Assembly (NCBI RefSeq): GCF_019097595.1 | Contig: NC_080712.1 | Span: 20,812,146 to 20,876,145 of the forward strand | DNA from: Hemibagrus wyckioides | Taxonomy: Eukaryota; Chordata; Actinopteri; Siluriformes; Bagridae | Length of the DNA stretch: 64,000 nt | Direction of reading: 5' to 3' | In this document: positions 1 through 64,000 of the stretch, one piece after another | Numbering within the stretch: position 1 is the first letter of the stretch | Layout: every line of letters starts with the position of its first letter | Notes under the pieces: model-generated | Database searches by the model: none | The model's input: only the letters and a program-made list of their open reading frames with translations | What the model was told of the DNA's origin: nothing | Translations under genes and position numbers: made by a program

Positions 1-3000
1 CAGTCATGTGAGGAAGATTTGCCCATGCAGACCGGACCAACGCTATGCTGTACTCTGGACAATGTGCCACTCATCAGGTCTGTCTGACAAAGCCTCAGTA
101 TTGTTAAAGGGTTTCTCATCTTTACTGAAAGGGGCATTATATAAATGGGTGTCACAGTAGATATTCTACTGTAGTTTTTTATGTAATTATCTTACTCTAT
201 TATTTTATCTTATTCTACGATTTAGAATCCCCTTCCCAAAATGTAAACAATTAAAGTAGAGCTTTGTAAGAGCCACATGTATTTGCCTCATCATATTATG
301 GTCAGCTGATTATGCGAAGGACAGTCCCGTTTTTTAAATGGAAAGCATTTGCATGTTACTCTCTGGTCCAGTACGCTGAGGGTGTGACAGATTCCCAAAT
401 CACAGGGTTGTTTTTAAGAGAACAGAATAAAAATGGCTGCATACCTTTACAGTCCTTCTACACAGAGTCAACATTTCTGTTTTTTTATGATCTTTCTCTT
501 CCCTTTTTTTTTTTTTACTGAGGTGTCTTTTGTTTCACTTCCTGCCTTAACGTTTTCTCATGAGTTAGAAAGTGTCTAGATGTTAAGAAAGGGGACAGTG
601 AGCTTGAGAGCGAGAGTGAACAGAAAGACAGGAATATTCTAGCTCACTTCTTTAGGGTGATGTTTTCTGGCACCGTGGTGTCACAGTGCGGAGTCTAAGC
701 AATGTTTTCTGTTGAGATTGTGGCTGGTGCTTCTGCAAATGGTTCTGGGCCTGTTTACCAAAGGTTGTCAAAACAAATTCCACTGTATAATAATATTTAT
801 TTTTAATCGCTTGACAAATTAAATGAGGGGAAGGGCTTCAAAAAAAATTTTCATGTCCTGTTTCTCATATATGTAAAGATGGATATAGATATAAATGCTT
901 TAAAAAAAACCCTGCAATCTGAAATAAATACTTAACAGGATAAGCAAGACATTTTAATGAAAATCCCTCTACTTTTGAGACTATAAGAGCTAAAACCTTC
1001 ACCAAACCTGGACAGTTATAGAGTGAGGGGAAAAAATAGTATCCTGGTCTTTCAGGTGTCCAGTTTCAGTACATTATAAGCTCTTGCATGAGTTTATTCA
1101 GTGCACTGCTGCCACATGATTGACTGGATAATTACACGAATCAGCAGGTGTGCATTTGTTCCTAATAAATTGGCTCAATAAAACGGAGTGCTGTTTGACG
1201 TGATTTAAGTGGCCAGTGAGCGTATATCGTAGCACGAGCGTTCTTTATTCTATGTGTGGCAGTACAGATTCATTAATTTTTCAGTCTATCCAATTTTAAG
1301 TACTTAAAGATCGAAGTCAGGAATTTGATAACTCTTGCCAGGAGAATGAATTCCAGTGTGTGCTTCAGATCCTGCTGGTACAAGGGTTGGGTGTGTGTGG
1401 AAGAGATTGTGTGTGAGTGTTTATACTAGATTCCCAGCATCCCCTCTTCCTGGCACTGAAATGTAGTGAAGTGGGTAAAGGGTCAGTCTCAGTGAGAGAC
1501 ACACATATGAACAGTGGAATCTGCAGAAGACGTTTTTGAAGCCCATATCACATGTATTGTTTCCAGTGTCCATTGTTTGACCAATAGATGAAAGAGTAAA
1601 TGATGTGAGGTTGGATGTGGGGAGGATCATGTATTATGAGAAGGAGGGCACTGACAGGTACAACAGAGTGTATTTTTTGGACATTTAGTGTGATGTAATT
1701 TACAGCTAGATAGACCTGCCGTTTGGAAGCTTTGTGTTTTATTTTAATAAATTTATTTTACTCCTTTACTCCATTTTATTTCACTTAAATCTGCTTAAAA
1801 TAAATTTATTTTACTCCTTTACTCCATTTTATTTCACTTAAATCTGCTATTATTCTTGCTTGCATCCTTTTTTTTTAGTTCTGTCTATTTGTCTTGGGGT
1901 GTGTGAGCTGATAGCTGGATGACTTCTGTATCCTTTGTACTCTTCTTCCTACTACTGTGTATGCACTTCTGCCATGATTCCAGTTAGAGCCAGGTTTTGT
2001 GTATGTATGAGTGTGTTTGTGTGTTGGTGGTGGTGGTGGTGGTGGTAGTGGTGGAGGGATGGGGGGTTGTGTAGATTTTCAGTCCTTAAACTTTGTGTCC
2101 TGGAGTATTTTTAGATGTATGTGCAGAGCTGAAAAGCTTTATTTCAGGGACAGATCTGGGACTAGTTCTGGGATTTGAGTGCCTCAGTGCTTAACCCTGG
2201 CGCTGCTGTGTGTTTATTTGCAGTAAGTGTGGCACGCTACCTCCAGAGAGCTGCTTCTTCAGCCTTATCTGCAGCACGGGATCCTTCATGGGTAAGTATG
2301 CGTTTATTATTAGCAGGACATGATTTGTAGGTCAGTTAAAGATGCTGTGTCTCATTTGAACCCTGTCACGAACAGTTAGGGTTTCATTCAATTTAGTAGT
2401 TAAAAATAATAACAGATTGTGTGCAACTGTATTTTAGCAATAAATGGGGCACCTTGTATTTTTTATTTAGGACATTTTGGATACTAGAAATGAAAGCAAA
2501 AGCTAAACGTGTGTTTGTGCAACCTAAAGGAACGAAAGGTTTAGTCTTAATTTAAAATTATGTTATAACTTCAAATAAGCTATATGAAGTGCTTTTGAAT
2601 AGCCTCTATACACAAGAGTCTGCATCCAAGTTAGGACTTACCTCCTGTATATACAATAAGGGGAAATATTTCAGACATTTTTGTGTTTGTTATAGTACTC
2701 CCAGTGCATTATTTATCACTTGTGAAAAAATGACACTGTTCAAGTCTTTGGAGTTGTCAAAAAATGTCCATATGACTCTCTAAGCAAAAAAATCTATTTA
2801 AAATGCAAAATTAATTGGCAGTAAATTAGATAAAAAATGTCTACACACCCCCGCTGATTTTTTTTTTTTTGGTGACGTGATTTCAGATAATTTTACATCT
2901 GTAATGTGATATAACAACCAGGAAAATTCAAGTAGAAAAACAAATAGAAATGTTTTAAAGGGTGGAAAAGTCAGTAAAAATTTGTAATAACCATGTTTGC

Positions 3001-6000
3001 ACAAGTGTGCACACCCCTTAACTGATACTTTAGCTACTTACAGCAGCTTTTGCTTGTAATGCAGCACCCAGGCTTTTGGAGTAAAAGCCCACGAACTTGC
3101 CTCGTCTTGATTTTATTCCATACTTCCTAGAAAAATGCTCCAGATGTGTCAAATTGCCAGAGGATCTTCTCTGCACAGACCACTTTAAGTCATTCCACAA
3201 GTTTTCTGTAGGATTTAGATCTGGGCTCTGATTAGGCCATGCCAAAACATTGATCTTCTTCTTTTGAAGCCATTTCTTTGTTGACTTGTGGATTTGGGCT
3301 TTGTGTTGTTGTCGTACTGGAATGTAAAAGTCTTTCATCAGCTGTCTAAGAGAAGGCCTACAGGTTTTGTGCCAGAATACGTTGGTATTTAGGAGCTGTC
3401 TATGAATGTTTTTTTAGGATCTATGGATGTGTTATTTTTTTGAGAACAGGCTTCTGTCTAGACATCATACCCCATAAGCCCAGACATCTGAAGAATTACA
3501 ATAGATTGTTGTCACATGCAAGGAGTGATCAGTACTTGCCAGATATTCCTGCTTTTCCTTTATTGTTGCCATTGGTCTTTTGGCAGCCTCCCTGATGAGT
3601 TTCTTCAATTTCGGAAGGACGTTCTGTTCTTGGTCATGTCACCGTGGTGCTTCATTTTCTCCAAATGTTGATGAAGGCCTTCATAGTGTTCTATGGTACA
3701 TCTAATGTTTTGGCAATTTTTTTGTACTGAATGATACCATTTCGACAATGAGATCCCGTATGTTTTGTGAGCCCTTTGTGGACCATGGCTTCAATAGCTG
3801 GAAAGAAATGTCAAAAGGAAAATCCTACAGAAACAGATGATCTTTATTTGAGGCAGGTGTATGATAATTCTTAAAATATGAATATGAGATTGAATATCAT
3901 TTATTGTGATGGCCCATTATAAAAGGTAGTGTGCATTTGTGCAACTAGGTTATTATAAGTTTTTCTTCTTTTCACATTTTATCATAAGACATTTTAATTA
4001 GTTTTTCGATAGCCTCCTGGTGGTCCAGCAGCAGGAACCCGTGCTCTCATTTTCACAGCCCGGGTTCGATTCCCCGGCAGGGAGATAACTCAGCCACTGA
4101 AGAGTTAAGGTCTCAAGCCCAAATAAAATGGAAGGGCTGCGTCAGGAAGTGCATCCGGCGTAAAACCAGTGCCAAATCAAAACAAGCGGACCAAATGATC
4201 TGCTGTGGCGAGCCCGAACAGGGAGCAGCCGAAAGAACAGCTTCATCATTACTTTATCAGTCAAAATGTGTTAGCTTCAATATTATATTAAAAACGTCCG
4301 AGATATTAAAAGCTGTATTCAAAAGCTGATTCTTGTTTAAATTGCACCTGAGATCATAAAAAAGATTTCACTTCATAAGCAGCGACCATGATGAAGGAGA
4401 AGAAGCTTTCTGAAGTTTTTAGGGACGAGCTTCTTAAGCAACCATGAAATGAAAAAAAAAGGCCAATTGTCAGTACAGTGGTGGGAAGGTCATTGATCCA
4501 CAGACTGAAGTGCCATGTAAGATTACACAACACATTCACCAGACTAATGATAAGGAGAGTTAGAGAAAAAAAAGCAGTCACTTGGAAAGAGTTGAAGGAT
4601 GATCTGAAAGCAGGAACAGCAGTTACACAGAGAAAAATAAGCACAACCATCTCTCGAGCTCGGTAATTAGGCAGTAAATCAGTCATCGTCATATTTGGAA
4701 AACTATGTTTGCATGTTTGTTCTCAAGAATGCCATATCCACAGGGAACAGTGGGTACAATATGTGTGTAAATTTTAAGTGGATGTTTGTTCATTAGTTAA
4801 CAGAAACATGTCTGAATACTTATTTTCCCTCACTGAAAATGGGCCCTTTACTCAAGTGAAGGACTATAAAGGGCTGATAAAGATCCACATCTAAACATTC
4901 TGGTTTATATTTATAAATGTAAAATTGATGAATAAGGAAGCGGTTAATGGCATTAGCATATGTGCTATGTGTTCTATGTCAGTATGCATTGTTGATGAAT
5001 AAAGTTATAATGTGAGTCATGCTGTTCACACTGTTGTGATAACAAAAATGAACAGGATCATATTTGAGTCAGATCTTCCTGATCTTCATGTAACTTTTAA
5101 GTCCCTGGAATATAAACGTCAGCCTCGTTTTGTACATTATCAGTCGTAATGTGACTACGTTTGACTGCACAGTGCACATTTGAGAACATGGTGTAGGTCC
5201 AGTATAACATGGAAAGTGGTATTTAACATATTCAGAGTCTGTGGCAGCTAGGTGTGTATTCTGCTGTTGGTCTAAGAGGTCTTTTGTGTTGGGTTGTTGG
5301 TGTAATATGACCTTTGACCTACACAGTTTAGCCTGGTGGTAATGTGTCTGCTAGGACATGAAGGCTTGTGTTGTTATGTCCAGTTAGTCATGGTGTGTCT
5401 TAGTAAGACTTTTTAACTGCAGGAGGAGGTGATTTTTCTATTTCTGCATTTTATCACAAGCTCACAGCGTTTCAGAGGGAGAACCTAGATGGAATTTTTG
5501 TCCAGCAATTTTTCACTGGATCAGTATTTTAGTAGATCTCCAAAGCCATTTCTGTATCAATGTTAAGCTGCAGGTACATCACCTATGTCCAAGTGGTAGG
5601 TTTGCTAAAAATGACGTTGATACATGTACACGTGAGTCTTTACGTTATTGTAATAACGGCTGATGTGATTCCTGGAGTTGTTATGCCGGGAATAAAATTG
5701 TAGCCTCCCACTGAAGTATTTGTCTTGGCTGTATGCAAATAATCTTGACTAGTTTCATTTTCTAGTTAGAACAAATACGTTCTATTACGTCATAGATTTC
5801 TTGTGTCCTATACCAACAGTAAAACGCAGGGTTGTTGATGGTAATCTGGAAAAAATATAGGCTTGTCTGTTCATGTTTTGGCACACTTGGTGATGCTGTG
5901 TGTCGGGGAAGTATGTTTCAGGCTGATATCAGTAGGCTGCCAGTCCAGACGTCAAATGGTTATTGATGCTTAAGATCTTATTCAGGAAGCATCTGGCTTT

Positions 6001-9000
6001 TTGGTTTCTGAAGAGCATTTTGGATCAGTTTGCCCACTCATCATCTATCCTGCCTCTCTCCACTAAAGGTCAACCATAACAAGTTTATATTCTTGCATAC
6101 ATGATGTAGAGAAGACCTTGTGAATGGTTTTGTAGGTATGTTGAGACAGTATCAGGATTAATATCTGTCACTGCTTGTCTAGATATCTAGTAGGACCTCC
6201 TTAGAGGAGCTGCTTGTTTTCCCTTCATTGCAGGTTACATAATAATCACTGTTTTTCACTCTGTGGTGAAGCTCTCACTGTAACGAGTAGAGCACAGAAG
6301 GAAACATCCATCAACATTTGAACACAATAACAAAGCACTGCAGGAGCTGACCTAGGCCTCGGGAGACACCCAGGCAACCTATCATCATGCTATAAAACAC
6401 TGCTTCTTTCCCTTCTTTCCATTATTCTGCATGATCACTGGCTGTAGTTGTAGAGTCCAGAGAGAAGTGAAAGCCTGTTCAGTCTGTAACACAATAAATT
6501 GTTCAAAATCTGAAGGTAGCTGAATACTTTCTGAAAGGACTGTAGACTGTGTTCTTGTGTGAACAAGAACATATTTTGGTATTCCATTCATTTAAAATTT
6601 TCCACTGTTAAAGATCTACTGCCTGCTGCCTGCAAGTTATAGCCATGTAATGACACCACCCACAAATGTGTCTTATCAACTTTAACAGGCTAGTTAATAG
6701 GCCACGTGGGTGGCTACCACAGCTTCATTAAAACTCGTGTTGTGGTTTGTCGAATGTGTAGTAAACCCTGCTCAATCAGTTAGATGGCATCAGTTGTGAT
6801 TGCCAGAGATGTTAAAAAGACATAAAGAAATGTTGCCAGCAGAAGGACGCATTATGGCACATGTGCCCCGATCTTTACAGTTAAATTCATAATTAAATTG
6901 GTAAATAAACTATTGATGCACTAATTTTGCCTTATTACTAAACAAAATAATGTATAATCATTATAATAACTGTTATTACACAATAGGGCATACACTAGTA
7001 GTTTTTGATTCTGGTTCATAGAGAATGTGTTAAATAAGTTTTAAAAAAAAAGAAAGTAAGAAATGATAGAATTCAATTACCACGCTTCAAGGTCAAAATA
7101 AAATGAATGTGCTAAATTGTTTTAATATAATGTTTCTTGTCAATATCGTCTTGTGAAACCTGTATTAGGAAATGTCTTGGATTTGGCTTTAGTGTATCGT
7201 CTCCTGCCTAGTCACAACTTTTACTCCCAATTATTTCATAGCCATCCATGAAGAGGAAAAGCGTCTCTGTTTGTTTTCTAGCAACCTATTGTATGATTAG
7301 TTAGGGGTGGTGGTGATTAAAATAGCATTGGAAGATACAAAAGTGCAGGCTGGGGAAGGAGAGGTGGCTAGTGAATAAACCTGGTGGCCTTTTCCTCTCT
7401 GACTGCCCCATTCACTGGCTCTGGCTCTGGCCCAACCTCTCAGTCATTTGGGAGGAAACCATGAGAAAGCAAGACTGCTACATTTGTTTAGAGTCAAACT
7501 CAGGGTTATTTGTCTCTGAGGTGTGGTTTTAGCTACACAGGAAAATGATGGTCAACAGCGGCATGTGTCAAAGAGAACCTCACCCCAACCCCTCTCAACT
7601 TCCGGCTTACTCAGGATAAGAATTCAGCTTTAGGAAATGTGCACACACCCTTGCCTCTTCAAGGTATTGACCTTTAATGAATTGTGGTGCACTGGTTACC
7701 CTGATGTTGGTTAGATAGGCACACGTGTTTTGCTATACGATCCTTCCATGGGTATTTTTAGCTCGCTGTGAATTGTGACGTGTGCTACATTTACACTTTG
7801 TTTCCTGTTACTGTATTCACAACATGTCTTCTTTTTTTGGACAGAGCCACAGCTTAGTATATTTCTAGATCTGTCGATAACAATGCTCTTGAGATCTCAC
7901 TCTAACCAACAGTCTAAGCTAATGGTGTAAACAAGCACTTTTTTTCAGCTACAGCTGGGCTTTGTTAAAAAGAATAAAGGCTAATTTCCTTTGCCCGGAC
8001 ATGTTGTTTCTTTTTCCATGCTTGTAACGTGCCTAACTTAAATTGTTTAGGTCCTGACAGAAAAGTGTGGTGCCCACACACATTCTCAGAATTTGTTTTT
8101 ATTGTACTTCTCCCATGGAGTACCATTTATATGAGACATCTGCATGCAAGGTTCTATATCTGTGATAATTTTGGATCTTTTTCCTTTGGACTATGAAATT
8201 AATGAGGCTGTTACTGGCTTTAAGACATGAGGGGCAGTTCTATCCCCATGGTTTTCCTGAGTTGACCAGCTCCTATTACTTCTCTTTAATGCAACAGAAT
8301 ACAGCAGAACGGACCAGAGCTACCAGGCCCATATAAGAGCTCTAAGCACATAACAATCGACCTTATTACCCCTGCCATAGGCCCCTTTTTCCCTTCCCAC
8401 CACCTCATACCCTCGGTCTTCCAGGAAAAAATGAATAGTTTCTTGGGAAACAGGAGACACAGGTTTTTGTCCTGCAGAATCTGGCACAGACCACTGAGAC
8501 CAAACAGAAATGTATATAGACAGTGCAGAGAGCATGTACCCGAAGGACATTTAAATGCTGTTGGGATGTGATAACCTATATTGTCTATAATCATTATTAA
8601 AACAGTATCTAGTAATATAATATAAGAGAGCAGCAGCTATCAGTATCTCTAATTTGTTTTGTCTGTGATATTTTTTTCTCTTTCAGTGATGGTGATAGTT
8701 TTGCTGCATTATGCTCATGTGATTGAAAAGCGGCAGAACTGTGTGTTAAACACGGCAAGCCTCTCCACTGGCTGGATCTGCTCTGCAGGACTCATCATGG
8801 TGGGCAACTTCCAGGTGAGAGCAGTGGGGTGTTTCATATATACCAAGTACATTCTTTATTCTTCTACAGAGCAGGAAAAAATTGCCTGTGTGTTTCTTTT
8901 GTTATGACAAATATCATGTAATAAATAGTAGCAACATTTCTGCTTAATTTATATATGTGAGGTTTATGCTTATAACTCGACTCAGACAAAGGGCATTCAT

Positions 9001-12000
9001 TTAAAAAAAGGAGTGTTTTTGTAAGACTAAAAAAAGGTGGACTGTAGTCTGCAAATGAACCATGTACAAACACTGGAGTCAGGTATGTAATGTTTAAAAA
9101 CCCAACCCAAGTTAAAAATGCTACTTGTGAGATTCTGACATACTTTTTTATTATATTGGCTCTATTAATGCCACAGAGTTGTCTTCACTTTGAGGACAAA
9201 GCACAGCCTGCCTTATCCTAGTTTGAATAGGAAAAGGATTCTGTGTGCCGTCATCCAGACATCAGGTGACCAGGTGTAACCTATATCTGTGCATTTGCAA
9301 TAATGAAGGGCACTCTTATGCTCACCATCAGCAATATGAACCGTAGACACTACCTTCTTTCTACCAGTCTTTGCAATCACAATTATGCATTCATGCACCT
9401 AGTTACACAGCTGTACCCTGCTGATTTGTCTTATGATTAGGATGTATCGCATCTCTGTTCTAAAACATAGACCTCTGTGAACGTTTGTATAAAATCTGTA
9501 GGTCAGTGAATTTGTACTGTACCTCAGTAATTTGCCTTCAAAGTAATGCCGAAAGAATATAATCACATTTAGTTTTAACTCCTATATACTGTGGAAGAAA
9601 AATAACAACACCAACAGTGTCCGAATATTTATGGATGCACATATTTATTATTAGATCTTGCCTAAATTGGTCATCAGTCTTCAGTTAGGTGCTAAATTGT
9701 ATGTATGGTGCACATGCCTTTAACAGCAAAGCATTTACTGCAATCCATGCTGTTAATTTGTTGCTAGAATTTTGATGATGCTGCAGGTTATGCTTTAGTT
9801 GGTGTTTTAAAACCTTAATCCATGTGCCTCTGTTGAACTTTGAGCACCTGCCCATCAAAATGTCTCAGTATGACCCCATTGTGTGCTGTACATATGGTGC
9901 TGAGTGTGGCCAGATGTTTGTGTCTCTGGAAGATGAAAAAAATGCATCTAATAGCTTTAAATGAATGCAACTATGCTGTTGAATGTGTTACGCTTTAATC
10001 CACTGCTGAGGAATTAGCTCTGTGTTGCTATGTTTTGGCTTGTGTGTGTACATGCATGTGTGTGGAAGAAAGTGTTTGGTGCTTAATATTAAGTTGACCT
10101 TCTTATCCTGTACCCCTGTAGCTATTGTTCTCTTGCTCAGGGGAGATGGAGCTCTACACTGTCTTAATGTTTTTCTGTCTTGGTTGTTGTTGTTGTTTTT
10201 TTCCTCTTTTTTTTTCTCCCGGGTTGTTGTATCAAAGCTGTAGTTCACAGATTTGTAAGAGGCTCTGTAAACCTCTTGGACCCACAGAGAATCACTAAAC
10301 AAAGGGCACTGTTTTACTCTGTGGAACTGACATCTTTTACCATTATTTATGAATCAGTGTTGACTCTTTAGGCACTGAGTTTTAGGCAGCTGTAATGTTT
10401 GGACACTTGGCTGAATGCCCAGTGTGCAAGCAATGCAGGGAGGTCGGCCAATAGGGCACCAGACAGACATTTTTATGGGCCAGTTGCCATAGAGACAGAG
10501 GGGGAGAGCAAGTTCTCCTTCTCGTAGTATCACCGTCCACCTCTTAACTATACAAATTCATCAGCTGGATATCTGAGAGAGTATACTGATTGAAAGTCTG
10601 GGTGTGTGTCCGTTTTTGTAGGAGGACGCTGGCACATACAGTCAGCCTTTCATTTACCTTGCCATGTTTATGATATTATCCGAGTGCTAATTTGGTCTTA
10701 TTTAAATGTTTGGAGATTCAGCAGTTGCTCTCCTCGAAGTGCTTTAAAGGTTGTATGTCATTTAGGGAATGATCACTGCAGTCTCGTGTCTCCAAGACAT
10801 TAAAATCAAGTATTTGCATTGATGTCTCTATGTGTGGAAACCAGCGCTGTGTGCCAAGCACAAGAGTTCCATGTTTGGTTGGAATACATGAAGTCTGCAA
10901 ACCATTAAGTCTGAATGTGTGTGTGTTTGTGTGGGAACGCTTCCACACAGAGCCTTTTAGGAGCAGTATGTGTACACAACCAGTTTCCTCATTCTCGTCT
11001 GTTCACATGGCTACTACCTGCCATATAGTGCTCCAGTGCAAGGTCTATTAACACAAACTGAAATCTGAGTAGAGATTCCTGCTGCCATATAAGCCCCCAC
11101 CCTCATGCCCCTTTATAATGGGGAAGCTGAATCCAGTGAAGCCTTTGGCTCTCAAGGTTTTTGACGAAAAATTGTTTGACTTTTAAAACCTTACAACAAA
11201 GTCCTGTACTGCACTTGTCAGGATTCAGTTTAAAGGATTAATATATTGTGTCCTAATAACTCAGTGAATATTCTTACTATGATAACTTTGTGTACAATGA
11301 TAACAAACGAACAAACAGTAAAAGGATGTGATCTCTTTTTAGTATCTTTTGTTATGAAACAGGAGAATTTGCTGTGTGCTTGAATGACTCATAGATGCTG
11401 TGTGTTTGTTGAGTTTGTGATGAGAAACAGCAAAACAGGCAGGCGAGCCAGAGCGGGAAAATGAATTCTGGACACTACATCTGCACCTCATCAGCCAGCC
11501 AGCCTGCCTGTACTTCGAGAACATTCCACTGAGATGCTCGCCATGCAGGATGTCAGTGTAGCCAGCTCACTGCCTTCAAGCCACCAAACACGTGCGATAC
11601 ACATTATTTCTTAGGGAGGGTTACATAATGAATCTTTTATGGCTGCATTTTTGCTGTGACCAAAAGTTTATAAATAGACATTTCTCAGTCATCCCTGAAC
11701 AAGGAACTGGGAAAAGAGGGGTGTAGGTACAGGTGTGCAAGGCATGAGGAGCTTCAGACTCTAACCTGCCTGTGCATGTTAGGACGCCAACGCCACGTTG
11801 CACATTCTCTCCTTTAATTAGTGACATTTAGAGCTTTTCAGAACATACTGCAGATTTTTCCATTCTTTTCCCTTGCATTCCTGACAAAGAAAGGAATATA
11901 TATATATATAGATATCAAGGTATATACCTTCATGACAGGATTCCTATACCTTTATGACAGGATTTCAGGATTTCCCCAGACGTTCAAGCATCCACCTTAA

Positions 12001-15000
12001 ACAAATCCAGCAAATTAATCTAACTTGTTCTACAGCATGGCATTTCAGTCTGTCATGAATGGGACTGTCTATTGTTTTTTTAGCAACGTACCACATAATA
12101 GCCGCCTTCCTACAGTTGGGGATTAACACGGTTATCTCATGACTCACTTCCTTTCATGTCAAAAACAAAACTGCTGATAAACTAGTGGCCAGTGAGATCA
12201 GCCAGAGCATCAATTCTGATCAGTACAACCTTTGTGGGAGGAACTTGTGCAAGGTTTGGTCATGTCATGTCTTTTACATTCGGGGTGGGATCCAACGAAC
12301 ACAGACACACTTAAGCTCTTGAACCTGAAAGTAGAGGACAATTAATAATGTGTAAATAATCCCAAGTCATGCAATTAGCACAAATTACATTGCTTGATGT
12401 CTCAAGGAGTAGTTCCTCTCTAGTTTCTCTCTAGTGTGAGCCAAGTTATGTGGCAGAAAGATTAGTAGAATCGGAGAGTTTTGCTGCTCTCTGCTGGTGA
12501 GGCTAACAAGCACTCAGGCTCAGAACTGATCTAAGCAGAGATTGCTAACCTAATTTAGATGAATCCCTATTTTTGAAGGCATCCACTTCACATGCTGGTT
12601 ATTTCCACACTGAAAAAGAGTTTACAGTAACAACAGCTGTTCTATAGGGGCACTTTTATAGTCAGCAGACTTGTTTGAAATATACTGACTGAGTTTGTTT
12701 TCCCCAGGCCTCAGAGCTCCATACCACTGAGTGCTGAAAATAACTGCCAGAGAGGTCCATGCGCACTGTAATTATCTCTTGCGCAACAGGGTGCTTTTAA
12801 CATACTTTTAGGGGAAACTGTTTGTGCCGCAATCCGGGAACTGTTTGTGAAGTTCAGTTCAAACAGCTGGTTCAGACTTCTGCCTCACATAAACCACAGC
12901 TGAATGCTGAATGTGTAGAGGAAGTGTCACTGTGTTTGATGATGTCATGACACACACACACACATGCACACACTTCAGTGGAAAATACTAACTAAATAAC
13001 TATCTTTCCTCTTGTGTGTGTGTGTGTATAATAGAGAGACAGAGATAGAGAGAGAGAGTGTGTGTACATTTATAATGTACATGCATTCAGCTTTGGATGT
13101 ACCTGATGCTGCTTTCCAGTGCTGTTGGAATTATTGTAGATACAAGCTTCCCACTAGGAAGTTTCACATGAATGAGCCCTTAAGCCATAACTACGACTGA
13201 GAAACTCAGAGACTATTTCGATGCCCGATTTTCTAATATTGGATGAGTTCTGATCTCAGCAGAGGAGAGATCAGTCTCTGTGCTGACTGACAGGTTTAGT
13301 CCTTTTTTCTAAATGCAGTGCTTTTGTTAGCGTTTACCATTTTGGTAAAATACCATTAATTTATGCAAATCAGCAACCATTCTATGTATGTTGCAGCTTG
13401 TATTTCACCAAAATTTTGTTAACATCAGCAAACTAGCAAACTGAATAATGTGTTATAGTGCGTAAAAAACAAAAGTAAAAGTAAAAAAAAGTGACTTCTG
13501 TCCGGAAAAAAACAAAACAAAACGTGAAGTTGACGTGCTCGTAATTTCCATGTGGGAAGTGGGATCATTCCGAAAGCACATCAGGGAAGTACAATACTCT
13601 AGATATTGTATTGGATATCTGATTTGTGCCAGGTTTTTAGGACAAGAGTGCTTGTTTTGAACTGAAAAGTATTGGTAGGTTTTTTGTTTGTTTTGTTAGT
13701 TTATGATATCTGTTATATCTGTAGTGAGGAGGCTGCAAATAACAGGGCAGAATGAGAAACGTGCTACAAGGCTCTCAAAGTACTCTGATGCCTTACTGGA
13801 GAATATGAAATGTCTCTTTATTGTATTTATGCACCGATCAGAAGAGTAACAGTGCTTACATGAATGCATCTATTTTTTTTTTTCTGTGCTGCAACTTTAT
13901 CATGATCTGGATCATTTTTTGGATCTTTAGTTTCAAACTAATATTCTAAAATATATTCTTTTCTGTGTTCCAGGTAGATAATGCAAAGGTGTTGCACTAC
14001 GTTGGGGCCGGTGTGGCCTTTCCCACTAGCGTACTGTTTGTGAGTGTACAGTCTGCACTCACTTATAAACTGGCCAAGACTCAGGGTGAGTACAATATGG
14101 GCCATCTGCGTCTCATCATGACCCTGCTGGCCTTTGTAGCCCTGGTGCTCAGTATCCTTTTCAGTGATGGATATGTCTGTATAATTATATGACTAATGTA
14201 ATACACTATATTGCCAAAGGGTTGTGTGACTATCATACTCGTGTGTCTGTTTAACACTAATTAAAAAGTTCTGTAATAGCCTCCATTCTTCTGGGAAGAA
14301 AATTCATTTAATTTCACATCAGAATGGGGGAAATGTCAGATCTCTGTGATTTTAACAGTGGCACGATTGATGTTACCAGATGGACTGGTCTGAGTATTTC
14401 AGAAACTGTTAATCTCTTAGGATTTTCACATTCAACAGTCTTTACAGATTACACAGAATGGTGCGTAAAACAACAACGAAAAAATTGTGTGAGCAACAGT
14501 TCTGTGGGTGGAAACACCTTGATAAGAAATGTCAGAGGAAAATGGCCTGATTGGTTTTAGCTTCCAGAAAGGATATAAAACCTTAAATAATCACTCTTTA
14601 CAACCGCGGTGAGCGGAAAAGCATGTCAACATGCACAAAGATTTGAACTCCGAGATGGATGGGCTACAACAGCAGAGTAGCTTTCACTCCAAGAACAAGC
14701 ATCTGAGGCTACAGCGAACATTGAAACTGGACAATTGACGACTGGAAGAAGACCATGTGAACTGTCACTCATTCAATGTCTTTTGATTTTCACACTATTC
14801 TGTGTAAACTCTAGAGACTGATGTGTGAAAATCCCAGATCACTTGATCTGAAAATACTCCTGGTACCAACATACGTGCCATAATCAGAGTCACAGAGATC
14901 ACAATTCTTCTTCATTCTGATATTTGATGTGAAAATGAACTGAGTTACAAAGTTTTTGACTTGTATCTGTATGATTTTTGCATTTCACTGCTGCTACATG

Positions 15001-15388
15001 ATTGATTAGGTTACTGCATAAATGAACAGGTGTATAGGTTTTCCTAATAACTATAACTATAGAGATTATAATATTGATACATTATTTAAGGGGTGTGGGA
15101 TTGCTTGTCGTTGTGAGAATTCCTTAACTCAGTTGTTCTCAAGGTGGAGTTTTTTTCGTCCAGGAGAGTTTTGTCCTGCAGCATGCCTCAGCCATCTTTG
15201 AGTGGGTCTTCTGTGTCATCATCATGCTGTTTTATGGCACGTTTGCCTTTGAGTTTGCCAGTATCTCCAGCAACACCATGATGGTCCTGGCCAGAGGAGG
15301 AGCTCTAAGTAGCAACAGCCAAGATCACAAAATGGAGTCCCTCAGTGGAACTAGTCAGCACCAGCCGGAGAACATGTCCATGCTTTAA
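1..15388 (+). CDS. tmem150a: Transmembrane protein 150A (5' end outside window)
   Basis: Five coding exons are visible: 1-77, 2224-2291, 8687-8814, 13974-14151 and 15144-15388 (stop TAA 15386-15388). All have AG/GT borders and matching phases and give the C-terminal 231 residues; the human protein has about 271, so roughly 40 N-terminal residues lie upstream. Diagnostic stretches are [46 protein letters not shown] and [11 protein letters not shown], the last created only by the 14151/15144 splice. Five of the six expected membrane helices can be seen (exon 2/3 junction, end of exon 3, two in exon 4, one in exon 5), followed by a short Ser/Gln-rich cytosolic tail. Known family role: TMEM150A binds the EFR3-PI4KA lipid kinase complex at the plasma membrane and helps keep PI(4,5)P2 level; it is related to the DRAM autophagy modulators. 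TMEM150B/C fit less well. Teleost a/b copy status cannot be decided here. Confidence 0.9.
1085..1230 (+). mobile_element. Fragment of a Tc1-like element end
   Basis: This stretch carries the characteristic outer end of a common fish Tc1-type repeat: a 'ctgccacatgattgactgg' block, then 'gttcctaataaattgg' and 'gtggccagtgagcgtata'. The same blocks recur at the right end of the copy at about 14270-15060 and, inverted, at about 29685-29760. No transposase sequence is present here. Confidence 0.6.
1746..1848. repeat. 53-bp tandem duplication
   Basis: A block containing 'tttactcctttactccatt' and 'tcacttaaatctgct' occurs twice head to tail with a period of 53 bases and almost no divergence. It lies inside a tmem150a intron and looks like a recent local duplication. 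Confidence 0.85.
2023..2058. repeat. (TGG)n microsatellite
   Basis: Eleven or so tandem TGG triplets, one interrupted by a TAG, directly visible in the intron upstream of the second visible tmem150a exon. Confidence 0.9.
3030..3830 (-). mobile_element. Decayed Tc1/mariner transposase
   Basis: On the minus strand, 3030-3338 is open for 102 codons and contains [15 protein letters not shown], the hallmark block of Tc1 transposases around the last catalytic acidic residue of the DDE triad. Sequence upstream on the same strand (to about 3830) keeps phrases of the helix-turn-helix and linker region but is broken by stops and frameshifts, so the copy is dead. It lies antisense in a tmem150a intron. 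Confidence 0.8.
4007..4244 (+). mobile_element. tRNA-derived SINE
   Basis: The head has a tRNA-like region with a perfect-looking RNA polymerase III B box, GGTTCGATTCC, at 4063-4073. The body ends with the 'ctgctgtggcgagcccgaac' and 'gagcagccgaaagaaca' tail shared by a widespread family of fish SINEs. Boundaries are approximate. Confidence 0.75.
4440..4700 (+). mobile_element. Tc1-like transposase fragment (N-terminal DNA-binding part)
   Basis: The plus strand, open 4478-4666, encodes [15 protein letters not shown] and [17 protein letters not shown], which resemble the second helix-turn-helix of Tc1-family transposases (T-x-K-T-I-x-N/R-x-L pattern). It is truncated at both ends and is a different subfamily and orientation from the copy at 3030-3830. 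Confidence 0.65.
8815..13973 (+). other. tmem150a: tmem150a intron
   Basis: A 5.2-kb intron with no supported gene. It contains only short simple repeats: a small TA run near 11897, a partly duplicated 'cctt-atgacaggatt' block near 11928-11965, and a CA run at about 12950-12963. ORFs up to about 100 codons here are low-complexity shadows. Confidence 0.65.
14200..15070 (+). mobile_element. Tc1-like element with long inverted ends, decayed
   Basis: The plus-strand reading 14324-14560 contains [11 protein letters not shown] and [17 protein letters not shown], matching the start and first helix-turn-helix of a common fish Tc1-type transposase (consensus form S-D-L-x-D-F, L-S-I-S-E-T-A). Downstream pieces continue that protein with frame breaks to about 14760. 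The segment 14820-14945 is a diverged reverse complement of 14300-14420, giving long inverted ends. The right end near 15050 carries the 'ttcctaataa' terminus seen in related copies. It sits in the last tmem150a intron. Confidence 0.75.
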
Positions 15389-16810
15389 CCTCATAGAGGG
15401 AGAGTTGGCACAGGCCTGCCCATGCTACTCTCTCTCTTTCCCTGTTTCTTATACACATACCTGTACAGTAGGGTGCAGAGGAGAACACTAGTATAGGAGA
15501 GGACATCAGGCCTACTTCTATTCTTGATCTGAGCTAATTTTTGCCAAAGGACTTTGCACACATTTTTGCACATTCTTGAGACCAAATAATTGTCCATCTT
15601 CAGTGTCACTCTCGTTATAGCCCATCAACATGAGGCTGTAATGCTTAAAGAAGCAGTGTTATATGGACTGATGTGGTATGTGTTGTTGGCTTTGTGAATG
15701 TTGATGGCATCGGAGTTAAGAGGATGCGGTCTGTTAAAATGTAACAGCGAAAAGCAGTTAACAACCCAGACCTGCACACTTGGCTGGGCACCATTCTGTC
15801 CATTCTGTGCCAATTCCAGTTGTTTCATGCCAAAACCAGAAATGATTAACAAAAGTTTATTTTTGCATTTTATATTCAACAACATTGCCTATATCTATGG
15901 CTTTTAGTTATGTTTGATATTCTCACACAGAGGTGCTTTCTGCTCATTGCATATTCTGTTCAGGGCGACTATCGTTACCATTGTGCCTTACAAAACGGGG
16001 CCAAGCAAAGCTGTCTAATGGACACCATTAATAATCTCTAATTCTGTTTTGTTGATTATACTGTCAGGGACACAGTCCAATGTTTCGAAAATGTACTTTG
16101 TTATGTTCTATAAATGTTGTCAAAAGAAACAGCAAACATGACACTTCACACTAATACAGAGCATTCCTAGATTTGCTGTATATTTGACTTGTTGGTTTGT
16201 AAATCTGATTATATTCTTGCTCATCTCTGTGCCTGAGGCCAGTATATTGAATATATTGAGTGTGGACTGTGATGTGTGATTGGTATTTGATTTAAATGAA
16301 GGTCTGCTTACATTTCCTGTCAGTTCCAGTTAAAGGTTCCAGTTAAAGAGGAACAGTACAGATCCCACTTACGCGATACACCAGATCTCATATGCTTCTT
16401 CAGTCGGCCGTAATTTTCTTTGATTTCCACACCTTGTATTTGTTGATTGTGGTTTCACTTGTCAGGTTAATCTGAATCTTGTGGCTAGGATCATAAATAC
16501 ACACAGGTGTCACAAAAATGTGATCTGTTTTGACAGTATGTCTTGCAGCAGGTCTGCAGGTCTGTTACACAAAAAGCCATTTTTCTGATAGATGTACTCG
16601 CTTACTCTTTATGTTGAATGCTGATTTAAGTGCCCTTAAACAGAAATACCCTGTCTCTACATTTGTAGATTGTATATAATTTACATCATATGTCTTTATC
16701 AACATAAGGCAAGTCTAAAGTCTGTTGTGTTTGTTTTAGCGTTAAAACCTCAGGAAAATCTGTTACACCAGCTTGGAGTCATTGCTGTTAATAAAGTACA
16801 TTTGATCAAG
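15389..16810 (+). other. tmem150a: tmem150a 3' UTR with polyadenylation signal
   Basis: About 1.4 kb follows the stop codon without any coding signal. An AATAAA hexamer at 16790-16795 is the best-placed polyadenylation signal, so cleavage is expected near 16810. Length and lack of obvious transposons fit a 3' UTR. The end point is inferred. Confidence 0.55.
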
Positions 16811-17234
16811 TATTAACTGTTGAGTGAACGTTTTACAGTAAAACTGGCATACGCTTGAAGTACGTATTACACCTGGTTTGCAAAAATATTTACTCTTTCA
16901 TGATCTGTTTCATGTAACTGTATCCCTGTTCACGGCGTTAAATGTGCAGAACCTCCGAAGACATGTTTGAGGACATGGCTGTCCGTCATTCAACTTGATC
17001 CAGTTTCTGACCTATTGCTTCAACCCAGACACAGAACTTTTTTTGCTGAGCAAAGAGTGATCATACATACAAACACCACTAGCACAGACAACAAGTACAA
17101 ATATACAACCTCAGTGCATGTGTGATACACATTGCAGAAAACATATTGGGTAAGATAACTGATATGCTGGCTATTAAAGGGCACCATCCTGTGCCTTAAA
17201 CCAAAGACTGAAAGTTTTGTGTGTTTTTTATATT

Positions 17235-17297
<63 letters not shown>

Positions 17298-18660
17298 CGT
17301 AGATATGATTTATTGTATTGTATATTTGCCTTAAACCGAGCAAAAATAAAGCAAATATTAAGAAAGCTACCCGACCAAGGTTTCTGTTTTGATGATGGAA
17401 ATTCAAGTTTCTGCATGATGTCAAGGCCACTATTTTAATGTAAGCACATTTGTGATGTTGACCATGTTATTATTATTTGATCTTTATCACTTTCATTGAA
17501 GCAGGTGTTCGGACGACACACCGATGGATTTGATCAATCATGGATCCTCCGACTCAAGTGAGTGCACACAATCAGTAAAGCGAAGGAAGGACATACTAAT
17601 ACGGGAAAAATCATGTAAATATTTCACGTAAAGATTCTAATATAAGTCTATCATTTTAATTAATTAGAAAAGTAGAAATAGTTCGAAATGAATTAGAAAA
17701 GAATGCAAAATAGATGTACTCTCACCAGTGTGCTCAGACTTTTGGACTCTAGTGTATATTTGGGGCATTAGTGCCTAGATTTAAGCATTAGTGCCTAGAT
17801 TTTCTTCATTAGCAAGTTGTCAGAGACATTTTTGTATGGTCTAGCTATGAAGCAATAACGTGTGCATAACAGAGGTTCTGATTAAATAGCTGTTTCAGTT
17901 TATTAATAATAATTATTCACAATTATTTACACAGATAAAATCACATATGACAAAGACAGGTCACATTTCAGCAGAACTTGTCTGATAAAAACAGCAGGAC
18001 AAAATACCAAACTGCAATTACATTTATATTGCAACTGCATTATAGTAAAAACACCCAGAATAGTTTTTTTCTTTTTTGAAAAAAGTATATTTGCACCCCT
18101 TGTGACCTTTATTTGTTATAGTGAGAAATATTATTTGATTGGTCATTTGTGTATTGCAGCACCTAGTAATGCGTAAGACAATAATGATTGTGAGACAATA
18201 AACTGCAGTTTTCACTGAAAAGCAGCAGGACCTTTTTGTGGTGATGATAACGACTAAGACAAGTGCACTTCAGCTAAAATGACAGAGCTAATTTGTGTGT
18301 TTGAGACCGGTTGTAACAGGTTTTGAAGAACATGTCTAAAATATGAAGATTCTAAAAAGTAACCTTGACTGTATATCTAATCTAGCATTCAGTGGAAGCT
18401 GCTGCGGTACTTAAGACTTAAGAGACAATAAGTGACTGCGCTTATAGCTGATATATTGCACACATTTATGACTGACTGAATTAGAGTTCAGCTGGCACTG
18501 CAATTATTCCCTGAGCAACACAATTTTCCAAGTGGTGAGTTTGTTTCAAAGGCAGCTATTGTTATGGAATTTCTTGCCAGTGGTCTTTACAACAGTGTTA
18601 AGTTTGCATGACAAAATAACAGGGTTTAGCAAAAATGCTGCAGTGTGTACAGATATGGAA
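16811..18660. other. Convergent intergenic region between tmem150a and mat1a
   Basis: No coding exon is seen. The only clear structure is a (TA)n microsatellite (17241-17293) and a short duplicated 'gcattagtgcctagattt' block near 17767-17800. The mat1a 3' UTR may end in or right of this region; its polyadenylation site is not resolved. Confidence 0.5.
17241..17293. repeat. (TA)n microsatellite
   Basis: About 26 uninterrupted TA units. The open frames reading YIYIYI on both strands across it are artefacts of the repeat. Confidence 0.95.
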
Positions 18661-19051
18661 AATCCACAAAATACACTATAGGTCAAAAAACGTTTGTGGA
18701 CACCTGACCATCATAGTATATGTTCCTTCTCCTAAAGTGCTGGCCAAATGTTTGTGATACCTCTGTATGCTGTAGCATTAAAATTTCCATTCATTGGAAT
18801 TAAGGGTCCCCAAACCTGATCCAGCATGTGCACTAAGTGAATCCTTGTAGAATCCATAGTGTCCCAGGTTGCAGTGGAACAACTCAAGTGGCCTGCTCAG
18901 AGCCCTGACCTCAACCCCACTGACCACTTTTGTGATGATTTGGAACGCTGACTGCGCCCTAGGCCTCCTCACCTGACATCAGTGCCTGACCTCACTAATG
19001 CTCTTGTGGCTGAATGGGCACATTCCCACAACCACAATCCAAAATCTAGTG

Positions 19052-19421
19052 CAGAGGTCTTCGGGCTTACCCACAAAGGGCTGGTGTGGTTGTAGGCTTT
19101 TTATTCTAACCAATTAGAAGCCAGATTACATTTCTGGCATTTGGCACCTTTATCCAGAGCGACTTACAATTCATCTCATTTTATACAACTGAGCAATTCA
19201 GGGTTAAGGGCCTTGCTCAGGGGTCTAGCAGGGGCAGCTTGGTGGATCTGAGTTTCAAGCTTACAACACCTTACCCACTAAGCTACCACACCCCCCAATT
19301 CCACATGTTTAATCAGTTTAACTTGGTCTTCAATCAACTGTGTTCAAGTGTGCTTTCCATACAGCTAGTGTGAAAGCCTGCAGCCACACCTGCCTTTTGC
19401 TGATAAGATTGAAGACCCTTG
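19052..19421 (+). mobile_element. hAT-type MITE with 8-bp target duplication
   Basis: The insertion is flanked by ATCTAGTG at 19044-19051 and again at 19422-19429, an 8-bp target duplication as expected for the hAT superfamily. Its ends are imperfect inverted repeats, CAGAGGTCTTC on the left and the complement of CAAGGGTCTTC on the right (9 of 11 match). It has no transposase. Its own middle is occupied by another repeat (19127-19300). A related truncated copy lies at about 21593-21745. Confidence 0.85.
19127..19300 (+). repeat. Dispersed fish repeat ('gagcgactta' family), copy 1
   Basis: The block contains 'tccagagcgacttaca', 'gggttaagggccttgctca' and 'ctaagctaccaca'. The same blocks in the same order are found at 43990-44190, about 75-80 percent alike by eye. 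I do not know its class; it sits inside the hAT-type MITE. Confidence 0.75.
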
Positions 19422-19755
19422 ATCTAGTGGAAAGCTTTCCCAGAAAAGTGGAGATTATTACAACAGCAAAGGGGGAGACTAAATCTGGAATAGGATGGGA
19501 TTTGGGTATGATACTTAGGTGTCCAAATAATTTTAGCCATATAGTCTATTTTGCATTGTCGACTCCTTCTAAAAAAAGACTCCTACACTACAGCAGAAAA
19601 ATTTCATTCACTTTTTCAGATGTATATAGTGGCATTCAGATGTTGAGATGAGTAAAGACAGAGAAAGGGACGGGAGAGGGCAGGATTGCTCTCAGTTATT
19701 CTGTTAGAGGTCTTTATGGTTGTTTCATGGATGCATGTCTTGAGCCTTGCTCATC

Positions 19756-22700
19756 TTAAAATACAAGGGTCTTGGGAACCTCCCAAGGAAATTCAGGCCG
19801 GCCAAAGTGACCATAGCAGGCAGTCTTCTGGTAAATTGGCTTTTTCAGCTTCAGGTCCCTGTCAACAGAAGAAATTTATTAATGCTTATAGACTAACATT
19901 CTCGAAAGAGACTCCAAACTGTCGTCTTTTGGGTTTATGAGTTCACAGACAGTGACACCTAGCTAGCATTGCTCTAACAATGTTGGGATGTCTGCTAGGA
20001 TAGAGAGTAATGACATCCTTCTGACACAGATAACAGAGCCAAATATGCCCTCTATTGGAATGTAGGTCATGGATGACTGGGATTCAAACTCACAAGGGTG
20101 ACTCTTCACTTCATTGTGATGTTTAGTTTTTTAAACCATGAATGAATTATAGCCTCTTATGTTGTTTATCTTTTATGACAAACTGTGGAAAGAAAAAAAC
20201 TTCATTTGATCAAATGTAAAAAATTGTTTTATCTGATTATATAATACATTATATTATCTATTAGTGAAGTTATATTCTTGTAAAATTGTATAATAGGATT
20301 ATAAATATATATCTGTGACATTAGCATGTGTAAGGAGTGTTGATTTTTCCAGATTTTTTCTATATTTGTATTATTATGGGATGTTATGTGAATGTAGCAT
20401 GTTTTTGAGTGTCTTCTAAATCGTGTTGTAAACTCCTACTCTTTCATTTGTCCTTTCTGCTGCTTAGGTTTAACATACATATTTCATCCTAAAAGCACCA
20501 TATAGCCGACAACAGCTTACCTAACAATAACGCCAGGCCGAAGGTCAAAGTTTTCGTTGACAATGTGAAGCAGTTCTTTCTCTGTTTTCTCAGATGAACC
20601 ATAGGTAAAGAGTGAGACAGACAGTGGTTGGGTTACTCCAATAGCATAAGACACCTGGAAAAAAAAGAACAATCATTGTTTTCTAGCAATGAATTCTTTC
20701 TAAATTTAGTATTTATTTTCATCCTTAACACAAGTTTTGTGCACTCTGCCCTCTACTACTGATGTGTGAAGTATTTGTGTTTCAGGGAGAACCTTTGCAC
20801 AGATAATGTGTTACCTCACCTGTACCAGAACTCTCTTGCAAAGTTTAGCTTTGACCAGAGACTTGGCCACCCAGCGGGCAGCATAAGCTGCAGATCGGTC
20901 CACCTTAGTGTAGTCTTTTCCAGAGAAGGCTCCACCACCATGGGCCCCCCATCCACCATACGTATCAACAATGATCTTCCTTCCAGTGAGTCCAGCATCT
21001 CCCTGAGATTCAAACAAATTGGCATTAATGCATTAAATCCTGTGCGAATGTAAGCATAAAGAAAAAATCCTAAAGCATAAAGCATAAAGAACTCACCTGA
21101 GGTCCTCCAATGACAAAGCGGCCACTAGGCTGTAGATGGTATATGGTCTTGTCATCAAGATACTTTGCAGGCACTACAGCCTTGATGACCTTCTCCTTCA
21201 AAATCCTTTTTTGCTCCTCCAGTGAGATATAATCATCATGCTGGACTGAAATGACCACAGTGTGCACACGCAAAGGAATCATGGCTCCGTTCTCCTGCTT
21301 ATAATGTACAGTCACCTGGGGGTATGGAGAAGCATGTTTTAGGAATATTGATTCATAAAGAGAGTGCTTCCAGTGTATTATGGATTATTGCAAAATATTC
21401 TTAAAGTTCTTCAACTTAAAATGGCTGTAAGCAATATATATCCTTGCGCGGCTGTGCTCTAAGTAAGAATCTACAGTGGCAGTAAAATAGCCACTTGGAG
21501 GGAATGCACTTGTGGCTAAAAACTGTGAGCAAAAAGGTTTTGTCTTGCATAGAGGAGTCCGGCTTGGGTTGCTGATTATCTCTTAAGCAGGGGTTTCCAT
21601 TCTTATCCACAAAGGGCTGGTATTTGTACAGGTTTTCATTCCATTCAGGCCGTAGACACACCTGCTTCGACCTGTTTAATCAGTTGAGCTTGGCTTTCAG
21701 TAGTCTCAGGTGTGGCTTCTGCTTGGTTGGAATGAAATCCTGCAAGTCTGCTACAAAGGCAACACCAAAAATGTTGAATGAACCGCAAAATCAAAACTAT
21801 CAACAGTGAGGGATCATTTTCATCACAGTTCTAAACAAGTCTTGCTCTTTAGGAAAGACAAGTATTGGTAAACAGATGACCACAGCAGCTGTTAGGATGT
21901 TGTCCACATAGTCACAACTGCAGAAAAATCTCCCAAAAGGCTTGATTCAAACCTGTGTTTTGGAATCAGGACGGAGCCAAGGAATAGTGCCGTCACGACG
22001 CAGCTCAGCCATCTTGGCATTAAGTTTGTGGGCAAGGACAATGGTTAGGGGCATGGACTCCTCTGTCTCATCGGTGGCATAACCAAACATCAAGCCCTGC
22101 CAAAGCAGAATTTAGAGGATGATCATCCAATGTAGTTATAATCAATTCACACTGTTATTCTCTTTCTAGTTTTTACCTGGTCACCAGCTCCGATGTCCTC
22201 TTCGTGCCGATCGATGTGTACACCCTGTGCAATATCAGGAGACTGCTGCTCAATAGCCACCAGTACATTGCAGGTCTTGTAGTCAAAACCTAAGATCAGA
22301 TAGAAATGACACACATAAACATTTTAAATACACTTTTCCAAATGCCTGAAACGCCACTTGTCTGGTAATTCTTACCTTTCTCAGAGTCATCATAGCCTAT
22401 GTATTTGATGGTGTCCCTCACAACTTTCTGGTAGTCCACACTGGCATTAGATGTGATCTCACCACACAGAAGCACCATGCCAGTCTTACAGACGGTCTCT
22501 AATATGGAAGATAAACAACATCAATCAAAATATATCATGATAAACAACAACATAGAGCAAAATCTGAATGAAGACCATTATTAGAGGATTCAGTTACAGA
22601 GATCATTAGTGACTAGAGCTGAAAGAGAGAGTAGTAATGTGTATACGGCAGTAGATGAGAGTTTATTACTTAGGTACTCACCACAGGCTACTTTGGCATC

Positions 22701-24321
22701 AGGGTCCTGCTTCAAATGTGCATCAAGGACAGCATCACTGATCTGGTCACAAATCTTGTCTGCAGAAAGCAGGAACACAATAAATAAAACCTATTTTTAA
22801 ACTGCAGTCAGTATTCACTTTGAATCAATAAAACATAAAATTGTATTTAACAAAGGAACTAAAGGGCAGGTATATGTAGGAGAAAAGAAGTTTTAATGAA
22901 GTTTTTTGCAGACGTTTGCAGCTATTATTAAGACCCTGTAATCAGACTAAAACTAAACATACTACTAATGAAAGTATTTTTATTTATTATAAAACAGAGA
23001 AGGGTGATATTCCCCTTTTTATGTGTATTTTATACGCCTTTGTTCTAGACAGTTAAAGATTTCCTGGGTTTTTCAAACTAATACAGGAGAATGCATTCAT
23101 GCTTTTACTGCTTTCAGCTGCACTTCATCCCATTCTGCACTGTGGCAACAGCTTATGTGTATTACATCAGAAACTACAGTCTCTGAAGCTTCCTGAGGCC
23201 TGAACATCAATACAAACCAATGGAGTCATGACTATGCGGCGTGTTTAAGTTTGAACCAGAAAGATTATGCATACATTCTGCCCCCCCAACATCAATAGCC
23301 CACGTCACTTTATTGAATTTCAAAGGTTGTCTAAGCCAGGAGCTTCATAAGAGATTTGCATCACTTACTCTTTTATACACCTGACTTAGCATTTGACATT
23401 AGTCTGCTGGTTTTGCGATATGAGCCAAGAATAGTCCCTTCTACTGATAATAAATCGTAGGTCTGGCTATTTCCCACACAAGACTACAGAAATATGTTTT
23501 CTTAGTAAAAAATTAACATTGTCAGTGCCAAGGTCATTTCTTAGAAGCATGTTATCAAATTCACAGATACCTGATGTACATGTTTTATTCTTATTCTTAT
23601 TGATTCTATGTTTTCTATGCAGACAGACACAAAGCATTTCACTACATGTCGTACTGTGTATGGTCAATATTTCAAGTGAATTTTACAAATTTGAAGATTC
23701 AGTGTATTGTGGGTACAAAGTGAAATATTTTAGTAGTTTAGTAGTACTGGAAGATACTCCTCTCAAAGGACAATAAAAGCGCTGGCTGGTAAAAGCAGGG
23801 TGTTTGTAAGCAATGCCGTAGTACTCACTGAATGAAATACCAAGTCATGATCGAGTGAGCCGACTTTCGACACTAACCACGTGCTCGACCCTTTCCCACA
23901 AATTTTATTTTAAGCACAGTGTCATACATGGTCAGTGTTCAAAGTTACAAGTGTACATTACAGCACCATATACAATCTAATCTGTATTTTATTTGCATTT
24001 TCTTCTCTCATGTGAGGTAGATTAGCCAACACTGCCCAATCCTCTCAATGAGCACTTGCTGAAGCATGTATCATGCTGTGTCAGCAAGTAGCTGTTGGAG
24101 TGTTTGCACGTGTTGGGCTACACAGCTTAGGAAATCACCAAATTTACAGCTGGATATTACAGAACAGTGTAGAAAAAAAACATTATCACTGCACAAGTAG
24201 ATAAGGAATAAAGAGTATAGATGTTTTTTGAAATTAAAGCCTCACCTGGATGGCCTTCTCCCACTGACTCTGACGTGAACATGAAAGAACTATCATCTGT
24301 GTAGTCATTCCTTGTATCCAT
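19756..24321 (-). CDS. mat1a: S-adenosylmethionine synthase, MAT1A type
   Basis: Nine coding exons on the minus strand, in transcript order: 24321-24246, 22759-22682, 22498-22376, 22289-22177, 22096-21953, 21315-21097, 21002-20820, 20654-20521, 19858-19756. The lengths sum to 1173 bases, giving 390 residues (human MAT1A 395). The enzyme joins ATP and methionine to make S-adenosylmethionine, mainly in liver. Seen: [20 protein letters not shown] (ATP loop), signature 1 [12 protein letters not shown], signature 2 GGGAFSGKD, and C-terminal end [25 protein letters not shown] and the LVF end favour MAT1A over MAT2A, as does the neighbouring prxl2a orthologue. The Cys35-Cys61 pair of mammalian MAT1A is conserved, but the regulatory Cys121 position is Gly (AQGVHID), as in MAT2A. 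The start ATG (24319-24321) gives a short N-terminus before FMFTSES and is the only suitable one. Confidence 0.95.
21593..21745 (-). mobile_element. Truncated hAT-type MITE in mat1a intron
   Basis: It shares 'ttatccacaaagggctggt' with the MITE at 19052-19421 and has partly self-complementary arms ('ggttttcattcca' against 'tggaatgaaatcctgca'). It lies in the intron between mat1a exons 5 and 6. The right terminus appears lost. Confidence 0.6.
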
Positions 24322-24509
24322 GTTTGTAGTTTAACTCTGAAAATTTCAGAAATGCAAAATCTAAAAGAGTCTTTTAAAGGTTTTTTCCACAAGTGCAGCT
24401 GTAATGTATTCTTTATATCCTCCAGTTTTTAGGATCTCAGATCCTACAGTCAGATCACTAAATATCAACAGGTCTCTAAGCAAGCATGCTCCTATTTATG
24501 GCCAGGAGA

Positions 24510-24520
<11 letters not shown>
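24322..24520 (-). promoter_or_regulatory. mat1a: mat1a core promoter and 5' leader
   Basis: On the minus strand a TATA-like box ATAAATAGG lies at 24499-24491, about 170 bases upstream of the ATG. Transcription would then start near 24465, leaving a leader of roughly 140 bases in the same exon as the start codon. A CA microsatellite lies just upstream (24510-24552). A tissue-restricted TATA promoter suits a liver-type gene, but the start site is inferred. Confidence 0.5.

Positions 24521-24552
<32 letters not shown>
24510..24552. repeat. (CA)n microsatellite
   Basis: CA repeat with two TA interruptions, immediately upstream of the mat1a TATA-like box. Confidence 0.9.
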
Positions 24553-24776
24553 TATGCCTTATGTGAATCAGTGAGGTTGAATGTTCCAGGGGGAGTTGTT
24601 GGAGGGAGGGGATTCAGAGTTTAATGGCACTCTGTTAACCCTTTGTTGTCTAGAATGTAGAAAGAAGGGTAGTTGGATATTGGTATATGGTTGGACTCCT
24701 AACCCTGTAATCACATTCCTATGAGTATCTCAAATTAGCACTGCTTTGTTATAAAAGGAGTTGATTAGAATGAAAA

Positions 24777-24777
<1 letters not shown>

Positions 24778-24855
<78 letters not shown>
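24778..24855. repeat. (AAT)n microsatellite
   Basis: About 25 uninterrupted trinucleotide units, followed by a short ATT-rich stretch that is partly its reverse complement (to about 24880). Confidence 0.95.
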
Positions 24856-26029
24856 TTTTATTATTATTTATTATAATAAAGCCTCTACAAAGCAAATATT
24901 ACCATATTTTATTAAAGGAGAGGTTATACATGTTTGATGTTTGCACACACATGGTATCTGATAACTTGCACAGTAACATTTACCTTTAATATGAGATTTT
25001 GAAACTCTTGACAGAATGCAGGCGTGACCTGTGCTCTAAACAAAAGGGTTTTTTTTAAAGCTCTTAACAGGGCATTTGTGATTTCTAGTCATTAACTATT
25101 AACTATGTATGTGTAACTATTAACAATGCCATGTAATATTTATAATTAACGGCCAGTGTTAGTAAAATATGCTAAAACGTAGTATATAACTAGCACATAA
25201 AATTGCTGCTGTTCAGTATGACCTCCATACCTGGTCAAGTCGCCTGCCATTTATGTGGAATTTCATCCAGGTCACACTGTCTCCATGAGCAGCTATGACC
25301 CCACTGATTTGAATCAAACACAATGAACATGTTTATAATAGAAGTAAGGCCAGTCTTGATTTTTTCAATTATATAACCACCAATATGGGTATAATTATAA
25401 CAATGCCATACTTTAAATTGAAAATGAGAATTTAGAACTTAGTTATATGATATGACCTTCCAAGACCAGTACCATTTTACTCATGATTCCAATTTGAGGT
25501 GTGACGTTCAACCTTTTAACCACCACAGCACCACAGTTGCATCTGAAGACCATGTATATAATATATACATTTGTGGGTAAATGAGACTGAACTACGTAGG
25601 GGTAAATTTAACATTTATTAGGTTACAGCAGGGTTGTGCCTGGGTGCTATATGTCAAATGGTGTTAAAACCTTCTAGTACACTCCTTGATCCTTTAGCAA
25701 GATTTATTTTGGTGGTGAACAACTGGTTGAAATGTGCAGAGCATGAAAATCCTGTATGCTATTGGTCAGCCTGCTATGCTAACCCATGCTGCACAAAGTG
25801 ACAATGGTCTGCAAATCTGCTGCTTTGAATAAGATATCATTATTTGATTTGGCTTTAGACTCATACAGCCAATTCAGAACATTTTGGAACAGTAAGGCCA
25901 ATTTCTTGTGATAGTGACGACAATTGGGTTTCTGATCAAAGGATTTTAAGGACAGATCAGTATTTCAGTGACACTGCACAGCAGACCATGATCAGAACAT
26001 GATTTGAACAAACACATTAGGAACAGGTA

Positions 26030-27060
26030 GTCTTAAACTGAATTAAAGTAAATGACCCTTAATATTTGGTTGTATATATCGTGCTTAAAATAACTTTATC
26101 AAGTCGGTGGCCCAATGACCACAATAACTATTTAATTTCTTTTTTTTCCAGGCTTGTACCACAACTTCTTTCAGTTGTTTGGTTTTCTTTCCCTTCAGTC
26201 TCCTGTTCAGGAGCTAAAATGCTGTTCATTTCGGTTAAGGTCTGCTGAGTGTCTTGGGCAGTTTAAAACCTTTCACTTTTTCCCTTGATGAAGTCCTTTG
26301 TTGTGTTGTCATTGTGTCTTCGGTCATTGTCTTTCTGCATGATGAAGCTCTTCCCAATCATATTGGATGCATTTCTCTGTAAATTGGCAGACTGAATGTT
26401 TCTGTAGACTTCCGAATTCATTCTGCTGCCACCATCATCAATAAAAATTAGTTAGTCTGTTCTAAAAGCAGTCACACAAGCCCAAGTCATGATAATACCT
26501 CCACCAGTCTTGACAAATGAGTTCATATTTTTTGGGTCATGAACAGATTGTTCCTTTCTCCACACTTTGGCCTTTCCATCACTTCAGTAGATGTTTAATC
26601 ACGGTTCCAAAATGTTTCCGGCTCATCTCTGTACTTCTTTGTGAAATCCAATCCGGCCTCCTGATTCTAATTGCTGATGAGTGGTTTGCATTTTGTGGTA
26701 TGACCTCTATATTTCTTCATCTTTTTTTTTTTGAATGGTGGATTGTGATACCTTCATCTCTGACCTGTGGAGGCTGTTGGTGATGTCACTGACTGTTGTT
26801 TTTTGGGTTTTTCTTCATAGCTTTCACAAGGTTTGCCATCAACTGCTGTTGTTTTCCTTGGCTGACCTGTTCAATGCCTGGTTAATACACCAGTGGTTCC
26901 TGTGTTTTTAGGACACTCTGAATTGTTGTATTTGCTGTGCTCAATACTTGTGCAATGGCTCTGATCAATTTTCCCTTTTTCACAGCTTTGAAATGGTTTG
27001 CTATTCATGTATGGTTTATCATTTTTAAAAACAAATGCAATCTTCACACGTGAAACCTAG
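26030..27060 (-). mobile_element. Decayed Tc1/mariner transposon
   Basis: Read on the minus strand it follows a Tc1 transposase from start to end with many stops and shifts: KKNPKTTVSDITNSLHRSEM near 26800 (DNA-binding part), DWWRYYHDLGLCDC near 26480 (catalytic core), and a relic of the S-P-D-L-N-P block near 26230 (CPRHSADLNRNEQ). The whole ~1-kb coding region is represented, so this is an old full-length insertion rather than a fragment. It cannot encode an active protein. Confidence 0.75.
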
Positions 27061-29518
27061 GGCACTAACCAAAAGTAGCAATTCAGAGCTATTAACTGTT
27101 TAAACAGTCAATCTCTCAGCAAGAAAAAAGCTCTAATATCACTTAGAAATGTGTGAATTCAAACAAAAGGTGCCATGTGCTAAAGTGCTTATCACAGTTA
27201 GATGTAAATGTAAGGAAATAAAAAGTAAAATTCTGATCTATCATTACACATTCATATATACATACAGTATGTAGACCTCAAATACAAATGTTTTCTGTTT
27301 AGAGCAAAAACAAAAAGAGGGGTCCAGTATTTCAGCAGGAACTGTACATACAACTATCATCTCTAGCCTGAGTAAGATATACATTGTGGACAATAATATA
27401 GGAGCTGAACACAGGACACTAAAACAAGACGTTACAGACTGATCATTAACTGAACTGAATCATTTTTGCCAGAGCAGACAGAATCACTCTGAGTAGAAAG
27501 ATAACCGTATCACTGCAATGACCTTGCCAATATTTCACTCGCTTAGGTGTCAGCATAGTGAACTAAAAAGGAGTACTCTATTTTGTAAGGTCCCTACATA
27601 TAGGATCATAGTATTTTTAGTACATAAATAATTGCCATCAAAATATTTGACTTCCTGTTGCACAAACTATGGTCATGTTAAATAAGATTTGAACTGATTT
27701 AAACTTTAAACTATGACCTTAACTATGCTCAGCAAGCACGATGAGGCTGGAAGATGATACAAAGTACAACATTTCTTAGATAAGAATGGTATAAAGTCTC
27801 GGCGAACTGTGTGATATTTCTGAATATTGTTCATTGGACACAACAAATGATTTTGGTAGATTACAAATGTTATGAGTTATACAATTTTACTAGTTTCGGT
27901 ACTGACCTAAAGTCACCAGTGTTCTCTGAGGTCATGGTGATGTCTGTTAGCAATCTCAGTGTACCACAAACTTGACTAAACAGCAGGGAAAATTTAACAA
28001 ATGGACAGCTGTCCCCGTCGTTCTAAAGTTCAAGGCTGTATTGCGTCGTGTGTACATGTTTACTGACTGAAAGTCTCATTAATCTTGCCCAACAGGATGG
28101 AATTCCATCTACTACTGTTTATCACTAGGTTATAAAAGTGTTCTCGGTCCCTGGAAAGGGGACTTCTAGGAGCTAGTATCATGTGTATAATGAGCAGGTA
28201 TACTGTGCTTTATATCATGTATAAATAGTTTTGTAGGTTGCTAGACTCATGCAAAACATAGCAGGGTCTTGGCTTCCTTTCCCCTGTGTGCATATGCTGC
28301 CAGTTCGCTATCCTGCCAAGCGTACAGAGGAGTGTGTTTTACCAGCCAATGCCCTATTGATGTTGTTACCATAAGTAGGTGGGGTCCATATCTTTACTGC
28401 TGATAGGTTCTCCAGCCAACACCACCCTATAACCAGGCTTCGGTAGAGAAATGTTAGGAAGTATACTCAGCCAGCAGAATGTTATCTGAACCAAACAGGC
28501 AGAGCTTTACATGCATCTTAATCCATGCATCTGCAGCATGACAGTGAGCCACATTAAAACAATCAAAATATGACCCTGTCTCTGTAACTGCTACTATATG
28601 ACTCACCAAAACTCATAGGTCAAAACCCATCCATTTGGCAGATTTCTATACCGAGAATAGTCCAGACTGACACATGAAATGTTACAAATTGTGAAATTAA
28701 ATCAAGTAATTCTTGGAATTTTCATTTTAATTGAGAAATAAACATTTAAAGTGTATTATCATGCATCTGTCATCCTTATTGCATAACACTTCTTGCTGAT
28801 GATCCTCATCATTATACTCACAGTACCTAGCAACTACTCAACATAAAACATGCAAACATGTTAATATTTCCCTCCATATAAGAGCAGGGGAACAGAAGTT
28901 CAAGTTAGGTAAAGAAAAGGAAACTAGGGGAAAGTAGAAGGCTCCCTGTGATGCTTCAGTAGTCCAGTGGAATGCAGTAGCAGCTGCAGACTGGAGTGGG
29001 ATGTCACTGCACTTCCTTCTCAGCACATTTCTCCTCACAGTAGTGAGCAGCAGCTACTGTTTCTCCCTCCTCACTACTCTATAAATAACAGTCATTCCCA
29101 ATCATGACCCTCTCACATACTATATTTCAGATTCAGAACAATCTTTTTATATAATGCATTTGACCAAGCACAAGATGCTATATATCAGTGTAGCAAAAGG
29201 TTTTGTAGATGATGGATAATCTCAATCTTTAAAAATCTTTCTGTAAGGAGATATTGTATCCCTGCAAAGAGAAAGAACATCATGTCCGATGCCTCAAAGA
29301 CTGTGGACTAGAATAAAGGCTCTGGAAGCATGTGTAAGCATTTTAAGACATTTTAAGAGAATCAGGCAGAATACACTTACATTTAAGGATTTGAGGATAC
29401 TCAAAAGATTGGAACACAGGAATTTAATATTTCTAGTTTCCTAGTAAATATATACTCTTACAAAGTGTGATCTAATCAGTTACTTACTCAGTTTCAACAC
29501 AGATATAGTTTCAAAAAT

Positions 29519-29627
29519 TTTTGTAACCTAACCTAATGTAACCTCTGTCCTCTGATAGCTATAAACTCAATGAGGTCAAGGAGTTCCTAGTTAATGAACA
29601 GAGGTTATGTTAGATTAGGTTACAAAA
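29519..29627. mobile_element. Short palindromic MITE
   Basis: The left arm 29519-29548 and right arm 29598-29627 are inverted repeats of 30 bases with about three mismatches (left begins TTTTGTAACCTAACCTAATG; right ends GATTAGGTTACAAAA). A 49-base spacer separates them. No coding capacity. The superfamily is not clear. Confidence 0.7.
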
Positions 29628-29684
29628 TTAGTGTTTCTTTTATTTTTTTAGTTGAATATTTCTTTATAACTTTATACACTAACT

Positions 29685-30110
29685 CTCCACTTTATTAGGA
29701 CATCTGTCCATTAATGCAGTTATCCAATCAGTCAATCATGTGGCAGCAGCACAGTGCATAATATCATACAGGTCAAGAGCTTCAGGTTTTGCTCATATCA
29801 AATATCAGAAATGCTAGAAAATGTGATCTCTGTCACTTTACCTGGAATTTTCACACACAGCAGTCTCTAGAGTTTATAAAGAATAGTGTGGAAAACAAAA
29901 AACATTTAGTGAATGGCAGTTTTGTAGGTGGAAACTCTATTTATAAGGGAGGGAGGAAGGAAAATTGGCTGTCAGGAGGGACACATTAACTCATATAACC
30001 ACTCCACAACCATGGTGAGCAGAATAGAATCTCAGCATACACAAAACAATAAACCTTGATGTGACTCTACAACAGCAAGCTACTTGCTTGTAACGCTTAT
30101 TAGAGCTTAT
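29685..30110 (+). mobile_element. Non-autonomous Tc1-type element
   Basis: It begins with the inverted form of the end seen at 1085-1230 ('ctccactttattagga', 'caatcatgtggcagcagcac') and continues with diverged pieces of the Tc1-type protein region found at 14300-14760 ('ggaattttcacacacagcag', 'gtaggtggaaac', 'ccatggtgagcagaat'). Heavily decayed. Confidence 0.6.
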
Positions 30111-30199
30111 TTTATGTAACACACCCTGGATAATTGGATTCACTGTATTCTCTGTGTTATCTCAGTCTGTATAAAGTAAAAAACTGCTTAAACCAGCAC

Positions 30200-30201
30200 A
30201 C

Positions 30202-30282
<81 letters not shown>

Positions 30283-30283
30283 C
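30200..30283. repeat. (TA)n microsatellite
   Basis: Long TA repeat with a few GT interruptions. Confidence 0.9.
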
Positions 30284-30489
30284 AGACAGGAGGAAAATGG
30301 ACTGCATAGTGCTACCTTAATTAAACTTCAGATTATTTAGATATCCTTCTTCCCTCCATGTGGCATTCAGGGACCTCAAGATTAGACATCTATTCACATA
30401 ACATGTTACAATCCATATATATATATGGGTGGAATTCTGACCCAGGTGAAGGCCCTAGTATGAGTGTTGGTCAAACGAAAGGAAAAATG

Positions 30490-30700
30490 GTGAGCTCAAG
30501 GCAAGTTCTTTTGTCAGGTGAAAGTTCTTTTACTTTGGATCTGACTACAACGGCTTCATTATACTTGGTGTGTCAGGGGAAAAGCTATGCAACAGTACCA
30601 TGGTCCCAAGCAAGCTTAAATGCCATCTCCAAGCGAAACACTCATCACTTCAAAACACGAATGCAATTTTGTACACCTGTATAAACACACTTAAAAACAG
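30490..30700 (+). mobile_element. hAT transposase remnant with BED-type zinc finger
   Basis: The plus-strand frame through 30570-30680 reads [20 protein letters not shown] then [10 protein letters not shown]. This matches the zinc-finger region of ZBED5/SCAND3-like hAT transposases (L-x-N-x-x-M-x-P-S-K-L-x-x-H-L-x-x-K-H). Only this N-terminal part remains, with the first zinc cysteine pair lost. It ends about 100-200 bases before the first selenou1 exon. Confidence 0.65.
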
Positions 30701-30784
30701 GTGGTGGTGTGCTGTGGGATTTTTTAATGTAAAAAATGTGCCATGCCTCAGAAAAGGGTGAAAACACTGCTCTAACTCATTAGT

Positions 30785-30895
30785 AAGTGCGATTAGTTTG
30801 GTCTGGCGGTAGCGCTGCTCGATGATTCTGAACTCTACTAATCCCGGTTGTACACCTTGAAGGAGATTAGACAGTACATCGGCGCCAAAACAGAG
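30785..30895 (+). promoter_or_regulatory. selenou1: Probable selenou1 first (non-coding) exon and promoter
   Basis: A locally GC-richer stretch ends in a good donor, CAGAG|GTGAGT, at 30895/30896. It has no long open frame, so it would be 5' leader joined to the exon at 32714. The transcription start is not resolved; a YY1-like GCCATTTT motif lies downstream near 31274-31281. Inference from position and donor quality only. Confidence 0.45.
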
Positions 30896-31530
30896 GTGAG
30901 TGTTTGTTATAAACTAAAATAAACACTGAAATTAAAGGTAAAGCTGATAATAACTCATTTGCTTTTTAATGTCAATAACTTCGGCGCACGTTATAAAACG
31001 GGACTGCGTCACAGTTGGTGTTATGTTTTTGTATCTAGGTTTAGCGCAAAATATACAAAGCTCTGAAAATTACTTTTACCAAGTTGCGATTATCTTTAAC
31101 CGCGAGTATTAAAATACTTATTTTTACGCCACGCAGCTACAAAGTTTACTCGTGTATTTGGGGTGAAATTAGCGATATATTTTTTTCTACCGAGCTGTGT
31201 AAAATTGGTTGATTTAAAAGCGTAGCGTTAGTTAAATTATCTCTGTTTATTGCATGGCTTTAGGGCCAGGTCCGCCATTTTATCAGGGTTAATCAATCTG
31301 CTATTGTTTCAGCCATTATGGTGAGAAAATCTGGGTTTATAAACCGCAGTAAAGTATTTACAACGAAAATATAGCAGTACATTTTATCGTCTTTCTGTGT
31401 GGAGGCATTTGCTTGCGTATTACCTGTAATATTATAATAATAATGGTATACATATAATAATATACAATAATAGATTCACCCAATCTGGCAATTTAATACA
31501 AGTGATCTCACACAGCAGGGCATTTAATAT

Positions 31531-31533
31531 GAG

Positions 31534-31565
<32 letters not shown>
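31531..31565. repeat. (GATA)n microsatellite beside a retroelement-like fragment
   Basis: Eight or so GATA units. About 35 bases downstream begins 'tttattcatcccagtgggaa' (about 31605-31660), a phrase that in fish genomes often adjoins GATA tails, suggesting the truncated end of a non-LTR retroelement. Confidence 0.7.
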
Positions 31566-32299
31566 CGATCTATTATTATTATTATCTTTAATATAGATAC
31601 TTTCTTTATTCATCCCAGTGGGAAATTTGACTTCCAGCAGTATCCACAAGCATAGGTAATAAAGTGAGAAATAAAAATACTGGATACTGGAATTTAGGGG
31701 TACAAAATATAACAAAAAATAAATGATATAATCAAATAAAATATAACAAAAAATACAAAATACACAAAATATAATCACTGTAGAGGACTTAAATACTACA
31801 AGGGTGATATTACAATGGATGTTTTCACATTTTGCTTCTTGCATGCATTCATGTGTAAACTGTACCTAGACTATCTTAAACCTTTTAAATGGATTAAAAT
31901 AATAGGCACCCAAAGCCACAGTAGTACATCCAGAGCATTACACTGCAATTAGGACAGACTCGGTATTCTCTTCCCAAATCTCTACCTCTTATTTCCCACT
32001 TTAAGGCGTTCAACACGAACCCAGCCACCTGAAGTCATTAATAAAAAGGAATACTTGCTGGCATTAAGGAGTTGTTTGTTGCTTAATTTATTTTTTAAGT
32101 AGATGTGATTTTATTTTGTTAGTAGAGAGAGCAGTTTGATCAAAAGCACTTGCAGAAAGCAAATAAACATTCCAGTGATCAAAGTATTATCCAGTATTTA
32201 GCTATTTAAAATATAAACAGAAACTCAAAAACAACTGTCTAAAAGCCTCAAGGCTTGTTCAGGTGTTTACTTTTCACTATGATCACCGACTCGGAGTCT

Positions 32300-32405
32300 T
32301 GGCTCAGTTTTTAAGTTGTCTTTATTTGTCACATATACATTACTGCACAGTGAAATACTTTCTTCGCATATCCCGTTCTTGGGGGTTGGGGTCGGAGCGC
32401 AGGGT
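32300..32405. repeat. Dispersed fish repeat
   Basis: The stretch with 'tttatttgtcacatatacat', 'acagtgaaatactttcttcg' and 'gggtcggagcgcagggtc' is a recognisable dispersed fish repeat of unknown class. It lies in the intron before the 32714 exon. Confidence 0.5.
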
Positions 32406-32713
32406 CACTGCCTGCCAAATGAATAACTAAAAATTTCATTTGGAAATCATCTGTTACAAATCCAAACTTAGTCCGGTTTATCTATTAAATTTTGTTTAGA
32501 TAATCTGGATGTGCCTCTCCAATACATGATATTGGCATCTGGGCTGATTTAATGTGTGAACACAAAGACACATTAGCCAGTACAGTTGGTCCCTACACAT
32601 GCATAACTGTACTAGTGCTTCAGTGCACTTTAGTCAGTCTGTGAGTCTTATTAAAGATTTTTTAAAATAAATAATTCTGTGCTTAGATTGTATTTTCCAT
32701 TTTTTTTTTCCAG

Positions 32714-33115
32714 AGTTGTCCCCAGGAAGTTTTTTATGTGGCAAATATGGTTTGCTAATATCAGTGTGGATGCTTCTAATGGCCTTTACCCAAGTACAGC
32801 CTGTGCGTTTAGTTGGGTTTCTGAGAAGAAGAAACTTTATCTCTCTTGTGAATAATGTTGTTAAGGATCAGGTCTATGACCGCACTTCCTCTGCCCTGCA
32901 GCGATACAGCCGACTATCCTCAGCCTCCGAAAAGAAACTTCAATTTTTAGTAAATAAAATTCACCCAGAATATGAGTCACCAAATTTTGTGGGATGCCAG
33001 TCTTCCTTTAAGTCACTTGCTTCTGTTAACCCCTACACCATTTGTATGTTTTCAACAAATCGCCAACTCTCAGTGAAGGACCAGAGCAGCCAATCCACCA
33101 TCTATAAGCCTAAAG
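32714..33115 (+). CDS. selenou1: Unusual in-frame upstream exon of selenou1
   Basis: A 402-base exon with a strong polypyrimidine acceptor (ends 32713) and donor AAAG|GTACTT. Its single open frame joins in phase to exon 34426 (AAG CCT AAA G|AA). The first in-frame ATG is 32770, in weak context; another out-of-frame ATG (about 32736) precedes it. The encoded peptide begins MLLMAFTQVQPVRLVGFLRR, a hydrophobic-basic start that could be a mitochondrial presequence. I do not recognise the rest. It may be an alternative N-terminus or merely leader sequence that happens to be open. Confidence 0.5.
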
Positions 33116-36100
33116 GTACTTCCCCAGCCTGCTCTACAGCCTTTCCTTTGCATGTGATTTGTTGATGATGCAAGACTGAAAAATAAGCCTGAAGTCAGTT
33201 TGTTCATGTAAAAGGTAAACATACTTCTTTGTCTGGTTGAAAAGCAGGAAAGTTTCTGGATTTTAGTGACTTTGTACATGTATGTTATACAAAGGTCAAG
33301 TCATTTGGATTTTATTTATAGCTCTTTTAACACTGGACTTTGACACTAAGCTGCTTGACAGAAATCTGAATGTAAAATTTTAATTCAAATTGAAAGTTTA
33401 TTCCCATATGAGTACGTCAGAGGTGACGGTAACAAGGAACCATCCTTGGCTTTCCATGCAGGGCCATCTTCAGCAGAAGCCATTTTTACAGGTTGCAAAA
33501 TCACCAATTAAGTGGCATCAGGATGGTTCAGGCATGTCCCAAGGGCAGAAGGAGTTAGGATCACTGGTATCATTGGATTAACATGTATAGCTTGACAGGT
33601 GGTGGGGATTAATTGGTATGCTCTTATAATGGTTTAAGAAGATGTACAGTTATGTTCAGAGTGCAAGCATGGACTCTCTCAAGACTGCCTGTGACAGCAT
33701 AATTAAAAGGGAGAGCCAGATATGAAGGCACACTAGGAAATAAAGACTTCATTCTTCAAGGTACCAAGATAGGACCTATACATTTTGATCGCAGCAGACC
33801 ATTAAAAAACACACACCAGAAGTTCACTTGGGAATTGCAGAGAGTGATCATTAAGTGTTCTTTAGGTCAATAGGAGTATTTCATATTTGTGGACAAATAT
33901 GATGAGGTGTGGTCATATCTTCTGGATTTAGTTAGCTGCTGTATTCTAGACTTCTAGAAGTGGAGAATTTTATGCATGTACTGGAACATCCAGACAGCAA
34001 GGCATTATAGTAATCCAACCTAGAGGTAACTAAGCATGAACTAGTTTTTCTGCATCCTGTTATGGAATATGTCTTATCTCTGCAATATTTCCAAGATAAA
34101 ATAATATATTTAGTAATATTATAATGTCTTTAGTAATCTAAACGAGCTTCGAAAGAGTCTTGAGTCAGTAATCACACCGAGGTATTTTACTGCGGGACAT
34201 GATGAAACAGAAAGACCATCCAGAGTTATTTTGTAATCACAAAGTTTACTTCTAGCTGCATGTTCCAGTACAGATACTTCTGATTTGTCAGCATTAAGTA
34301 GACAGAGGATACCCAGAATTCAGTGTTTATTATCCTTTAAACATTCCTTATCTCTATTAAGATGGTGTCTCTAATCTGACTTTGCAGAAACGTATAACTG
34401 GTCTTGCTCTGTCTTCTCACTGCAGAACCACTGTCCACTGTGGAGGCGAACACGGCCATCGTGGACATGTGGTCAGTCACCCTTGGAGCTGTGGGTGCTG
34501 CCATTGCTGGCATAATTCTGGCTAACACAGATTTTTTCCTGACCAAGCCTGAGTTTGCCACTCTACAGTATCTGGAGAATGCTGATCTCAGAACTACTGA
34601 GGGGAGTAAGTGGGATTTCACATCTTTATCCACACATCAACAGTATTAGTGAGAGGTATGGAGGTTGATCTGGTAGTTGCAGTTCTTATGCTATTTGATT
34701 GTATCTATACTCTTATACTGGTATCTAACAAGCCACAATAATCTTATGTTTTTAATTGCCTTAAAAGAGAGAGCATTATTTCTGTCAGTATAACTCACTG
34801 GTCAGTCAACAAATCCATATAACAAGTTCATTTTCATTTAAGTGTGTTTCTACAGATTTAGTAAGAGTGCATTTAAAAAAAGGACAATACATTTTGTACT
34901 ATTTGATTTGCTCAGTATGATACTAAGGAATATTTAAAATATCAGACAATTAATTTAATCCTTGTAAAATTTAAAAGGACATCATATTATACTCTTACGT
35001 GAAAATACAATGACTTCACTGGTCATAGCTTTATATGTACATGGGCAGATCAGATGGGGATCCTGTTGTCTGTCGTTTTTAAAATGCAATGAGACATCAT
35101 GATGGCCCTTTTTTATGTTTTAAAAAAAAATGTTTTACACTATTTATGCATTTAGATGAGAAGGTAATTAAAGCTAGAACTCTGTGGGCGACATCTGGAG
35201 CAGTGATCATGGCTGTACGCCGGCCTGGATGATTTTTGTGCAGAGAGGTAAACTTGATGCATTAGCTTGTATTGTGTTTAGTGTAGAAGAGCGTGCTCAT
35301 TGCTTATATCCTAGGTGCACTTGTCTCTTTACAGGAAGCTGCTGAGCTGTCCTCTCTGAAGCCCCAGCTGGACAAGCTTGGGGTACCGCTGTACGCTGTG
35401 GTCAAAGAAAACATTGGTACAGAGGTTCAGGATTTTAAACCACACTTTGCTGGAGACGTCTTCCTGGATGAGAAGGTTAGAAGAGCTGATGCTTGTTTTT
35501 TGTTGTTCTACAGTGGTATTGTCAGAATGAACATATACACTTGCCATTAAAATTATGCAGATGCAGGTTAAGCTCTTTAGTTAATGTTCACATCAAAAGT
35601 CATGATGGGGAGCGTGTGATCTCTGACTTGGCATTGTGGTTGTTGGTGTTAGATGGGCTGTTGTGAGTATTTAGGAAACTGCTGATCATCTCGATTTTCT
35701 CACACAAGCCTTGAGACTTTGTGAGCAGAGTGTCTGCTGGCTGATACACTTTCGTGAGAAAGCTTAAGTTTAATAACTACACTGGCCTGAGGTGACGGGA
35801 AGTCCGTTGTAACTGTAGATAATGTTTTGTGCATGCAGAGATGCTTTTTGCTCACCATGGTTCTAATGAGTGTTTATGAATATAGTGTACATGTATCTAG
35901 TATATTTTTTCTGAAATATTGTTCATCTTCATTGCTCAAAATTTAAAGGAATATTAGCTGTAGGTATACCACTGTTCTACTAGCATGTTTTACAAAATAA
36001 CCAGGGACTTTGTGTTGTGGAAAGCACAGTGATCAGTATTAGAGAAAAGGAACCGCTGGAGTGTAAAGGATGTCTAGAGGCCCTTGCTTTGAATTGCTTT

Positions 36101-36353
36101 AGCTCGTATGCAGCCGCAGGACATTCATTAGTTTCTCACAGTGCTCTGGTGGGGACGGACCCGCATATTGCCAAGGAGGTTCTGATGAACATTTGCATTC
36201 ACCTCGTTTTGTAGCTGTATAAGAGGACCGAATCATTCTGCAGAGAACCATCTCTCCCAAACCAGAACACTTTCACATGTTGTGTGGACAGAGGAGAACT
36301 GATCCAGAGATTCAGTGATGAGAGCAAGTTTCATTCATTCAGTCTGGCCACTC

Positions 36354-36394
<41 letters not shown>

Positions 36395-37038
36395 TAAAAT
36401 AATTGTGTGCAAATCCCAGGAGATCTGCAGTTTCAGTAATACTGTAACCAGCCTTTCTGGTGCCAGCAACCATGCCATGGTTAATGTCACAGAGATTAAT
36501 TCCAGTTCATAATTTTGATGTGAATATTTGCTGAAGCGGAAATGATTTTTTTCCACTGTGCTGCACATGATTATGTATCACCGTGCATTGCTTTTAGTTT
36601 CTGTAGAAACGCCTTCTATTAATACCTGTACATGAATACATGTAAATACTGTTACAGCAAGTGTTCTATGGTCCTATGCTGAGGAAAATGGGTGGTCTTG
36701 GATTAATTCGTCTGGGAGTTTGGCACAACTTCATAAGGGCCTGGAGGTCAGGTTACCAAGGAAACATGAATGGAGAGGGCTTCATCCTGGGTGGTGTGTT
36801 TGTCATTGGATCTGGCACGCAGGTGACATTATTAGGACACATTCTATGACTTGACCTGAGTGATAAAAGCATTAATATAATATTTTACTCTTTGACCTGT
36901 CTGTATCTTCTGATGTTTAATTTCCTACTTTTCTGTCATTCATAGGGAGTTCTTCTGGAACATCGGGAGAAGGAGTTTGGAGACAAAGTTGATTACGAGT
37001 CAGTTTTGGAGGCAGCTAAAAAAATAGTTCAGAATTAG
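32770..37038 (+). CDS. selenou1: Selenoprotein U1 (peroxiredoxin-like 2A, Sec-containing)
   Basis: Exons: 32714-33115, 34426-34605, 35156-35247, 35335-35475, 36658-36822, 36946-37038 (stop TAG). The core matches PRXL2A/FAM213A throughout: IILANTDFFLTKPE, LDKLGVPLYAVVKEN, MNGEGFILGGVFVIGSG, LLEHREKEFGDKV. Exon 3 reads AVRRPG-TGA-FLCRE; human PRXL2A has RRPGCFLCRE, so the TGA at 35230-35232 stands for selenocysteine in a U-x-x-C thioredoxin-fold redox site. A SECIS hairpin in the 3' UTR (37427-37492) supports this. Known family role: antioxidant, thioredoxin-like reductase activity. Two starts are possible: ATG 34467 (good context, MWSVTLGAVGAA, a membrane-like N-terminus as in the human protein, 209 residues) or ATG 32770 in the preceding in-frame exon, adding 129 residues rich in Arg and Ser (338 in total). 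The short form is the conserved one. Neighbour of mat1a as in human. Confidence 0.93.
33640..34370 (-). mobile_element. Decayed LINE reverse-transcriptase remnant
   Basis: Read on the minus strand, it contains LNADKSEVLVLEHAARSKL, ITLDGLSVSSCPAVKYLGVI and a later piece equivalent to 'SRLDYCNALLSG', all typical of the end of fish L2/Rex-type LINE reverse transcriptases. Stops and shifts break it. It lies antisense in the intron between the 32714 and 34426 exons of selenou1, ending about 55 bases before the latter. Confidence 0.75.
35230..35232 (+). other. selenou1: Selenocysteine codon (TGA)
   Basis: In-frame TGA between GGA (Gly) and TTT (Phe) in the exon 35156-35247. Coding similarity to PRXL2A continues unchanged on both sides, and the position is the first cysteine of the human CFLC motif. 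With the SECIS downstream, this is a recoded codon rather than a nonsense mutation. Confidence 0.93.
35476..36657 (+). other. selenou1: selenou1 intron with Tc1-type pieces
   Basis: The longest of the introns after the Sec codon. Segments at about 35600-35740 ('aggaaactgctgatcatctc') and, inverted, 36405-36560 ('ccaggagatctgcagtttca') match the inverted-end family at 14300-14945. A TA repeat with AAAT units lies at 36356-36398. The stretch 35990-36340 is not recognised. Confidence 0.55.
36356..36398. repeat. (TA)n/(AAAT)n microsatellite
   Basis: About twelve TA units followed by four AAAT-type units. Confidence 0.9.
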
Positions 37039-37585
37039 ATTGTTTGCTTGGTGATCTAGGGATAATTTTGTAGCTTATAAGCAGGTTGCTAATGCAGAAC
37101 AAAACACTAGTCAATGGTAGTATTAAAACAACTTTTTAGAACAAACAGATCAAGCATTCCTACATCCAACCTCATTGCTTCATCTAATAGTGTGAATGCT
37201 CAGGAAAGCAGTTTCTGCTGAATCGACACGAGAGTATCTTCACAGACAAAATAAGTACAAAGTGTGGTCAGTAACGGTGTTTACCATTGCATCATTTGCA
37301 CCATTCAGGTACATAGTTCTTAAAGTTTGTGCACTGCTGTTTTGCACTTTAGAAGTTATTGTATTGAGCTCTTCTTCACTCAACCAGGTTCCGCTCGATG
37401 TCCGCTGTGTGACTGTGGCTCAGTTTGTGTGTTTTAATGATGGTCCGACTCAAAACTCCTTAGTGAACGAGCAGACTTGAAGCTTAACATACTTTCCTGT
37501 TCATCAGCTTTTCATTAATGGACATCCAAAGATTCTTAAACAAGTGGAATTCGCTATACAATAAAAACAGCAGTCACAAAAAATG
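37039..37585 (+). other. selenou1: selenou1 3' UTR
   Basis: About 540 bases from the stop to a polyadenylation signal AATAAA at 37560-37565. It contains the SECIS element and no other feature. Confidence 0.75.
37427..37492 (+). promoter_or_regulatory. selenou1: SECIS element (form 2)
   Basis: RNA hairpin that recruits SBP2 and the Sec elongation factor. Helix 1: GUGUGUU (37427-37433) pairs with AACAUAC (37486-37492). Quartet: AUGA (37437-37440) faces UGA (37478-37480), giving the tandem G.A/A.G pairs. Helix 2: GGUC with GACU and CUC with GAG. The conserved unpaired AAA is at 37452-37454, 11 bases above the quartet as required. ACU/AGU (37455-37457 with 37462-37464) forms the extra mini-helix of form 2 with a CCUU loop. 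It lies 389 bases after the stop codon. Confidence 0.92.
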
Positions 37586-37869
37586 TGTTTTTTTTTCTTT
37601 TTGAGAAGCTGGCAGCTTGAACGTGCTGAAAAGGTTTTATTTTGACTTCAGTAGGAAACAACGTCTGGTTACTGCTCACTTAACACACGTGTATTTGGAG
37701 AATACAAACAGCAAATATAATCACTCATAACACGTGAGTGAGTATTAAATATCGTAGTAGGTGTAAATTATTATTTATTTGGGACAAACTCCCCAGAGCA
37801 AGCTCACACAGTGGAAACCTCACATTTAAAGGACATCTGTAAAAGACCAAACGATACTGCAAACGTGTG

Positions 37870-39829
37870 CTATAACTTTTATTATTTAGAATTCAGTTAC
37901 ATACTGGTTGCTTACAGTACATTCACGGAGGAGATTTCCGAAGGCGATGTGTTCACTGCTTAACACGTGCTTAAATCTTAACATACTTGTCAATGTTGAA
38001 ACAGTAACGCTAGAGTCAAGACATTTTGTGCCATTCCTAACCTAATTCTATCATCTGTATTTGAACCAATAAGGTGCTCTGAACTCTGCAAGCCAACATT
38101 TTACCTTTGTTACACGGGTCCACAAATCTATAGAGCATTTTACCTTATGTTTAATTTCAGGTTTCTATCTGAAAATGATCATTTTAACTGTTATTTATAC
38201 ATTTGCATAATATCCAAAACAATAGATTAATTCAAAGATGCCAGTGTTTAGTGCATCAGCCCATGTAGTGAATATGAATAGGTCACTGCAGTAGTAGAGA
38301 TGTCTTCTGCCACTAAGTGGGTATTCAGAGAATGTTTTTCCTCTTAAAACATGGTTCATGTGGAAAGACAGGAAGAAACACTGCAAAGTATGTTAACTTC
38401 ATCCATAGAAAGTCTTCACGAAACAACACAAAACATTATCACCTCACTACAATACTTTATGAACTACATGTTTGATCATATATGCTCCAAACAGAACAGG
38501 GATTCTAGAGAGGTTTTCTTAATATCTTAACAGGGATATAATCACATTTTTGGTACATCAGTACAATCACAATCCAATCACATTAAAATAAATAGAATTT
38601 TATGTTGCACCCATCATGGCTTATTTCAGAACTGGCACACAGACTGATTATATCTGACATTTCTAAACAAATATACATTTACGTATATATCTTGTATGTA
38701 TCAAGAATTTACATTTGTATTGTAAAGGTACAGTGCGCATAATATAAAACAATCATGAACGTTTTTAAATGGTTGTGCGTTAGATGAGTAAAAGAAAAGT
38801 GCTGTATGGTGATATGCCAGCAGTCCATGCAGCAGGACTACCAGTAATCTAGAATTAAAACACTATGTCAAGCTTCGGTGGCTGCATAAAATAGAAATAT
38901 TTCACTTTAAAAATTCATTTCATGTTTCTCTGTTGTTTGGAAATTTGTCTTCGCAAAGGCCTATGGTCAAATAAAAGAAACTTTTAGACTAAGCATTACA
39001 CAGACACCACATTCTTCAGCAGTTCTGACACTACTACACCCACAAGTCACTCTAGAACCACAAAGTAACATCTGAAATATATGTGCACCAATCACCACCG
39101 ACTAGTTAAAAACCACACAAGGCTTAAATACACGCACTGACTTAGTATGACAATCAATGACCAAAATGTTTAGATCTGCCTGTATTTATGAAGGAGTGTT
39201 TATACATCACAACTTTCCTGTCCACTGGAATCTGTTAGGTCAGTGCTGGGAGGGTTGTAATGGTTAAGAGCACTTCATTTTTACACACAGGAGCATGCCA
39301 GAAGAAACTTCTAAACTGGTTACAATTAATCCCAAGATTCAAAAGTGATTCTCCTAGACCATTTCTAGTAATTGCATACCTTAAACTGTGGACAAATGTT
39401 TGGTCTGGAAAGTTAGATATAAATATTGTAGGTCTAAACACACTAACAAATACACACACATCAAATATTTTTGCAAATAAAAATAAATAACGATAAATAG
39501 AATTTGCATTGAAAAATAATTTGGGACTCCGCACGTTAATATTAGCACATGGGGGTGGGGGTGGGGGGGGGTCTGTGATAGTTAATTCAGCAGTAACAAA
39601 ATCCTCTGACATCCTCATTGTACCATCTACCTTAGATACAAGTCAGCTGGGATTGCATATTATCTTGAGGGAAAGTGCAGGTTTTATAATACGCTGTTCA
39701 TTTTTAAGCAAAAAACTAACTAACTAACAAAAATAAAAAGAAACAGAATATTTACTTTTCAAGTTGTGTCCACTGAACTCTTGTTATAGCAAAGTACAGA
39801 CTGCAGTTTGGACTTGAAGAAAGTGTCTC
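37870..39829 (-). other. sfxn3: Probable sfxn3 3' UTR
   Basis: Nearly 2 kb downstream of the sfxn3 stop without coding signal or clear transposons. Minus-strand AATAAA candidates are near 37878 and 37778, close to where the convergent selenou1 transcript ends (37565). The extent is inferred. It contains a G-run on the plus strand (39551-39571), C-rich in the transcript. Confidence 0.4.
39551..39571. repeat. Guanine-rich run
   Basis: Runs of five, five and nine or more G separated by single T on the plus strand; cytosine-rich in the likely sfxn3 transcript. Confidence 0.9.
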
Positions 39830-42800
39830 TTACAAGCCCTTGTTGAAATAAACCACGGTCGTGTTAGGATTGCTCTGTCGTATACTCTCCTGCAGCTCAG
39901 GCTCCAGCCCGCTCACCTTCATAGAGCTACACACACACACACACATGAAACCATCAGTACAACAACCAGAGCCACCTACAACCTAACAGAGAGCCACCAT
40001 CTTTAAAAATAAATAAGAAATGTGTTTAAATCAAGTGCTCACCTCTTCTGTGGGAACAGGGCACAGCACAATGGAGTAGCAAACACCAGACTACCAGAGT
40101 GGAAACACACAAAATTAATGATCAGCTATGATACAGGAATTTTTCTGTCTCTGATATAGAATTCATTATTAGTGAAACTCACCATAATCCCACAAGCCCA
40201 ACCTGTACTGGGGCATTGAGCACTGGGAAACGCTGGAGAGGCAGAGAGAGAGGAGATTTCCATGTTTCATGGCTCACACAACACAGTGTTGAAAGTGCAG
40301 TTTAGCTCAAGAACCACATATTGATGTCCTGCATAATTAGTTTATTTGCTTATGTAGCAGCTAATACGCATTGTTTTACATGCCACCTAGTGGTGGAGTG
40401 TAGGAACTGCATTGTATCGTGTGCCACTGTGCAAATTTGTGACAGATTAAACGTCAATAATTAAACAACTCTTATCAGATAGAGCAGAACAGCAAGCTGG
40501 TGACATGTCAGGAAAATAGTAGGGACACGGTGACACTACCTTCATGAAAGCTTTTTTCTCCAGGGCATTCATGATAACAGGAGGAATAGCTGTTAGAAGA
40601 ATACAGAAAAAAAAAACACTTCAGGAGACTTCTGGCAGATATACTGTGACAAAACAAGGAATAACATAGTGCCAGTCCTGGACCACAGAAGGACTGAGGA
40701 TGGGGTATGTTTCTAACTTTATTATCTGACAGCAAAGAACATGGAAAAAACAACTTATTTTCAATTTCATTGTCAATTTTAGGGACAGTGGTCATAATTT
40801 TGATACATTCTTAAATGTGGACTGTAACAGCTAAGATGGCTACCTGTCTATCTTAAAATCGATCTCTTCTGAGAAAATAAACAAAATCTATCATCCGACT
40901 CTAACGATTCAATTGCAATAAAGAATGAGATTAGCTAAAGCACAAGGGTTAGACCAAGGGCATTTCCCACACTTGTTTTTTTTCTCCAGGCCTGCTCTGG
41001 GCACAATCTCCGATTACACCATTAGCATTACTTTATTAAAACAGTTCCGACTCCTTACCCATGGCTGGTACTGCCATGCCGATTCGGGACACCACCACCT
41101 GTACAATGGCCTGCTGAGCAGCACTGGCAGACTCTCCCAGGCGATTCCCCTCCTCGTCAGTGACAGGAATGCCATACTTCAGTTCCCTAAACAAAGCCAA
41201 TAAATGGTGAGTATTCTCTGCATGTCTTGATACATATAAATACTGATGATATTTGGATTAAATCATTTAAAACACACCGTTGTCTCATGAAGGGAATGTT
41301 AATGCAGTTTGCCGCTGCCACTGCAGCAAAAGGAACAAAACGTCCAATAATAGCTGGCAGGTGCTGGCAACAACAACAAAAAAAAATCATTAACACCTAA
41401 AGTATGAAACTTTTCATTGTAGTATATTAATCTCAAATTACTTTTATTACATAATGCAGTAACATAATTACACAGTTATAACCAATACATGTCCTAGAAG
41501 TCAATTTTATTCTCAAGCAAGTGGGGAAGTGTAATGTACTGTACACTAGACAAAAAAGAAGAGAGCACTAGATATGTGATGTAGAGAAATAAAATGCTCA
41601 CCTTGGTGAGGGACTTGAGGCCAAGAGCAGTGACTACAGCTCCAGTTGTGGCACTGACATAGGCTGCTCCAAGCTGACTGCAAAAAACCCAAACACAGAG
41701 ATTAATGTAAAGTGTAAAAGCTAAATTTAGTCATTCAAAACAATATAGATAGAGTTCATCAATTTGCAATGCATGCTTAAACCAAAACTAGCTTTACTTT
41801 ACATTGATCACAACTATACGTAGTTCTTCTCCAAACTATTGCCACAAAGGAAGTGTAAGTACACAGTTGTCTATACAAACATCTTTGTATGCAATAACAT
41901 TTTCAATTCACTGGAACTAAGAGGCCCAAACCTGTTCCAGCATGACAATGTTCCTGTGCATAAAGTGAGCTAACTAACTAACTCTGTGTTAATACTTGTG
42001 GCCTTGTAACAGGTACATAAGTTTGTGGGCACACACATTTGGCCATATAGTGCATGTGATTAGCTGATGTGTTGACTATCATGAGAATTTATGCTTTCCA
42101 TAACTGATTAAAGGCGCTAAACAGCACAGGATGGACTGGAGTGATCTTGTACGCAATTACTACCAGCTCGACAGTGAAAGACTTGGGCATAATATTAGAC
42201 AGCAACTTGTCTAGTGCTGCTAATATGAACAGCAGCTACACTAATTCTGTTCCACTTGTTTCTCTTCTTCTACCCAACCCGAGGCATACAGAGATTGTGC
42301 CAGCTCCAGAAGACAGAGGCCAACACTGCGAGGATCCCAAGACATCCAGAGATGGACCAGCTCCAGCTGGGTACTGCTTCGTGAGGACCTGGGTATTCAA
42401 AGCAATGCTGCCAACCCTATGTGGACTTTGAGGACCACAACCACCTCTTAATTAATACACACACTAACATTCTACATCACACAACTGACTATACATAAAT
42501 GCAGAAAGGACACTGTTCATGTCTGGTGTCACCCAAATGAGGATGGGTTCCCTTTCGAGTCTGGTTCCTCTCAAGGTTTCTTCCTCATACCATCTAAGGG
42601 AGTTTTTCCTTGCCACAGTCGCCTCTGTCACCTTAGGCTTGCTCACTAATTTTGTCTAAACATCAAAGACATCAATGTTTGCATGTTTTTTGTTTCTTAT
42701 GTTCTGTAAAGCTGCTTTGAGACAATGTTCATTGTTAAAAGTGCTATATAGATAAAATAAAACTGAATTGAATAGGAGTGCTATTTTTGTTTACATTTTT

Positions 42801-45508
42801 CAACCATAGGTTACATGATGAAGTCACTTGCTATAAAAGAGCAACGTGTCCTTACTTTACAGTGATTGGTGCATCTCCACTACGATTAGTGTAGTTGACG
42901 ATGGCATTGAAGGACTGGTTGACCCACTGCCAGAACACAACTGCTGGAGTCGTCCTGAATAAGAAGAAACATAAAAAAAATATATATATTTAAAAAAAAA
43001 AACTTCACTGAAGGAGGGGGGAAAAATAATCCACAGTCAAAGGTTTGATTTGGCAGCTGTTTTCGGAAAAATATGTCCTCTCAAATACGTGCCACAGCAG
43101 TCACACACTACCACCCACTGCTTACTCCTCCCTAGCTTTCAAACAGCAGACTGGGAAATCAGAGAGCAGAGAAGCAACCCTTTCAGTTTATTCAAGCTCA
43201 AAGATTTAACAAGCTACTGTTAGCCAGCTAGCTCACTACTATTGGCCTTAGAACTGAATACAGCACCACTGTGTGAAAGTAAACTCACACTGGGACAATT
43301 TATAAGACAATCACTAAGAGATCAGATCCCCTTCACCAACAGTGTTATCTATTAGCATTTATCAACTATAAACATTTTTCAATAACTTTCACTAACTTTA
43401 TGAAGCTTAATTTACAAATCTTTGTGTTTTTACAAAAAGTTGTGGGTAAATGTTTGTGCAAAACAAACCAAACAGGAAACAAAAACATGGCTAACGTGCA
43501 TTTAGAGACTCCCACAGGCAAAGCCCACATAGCTGAAATGACTCTCTCAGAAGTAAATGTGAAAGTTATTTGACTCAGATCTATGCCAACATTATTAAAC
43601 AGCGAAGCAACCCAGTGACAAGCCCAAAATCTGAAGCTGGATGACAAAAAAAGTGAATTTACTGTGAATTAATTAAAGTGGAAAAAAATGGTTTGAAAAC
43701 AGAAAAATATATATTTATCTGCTGTATCCAGGTGATTGTGGACATCAAGACATCACTCAGGAAAACCACTTTTTTATTCAAAAGTGTTTCAGTGACATAT
43801 GGTTAGAACGCAGGAGGTTTAAATAAGGATTATTTAACACCCCCCCCCAAAAAAAAACAAAACAAAACAAAAAAACTAAAACCTTTTTAAAGAAATTATG
43901 AAATATGACAATATACACTGTTCTGGAAAATAGTCAGTATTATAGCATTTCAACACCTACACACCTTCCTCCAATCAAGAGTTTCTGTAATACATTTACA
44001 TTTCTGGCACTTGGCAGATGCCATTATCCAGAGCGACTTACATTTTTATCTCATTACTGAGCAATTGAGGGTTAAGGGCCTTGCTCAAAGGCCCAGCAGC
44101 GGCAGCTTGGTGGACCTGGGATTTGAACTCACAACCTTCCTAATAGTAGTTCAACACCATAACCACTAAGCTACCACATCCCCAATTTGCATAATTAAAT
44201 TATCACTGAATTCAGCTTTCCACATGCTCTTGTTAAATGCAACACTACCATTTGGCTGGCAGTTTGTTAGTAAGCCTATAAATTGTCACATATATTGTGT
44301 CAAAGTGTGATAGATGTTTGCCATATGACCTAGCCCTACATGAGTATTTAGGAATCAAGAAATACAACTCAGCTGAACCAGAAGTGAAACTTTATCAAAA
44401 CTCACTGAGAAGGGTTTTTTTTTCCCCCATGGTGACATTTGAGAATTACTACTTTTTTGTCTTACTTTCATTTCCTGTACTGAATTGTGTGCTTTCAAAC
44501 TTTACCCTTCATTTCATTGTAGTATGGAAAAAAGGAGGTAGGTTGGATAAATACATGAATAATCTTTCTACTTACTACACACCAATACATTTCCCCTTAC
44601 CTATAGAAAGTAAGCATGCAGCCTGTGATGGTCATGTTCATTGGCACTTGTGCAGACATGCGACCGACCAGCAGCATCTTCTCACCCGTGTCAGGATGGA
44701 AGGCAGAGTCGTAGATGTATTTGGCCCTCCATAGTTGATCCTCCGTCAGGCCTGGTTTCACAATTCCCTTTCTGTGTAGGAGGACACAGCGGTCAGTTAT
44801 TTTAACACCTCAACAGTCACAGGTGGCACCAACTGCTTCATACAGTGTAGCTGTCCTATTAACTTTCAGCACCATGTTATTTTTCACAGTAGAAATTATA
44901 CACTTGAACACCTTATACTACATACATGGTAAATTAGGTGTCAGTATAACACTTATGAATATGGTGTTTATTTTCTGTGCTGATGAATTTTCTGCTCCGA
45001 CTGGCTGAAAGATTCATTTTCTACAACAGCATCTCTTACTATAGCTCTGCTGGTTTTTATCACATAAATTATATGGCCAAAAATATTAAAAGTGGACACC
45101 TGACCATAACATCCATATGTGGTTCCTCCCCAAACTGCTGCCACAAAGTTAGAAGCACACAAGTAATACAGAACATCTTTCTATGCTGTAGTATTACAAT
45201 TTCTCTTCAGTGAAAGATTAAATGTAATAACATATGGATAAAACTACTGTTTTACCCACTATGTCTGTGTTAGTGTTTAGCAAATGTCTGTGGTATAAGA
45301 GGAAACTCTTCATGTCATTCCGAGTGCATTAACATCGTGCTGACCTGTAATCCTCAATAATGACTCGTGCGTCCTCCAGAACCGCATTTGAAAGCAGTAC
45401 ATTTCTTGGGTCGGTCACCATGAAGAAATGCTGAGCTCTGCCCATAAATGTACTCTGGTCCCATCGTGGCTCCTTGATGTTGATGTTCAGCGGCAAATCC
45501 CCAGACAT
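39830..45508 (-). CDS. sfxn3: Sideroflexin-3, mitochondrial serine transporter
   Basis: Ten coding exons in transcript order: 45508-45345, 44771-44601, 42954-42856, 41677-41602, 41363-41278, 41186-41059, 40589-40540, 40232-40183, 40090-40043, 39926-39830. They total 969 bases, 322 residues, the usual family length. Sideroflexins are inner-membrane carriers; SFXN1 and SFXN3 import serine for mitochondrial one-carbon metabolism. Seen: N-terminal [14 protein letters not shown], the signature [43 protein letters not shown], and near the C-terminus [17 protein letters not shown]; the protein ends [12 protein letters not shown]1 and SFXN3 are close in sequence (ITVNQLG here is SFXN1-like), but the adjacent head-to-head pdzd7 matches the human SFXN3 locus. 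A short 5' UTR piece (45525-45509) splices to an upstream leader exon. Confidence 0.94.
40380..40393 (-). promoter_or_regulatory. CTCF-like motif in sfxn3 intron
   Basis: ATGCCACCTAGTGG matches the reverse form of a CTCF core (CTGCCACCTNGTGG) at 13 of 14 positions. Motif match only. Confidence 0.4.
41800..42055 (+). mobile_element. Tc1-type remnant (same family as 18672-19550)
   Basis: Contains 'ctccaaactattgccacaaa', 'aggcccaaacctgttccagc' and the outer end 'atttggccatatagtgca', with an internal deletion. In the intron upstream of sfxn3 exon 4. Confidence 0.65.
42100..42776 (+). mobile_element. LINE 3' end (L2/Rex-like)
   Basis: Plus-strand peptide [17 protein letters not shown] (42150-42200) is the end of a LINE reverse transcriptase related to the copy at 33640-34370. 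After a deletion comes the well-known fish LINE tail: 'ctctcaaggtttcttcctca', 'gggagtttttccttgccac', 'gtaaagctgctttgagacaa' and a terminal 'aaactgaattgaa'. In a sfxn3 intron, antisense to the gene. Confidence 0.75.
43990..44190 (+). repeat. Dispersed fish repeat ('gagcgactta' family), copy 2
   Basis: Same ordered blocks as 19127-19300: 'tccagagcgacttaca', 'gggttaagggccttgctcaa', 'cagcttggtgga', 'ctaagctaccaca'. In the intron between sfxn3 exons 2 and 3. Confidence 0.75.
45068..45220 (+). mobile_element. Tc1-type end fragment (same family as 18672-19550)
   Basis: Starts with 'atatggccaaaaatattaaa' and 'gtggacacctgacca', followed by 'aaactgctgccacaaagtta'. Only the left end is present, in the first coding intron of sfxn3. 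Confidence 0.7.
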
Positions 45509-46482
45509 CTTTCCTTATTTACTTTCTGTTCATGAAGAACACAAGAATTTTTAAAATGCATTCTGGTTACCAAAACAGGCCAAGTCACATGCAATAGACC
45601 GGCTCAGGAAACCTCAGTCAAAATATCCTGCAATACAGGTTTTCTACCTCAAATGGTTTTATGCTATGAAAAGAGTTTTAAGTTACGCATTGCTCTCCAT
45701 GTTCTCTAAAGATAACCAGTTATTGCTTTAAGCTTCCTGAAGAGTAATTAAACTGAGATGCCTTATGAATTACAAATGCTTTGATAAAGTGCTTAAGGCT
45801 GTGTCTTGCCATATCTTATAAATAATGTCAGTTCATCAGCAGTTTAACTCTTTAGTGTACATAAATATAGTCTAAGCTGTAGGCGTCAGGAAAACCAAGT
45901 TTTTCCACTAGAGACAACCTGTAATCTATTTCAAAATTAAAATAGTAAATAGTGAAATCTGTAAAACTAGCATGTTTGTAGCTTCAAATCTACTAAAGAA
46001 ACTGGCAAAACATGTACCTATTATTTTAACTGCTGATGGATGTACCCTAAGTTTCAGAGGTAGAAAAAATCAGTAGTTTATGCTTCATATTGTCTTTTAA
46101 ATATAAAGTTTCGTTAAGCATCATCATCATCATCATCCACACTTAGCAATATTAGACCTCTCAGTATTAGCGAAATAACTAGAGCTAAGCTAGCCCAGAA
46201 TATCTTGGTTAATTCATATGCATGTTTATATTCAACTGCAGATATCAGATGAATACATAAAGATTGCACAGCTGTTGGTGAAACTATTAAATGGTTTCAC
46301 TTTCAGAGTTAGCCAGGTGAGGTAGATGAAGATAACCGAGGACTTGCTAGCAAATATTAACCTAGCTAGCCAACACAACTAGCTAGCTATGCTAGATGCT
46401 ATTAAAGTCACTTTCAGACACACTCATCGTTTCGGTGAACTGAAATGCTTATTCTTCTAATCGTCTAAAGCCATAAACATAC

Positions 46483-46690
46483 CTTTATCAAAATCTAAAA
46501 CAGAAGACTGAGCCCGGGATGCCTGTAAACTGAATGACCTCTCACGCGCCGCTTCTACACAGTGTGATGTCTGCGGTGTTGAAGCGCTCGCGCGCATGTG
46601 TGTGTGTGTGTGTGCGTCTCGAGGCGGTGTTGCGGAAGAGCGCGCTGATTGGCTGAGCGCATGGGGCGGGGTTTTTTGTAACACCGGTTT
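46483..46690 (-). promoter_or_regulatory. sfxn3: sfxn3 CpG-rich promoter and leader exon
   Basis: A donor, ATAAAG|GTATGT on the minus strand at 46483/46482, ends a probable non-coding first exon. Just upstream the sequence is CpG-rich, with an inverted CCAAT box (ATTGG near 46648) and a GC box (GGGGCGGGG near 46664-46672). This is typical of a housekeeping promoter. A short GT run lies at 46597-46613. The exact start is not resolved. Confidence 0.6.
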
Positions 46691-47440
46691 ATTAAAGCAT
46701 CAGCTATTTGCAGTGTTTATGATGGATCAGCCAAGTGGCGAGTTCACTTCTGCTTCAAGGAGCCTGGGTGACCTTGTGCTCATTAAACCAGCACAATGGA
46801 ATAAGATTTACTTAAATATTGAATTCATGTATTCCCAGCGATGCACATACCCCACACATAGCTGTAAAATGACAATGTAATAGGACTTGAATTACACCAT
46901 TTAAAACTACTGTATATTCACACTGTATAGTCATTTTGAAATGATTCAGCATTCATCAGCATTGATCATGTCCTAAGCCTAAACTTGGGCTGGAATTTTG
47001 TCTCAATAACAACAATTAATAGAAACAAGACCACGAATTACTACTGCTGAAGGTCATACATATCTGAGTTTTCTTGCATTGACGCGGTAAGGCCAATAGG
47101 TGGCAGTGTAACATCGCAGGAAAAGACCTGTCCGTCACAGCAGTGTTCATTCTGAACCGACATTCTTATGGATAAACTTTAGTATAATGGAAAAATCTGT
47201 CAGGTGTGTACATCCATATACTGTACACAATACGTAGGTATACACAATACGTAGGCAATACAAGGTATACTTAAATTTCTTAAACATTATGTATTCTGTA
47301 ATGCTCTAATACCATGAGAAACGATTGTCATTTTCTAGATCAAATGAGTTTACAGTGGCGACTTTAAGCTGGTTCCGGTAATCCAATCAGCCTGGCTGAG
47401 AGGCGGGCTGGATCACCACTAACCTCTCTCCGCCTCAGGT
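46691..47440. other. Intergenic region between sfxn3 and pdzd7 promoters
   Basis: A short gap of about 0.75 kb between head-to-head genes. It contains a CTCF-like motif (47093-47106) and a short duplicated 'acacaatacgtagg' block (about 47225-47255). No exon is supported. Confidence 0.55.
47093..47106 (+). promoter_or_regulatory. CTCF-like motif between divergent promoters
   Basis: CCAATAGGTGGCAG fits the CTCF core CCANNAGGTGGCAG at every fixed position. Its place between the sfxn3 and pdzd7 promoters would suit an insulator. Motif match only. Confidence 0.45.
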
Positions 47441-48584
47441 GAGCTCACTCTTTGCAGCATGGAGACAGGTAATACTAACTGCGCACATTTGCTTGTGTTT
47501 TTATATAGTTTATATATTTACATTTGTTCTTTTTTTATATGACCGGTGACATATAGAATAGTTGTAAATATAAAAGTCATATCCATATAACCATGTGCTT
47601 GTTCCACTGACGTTACTTCTTTTCTTTGGATTACAGAAGCTGCACTTGATACTCACTTTGAACTAAGCTAAACATCAAACACAATTTCAGCCAGGCCAGC
47701 TCAGCGGCACACGGCAAGGCTAAGCTGTATGTAAGCACTTTTTTGGTCCAGTGGAAGTGTCCTAATTGCATTGTTTTTAAAATGGCGTCAGATATTTTAC
47801 TGCTTTTCGGCCACTTGTTGTGCGAGCGCTGTCCGCGGTGCTGGATACAAACACCTCGCAGGATGGATGCTGCTTAGCCTGCTCAGAGCTCTTCACAGTA
47901 CTGTACGACTGTCCTTTAAAGGAAATATTGCAACAAGTCCCAGTTCTGAGCAGTTATGACTTTGTTTAAGAAACATCTTACTTAAAGTGGGGAGAGTGTA
48001 GGCAGTGTAACCATTCCCTTTCTGGAGTGTATTACCTACTCGTATCACCTTACGTCCCTTGGGAAATCATCAGCATTGCAAGCTGCTCCTCGCAGATCAC
48101 CATCCTTCGTCATCTTTGTTTATAAGTCGGTGAAGGTCAGGAAGAAGTGGATAAGAGACTATTGTCATGCATATGAACTATGAAGGGTTACTCCAGCCCT
48201 TGTTCAACCATTGGAAGCTCTTACTCTGGACAAAAAGACCAGGTGGAGCGCTTACAGAGAGTATCCTAACAGCTTCAAAACATCTATTCAAGGACATATG
48301 TTTTTTACATTTTCCAGGAAGTCTACTTGGATTCATTTTTTTACTGCTTTGCTCCTTGGACATATGCAGGAACTGTGCAGAAGAACACTCTTGGCAAACA
48401 GTGCAGGACCCATTACGGTCTTGTTCTCTTGTGCCATTGCAACAGAGTTTCCATTAGCACAGTCCATCTTGTGCAATCTCCTTCCTGTGCCTGGCACTGA
48501 TATACTAGTCCTCCAGTCCTCTTTCCTTCCCTTGTTGAACCCCAATCCCTGAATGAGGGTTCGAGGAGGGGTCCCGATCTCAAC
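47440..48584 (+). promoter_or_regulatory. pdzd7: pdzd7 promoter and 5' leader exons
   Basis: A probable first exon ends with donor GACAG|GTAATA at 47468/47469. A second leader exon probably begins after the acceptor TTACAG ending 47637. Across this splice an upstream ORF, ATG at 47459, would read METEAALDTHFELS and stop. The coding exon's acceptor (somewhere between about 47740 and 48330) is not resolved. Confidence 0.45.
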
Positions 48585-51500
48585 ATGGCTTATTCGTCTG
48601 CTGACTCCCGCAGAGAGATGACGAACGGGACCTATCCTAACACCCATCCAGCAGGCCCGGGAACCTCCACTTTGCCACGGTACTTGCACAAGAAGCAACA
48701 GCGGCAGAAGGGAATGAGATCTTCCTCTCCGATGGGTAGAGTCATCCTCATCAATGCACCTGTAGATGGTGAGCTACATGTTTAGTCAACAGTTCAGTTG
48801 AATTAAAAATAACCTCTTCTATGTGACGTGAAAGTCATATTTACATATGAGTTTTTACATGTTGTGTGTGGTGCTGTCTGGTTGCAGGTGGGGATGATAG
48901 TGAAGACATCCACACAATTACAGTCGACAAGAGTGAGGATGGTAGGCTGGGCTTCAGTGTGCGTGGTGGTTCAGAGCATGGCCTTGGCATCTTTGTTAGC
49001 AAAGTGGAGGACAATAGCTCTGCAGGTATACATACATACATACATGCATTGTATTAGAAATTATTATCTGATCTAAACAACTCTTGCTCATGTCATTATG
49101 GTCTGACTTTAGAGCGATGCACTGCTTCTACACATTTCATTTACATATTTTGTATGTCCACCACAGAATTTGCAGGGTTGTCTGTTGGGGACAAACTGGT
49201 GGAGGTGAATGGTATCAGCCTGGAAAGCATTACCATGAGCAGTGCTGTGAAGGTTTTAACAGGGAGCAATCGTCTGCGCATGGTAGTTAGGCGTGTAGGG
49301 AAGGTGCCTGGAATCCGCTACTCCAAAGAGAAGACCACATGGTAAAGGAAGAATTTTCAACTTACATTCAAATATACAATCATATGGGCAATTCTGCCAC
49401 AGTTTTGTTCAAATTATGGTCATTATGTAAGATGTATTAATTCAGGGTTTCATTTATTATTACAAATCAAACTGCTTTAGGTCATTTTCTCTATGCTTAT
49501 TTTAATATTTTGATATAATCAGACATAACACAGTTCATAATTATTTCAAGATATTTCACAATTCAAGACCTTTTAAAAAACCTCTTGGTGATATTCAACA
49601 TTGCTGATGGCCAGTCTCAACATTTGGCTTGCTTAAGTTTGGCCCAGCACATACTGTAATGCTATTACAATGAGTAAAGTCTGTGTCAGAAAGCATGTGT
49701 CTCAGTGGACCCATATAAAAAGGATAATTACAGTCTGTCGGGATATTCCTGTAAATTCTGACTTAAAGCTAAGGCAACAAAATTAATCACATAAAAGAGG
49801 AGAATGAAAGCTGTTCTGGCTTTGTCACCATCCTCTGTGGTTCATGCCCAGCAGTGTGGAAACCCACTGACTCTTGGCCTTTGCTCATTATCTTTCCTTC
49901 CAGCTACTCTTTCACCATACAATGGGTACAGGCTGTGCTGTTATTTCATTAAGTAGTATTACCATTACACTAGCACATGTCCATGTTTATGGTTGAATGG
50001 TTCTGTACATGTTAATAAGTATCTTTATAGTTTTTATATGTTGATGTGAGATTGTGTGCAGGCCTATGTTAACTAAAAACAGAGTTTTGTTGTGTTGTGC
50101 TAATTATGTTTACAGATTTGTGATTTGTAAATATGTAATTGTGTGTAGGGTTGATCTAATCCACCGGAGGATGGTGGTGGAAGAGAGTGGTCGCACCCCC
50201 TCTGAGGTCAGCTCAGATGGAGCTTTGCGCCGGATTGTGCACCTCTACACCACCTCAGATGATTACTGCCTGGGCTTTAATATCCGTGGTGGCAAAGAGT
50301 TTGGCCTGGGCATCTATGTCTCAAAGTATGGACAAAGAAGGAGCTGCATCTCTGTGGTTTATATTTAATAGGATTTCTTGCTTTGAAGTCCCTGTTTCAG
50401 ACTGCAAAGACTTAGTTGTTAACTTGTTTGTTTTGTTGATGAGGTTGGACCCTGGTGGCTTGGCAGAGCAACATGGTATTAAAATGGGAGACCAGATTCT
50501 GGCAGCAAATGGAGTTAGTTTTGAAGATATTACACACAGCAATGCAGTGGAAGTCCTGAAGAGCCACACCCATGTCATGCTCACCATTAAGGTAAGAGGT
50601 ATTATTATTAATTTGCAGAATTATTAATTGATTCGACTTTGTCACCCTTAGCCTACACTGGCTTTGTCTGGATTGAATTGAATGAAGGACAGGAGCAATA
50701 CATTATGTGCTTTATGAATATTTTACACTCACTGGATACTGACATTATTTATGGAATGCTTCAAAGAATATTGTGTTTAAAATCACTTCTCTGTTGGAAA
50801 CTCTCTCATGCATTCAAACAGATGACAGAGACAGATTACTAATGATAAAAAGGCTAAATGATTAATAGGGAGAAGTCAGAGCTCTACATGTACTGAATGG
50901 CAGCTAAGTCTCTACATAGTTTCTCATCAAAATGTTGAACAACACAATTTTTGTGTTTTGGAACATTAACCCCAGTTGGATAATACTTAAATAGAAGTAA
51001 TATTTCGAACATAGATTTTTCAAATTTGAAAATTATTGGCACTCTTACTAATAATAATTTGTGAACTCTGCCCTGGAAAGAATAGCGCAGAGTCACTTCC
51101 TGTAATGTCTAAAGAGATTTGTAGAGGAGTCCAGATTCATTCCTCCGTGTAGGACAAATCTCATGTTTCAGACCAGACGTTTTTTAGACAGGTGAAACTT
51201 TGTTATGCTTTTTGCATTTTACTTTGCATCTGCGCAGTCATAAATATAGTTGAAAGAGAACACAATTATTTAGCCATATTCTCCTCATGTCCATTTGTCT
51301 TTCCTCAAGGTTCTTTGGTTTCCTCGCACCTTCCAAATACATCCTGCTTGGTGAATTATACATACTAAAGCTGCTCTTATGCACTTGCCTTATGAATGTT
51401 GATATCATCTCATGTGTCGCATTTCCAGGACAGGTTCCTGGCCACAGTTACTGAAGATGAATAAAGCAGTTCTACACTATAATTCTGTCACTCTAAATAG

Positions 51501-54500
51501 TTTTACTTGCACTTGCCTGAGTGGAAAATGTGAATTATCATATGTGATTATTAATTTGCCAAAAATTCCGAGAGCATTGCTTGTATGCCTGTGGGTAATT
51601 TCTACTGGCATAGACTCATAGCTAAGGATTTCATGCTGACACACATAAACTTTTGTAGTATGAGTTAAACACAGTTTCTTATTGAGCCCATCAATGAGAC
51701 TGAATAGTAAAGGAGACAGCTGGCATTTAGTCGTCACATTTCTGCTTGCTCACTTTACTCAAGAGAGTCTCGGGTTCCGCCTGTGAAAAAGTGCCAGGGT
51801 ATGTGCATTATTCACCAGGCCACAGGGATCAGATTATAATCAGCAGAAAATGTCTTTTTTTATGGCCTTTCCTTAACCTAGCTCAATTTGTGGCAGGTTG
51901 ATAAATCAAGCTGACAGTGTACGCATGCTAAGTTTGCTATTCCTGGCTATTGCTTCTGTTGATGCAAGCACATTCCTGGTGACACTTTCTTAATCCAAGC
52001 AGCTGGTCAGTGAAAAAAGCAGCACCCTGCCCAGAAAAAAAGGTCCAGGTTAATGTTTACATAGAATAACAACTTATAAAATCAACTGCTTTTCTGTTTT
52101 TACTGATGATAGAGTTAACCTCATTTACTTCAAGCAACCCTAATATCACTGTTACACCAATTATCAGGTAATCTTATATAAAATCTTCAGTTAGGCTAAG
52201 TAAAGTCACTTTACTTAATTTAAGGTTAAGGTAAAATTACACTACATGTTAATTCATGGGCATCTTCTATGCTGAAGTTTAATACCAACCTGGAAAGTTC
52301 TTTCCAAAACTTTAAAGAATAAAATTTCTTCTGGCATTAGGATTGTCTATTTGCAGAGAATTCAGCTTGGACTATTTTTTATTTCATCCTGCCAGATGTC
52401 ACACTCAGTATCTCATAGTGCTTTTCTTTGCTGATCTTTGACCATACGGGTAATTTCTTTCCTGCTACCATGCTTCTTTTTGCCCTAGTAAATGTGACCC
52501 TCACATTGCTTCCACATGAGCAAGAGGAGATGAGAAGAGAAGGGAACCATGAGCTGTAAGGCTATCAAAAGAATATAAACACATCCAATGTTGATGAAGT
52601 CACATAGATCCATGTAGATATTGCCAAGCAATTGCATAGCACACTGTGAGAGCTCCTGTTTTTTTTTTGTTTTTTTTTACAAGGGAAGTGTGTGGTGAGG
52701 ACTGCTGTCTAGACTTATGACAGAGTCATGGCCCTATGATTGGTAGAGTATTAAAGAGAAAGCCTGTGAAGTGACTGTAAGCAGTCATAGTGTCATTATA
52801 GTGTACATTTGTGACAATGTCTGTTGTTAAAAGTGCTATACAGATACAGTTACATTAAAATGAATAATAGTGTGATCAGGTAGAAATGCATGAACAATTC
52901 ACTGTGACTTGATATTCTATCAATGCTTGGAAACTATTATGGAAACTGGGCTTTTTACTAATGGTGAATCATTCACTCTTCCTTCTTGACATCTCAAACC
53001 ACTAAAACTTTATGAACCGTTTTTCTAATATCATCCTGTTTATGCTCTTTGTTTACTTTTAAAGGAAGCTGGGAGGTACCCTGCATATAAGGAGATGGTA
53101 GCAGAGTATAGCTGGCTCAATAAATGTATGTAAACTCTTTTACATATTCTACTTACATATACATGCAAATACTTTATGCACAAATATCTGTTAATAAATG
53201 AGAGCAGACCAGACTGAGATTAAAAAAAGATGTCATTGCTCCTCTGGTCTTTCTTAGAATTCATAGTTTCTATTTATTACATCTGAATTAGTGTAGGATT
53301 AGTCTCTTCAGCTCATTAAGTATGTGCTTATATTTTATACCTAGGGCAGCGGTAAACTTGGTTATATAATCATTTATTTAAATAATATTTAAAAAAAGGC
53401 CTTAACATTATTTATAACAGTTGAATATTCTGCATATTGTTTTTTAATGACTATGCATAGATATCATTAAGTTATAAAATGCCAGCACTTTATTTTCATT
53501 TATTTTTTGCACAAATTGTGCCAATATCTACAGCGTTTATTTCATTTTCATTTGTGTTAAAATGAAATAAACAGCAAATGTAGCCTATAACTATAAGTAA
53601 TCGTACTAACAGTCAGGTCAATTATAAGGTTCTGAAAAATACAATTTAATGCATTTATGAATATTTTAAAATATGGACTCTTGGATTGTGGTGATTTTTC
53701 TATATACAGAACTTGAATAAGTTTGTCTCTCTATTCCAGTGGCTAATGGGGGCCAGCCAACCTCCTCTCAGGGTTCAGACTCCTATTCATCCACCTCCTC
53801 TCTGTCTTCTGGGACACCAGTCAGCTCCCTCAGCGGCCTCTCTCAGGTCATGTTCCCCCCTCCATTCGGCTCAGAGATGGTGGATGTGTGCATCTCTACT
53901 GAGGATGGCTCATCGCGCAGGCCCAGCTCTGATCGCACTGAGACAGCCATCCAGACCGACCCCCTGGATTCTGACACATCAACCCAGCCCACTAGGGTCA
54001 TCTCCATGGACACCAGCCGGATGGTTGGTGAGACCGTTCTTTTGAAGGACACAGTGATCAGGAGTGGCAGTTTTGATAAGCGTCGTGAAGCACAAAAAAG
54101 GACATTTTCTGCAGGAGACAAGGAGCTTCTGGACTCTCCAAAAACTGCAGTGCTAATGGCTCTCAGCAAACCTCGCAAACCCATACGCCGATCCCAGAGT
54201 CATATCACTGTCTCAGGTACACAAAGACCTGTGTGCTGGGTGCCTTCTTGTTTTTGCCTGAGCACTATAGCTATCTTTTCATACACCTTCACATGATCTA
54301 TATCATGTAGCTGTTAAGGGTCTGTTCAGTATAATCACCTTTACTGTCAGTGGCAGCTTACCTATAAGGGCAGGTGGGGCATAGACCAATCATATATCAG
54401 CTATGTAAGAAGTGTTAAGTTCCTTAACACCTCTTTCTTGAGTGAGCAATGATTTTAAAAGTTTTGCTAAGTGGTAGACATAAGCCAATGACAGCTAGAG

Positions 54501-57500
54501 GTTAAAGCTTTCTACATTGTGTGTGTGTGTATGTGTGTTTTACATTTGTAACATGACAGGTTGGGCTTTCACCCAGAATCTTTCATTTGTACTATTTTCA
54601 GGTTTCCTGCAGGGTCTCGAAACCATTTATAATAATTGACATTTTGACATTATGAACCTGAATGCAACTGTGGGAGTAAAATATAATCACAAATACACCG
54701 TATACCTTCCAGTTTTGACTGAATGAAAGACAGAATGATTAAGACCAGAATATTTTTGACATTTTATTTTATTACTCTAGTGCCTGATGAATTTATGGAA
54801 ATCCTTACCTCACAGAACTCAGCTGCATCTCAACTATAAACGATTATATGTATTGTTCTCCAGAGAGCAAAAAGACCTTAAAGAACATTCTAAGAAAATA
54901 ATTTTTCAGTTTTAGTTTATTTAAATAATACACTATTCTCATTTTACAAACCCTCTTGTGCATATGCTAATACTGTTTATGCAAATTAGAGTTTGCTTTA
55001 CGTAATGCCATTGGGAGATCCCTGTGAAAGATTAACATGGAGGTTTGTGAATCTGACATTATGAGAAGTAAATTCTCATTACAGACTGAACAATGTTCAT
55101 ATCAGCTCATTCGATTTGCTTAGACTTGCCACGGCTTCATGCTGCTATGATAAATTATTTTATCAGTACCTTTTAACATGCTGCCCTATAATAGCCTATT
55201 GTTTAAATAAAATGTTTGATATCTTTAATACTCTCTATGAATTATGTTCGAAAACTTATTGACTGTTCCAGTTGAAGATAATTAGCCTTATTTGTGAGAA
55301 TTGAGACATTTTTGTGTTTCTGTTTGTCTGTGCATTTGTATGTGTTTTGATATTGAACAGAGGACAAGCAGAAGAAGAAAAAACAGCAGCAGGCAGTGAA
55401 GGCTGAGGCCTCTGGAAGCACCCTGCAGCGCTCCAAAACTTTTGTCAGTCTGCTGTTTAAAAGTGGTCGAAAGAGAGACAGGTCAGCCTCTAGAGACAGG
55501 AAGGAAAAGGGGACAGGAGAGCGGCATCGAGCACGTTCCAAATCACCAGCAGGTACCAGTTCCTCTAGAAAGATCTAATGTGCAGTCTAATGTACACAGA
55601 CAAAGAAGGAATAGGAATTACTCATATCATTCACACAGAAAACACACACACACACATTTGCACTTGAAAGGCCAGTAGGCAGCATAATGAAAGCGTACGC
55701 TTAGAGAGAGACCTGCATTGCTGTTAATTATGCAGTAATTCTCATGGAGTGGCCTTTAGTCTACTGTAGCTCAGCATAACTAATGATGATACATGTGTGC
55801 CCTCATTATCATGACCAGACAAAATGCAACAAAACCAGCCCATAACATTGCTCAGCTTCTTTAGGTTTGTACAGCAAATTCAGAAGTTTGGATGTATGAG
55901 CAGAATAAGGAATAAAGGGGTATATGTGATATATTTAGGGAGCATTTGGTGGTTGTGAGTTGATGTCAAGATTTATAGCTTGGTATCAGTATTTGAGTAT
56001 TAACGCCTTGAATTTCCAGGACAGATCTGCGAGTCCAGACATACTGTACATTCTAAAGTCTCCTCTTACTGCTGTCATAGTACTTAATTAACTCTATGCT
56101 TTAAAATGAATAACTGAACAAAAAACTGGAAGATTGATATAGCGTTAGTATTACCTTATCGTATCATTATTACTTTGGCTTCTTTATCGACTTTGCCAAC
56201 TACAATGAGCATCTAATTATACAGAAATGTATCCATTAACTAAGATGTTAATTTGATTTAGATGTTAATTTAAACCCGCTCAGTCAATTCTCATTAGTGC
56301 TATCGAAGACACTGTGAATTTTCATTGCTGCTTTGCTGTGATTAACATAAAGGTAAAGAGCGCAGCCGGTCCATCATTAATCTCCTGAGTTCTCCGCGGG
56401 AGACACGTGCTGGCGTGTGGGAGCCTGAAGCCATGCCCAGTCCTGAGACCATGGCCATGGTGGAGGGCATGGCGTGCAAACTGCTGAGTGAGGATGAGGT
56501 GGCTGCAGTAATGAGACACTGCAATAGGGTGAGCATGAGATTATATATTCAAGCTTCTAGTATGTCTGCTAAACAATAAGTGTAAGAGTGTGGGATGCAC
56601 ATGATACAAAGTTTTTATGTCTTGTTCACTCTGTATTAGAGATTGATGTGTCTAGTTACTGGACTTACAGTAAGACAGACTGGCTATGATTACGACAGAA
56701 TGTTTTCATGATGTATGTCATAAACAGCACACATGGCATGCCATGAAGAGATCACCATTTTCAGACCTTTACAACTCTCTTGTCCAGCACTTCAACACTT
56801 CAAACTCATCTTAAACATGAACATTTAGAACATATCAAGCACAGACATATCTCGAGATCTCTCAGAGCAGGACAGCATGTATAATGTAGTGCTTAGATCA
56901 CTTGAGTTATGCTGCTGAATAACTTAAATAGGCCTTGTCTTACTCTGTTTACTGTAGTTTTTGGCAGAAAGAGTGGTGGAAGACTTGGTACGCCCCCTGC
57001 TGGCTATCCTTGACAGACCTGAAAAGTTGCTGCTGCTGAGGGAGATCAGGTCAGGATAGAACAATACCAATTGTACATTGCTTACCAATATTGCTTACCA
57101 AATTTAGAAATTTTAGTCTACTGTCTGATTTTAGTCAGTTTTAGTCTACATCCAATTTCTGAGACACAGCATATGAAACTTTCATGTTATCAAGCTGACA
57201 TGGCATTTTAAAAAGCACAGTGAGTTTATTCATATTTTAAAATTTCATATATCTAGAATGATCATCCCCCCAACAGACTTGGGTCGGTTTGACAGTATGG
57301 TAATGCCGTTTGAACTGGAGGCCTATGACATTTTAAAGAGCCGCTCTGGTAAGACAGTAGAATATTTAACATTCACAAAATGACATTTGGTCTAAAATAG
57401 TGTGCCATTTAAATTTACCATGTAAAGTAAATTGAAGCTTTAAAGATATAAAATATGTGTGTGTTTAAAACATATATGTGTTTTGTGTAATCAGTACGCT

Positions 57501-57651
57501 CTCCGGTCCTGCGCTCTCCTCGGCATAATGGAACTCCACGCAGGCATCTAATAACACCCATCCCAGGTAATGCTTTCTGGATGCTATCAGGAGCTCTTTA
57601 TCCATGACTATAAAAGCCAAGAACATCTCCTTCTCCTTAAATTAATCTCTC

Positions 57652-57682
<31 letters not shown>

Positions 57683-60554
57683 ATCTAAAACCTCTTATGC
57701 CCCATACCCAGGCAATATGAGGTCTGTGGACACAATGCTGTTGTATAAATATGCCATTCATAAAAAAACATTCAAAGGACGTTTATCTGGAGTCTGGACT
57801 CAGCTATCTTGTGTGCTGCTCCTGACCCCTGGTTCGCTGAGCTGAGCAAGGTGAGGAACCGCTGACATTGTGCAAGGTGGCGGTCAGTCAATGCCTGTGC
57901 TCCAGTCCTTTTAATCTTGAATGGGAATCAGTTGTGAAATACAAGTAAGGCGCCTTGCATTGTTTAACCTTTAGAAAACTGCCCACACAAGTCTGGAGCT
58001 TATTGCTGGTCTTTTAATCCCATTGTACCAAGCCACAGTCGAGTAATTCAAACTCTAGCAGTGGTCCATGAACTCTGAGTGAGGTGGTCACTATGTGTGC
58101 ATATCTATGTGTTCATTACACGTCAGCCTCTCTACACGAATGCTAATCTCATTTTTCAAATTTACAAAATGAGGGACAGAGCAATTACATCAGATGCTGA
58201 TAAGGTTTTTGGATGACATCCATGTTTGTATTTATCATAATGTCTCGTAAATAAGCATGAATGAAATGTAGCACTGTGTGTGGGTGTATGCTTACATCCA
58301 GTCACTTCATGTATATTGTATCTGGATTATCTTAATTTAACTGCATACATATACAATTCTAGGTTGGTTGCTCATATCACTGGCTAATTAACCTTTATCT
58401 CTAGCTGTTGTAAAAAGAGGATGTTGCATCAAAAAGAATACCTTTGAATGATTTTATTCTCCTTAAGCCTCAACATCAGCAGTCATGGAGCATGTGGTTG
58501 TGACATAATGATTTGGGAAGAGTTTTGGATGTTTAATATGGACTGTTTAAAACATATAACTTGTCTGAGATCTATCAAAGTGATTTGACTGAAGTGATGC
58601 ATTTGGATGCATTTAGTCTTGCATTTGTATTATCTGGTGGCTGCTGAGACTCAAGACTCAAAAAAGAACCAGGATTTTATATTTTGAATGTGGTTCTGTG
58701 TGTCCTTTTGTGTGCTAGTATATTTGTATCATACCAGTTACTGAAGTCCTGATGTCTGGTTCTACGTTTCTTTCCTCAGACTACAGGGGAGGCTTCCAGC
58801 TGCAGGCTGTGCAGGATTTGGAGCGAGATCGACAGCTGATGCAGGAGCTAGAGCGGCTCAGGCTGACCGGCCTCCCAACTGGCAAGCTCCCTGCTCCTCG
58901 TGCCTTCACACCTCTGTTGGACATACCTGTGGACAGCTACATTTCTGGCTCCATTAGGCAGCGATCCTTAAGCCCACCTCGCCCTGACCAGCTGCTGGAC
59001 GAGTCCCCTCACAGCACAGAGAGGCGTGGACGTTCTCCTAAACGACAAGAACGTGATTTGCCCCACATGGCAAGCCATGGTAATAGCACTCCAGAACGTG
59101 GAAGATCACCATACAGGAACGGCCATGACAAAGCTACAAGGGCCAGATCTGGCAATGGAAGAGAAGTTAAGTACACAGTAATGAGTGCACACAGGAGGAG
59201 CAGAACACCACTAACGCAGGTGTTTGGGCCAGACGTGCCGCGCAATCCTATGGAAAGAGAGCAGGCAAATGGACACACTGGTTCCACAGAGAACCTCCAA
59301 ATCAGCCTGCCAGGGCAGGAGTATGAGCTGACCACCGTCTTCATCTCTAAGTGCAAACAGTCTCTGGGTGAGTGTGCACAGGCAGTCTGAGTGTGCTCAT
59401 CATGTTTTAGTGAATTACAACATTCTTAGGAGAATTAAAACCAGAACACACTAAACACTGGGTGGAAATGTATTATCAGAAAGAAGTTAACTGATATGTG
59501 GAAGACAGCTTATTACTCCACAACAAGCCAAATTAATCATTTAGTTATGGAAAAAAGTATCTGCACCACATTACCTGTAGAGGTCAGTGATTAGCCTTGT
59601 GAATTCACTGACAAAGCAATTCCAAGAGCACGAAAATGATGTCAGAAAAAATACATACATTAAAGTTGAAGTTTGAGTTGTTAGTTTGCCAGATTTATTT
59701 AATGTTGCCATTTTCTGTCAGCAAAGCGTCAGTGAGAGCCAATGGGCAGATCAATTATGATATAATTCTTTAGTGAAAGATCGTCTGTTCTAATACAGAA
59801 ATGCAGGCTGGCACACAAACATGGTACAGTGCTCAACACTGACAGCAGTAGGCAGCTCTATGTTGTTCAGCCATGCTGTTGTGGAGTGAAAAATGTACGG
59901 ATAGATAAGTCTAGATAAATATTCCAAATCTTAATTACAAGTGGAAGTATCCAGCCAAAAATGTACTCAAGTAAAATGAAAAAACTACTCAAGTATTTAA
60001 AAGTCAAACATCGAATTAAGAAGATCACAATGTAGATGACAGTTTGACATCATTCCATGTAGATTTCTTTTTCTATGTTGTGGAATTTCATAAATAATAT
60101 TAATAATCAGTGCATGTTTACGGTCAATGTACTGTCATTGGATGGATGAGAGAAGAAGAGATTTTTACTTGGAAATGCAATTAAGTAGAATCCAAGAATA
60201 CAATTGTAGTAACACACAAGCAATGTATAAATACCCTAGATACAGTAACAATGTAGAATTACTCAAATATTTTTCTCCCATGATCACAGTGTTATTTACT
60301 TAATAAATGGAAATTAAAGCAAATAGTTTGAAATACAGAGATGATGGATCTACACAGGAAGCTCCGAACAACAGTAATTTAGCAGTAACAGTAAATGTAA
60401 TTCAGTTTGAAGATTATGTTGTATATCATATAGTGATTTCTCTCATCTGACAGGTATAAGTATCTCAGGGGGCATTGAGTCCAAGGTTCAGCCAGTGGTG
60501 AAGATTGAGAAGATATTCCCAGGAGGAGCAGCGTCCACTAGTGACGTGTTGAAG
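48585..60554 (+). CDS. pdzd7: PDZ domain-containing protein 7 (3' end outside window)
   Basis: Fourteen coding exons: 48585-48768, 48888-49025, 49167-49341, 50149-50325, 50444-50591, 53065-53125, 53740-54216, 55361-55552, 56353-56528, 56958-57049, 57257-57348, 57495-57566, 58780-59367, 60454-60554; phases agree and give 891 residues. Order: basic N-terminus with [16 protein letters not shown]1 about 71-155 ([20 protein letters not shown]); PDZ2 about 194-274 ([20 protein letters not shown]); Ser-rich and Lys/Arg-rich linkers; harmonin-homology domain about 550-635 ([20 protein letters not shown]); Arg/Ser-rich stretch; PDZ3 from about 844 ([15 protein letters not shown]), cut by the window edge. 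Known role: scaffold of the Usher type 2 ankle-link complex with usherin, ADGRV1 and whirlin in hair-cell stereocilia. Human PDZD7 matches in domain order and exon joins. Fish have a and b copies; sfxn3 linkage suggests the a copy, not proven. The ATG at 48585 is chosen as the first fitting the open exon. Confidence 0.93.
50592..53064 (+). other. pdzd7: pdzd7 intron
   Basis: A 2.5-kb intron with no gene. Near 52800-52862 there is a short fragment of the LINE tail seen at 42700-42776 ('gacaatgtctgttgttaaaa', 'gtgctatacagat'). The rest shows nothing recognisable. Confidence 0.6.
54217..55360 (+). other. pdzd7: pdzd7 intron
   Basis: About 1.1 kb between coding exons, with a short GT run near 54520. 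No other feature is seen. Confidence 0.6.
55553..56352 (+). other. pdzd7: pdzd7 intron
   Basis: Eight hundred bases between the basic linker exon and the harmonin-homology exons, with a short CA run near 55640. Nothing else is seen. Confidence 0.6.
56991..57003 (+). promoter_or_regulatory. pdzd7: CTCF-like motif inside a pdzd7 coding exon
   Basis: CGCCCCCTGCTGG matches the classic CTCF core GCGCCCCCTGSTGG apart from the flanking base. It codes for part of VRPLLA in the harmonin-homology domain, so the match may simply reflect coding constraint. Confidence 0.35.
57567..58779 (+). other. pdzd7: pdzd7 intron with CA microsatellite
   Basis: 1.2-kb intron. It has a CA microsatellite (57652-57680). 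The open frame 57570-57845 is not supported by similarity or splice sites. Confidence 0.6.
57652..57680. repeat. (CA)n microsatellite
   Basis: About fourteen CA units in a pdzd7 intron. Confidence 0.95.
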
Positions 60555-63317
60555 GTACAGTGCCCTCTTGATTTACTGCACACTTCTCAGTTACTTGTGA
60601 AGCGTATAGCAGATACAACATGAACCACAGCTACTAATGACACTATTACACTGTGTCCCATTACACTATATGGTGCCTGCTTCATGACTGTATCAGTTTT
60701 CCATGCTTTTGCTGACTTTCACTTGAAAAAAACCCTATTAATATTATTTATAAATTAATATGTAGAATTGCAGTAGCTATTCCATATTGTGGATTAAATT
60801 AAATTAAGTGATTTTTTAAATAAATTAAGTTAAATTAAATTAAAATTAATCATAGTCGGTTGTGCCTGTGAGTGTCACTGACTCAGATATGAACTGAACA
60901 TAGTGATAGATGGTCTTATTGCCACGGGTATTTAAAAAATGTAGGAAGCCAACACAATTTTGGCAATAAAAAAAAAGGTTTCACATGAGAACACTGACCC
61001 ATGCACAAATCTAATATTGTAAAAGTGGTTCAAATAGAAATGAAGGAGTTGACCTTATTTAAGATTACAGGAAGTGTTGTTATTCCCAGTATGTCTGACT
61101 TAATTTTTTACAAATTATTTTTTGCTTAGTTTCATAAAGTGTGCCAATAAATCTGGAGTGCCCAGTGTGATGTCTAGGCTTACATTAACCAGGCTAATGA
61201 AAGTAGTAACTTCGACAGATCCTCTAGCATTCAAGCTATCTCTAAAAGCACATACTTGACCGCCTCTCTTACACACTTGAATAACATTGAGCAAGTTTTT
61301 CCTGATAGGTCAGTAGCTTTACAGTATATTAGAAGAACGTCTTTAAATAAAATATTTTTGGTAATTCATTTCTCATGACAGACATGTAAGAATACAAAAC
61401 TCCTCTCAACGGTCTCTCTAGCCTGAAGTAGCTATGTGTCAGCATACAGAGCGAGCCGCATATTACAAAGGTCAGGGTTTAGGGTCACTAGAGGTTACGG
61501 GAAGATACCTGTCACTGGAAACTCCATCACAGCAACCTTCAATGCTAGGTCAAACCTTTGGAAATCCCTAGTGTGTGTGTATATATGTGTGTGCTAGGGG
61601 GGCCTCTGCCTTGATGGCAGCCTATCAGGTGTCAGCACTTCCTCGCTCTGCTGTGAGCGACTCATGTTGCAGTCACTCTAGAGATCCAGTGTCACATTTT
61701 TAGTCCTTCAATTCCCATAAACTCCTTTCACCTCGTGCATATGATAAGGCCTAGAGGAAAGGATTAAAATAATCTGTCTATGAGTGTGTGTTTTAGCACA
61801 TCATATCACTTATTTTCACACTTTGAGGCCAGTATGCACCTCCAGAACTGCTATCTTGTGTGCACTCTGCAAATCTTCTCCTCTTTCAGTGCAGAGGAAG
61901 TGCAGGTTGGTAATGTTAACACACATCCTGATCCTTTCGTTCAGCAGATAACTGTGTTTTCAATGCATCAAGCACTCAGGCCACACTCAGCTGGCCTCTG
62001 CCACACCTTTAGGGTGTACAAGCCAAAACTTATCACATCAGTTAAGAATGCAGACGTCTGAGAGAGACCTGCTGTGAGCACTTAGGCCATGTCCACACGA
62101 ATAAAGATACATCTAAAAGCAACTGCAATTGCATATTTGACCACTGGAAAAGATAAATTTTTATATAATATATCTAATAAATGTTTAAATATGCTGATGA
62201 TTATTGTATGTGATCTCATGTATAAAGGCTGACTGTATAAAGAGGATTTTTTTTCATCTAGCTTTGTTGGTGTGTGTCACGTCAGACTGTGCAAACTGGA
62301 TAAACAGTGCAAACTAAATGTGTGTGTTTTCAAATGGACCCAGAATAAGATATTGCTAGAAGCTGTTGATCTGTAACAGAGGTGCATTCTTTCTCTCTTA
62401 GCTCTCTCTCAAGCTTTTTCTCTATTCTTTTTTTTTCCCTTATAAGACTTCATTAATTAATGGGCCCTGAAAAGTTCAGAAAACAGCCCTGGGTGATGTT
62501 ACTATTTAGAGAAACTATTTAGTTACAGTATGTGCTTTGGGAAGCAGCATGAAATCATCACTGAATGTAATATTGCTATTTTTGAACCATTAGGAAAACG
62601 TTTGGAAAAACACATATTACGAAACATTCTTCCACAAGTAGATTGCAGTAACATCTTTCTACCAGAGAGGGCTTTGGAAAATGAAAATATGACGATTATA
62701 ATTACAGTACAGATCTTTCTTTAGTTCATGCTCTCTAACAAATCTCACACACATTGTAAGCAGGAGCGGGTATATCCTGTGTCAGCTGAATCCTTCTGCT
62801 TCTGTAATGCTTAGCAGTTTTTCCAGGGTTAGCAATGCACCATAAGGTTCTTATGTAAAACTATAAATAAATGCTGGCCTACAGTTCAGTAAATAAAACT
62901 GAGGGATGAACAAATGTGTAGCTTGTAAATGGCTGTGAAGAGGGTAAACCAGACTATGCAGTATTTAATTGAATGGATAGTTTGCCGAATGGATTTAAAT
63001 GAAATATTATATTTACAAATTATTAAAGAGGCAAACACAGAGGTGCTAATGGGTTTTTAATGAGTATACAGAAAAAGTTGCAGTAATAAAAGTAAAGGAA
63101 ATAAACTTAATCTAATTACATTTTTTGAAGGTTGATTAATTGGTTTAAATTCAAGAAACATTTTGTTGCTCATGTTTTCATTGCTGTGGTCTGTGGATGT
63201 AAAGGTTAAGGGAAAACATGTCTGATCACAGACAAAGGGTGCAGGGACATTTCCAAGCAGATGTATCCTGGAATCTGGCAGTGACAGAGGAAGAGGGCTT
63301 TTAGAGGTCTTGGTTTT

Positions 63318-63380
<63 letters not shown>

Positions 63381-64000
63381 TTAATTACTGCACTTTATTT
63401 TTCCAGCAGGAAGCACCTCTAAATGATCCTTTTCTATGCATACATCTGCTTATGGCCTTGACTTCAGGGTGATCCATCTCTCTGCAGTACTGGTGTGAAG
63501 CAGCATGTCCTGTGGGAGATTTATAGCTCTGCATGATGTACAGGATCAGTAGGGCAAGTAGAGACAGCTTAGGTAGCGTCATAGCGTCATAGATAGCAAG
63601 ACTGATTAGATTGTCTCATAGTTTCATGAATGTATGTCATGGGGCATTGAGATCAGATAATGGTGAACAAATATTGAGATGAATCAGGGAGGTTTATGGG
63701 TTAAAAATGTGTGGAACAGACCTCTTTTATGTATTGTATATAAAGGTAGTGTGTTTGAAACACTAAAGCACAATGATTCTGTCTGTAATCTTAGAAAACT
63801 CCTGGTGAGGTTTTGTCATGCTGCTCAATGCACAGCTTGCCACGTGTGTGTTTTTTCTTCTTTTGGTTACTGTGGATGCAGGTAAACACAGAACAGACAG
63901 CGGTGATTCACCGGGTTAGTTGAGCTCAACTGACAGAAACTGAAGGAAGACAACAAGGGAAATTACTAAGGGTTTGTCTTTCCTGTCATTCCCCCTGCAT
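60555..64000 (+). other. pdzd7: pdzd7 intron or downstream sequence to window edge
   Basis: The rest of PDZ3 (expected to begin with a form of A-G-F-E-L-V-A-V-D-G) is not found in this 3.4 kb, so the next exon is probably beyond the window. Only AT-rich low complexity (60780-60860) and a (GT)n(GA)n repeat (63319-63379) stand out. Confidence 0.55.
63319..63379. repeat. (GT)n(GA)n compound microsatellite
   Basis: About fifteen GT units followed directly by about fifteen GA units. Confidence 0.95.

Follow-up and report, generated by a model that had tools for sequence, protein, structure and literature searches.

An in-frame TGA most likely read as selenocysteine in the selenoprotein U1a gene of the catfish Hemibagrus wyckioides

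Introduction

How is a TGA triplet to be read that lies in frame within an otherwise intact coding exon? This question is raised by a prxl2a locus on contig C3 of the 790 Mb genome of Hemibagrus wyckioides, which we studied within a window, i.e. the whole analysed stretch of 64,000 nucleotides. A first-pass annotation, made from the letters alone, had proposed that this TGA is a selenocysteine (Sec) codon, that the gene encodes the fish selenoprotein U (SelU) orthologue of PRXL2A and that plain annotation would break the gene. Sec insertion depends on the SECIS element, which recruits the machinery comprising SBP2, eEFSec and tRNA-Sec. According to PMC3316567, Sec-containing SelU1 occurs in bony fishes in the copies a, b and c; SelU1 includes all Sec-containing SelU, the fish whole-genome duplication yielded SelU1c, and SelU1b arose in Percomorpha. 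Literature on a catfish SelU selenoprotein or on teleost SELENOU1 was not found within the collection and terms searched. Here, we conclude that the TGA is very likely read as selenocysteine and that the gene represents fish selenoprotein U1a, a known protein, using Sec in the ordinary way. This is already known biology that is often mishandled by automatic annotation.

Results and discussion

The locus encodes a Prxl2A protein interrupted by a single TGA

Using the human PRXL2A sequence as tblastn query, we obtained an alignment in pieces on the plus strand (34467-37026) that extends from MWS nearly to the C-terminus. Joining the six exons of the splice model yields a sequence of 1017 nt, which is divisible by three, and all five introns have AG/GT borders (Table 1). 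The locus is complete: the joined frame comprises 338 codons up to the final TAG and is free of frameshifts, and its sole internal stop is the TGA, which represents codon 201 of the long frame or codon 72 when counted from MWSV. The position given for the TGA in the first-pass annotation proved exact to the base, and the translated exon indeed reads AVIMAVRRPG-TGA-FLCRE in intact phase on both sides. The triplet occupies the first-Cys site of a CxxC-like motif. It is not there by chance, since both flanks align with PRXL2A and a second locus has a TGA at the same codon (see below). Upon substitution of Cys for Sec in the query, the core matched PF13911 (AhpC-TSA_2) at 73.4 bits (cut-off 27), which together with the Prxl2A homologues identifies the product as a Prxl2A/AhpC-TSA_2 protein.

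Table 1. Coordinates of features at the prxl2a/SelU1 locus (window numbering) and at the C13 paralogue (L013 numbering)
Feature	Position	Strand	Basis
Upstream coding exon from ATG 32770, N-terminal extension	32770..33115	+	donor AAAG/gtactt, in-phase join to 34426; coding use inferred
Exon with conserved start MWSV (ATG 34467) and membrane-anchor-like stretch	34426..34605	+	tblastn 34467-34601; acceptor ctgcag, donor gtaagt
Exon with Sec codon	35156..35247	+	tblastn on both sides of the TGA; splice sites (ag before, gt after)
GT, potential false donor; use would delete exactly 33 nt (VRRPGUFLCRE)	35215..35216	+	sequence; matching gap in 19 of 120 listed homologues
TGA most likely read as selenocysteine, motif U-F-L-C	35230..35232	+	sequence; TGA at same codon in C13 paralogue
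Coding exon	35335..35475	+	tblastn; gene model
Coding exon	36658..36822	+	tblastn; gene model
Last coding exon, ending in TAG 37036-37038	36946..37038	+	tblastn; gene model
SECIS element in 3' UTR; core ATGA 37437-37440, AAAA 37452-37455, TGA 37478-37480	37429..37490	+	RF00031, 29.6 bits; core kept in paralogue
AATAAA polyadenylation signal, 3' of SECIS	37560..37565	+	sequence
Sec TGA of C13 paralogue	L013:2088-2090		sequence, same codon as window TGA
SECIS match of C13 paralogue, 3' of stop codon	L013:4451-4515		30.1 bits, RF00031

A whole-protein search returned 514 homologues, 120 of which were listed. The best two are Hemibagrus guttatus proteins with 90 and 91% identity and, judged by sequence, the closest named relatives among the matches listed are catfishes. 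Orthologous proteins with PF13911 are recorded for Tachysurus ichikawai as 'selenoprotein U 1a isoform X1' (P0005; 87% BLAST identity) and for Silurus meridionalis as 'selenoprotein U 1a, partial' (P0007; 78% BLAST identity), but the Sec segment is intact in neither of them: P0005 is devoid of VRRPGUFLCRE and P0007 has other residues there. Mammalian PRXL2A (FAM213A) agrees with the window gene in family and length (68% identity for the ground-squirrel sequence) and differs in having Cys in place of Sec, as the first-pass annotation had stated for human PRXL2A and as also described in PMC3316567. The only solved relatives detectable by sequence are two entries (4.1e-18 and 2.7e-15) for prostamide/prostaglandin F synthase (PDB 9us9), which is Cys-based and belongs to the same superfamily, though to a branch farther away.

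A SECIS match, a Sec-type paralogue and a tRNA-Sec gene support selenocysteine decoding

Scanning of the 64 kb window with Rfam under an E-value threshold gave 26 matches, the only SECIS match (RF00031) being located on the plus strand 390 nt 3' of the TAG and before the AATAAA. This element possesses the core blocks of the model, i.e. ATGA, an A-run and TGA, although it scores 29.6 bits (E 0.024 for 16 kb and 0.095 for 64 kb, versus 4227 families) and thus falls short of the gathering score, which is 35 for this family; no Rfam family reached its gathering score in the window. Folding energy is unsupportive, as the SECIS region folded no better than shuffled sequences (z -0.16; 77 of 200 shuffles as good).

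A protein search of the own genome produced 10 matches (weakest E 0.028) that fall into two loci only, namely the window on C3 and C13:2935868-2939093. The C13 copy reads RRPG-TGA-SLCRE and resembles the window gene in its TGA codon, its SECIS match 3' of the stop codon and its exon layout after the TGA, whereas it differs in carrying USLC rather than UFLC and is separated from it by a dN of 0.24 and a dS of 1.39. Its SECIS match likewise remains below the gathering score and has moderate folding support (z -1.84; 11 of 200 shuffles as good); alignment of both elements revealed AATGA, AAAC and TTGA in common. Over the 137 codons after the TGA, the comparison of the two copies yielded a dN/dS of 0.175, a rough ratio because dS is near saturation; the 24 codons before the TGA gave 0.21. 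Thus, the part downstream of the TGA has been kept as protein by purifying selection in both copies. The paralogue is probably SelU1c, and two Sec copies in one catfish fit the duplication history outlined in PMC3316567.

The host also encodes the cognate tRNA. A tRNA-Sec gene is present on C17 with 78.7 bits, representing the sole match out of 21 above the family cut-off, and ARAGORN designates it tRNA-SeC with anticodon tca. In the controls of the tool, this family was matched loosely in 14 of 14 cases and above the cut-off in 5. The SECIS match, the paralogue with its own TGA and SECIS match, the selection after the TGA and this tRNA gene all back the Sec assignment of the first-pass annotation, which is further strengthened by the database records considered below and by published SelU1 biology (PMC3316567).

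Gene anatomy, SECIS match, paralogue, post-TGA selection and tRNA-Sec gene are observed; Sec insertion itself, enzyme activity and cell location are inferred. In the proposed mechanism, the mature mRNA would retain the exon containing the UGA, and the SECIS element in the 3' UTR would bring in SBP2, eEFSec and tRNA-Sec. Ribosomes would then insert Sec at 35230-35232 and continue translation to the TAG at 37036. The predicted product belongs to the peroxiredoxin-like 2A proteins and carries the redox motif U-F-L-C where mammals have C-F-L-C, and it would probably act as a thiol/selenol antioxidant enzyme.

Database records break the gene at the probable Sec codon

When the 71 residues preceding the TGA were used as query, 33 of the 44 listed proteins terminated exactly at RRPG, while the other 11 matched the first core exon and then diverged as in intron read-through. 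The RRPG-ending set includes record P0124 from Ictalurus punctatus as well as bird, lizard and one snake records. Therefore, the trait is not confined to fish. An unnamed record, P0121, is identical to P0124 over its last 73 residues, has the extension in front and also ends at RRPG; as it covers three exons without break, it suggests that a spliced message containing the Sec exon exists in a relative.

At the Sec site, sorting by pattern assigned the 120 listed homologues (of 514) to 85 with Cys, 19 without the segment, 5 that are one residue short, 2 with Trp and 9 unsorted. Fish rows with C were left out as evidence because a real Cys is indistinguishable from a U stored as C. The 19 proteins without VRRPGUFLCRE, which show the gap VIMx-EA, include predictions from Hemibagrus, Tachysurus, Silurus, Astyanax and Serrasalmus. 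They could be taken to mean that splicing normally avoids the TGA: a donor at 35215 would join 35214 to 35335 in frame, and the normal product would be devoid of the motif. We regard this as very improbable. Such a product would be without the catalytic motif, and the RRPG-ending proteins, one of them from Ictalurus punctatus, extend beyond the 35215 donor site. Moreover, the source label 'lgn', presumably denoting read assemblies, occurs in none of the 19 gapped rows versus 19 of the 120 listed rows overall. In PMC12822975, skipping of this kind is classed as misannotation; among Ensembl selenoprotein transcripts, the Sec part is missing from almost 22%, and 33% terminate at the Sec codon. 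The gap thus likely reflects a gene predictor evading the stop by use of the equivalent of GT 35215-35216.

The latter figure of PMC12822975 identifies termination at the Sec codon as a known annotation flaw. It also bears on the reading that the TGA is a genuine stop, yielding a protein of 71 (or 200) residues with the remainder as a relic. The 33 related proteins annotated or predicted to end there would agree with this view, but selection acts on the post-TGA codons of both copies, and in many vertebrates relatives with Cys are translated over their full length, so that a genuine stop has hardly any probability left. Equally negligible is a pseudogene or an assembly error creating a nonsense codon, either of which would show a TGA in a coding exon, as it is at odds with the otherwise open 338 codons, the purifying selection after the TGA and the SECIS match, and is already contradicted by the identical TGA of the paralogue on another contig. 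On this evidence, splicing-out as the main route, a true stop and a pseudogene or assembly error were all rejected, leaving selenocysteine decoding as the preferred reading.

The prediction that plain annotation breaks the gene is borne out by the proteins stopping at RRPG and by the homologues without the Sec segment. Since pipelines truncate or cut the gene, the prxl2a records of catfish and other fish need mending. The locus illustrates cleanly how standard pipelines damage a selenoprotein gene in this way. Nothing new in principle follows from it: SelU1 with Sec, the duplication of this gene in bony fish and the annotation failures are already published (PMC3316567, PMC12822975).

An N-terminal extension precedes the conserved start

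The long frame places 129 residues before MWSV, mostly derived from the first exon of the model and for the rest from the start of the next exon. This extension starts MLLMAFTQVQPVRLVGFLRRRN and is arginine-rich, as mitochondrial presequences are. Of 76 candidates, 3 proteins matched residues 1-125 of the long form; one of them belongs to Hemibagrus guttatus, and the other two are unnamed. A Pangasius djambal prediction also contains the extension, and the extension-bearing records differ in length by whole residues. Among the proteins searched, every record containing the exon is either unnamed or from a catfish, and the exon is the sole part of the locus unmatched to described biology. It may serve as a targeting sequence, or it may be a 5' leader in frame with the gene. 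That catfish SelU1a gained a translated extension, so that a Prxl2A form with Sec would be targeted differently, is a tentative idea that we consider somewhat doubtful. In another Hemibagrus guttatus prediction (P0001), a transposase domain (PF13358) lies ahead of Prxl2A and replaces the extension seen in the conspecific P0002; this fusion probably adds to the annotation artefacts of the gene, here at its 5' end.

Neighbourhood of the locus

When 18 other ORFs from the window were scanned against Pfam, 12 had no match at E 0.01. The window carries traces of transposable elements, i.e. a DDE_3 transposase stretch (PF13358) at 3033-3413 on the minus strand and a UnaL2 LINE 3' element at 44001-44054 on the minus strand, the latter at 43.9 bits and thus below its gathering score of 55. 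An S-adenosylmethionine synthetase exon (PF02773) is located at 20814-21032 and three sideroflexin exons (PF03820) at 41039-45514, all on the minus strand, and a PDZ exon (PF00595) is present at 50160-50624 on the plus strand. MAT1A, SFXN3 and PDZD7 share human chromosome 10 with PRXL2A, and synteny therefore looks kept.
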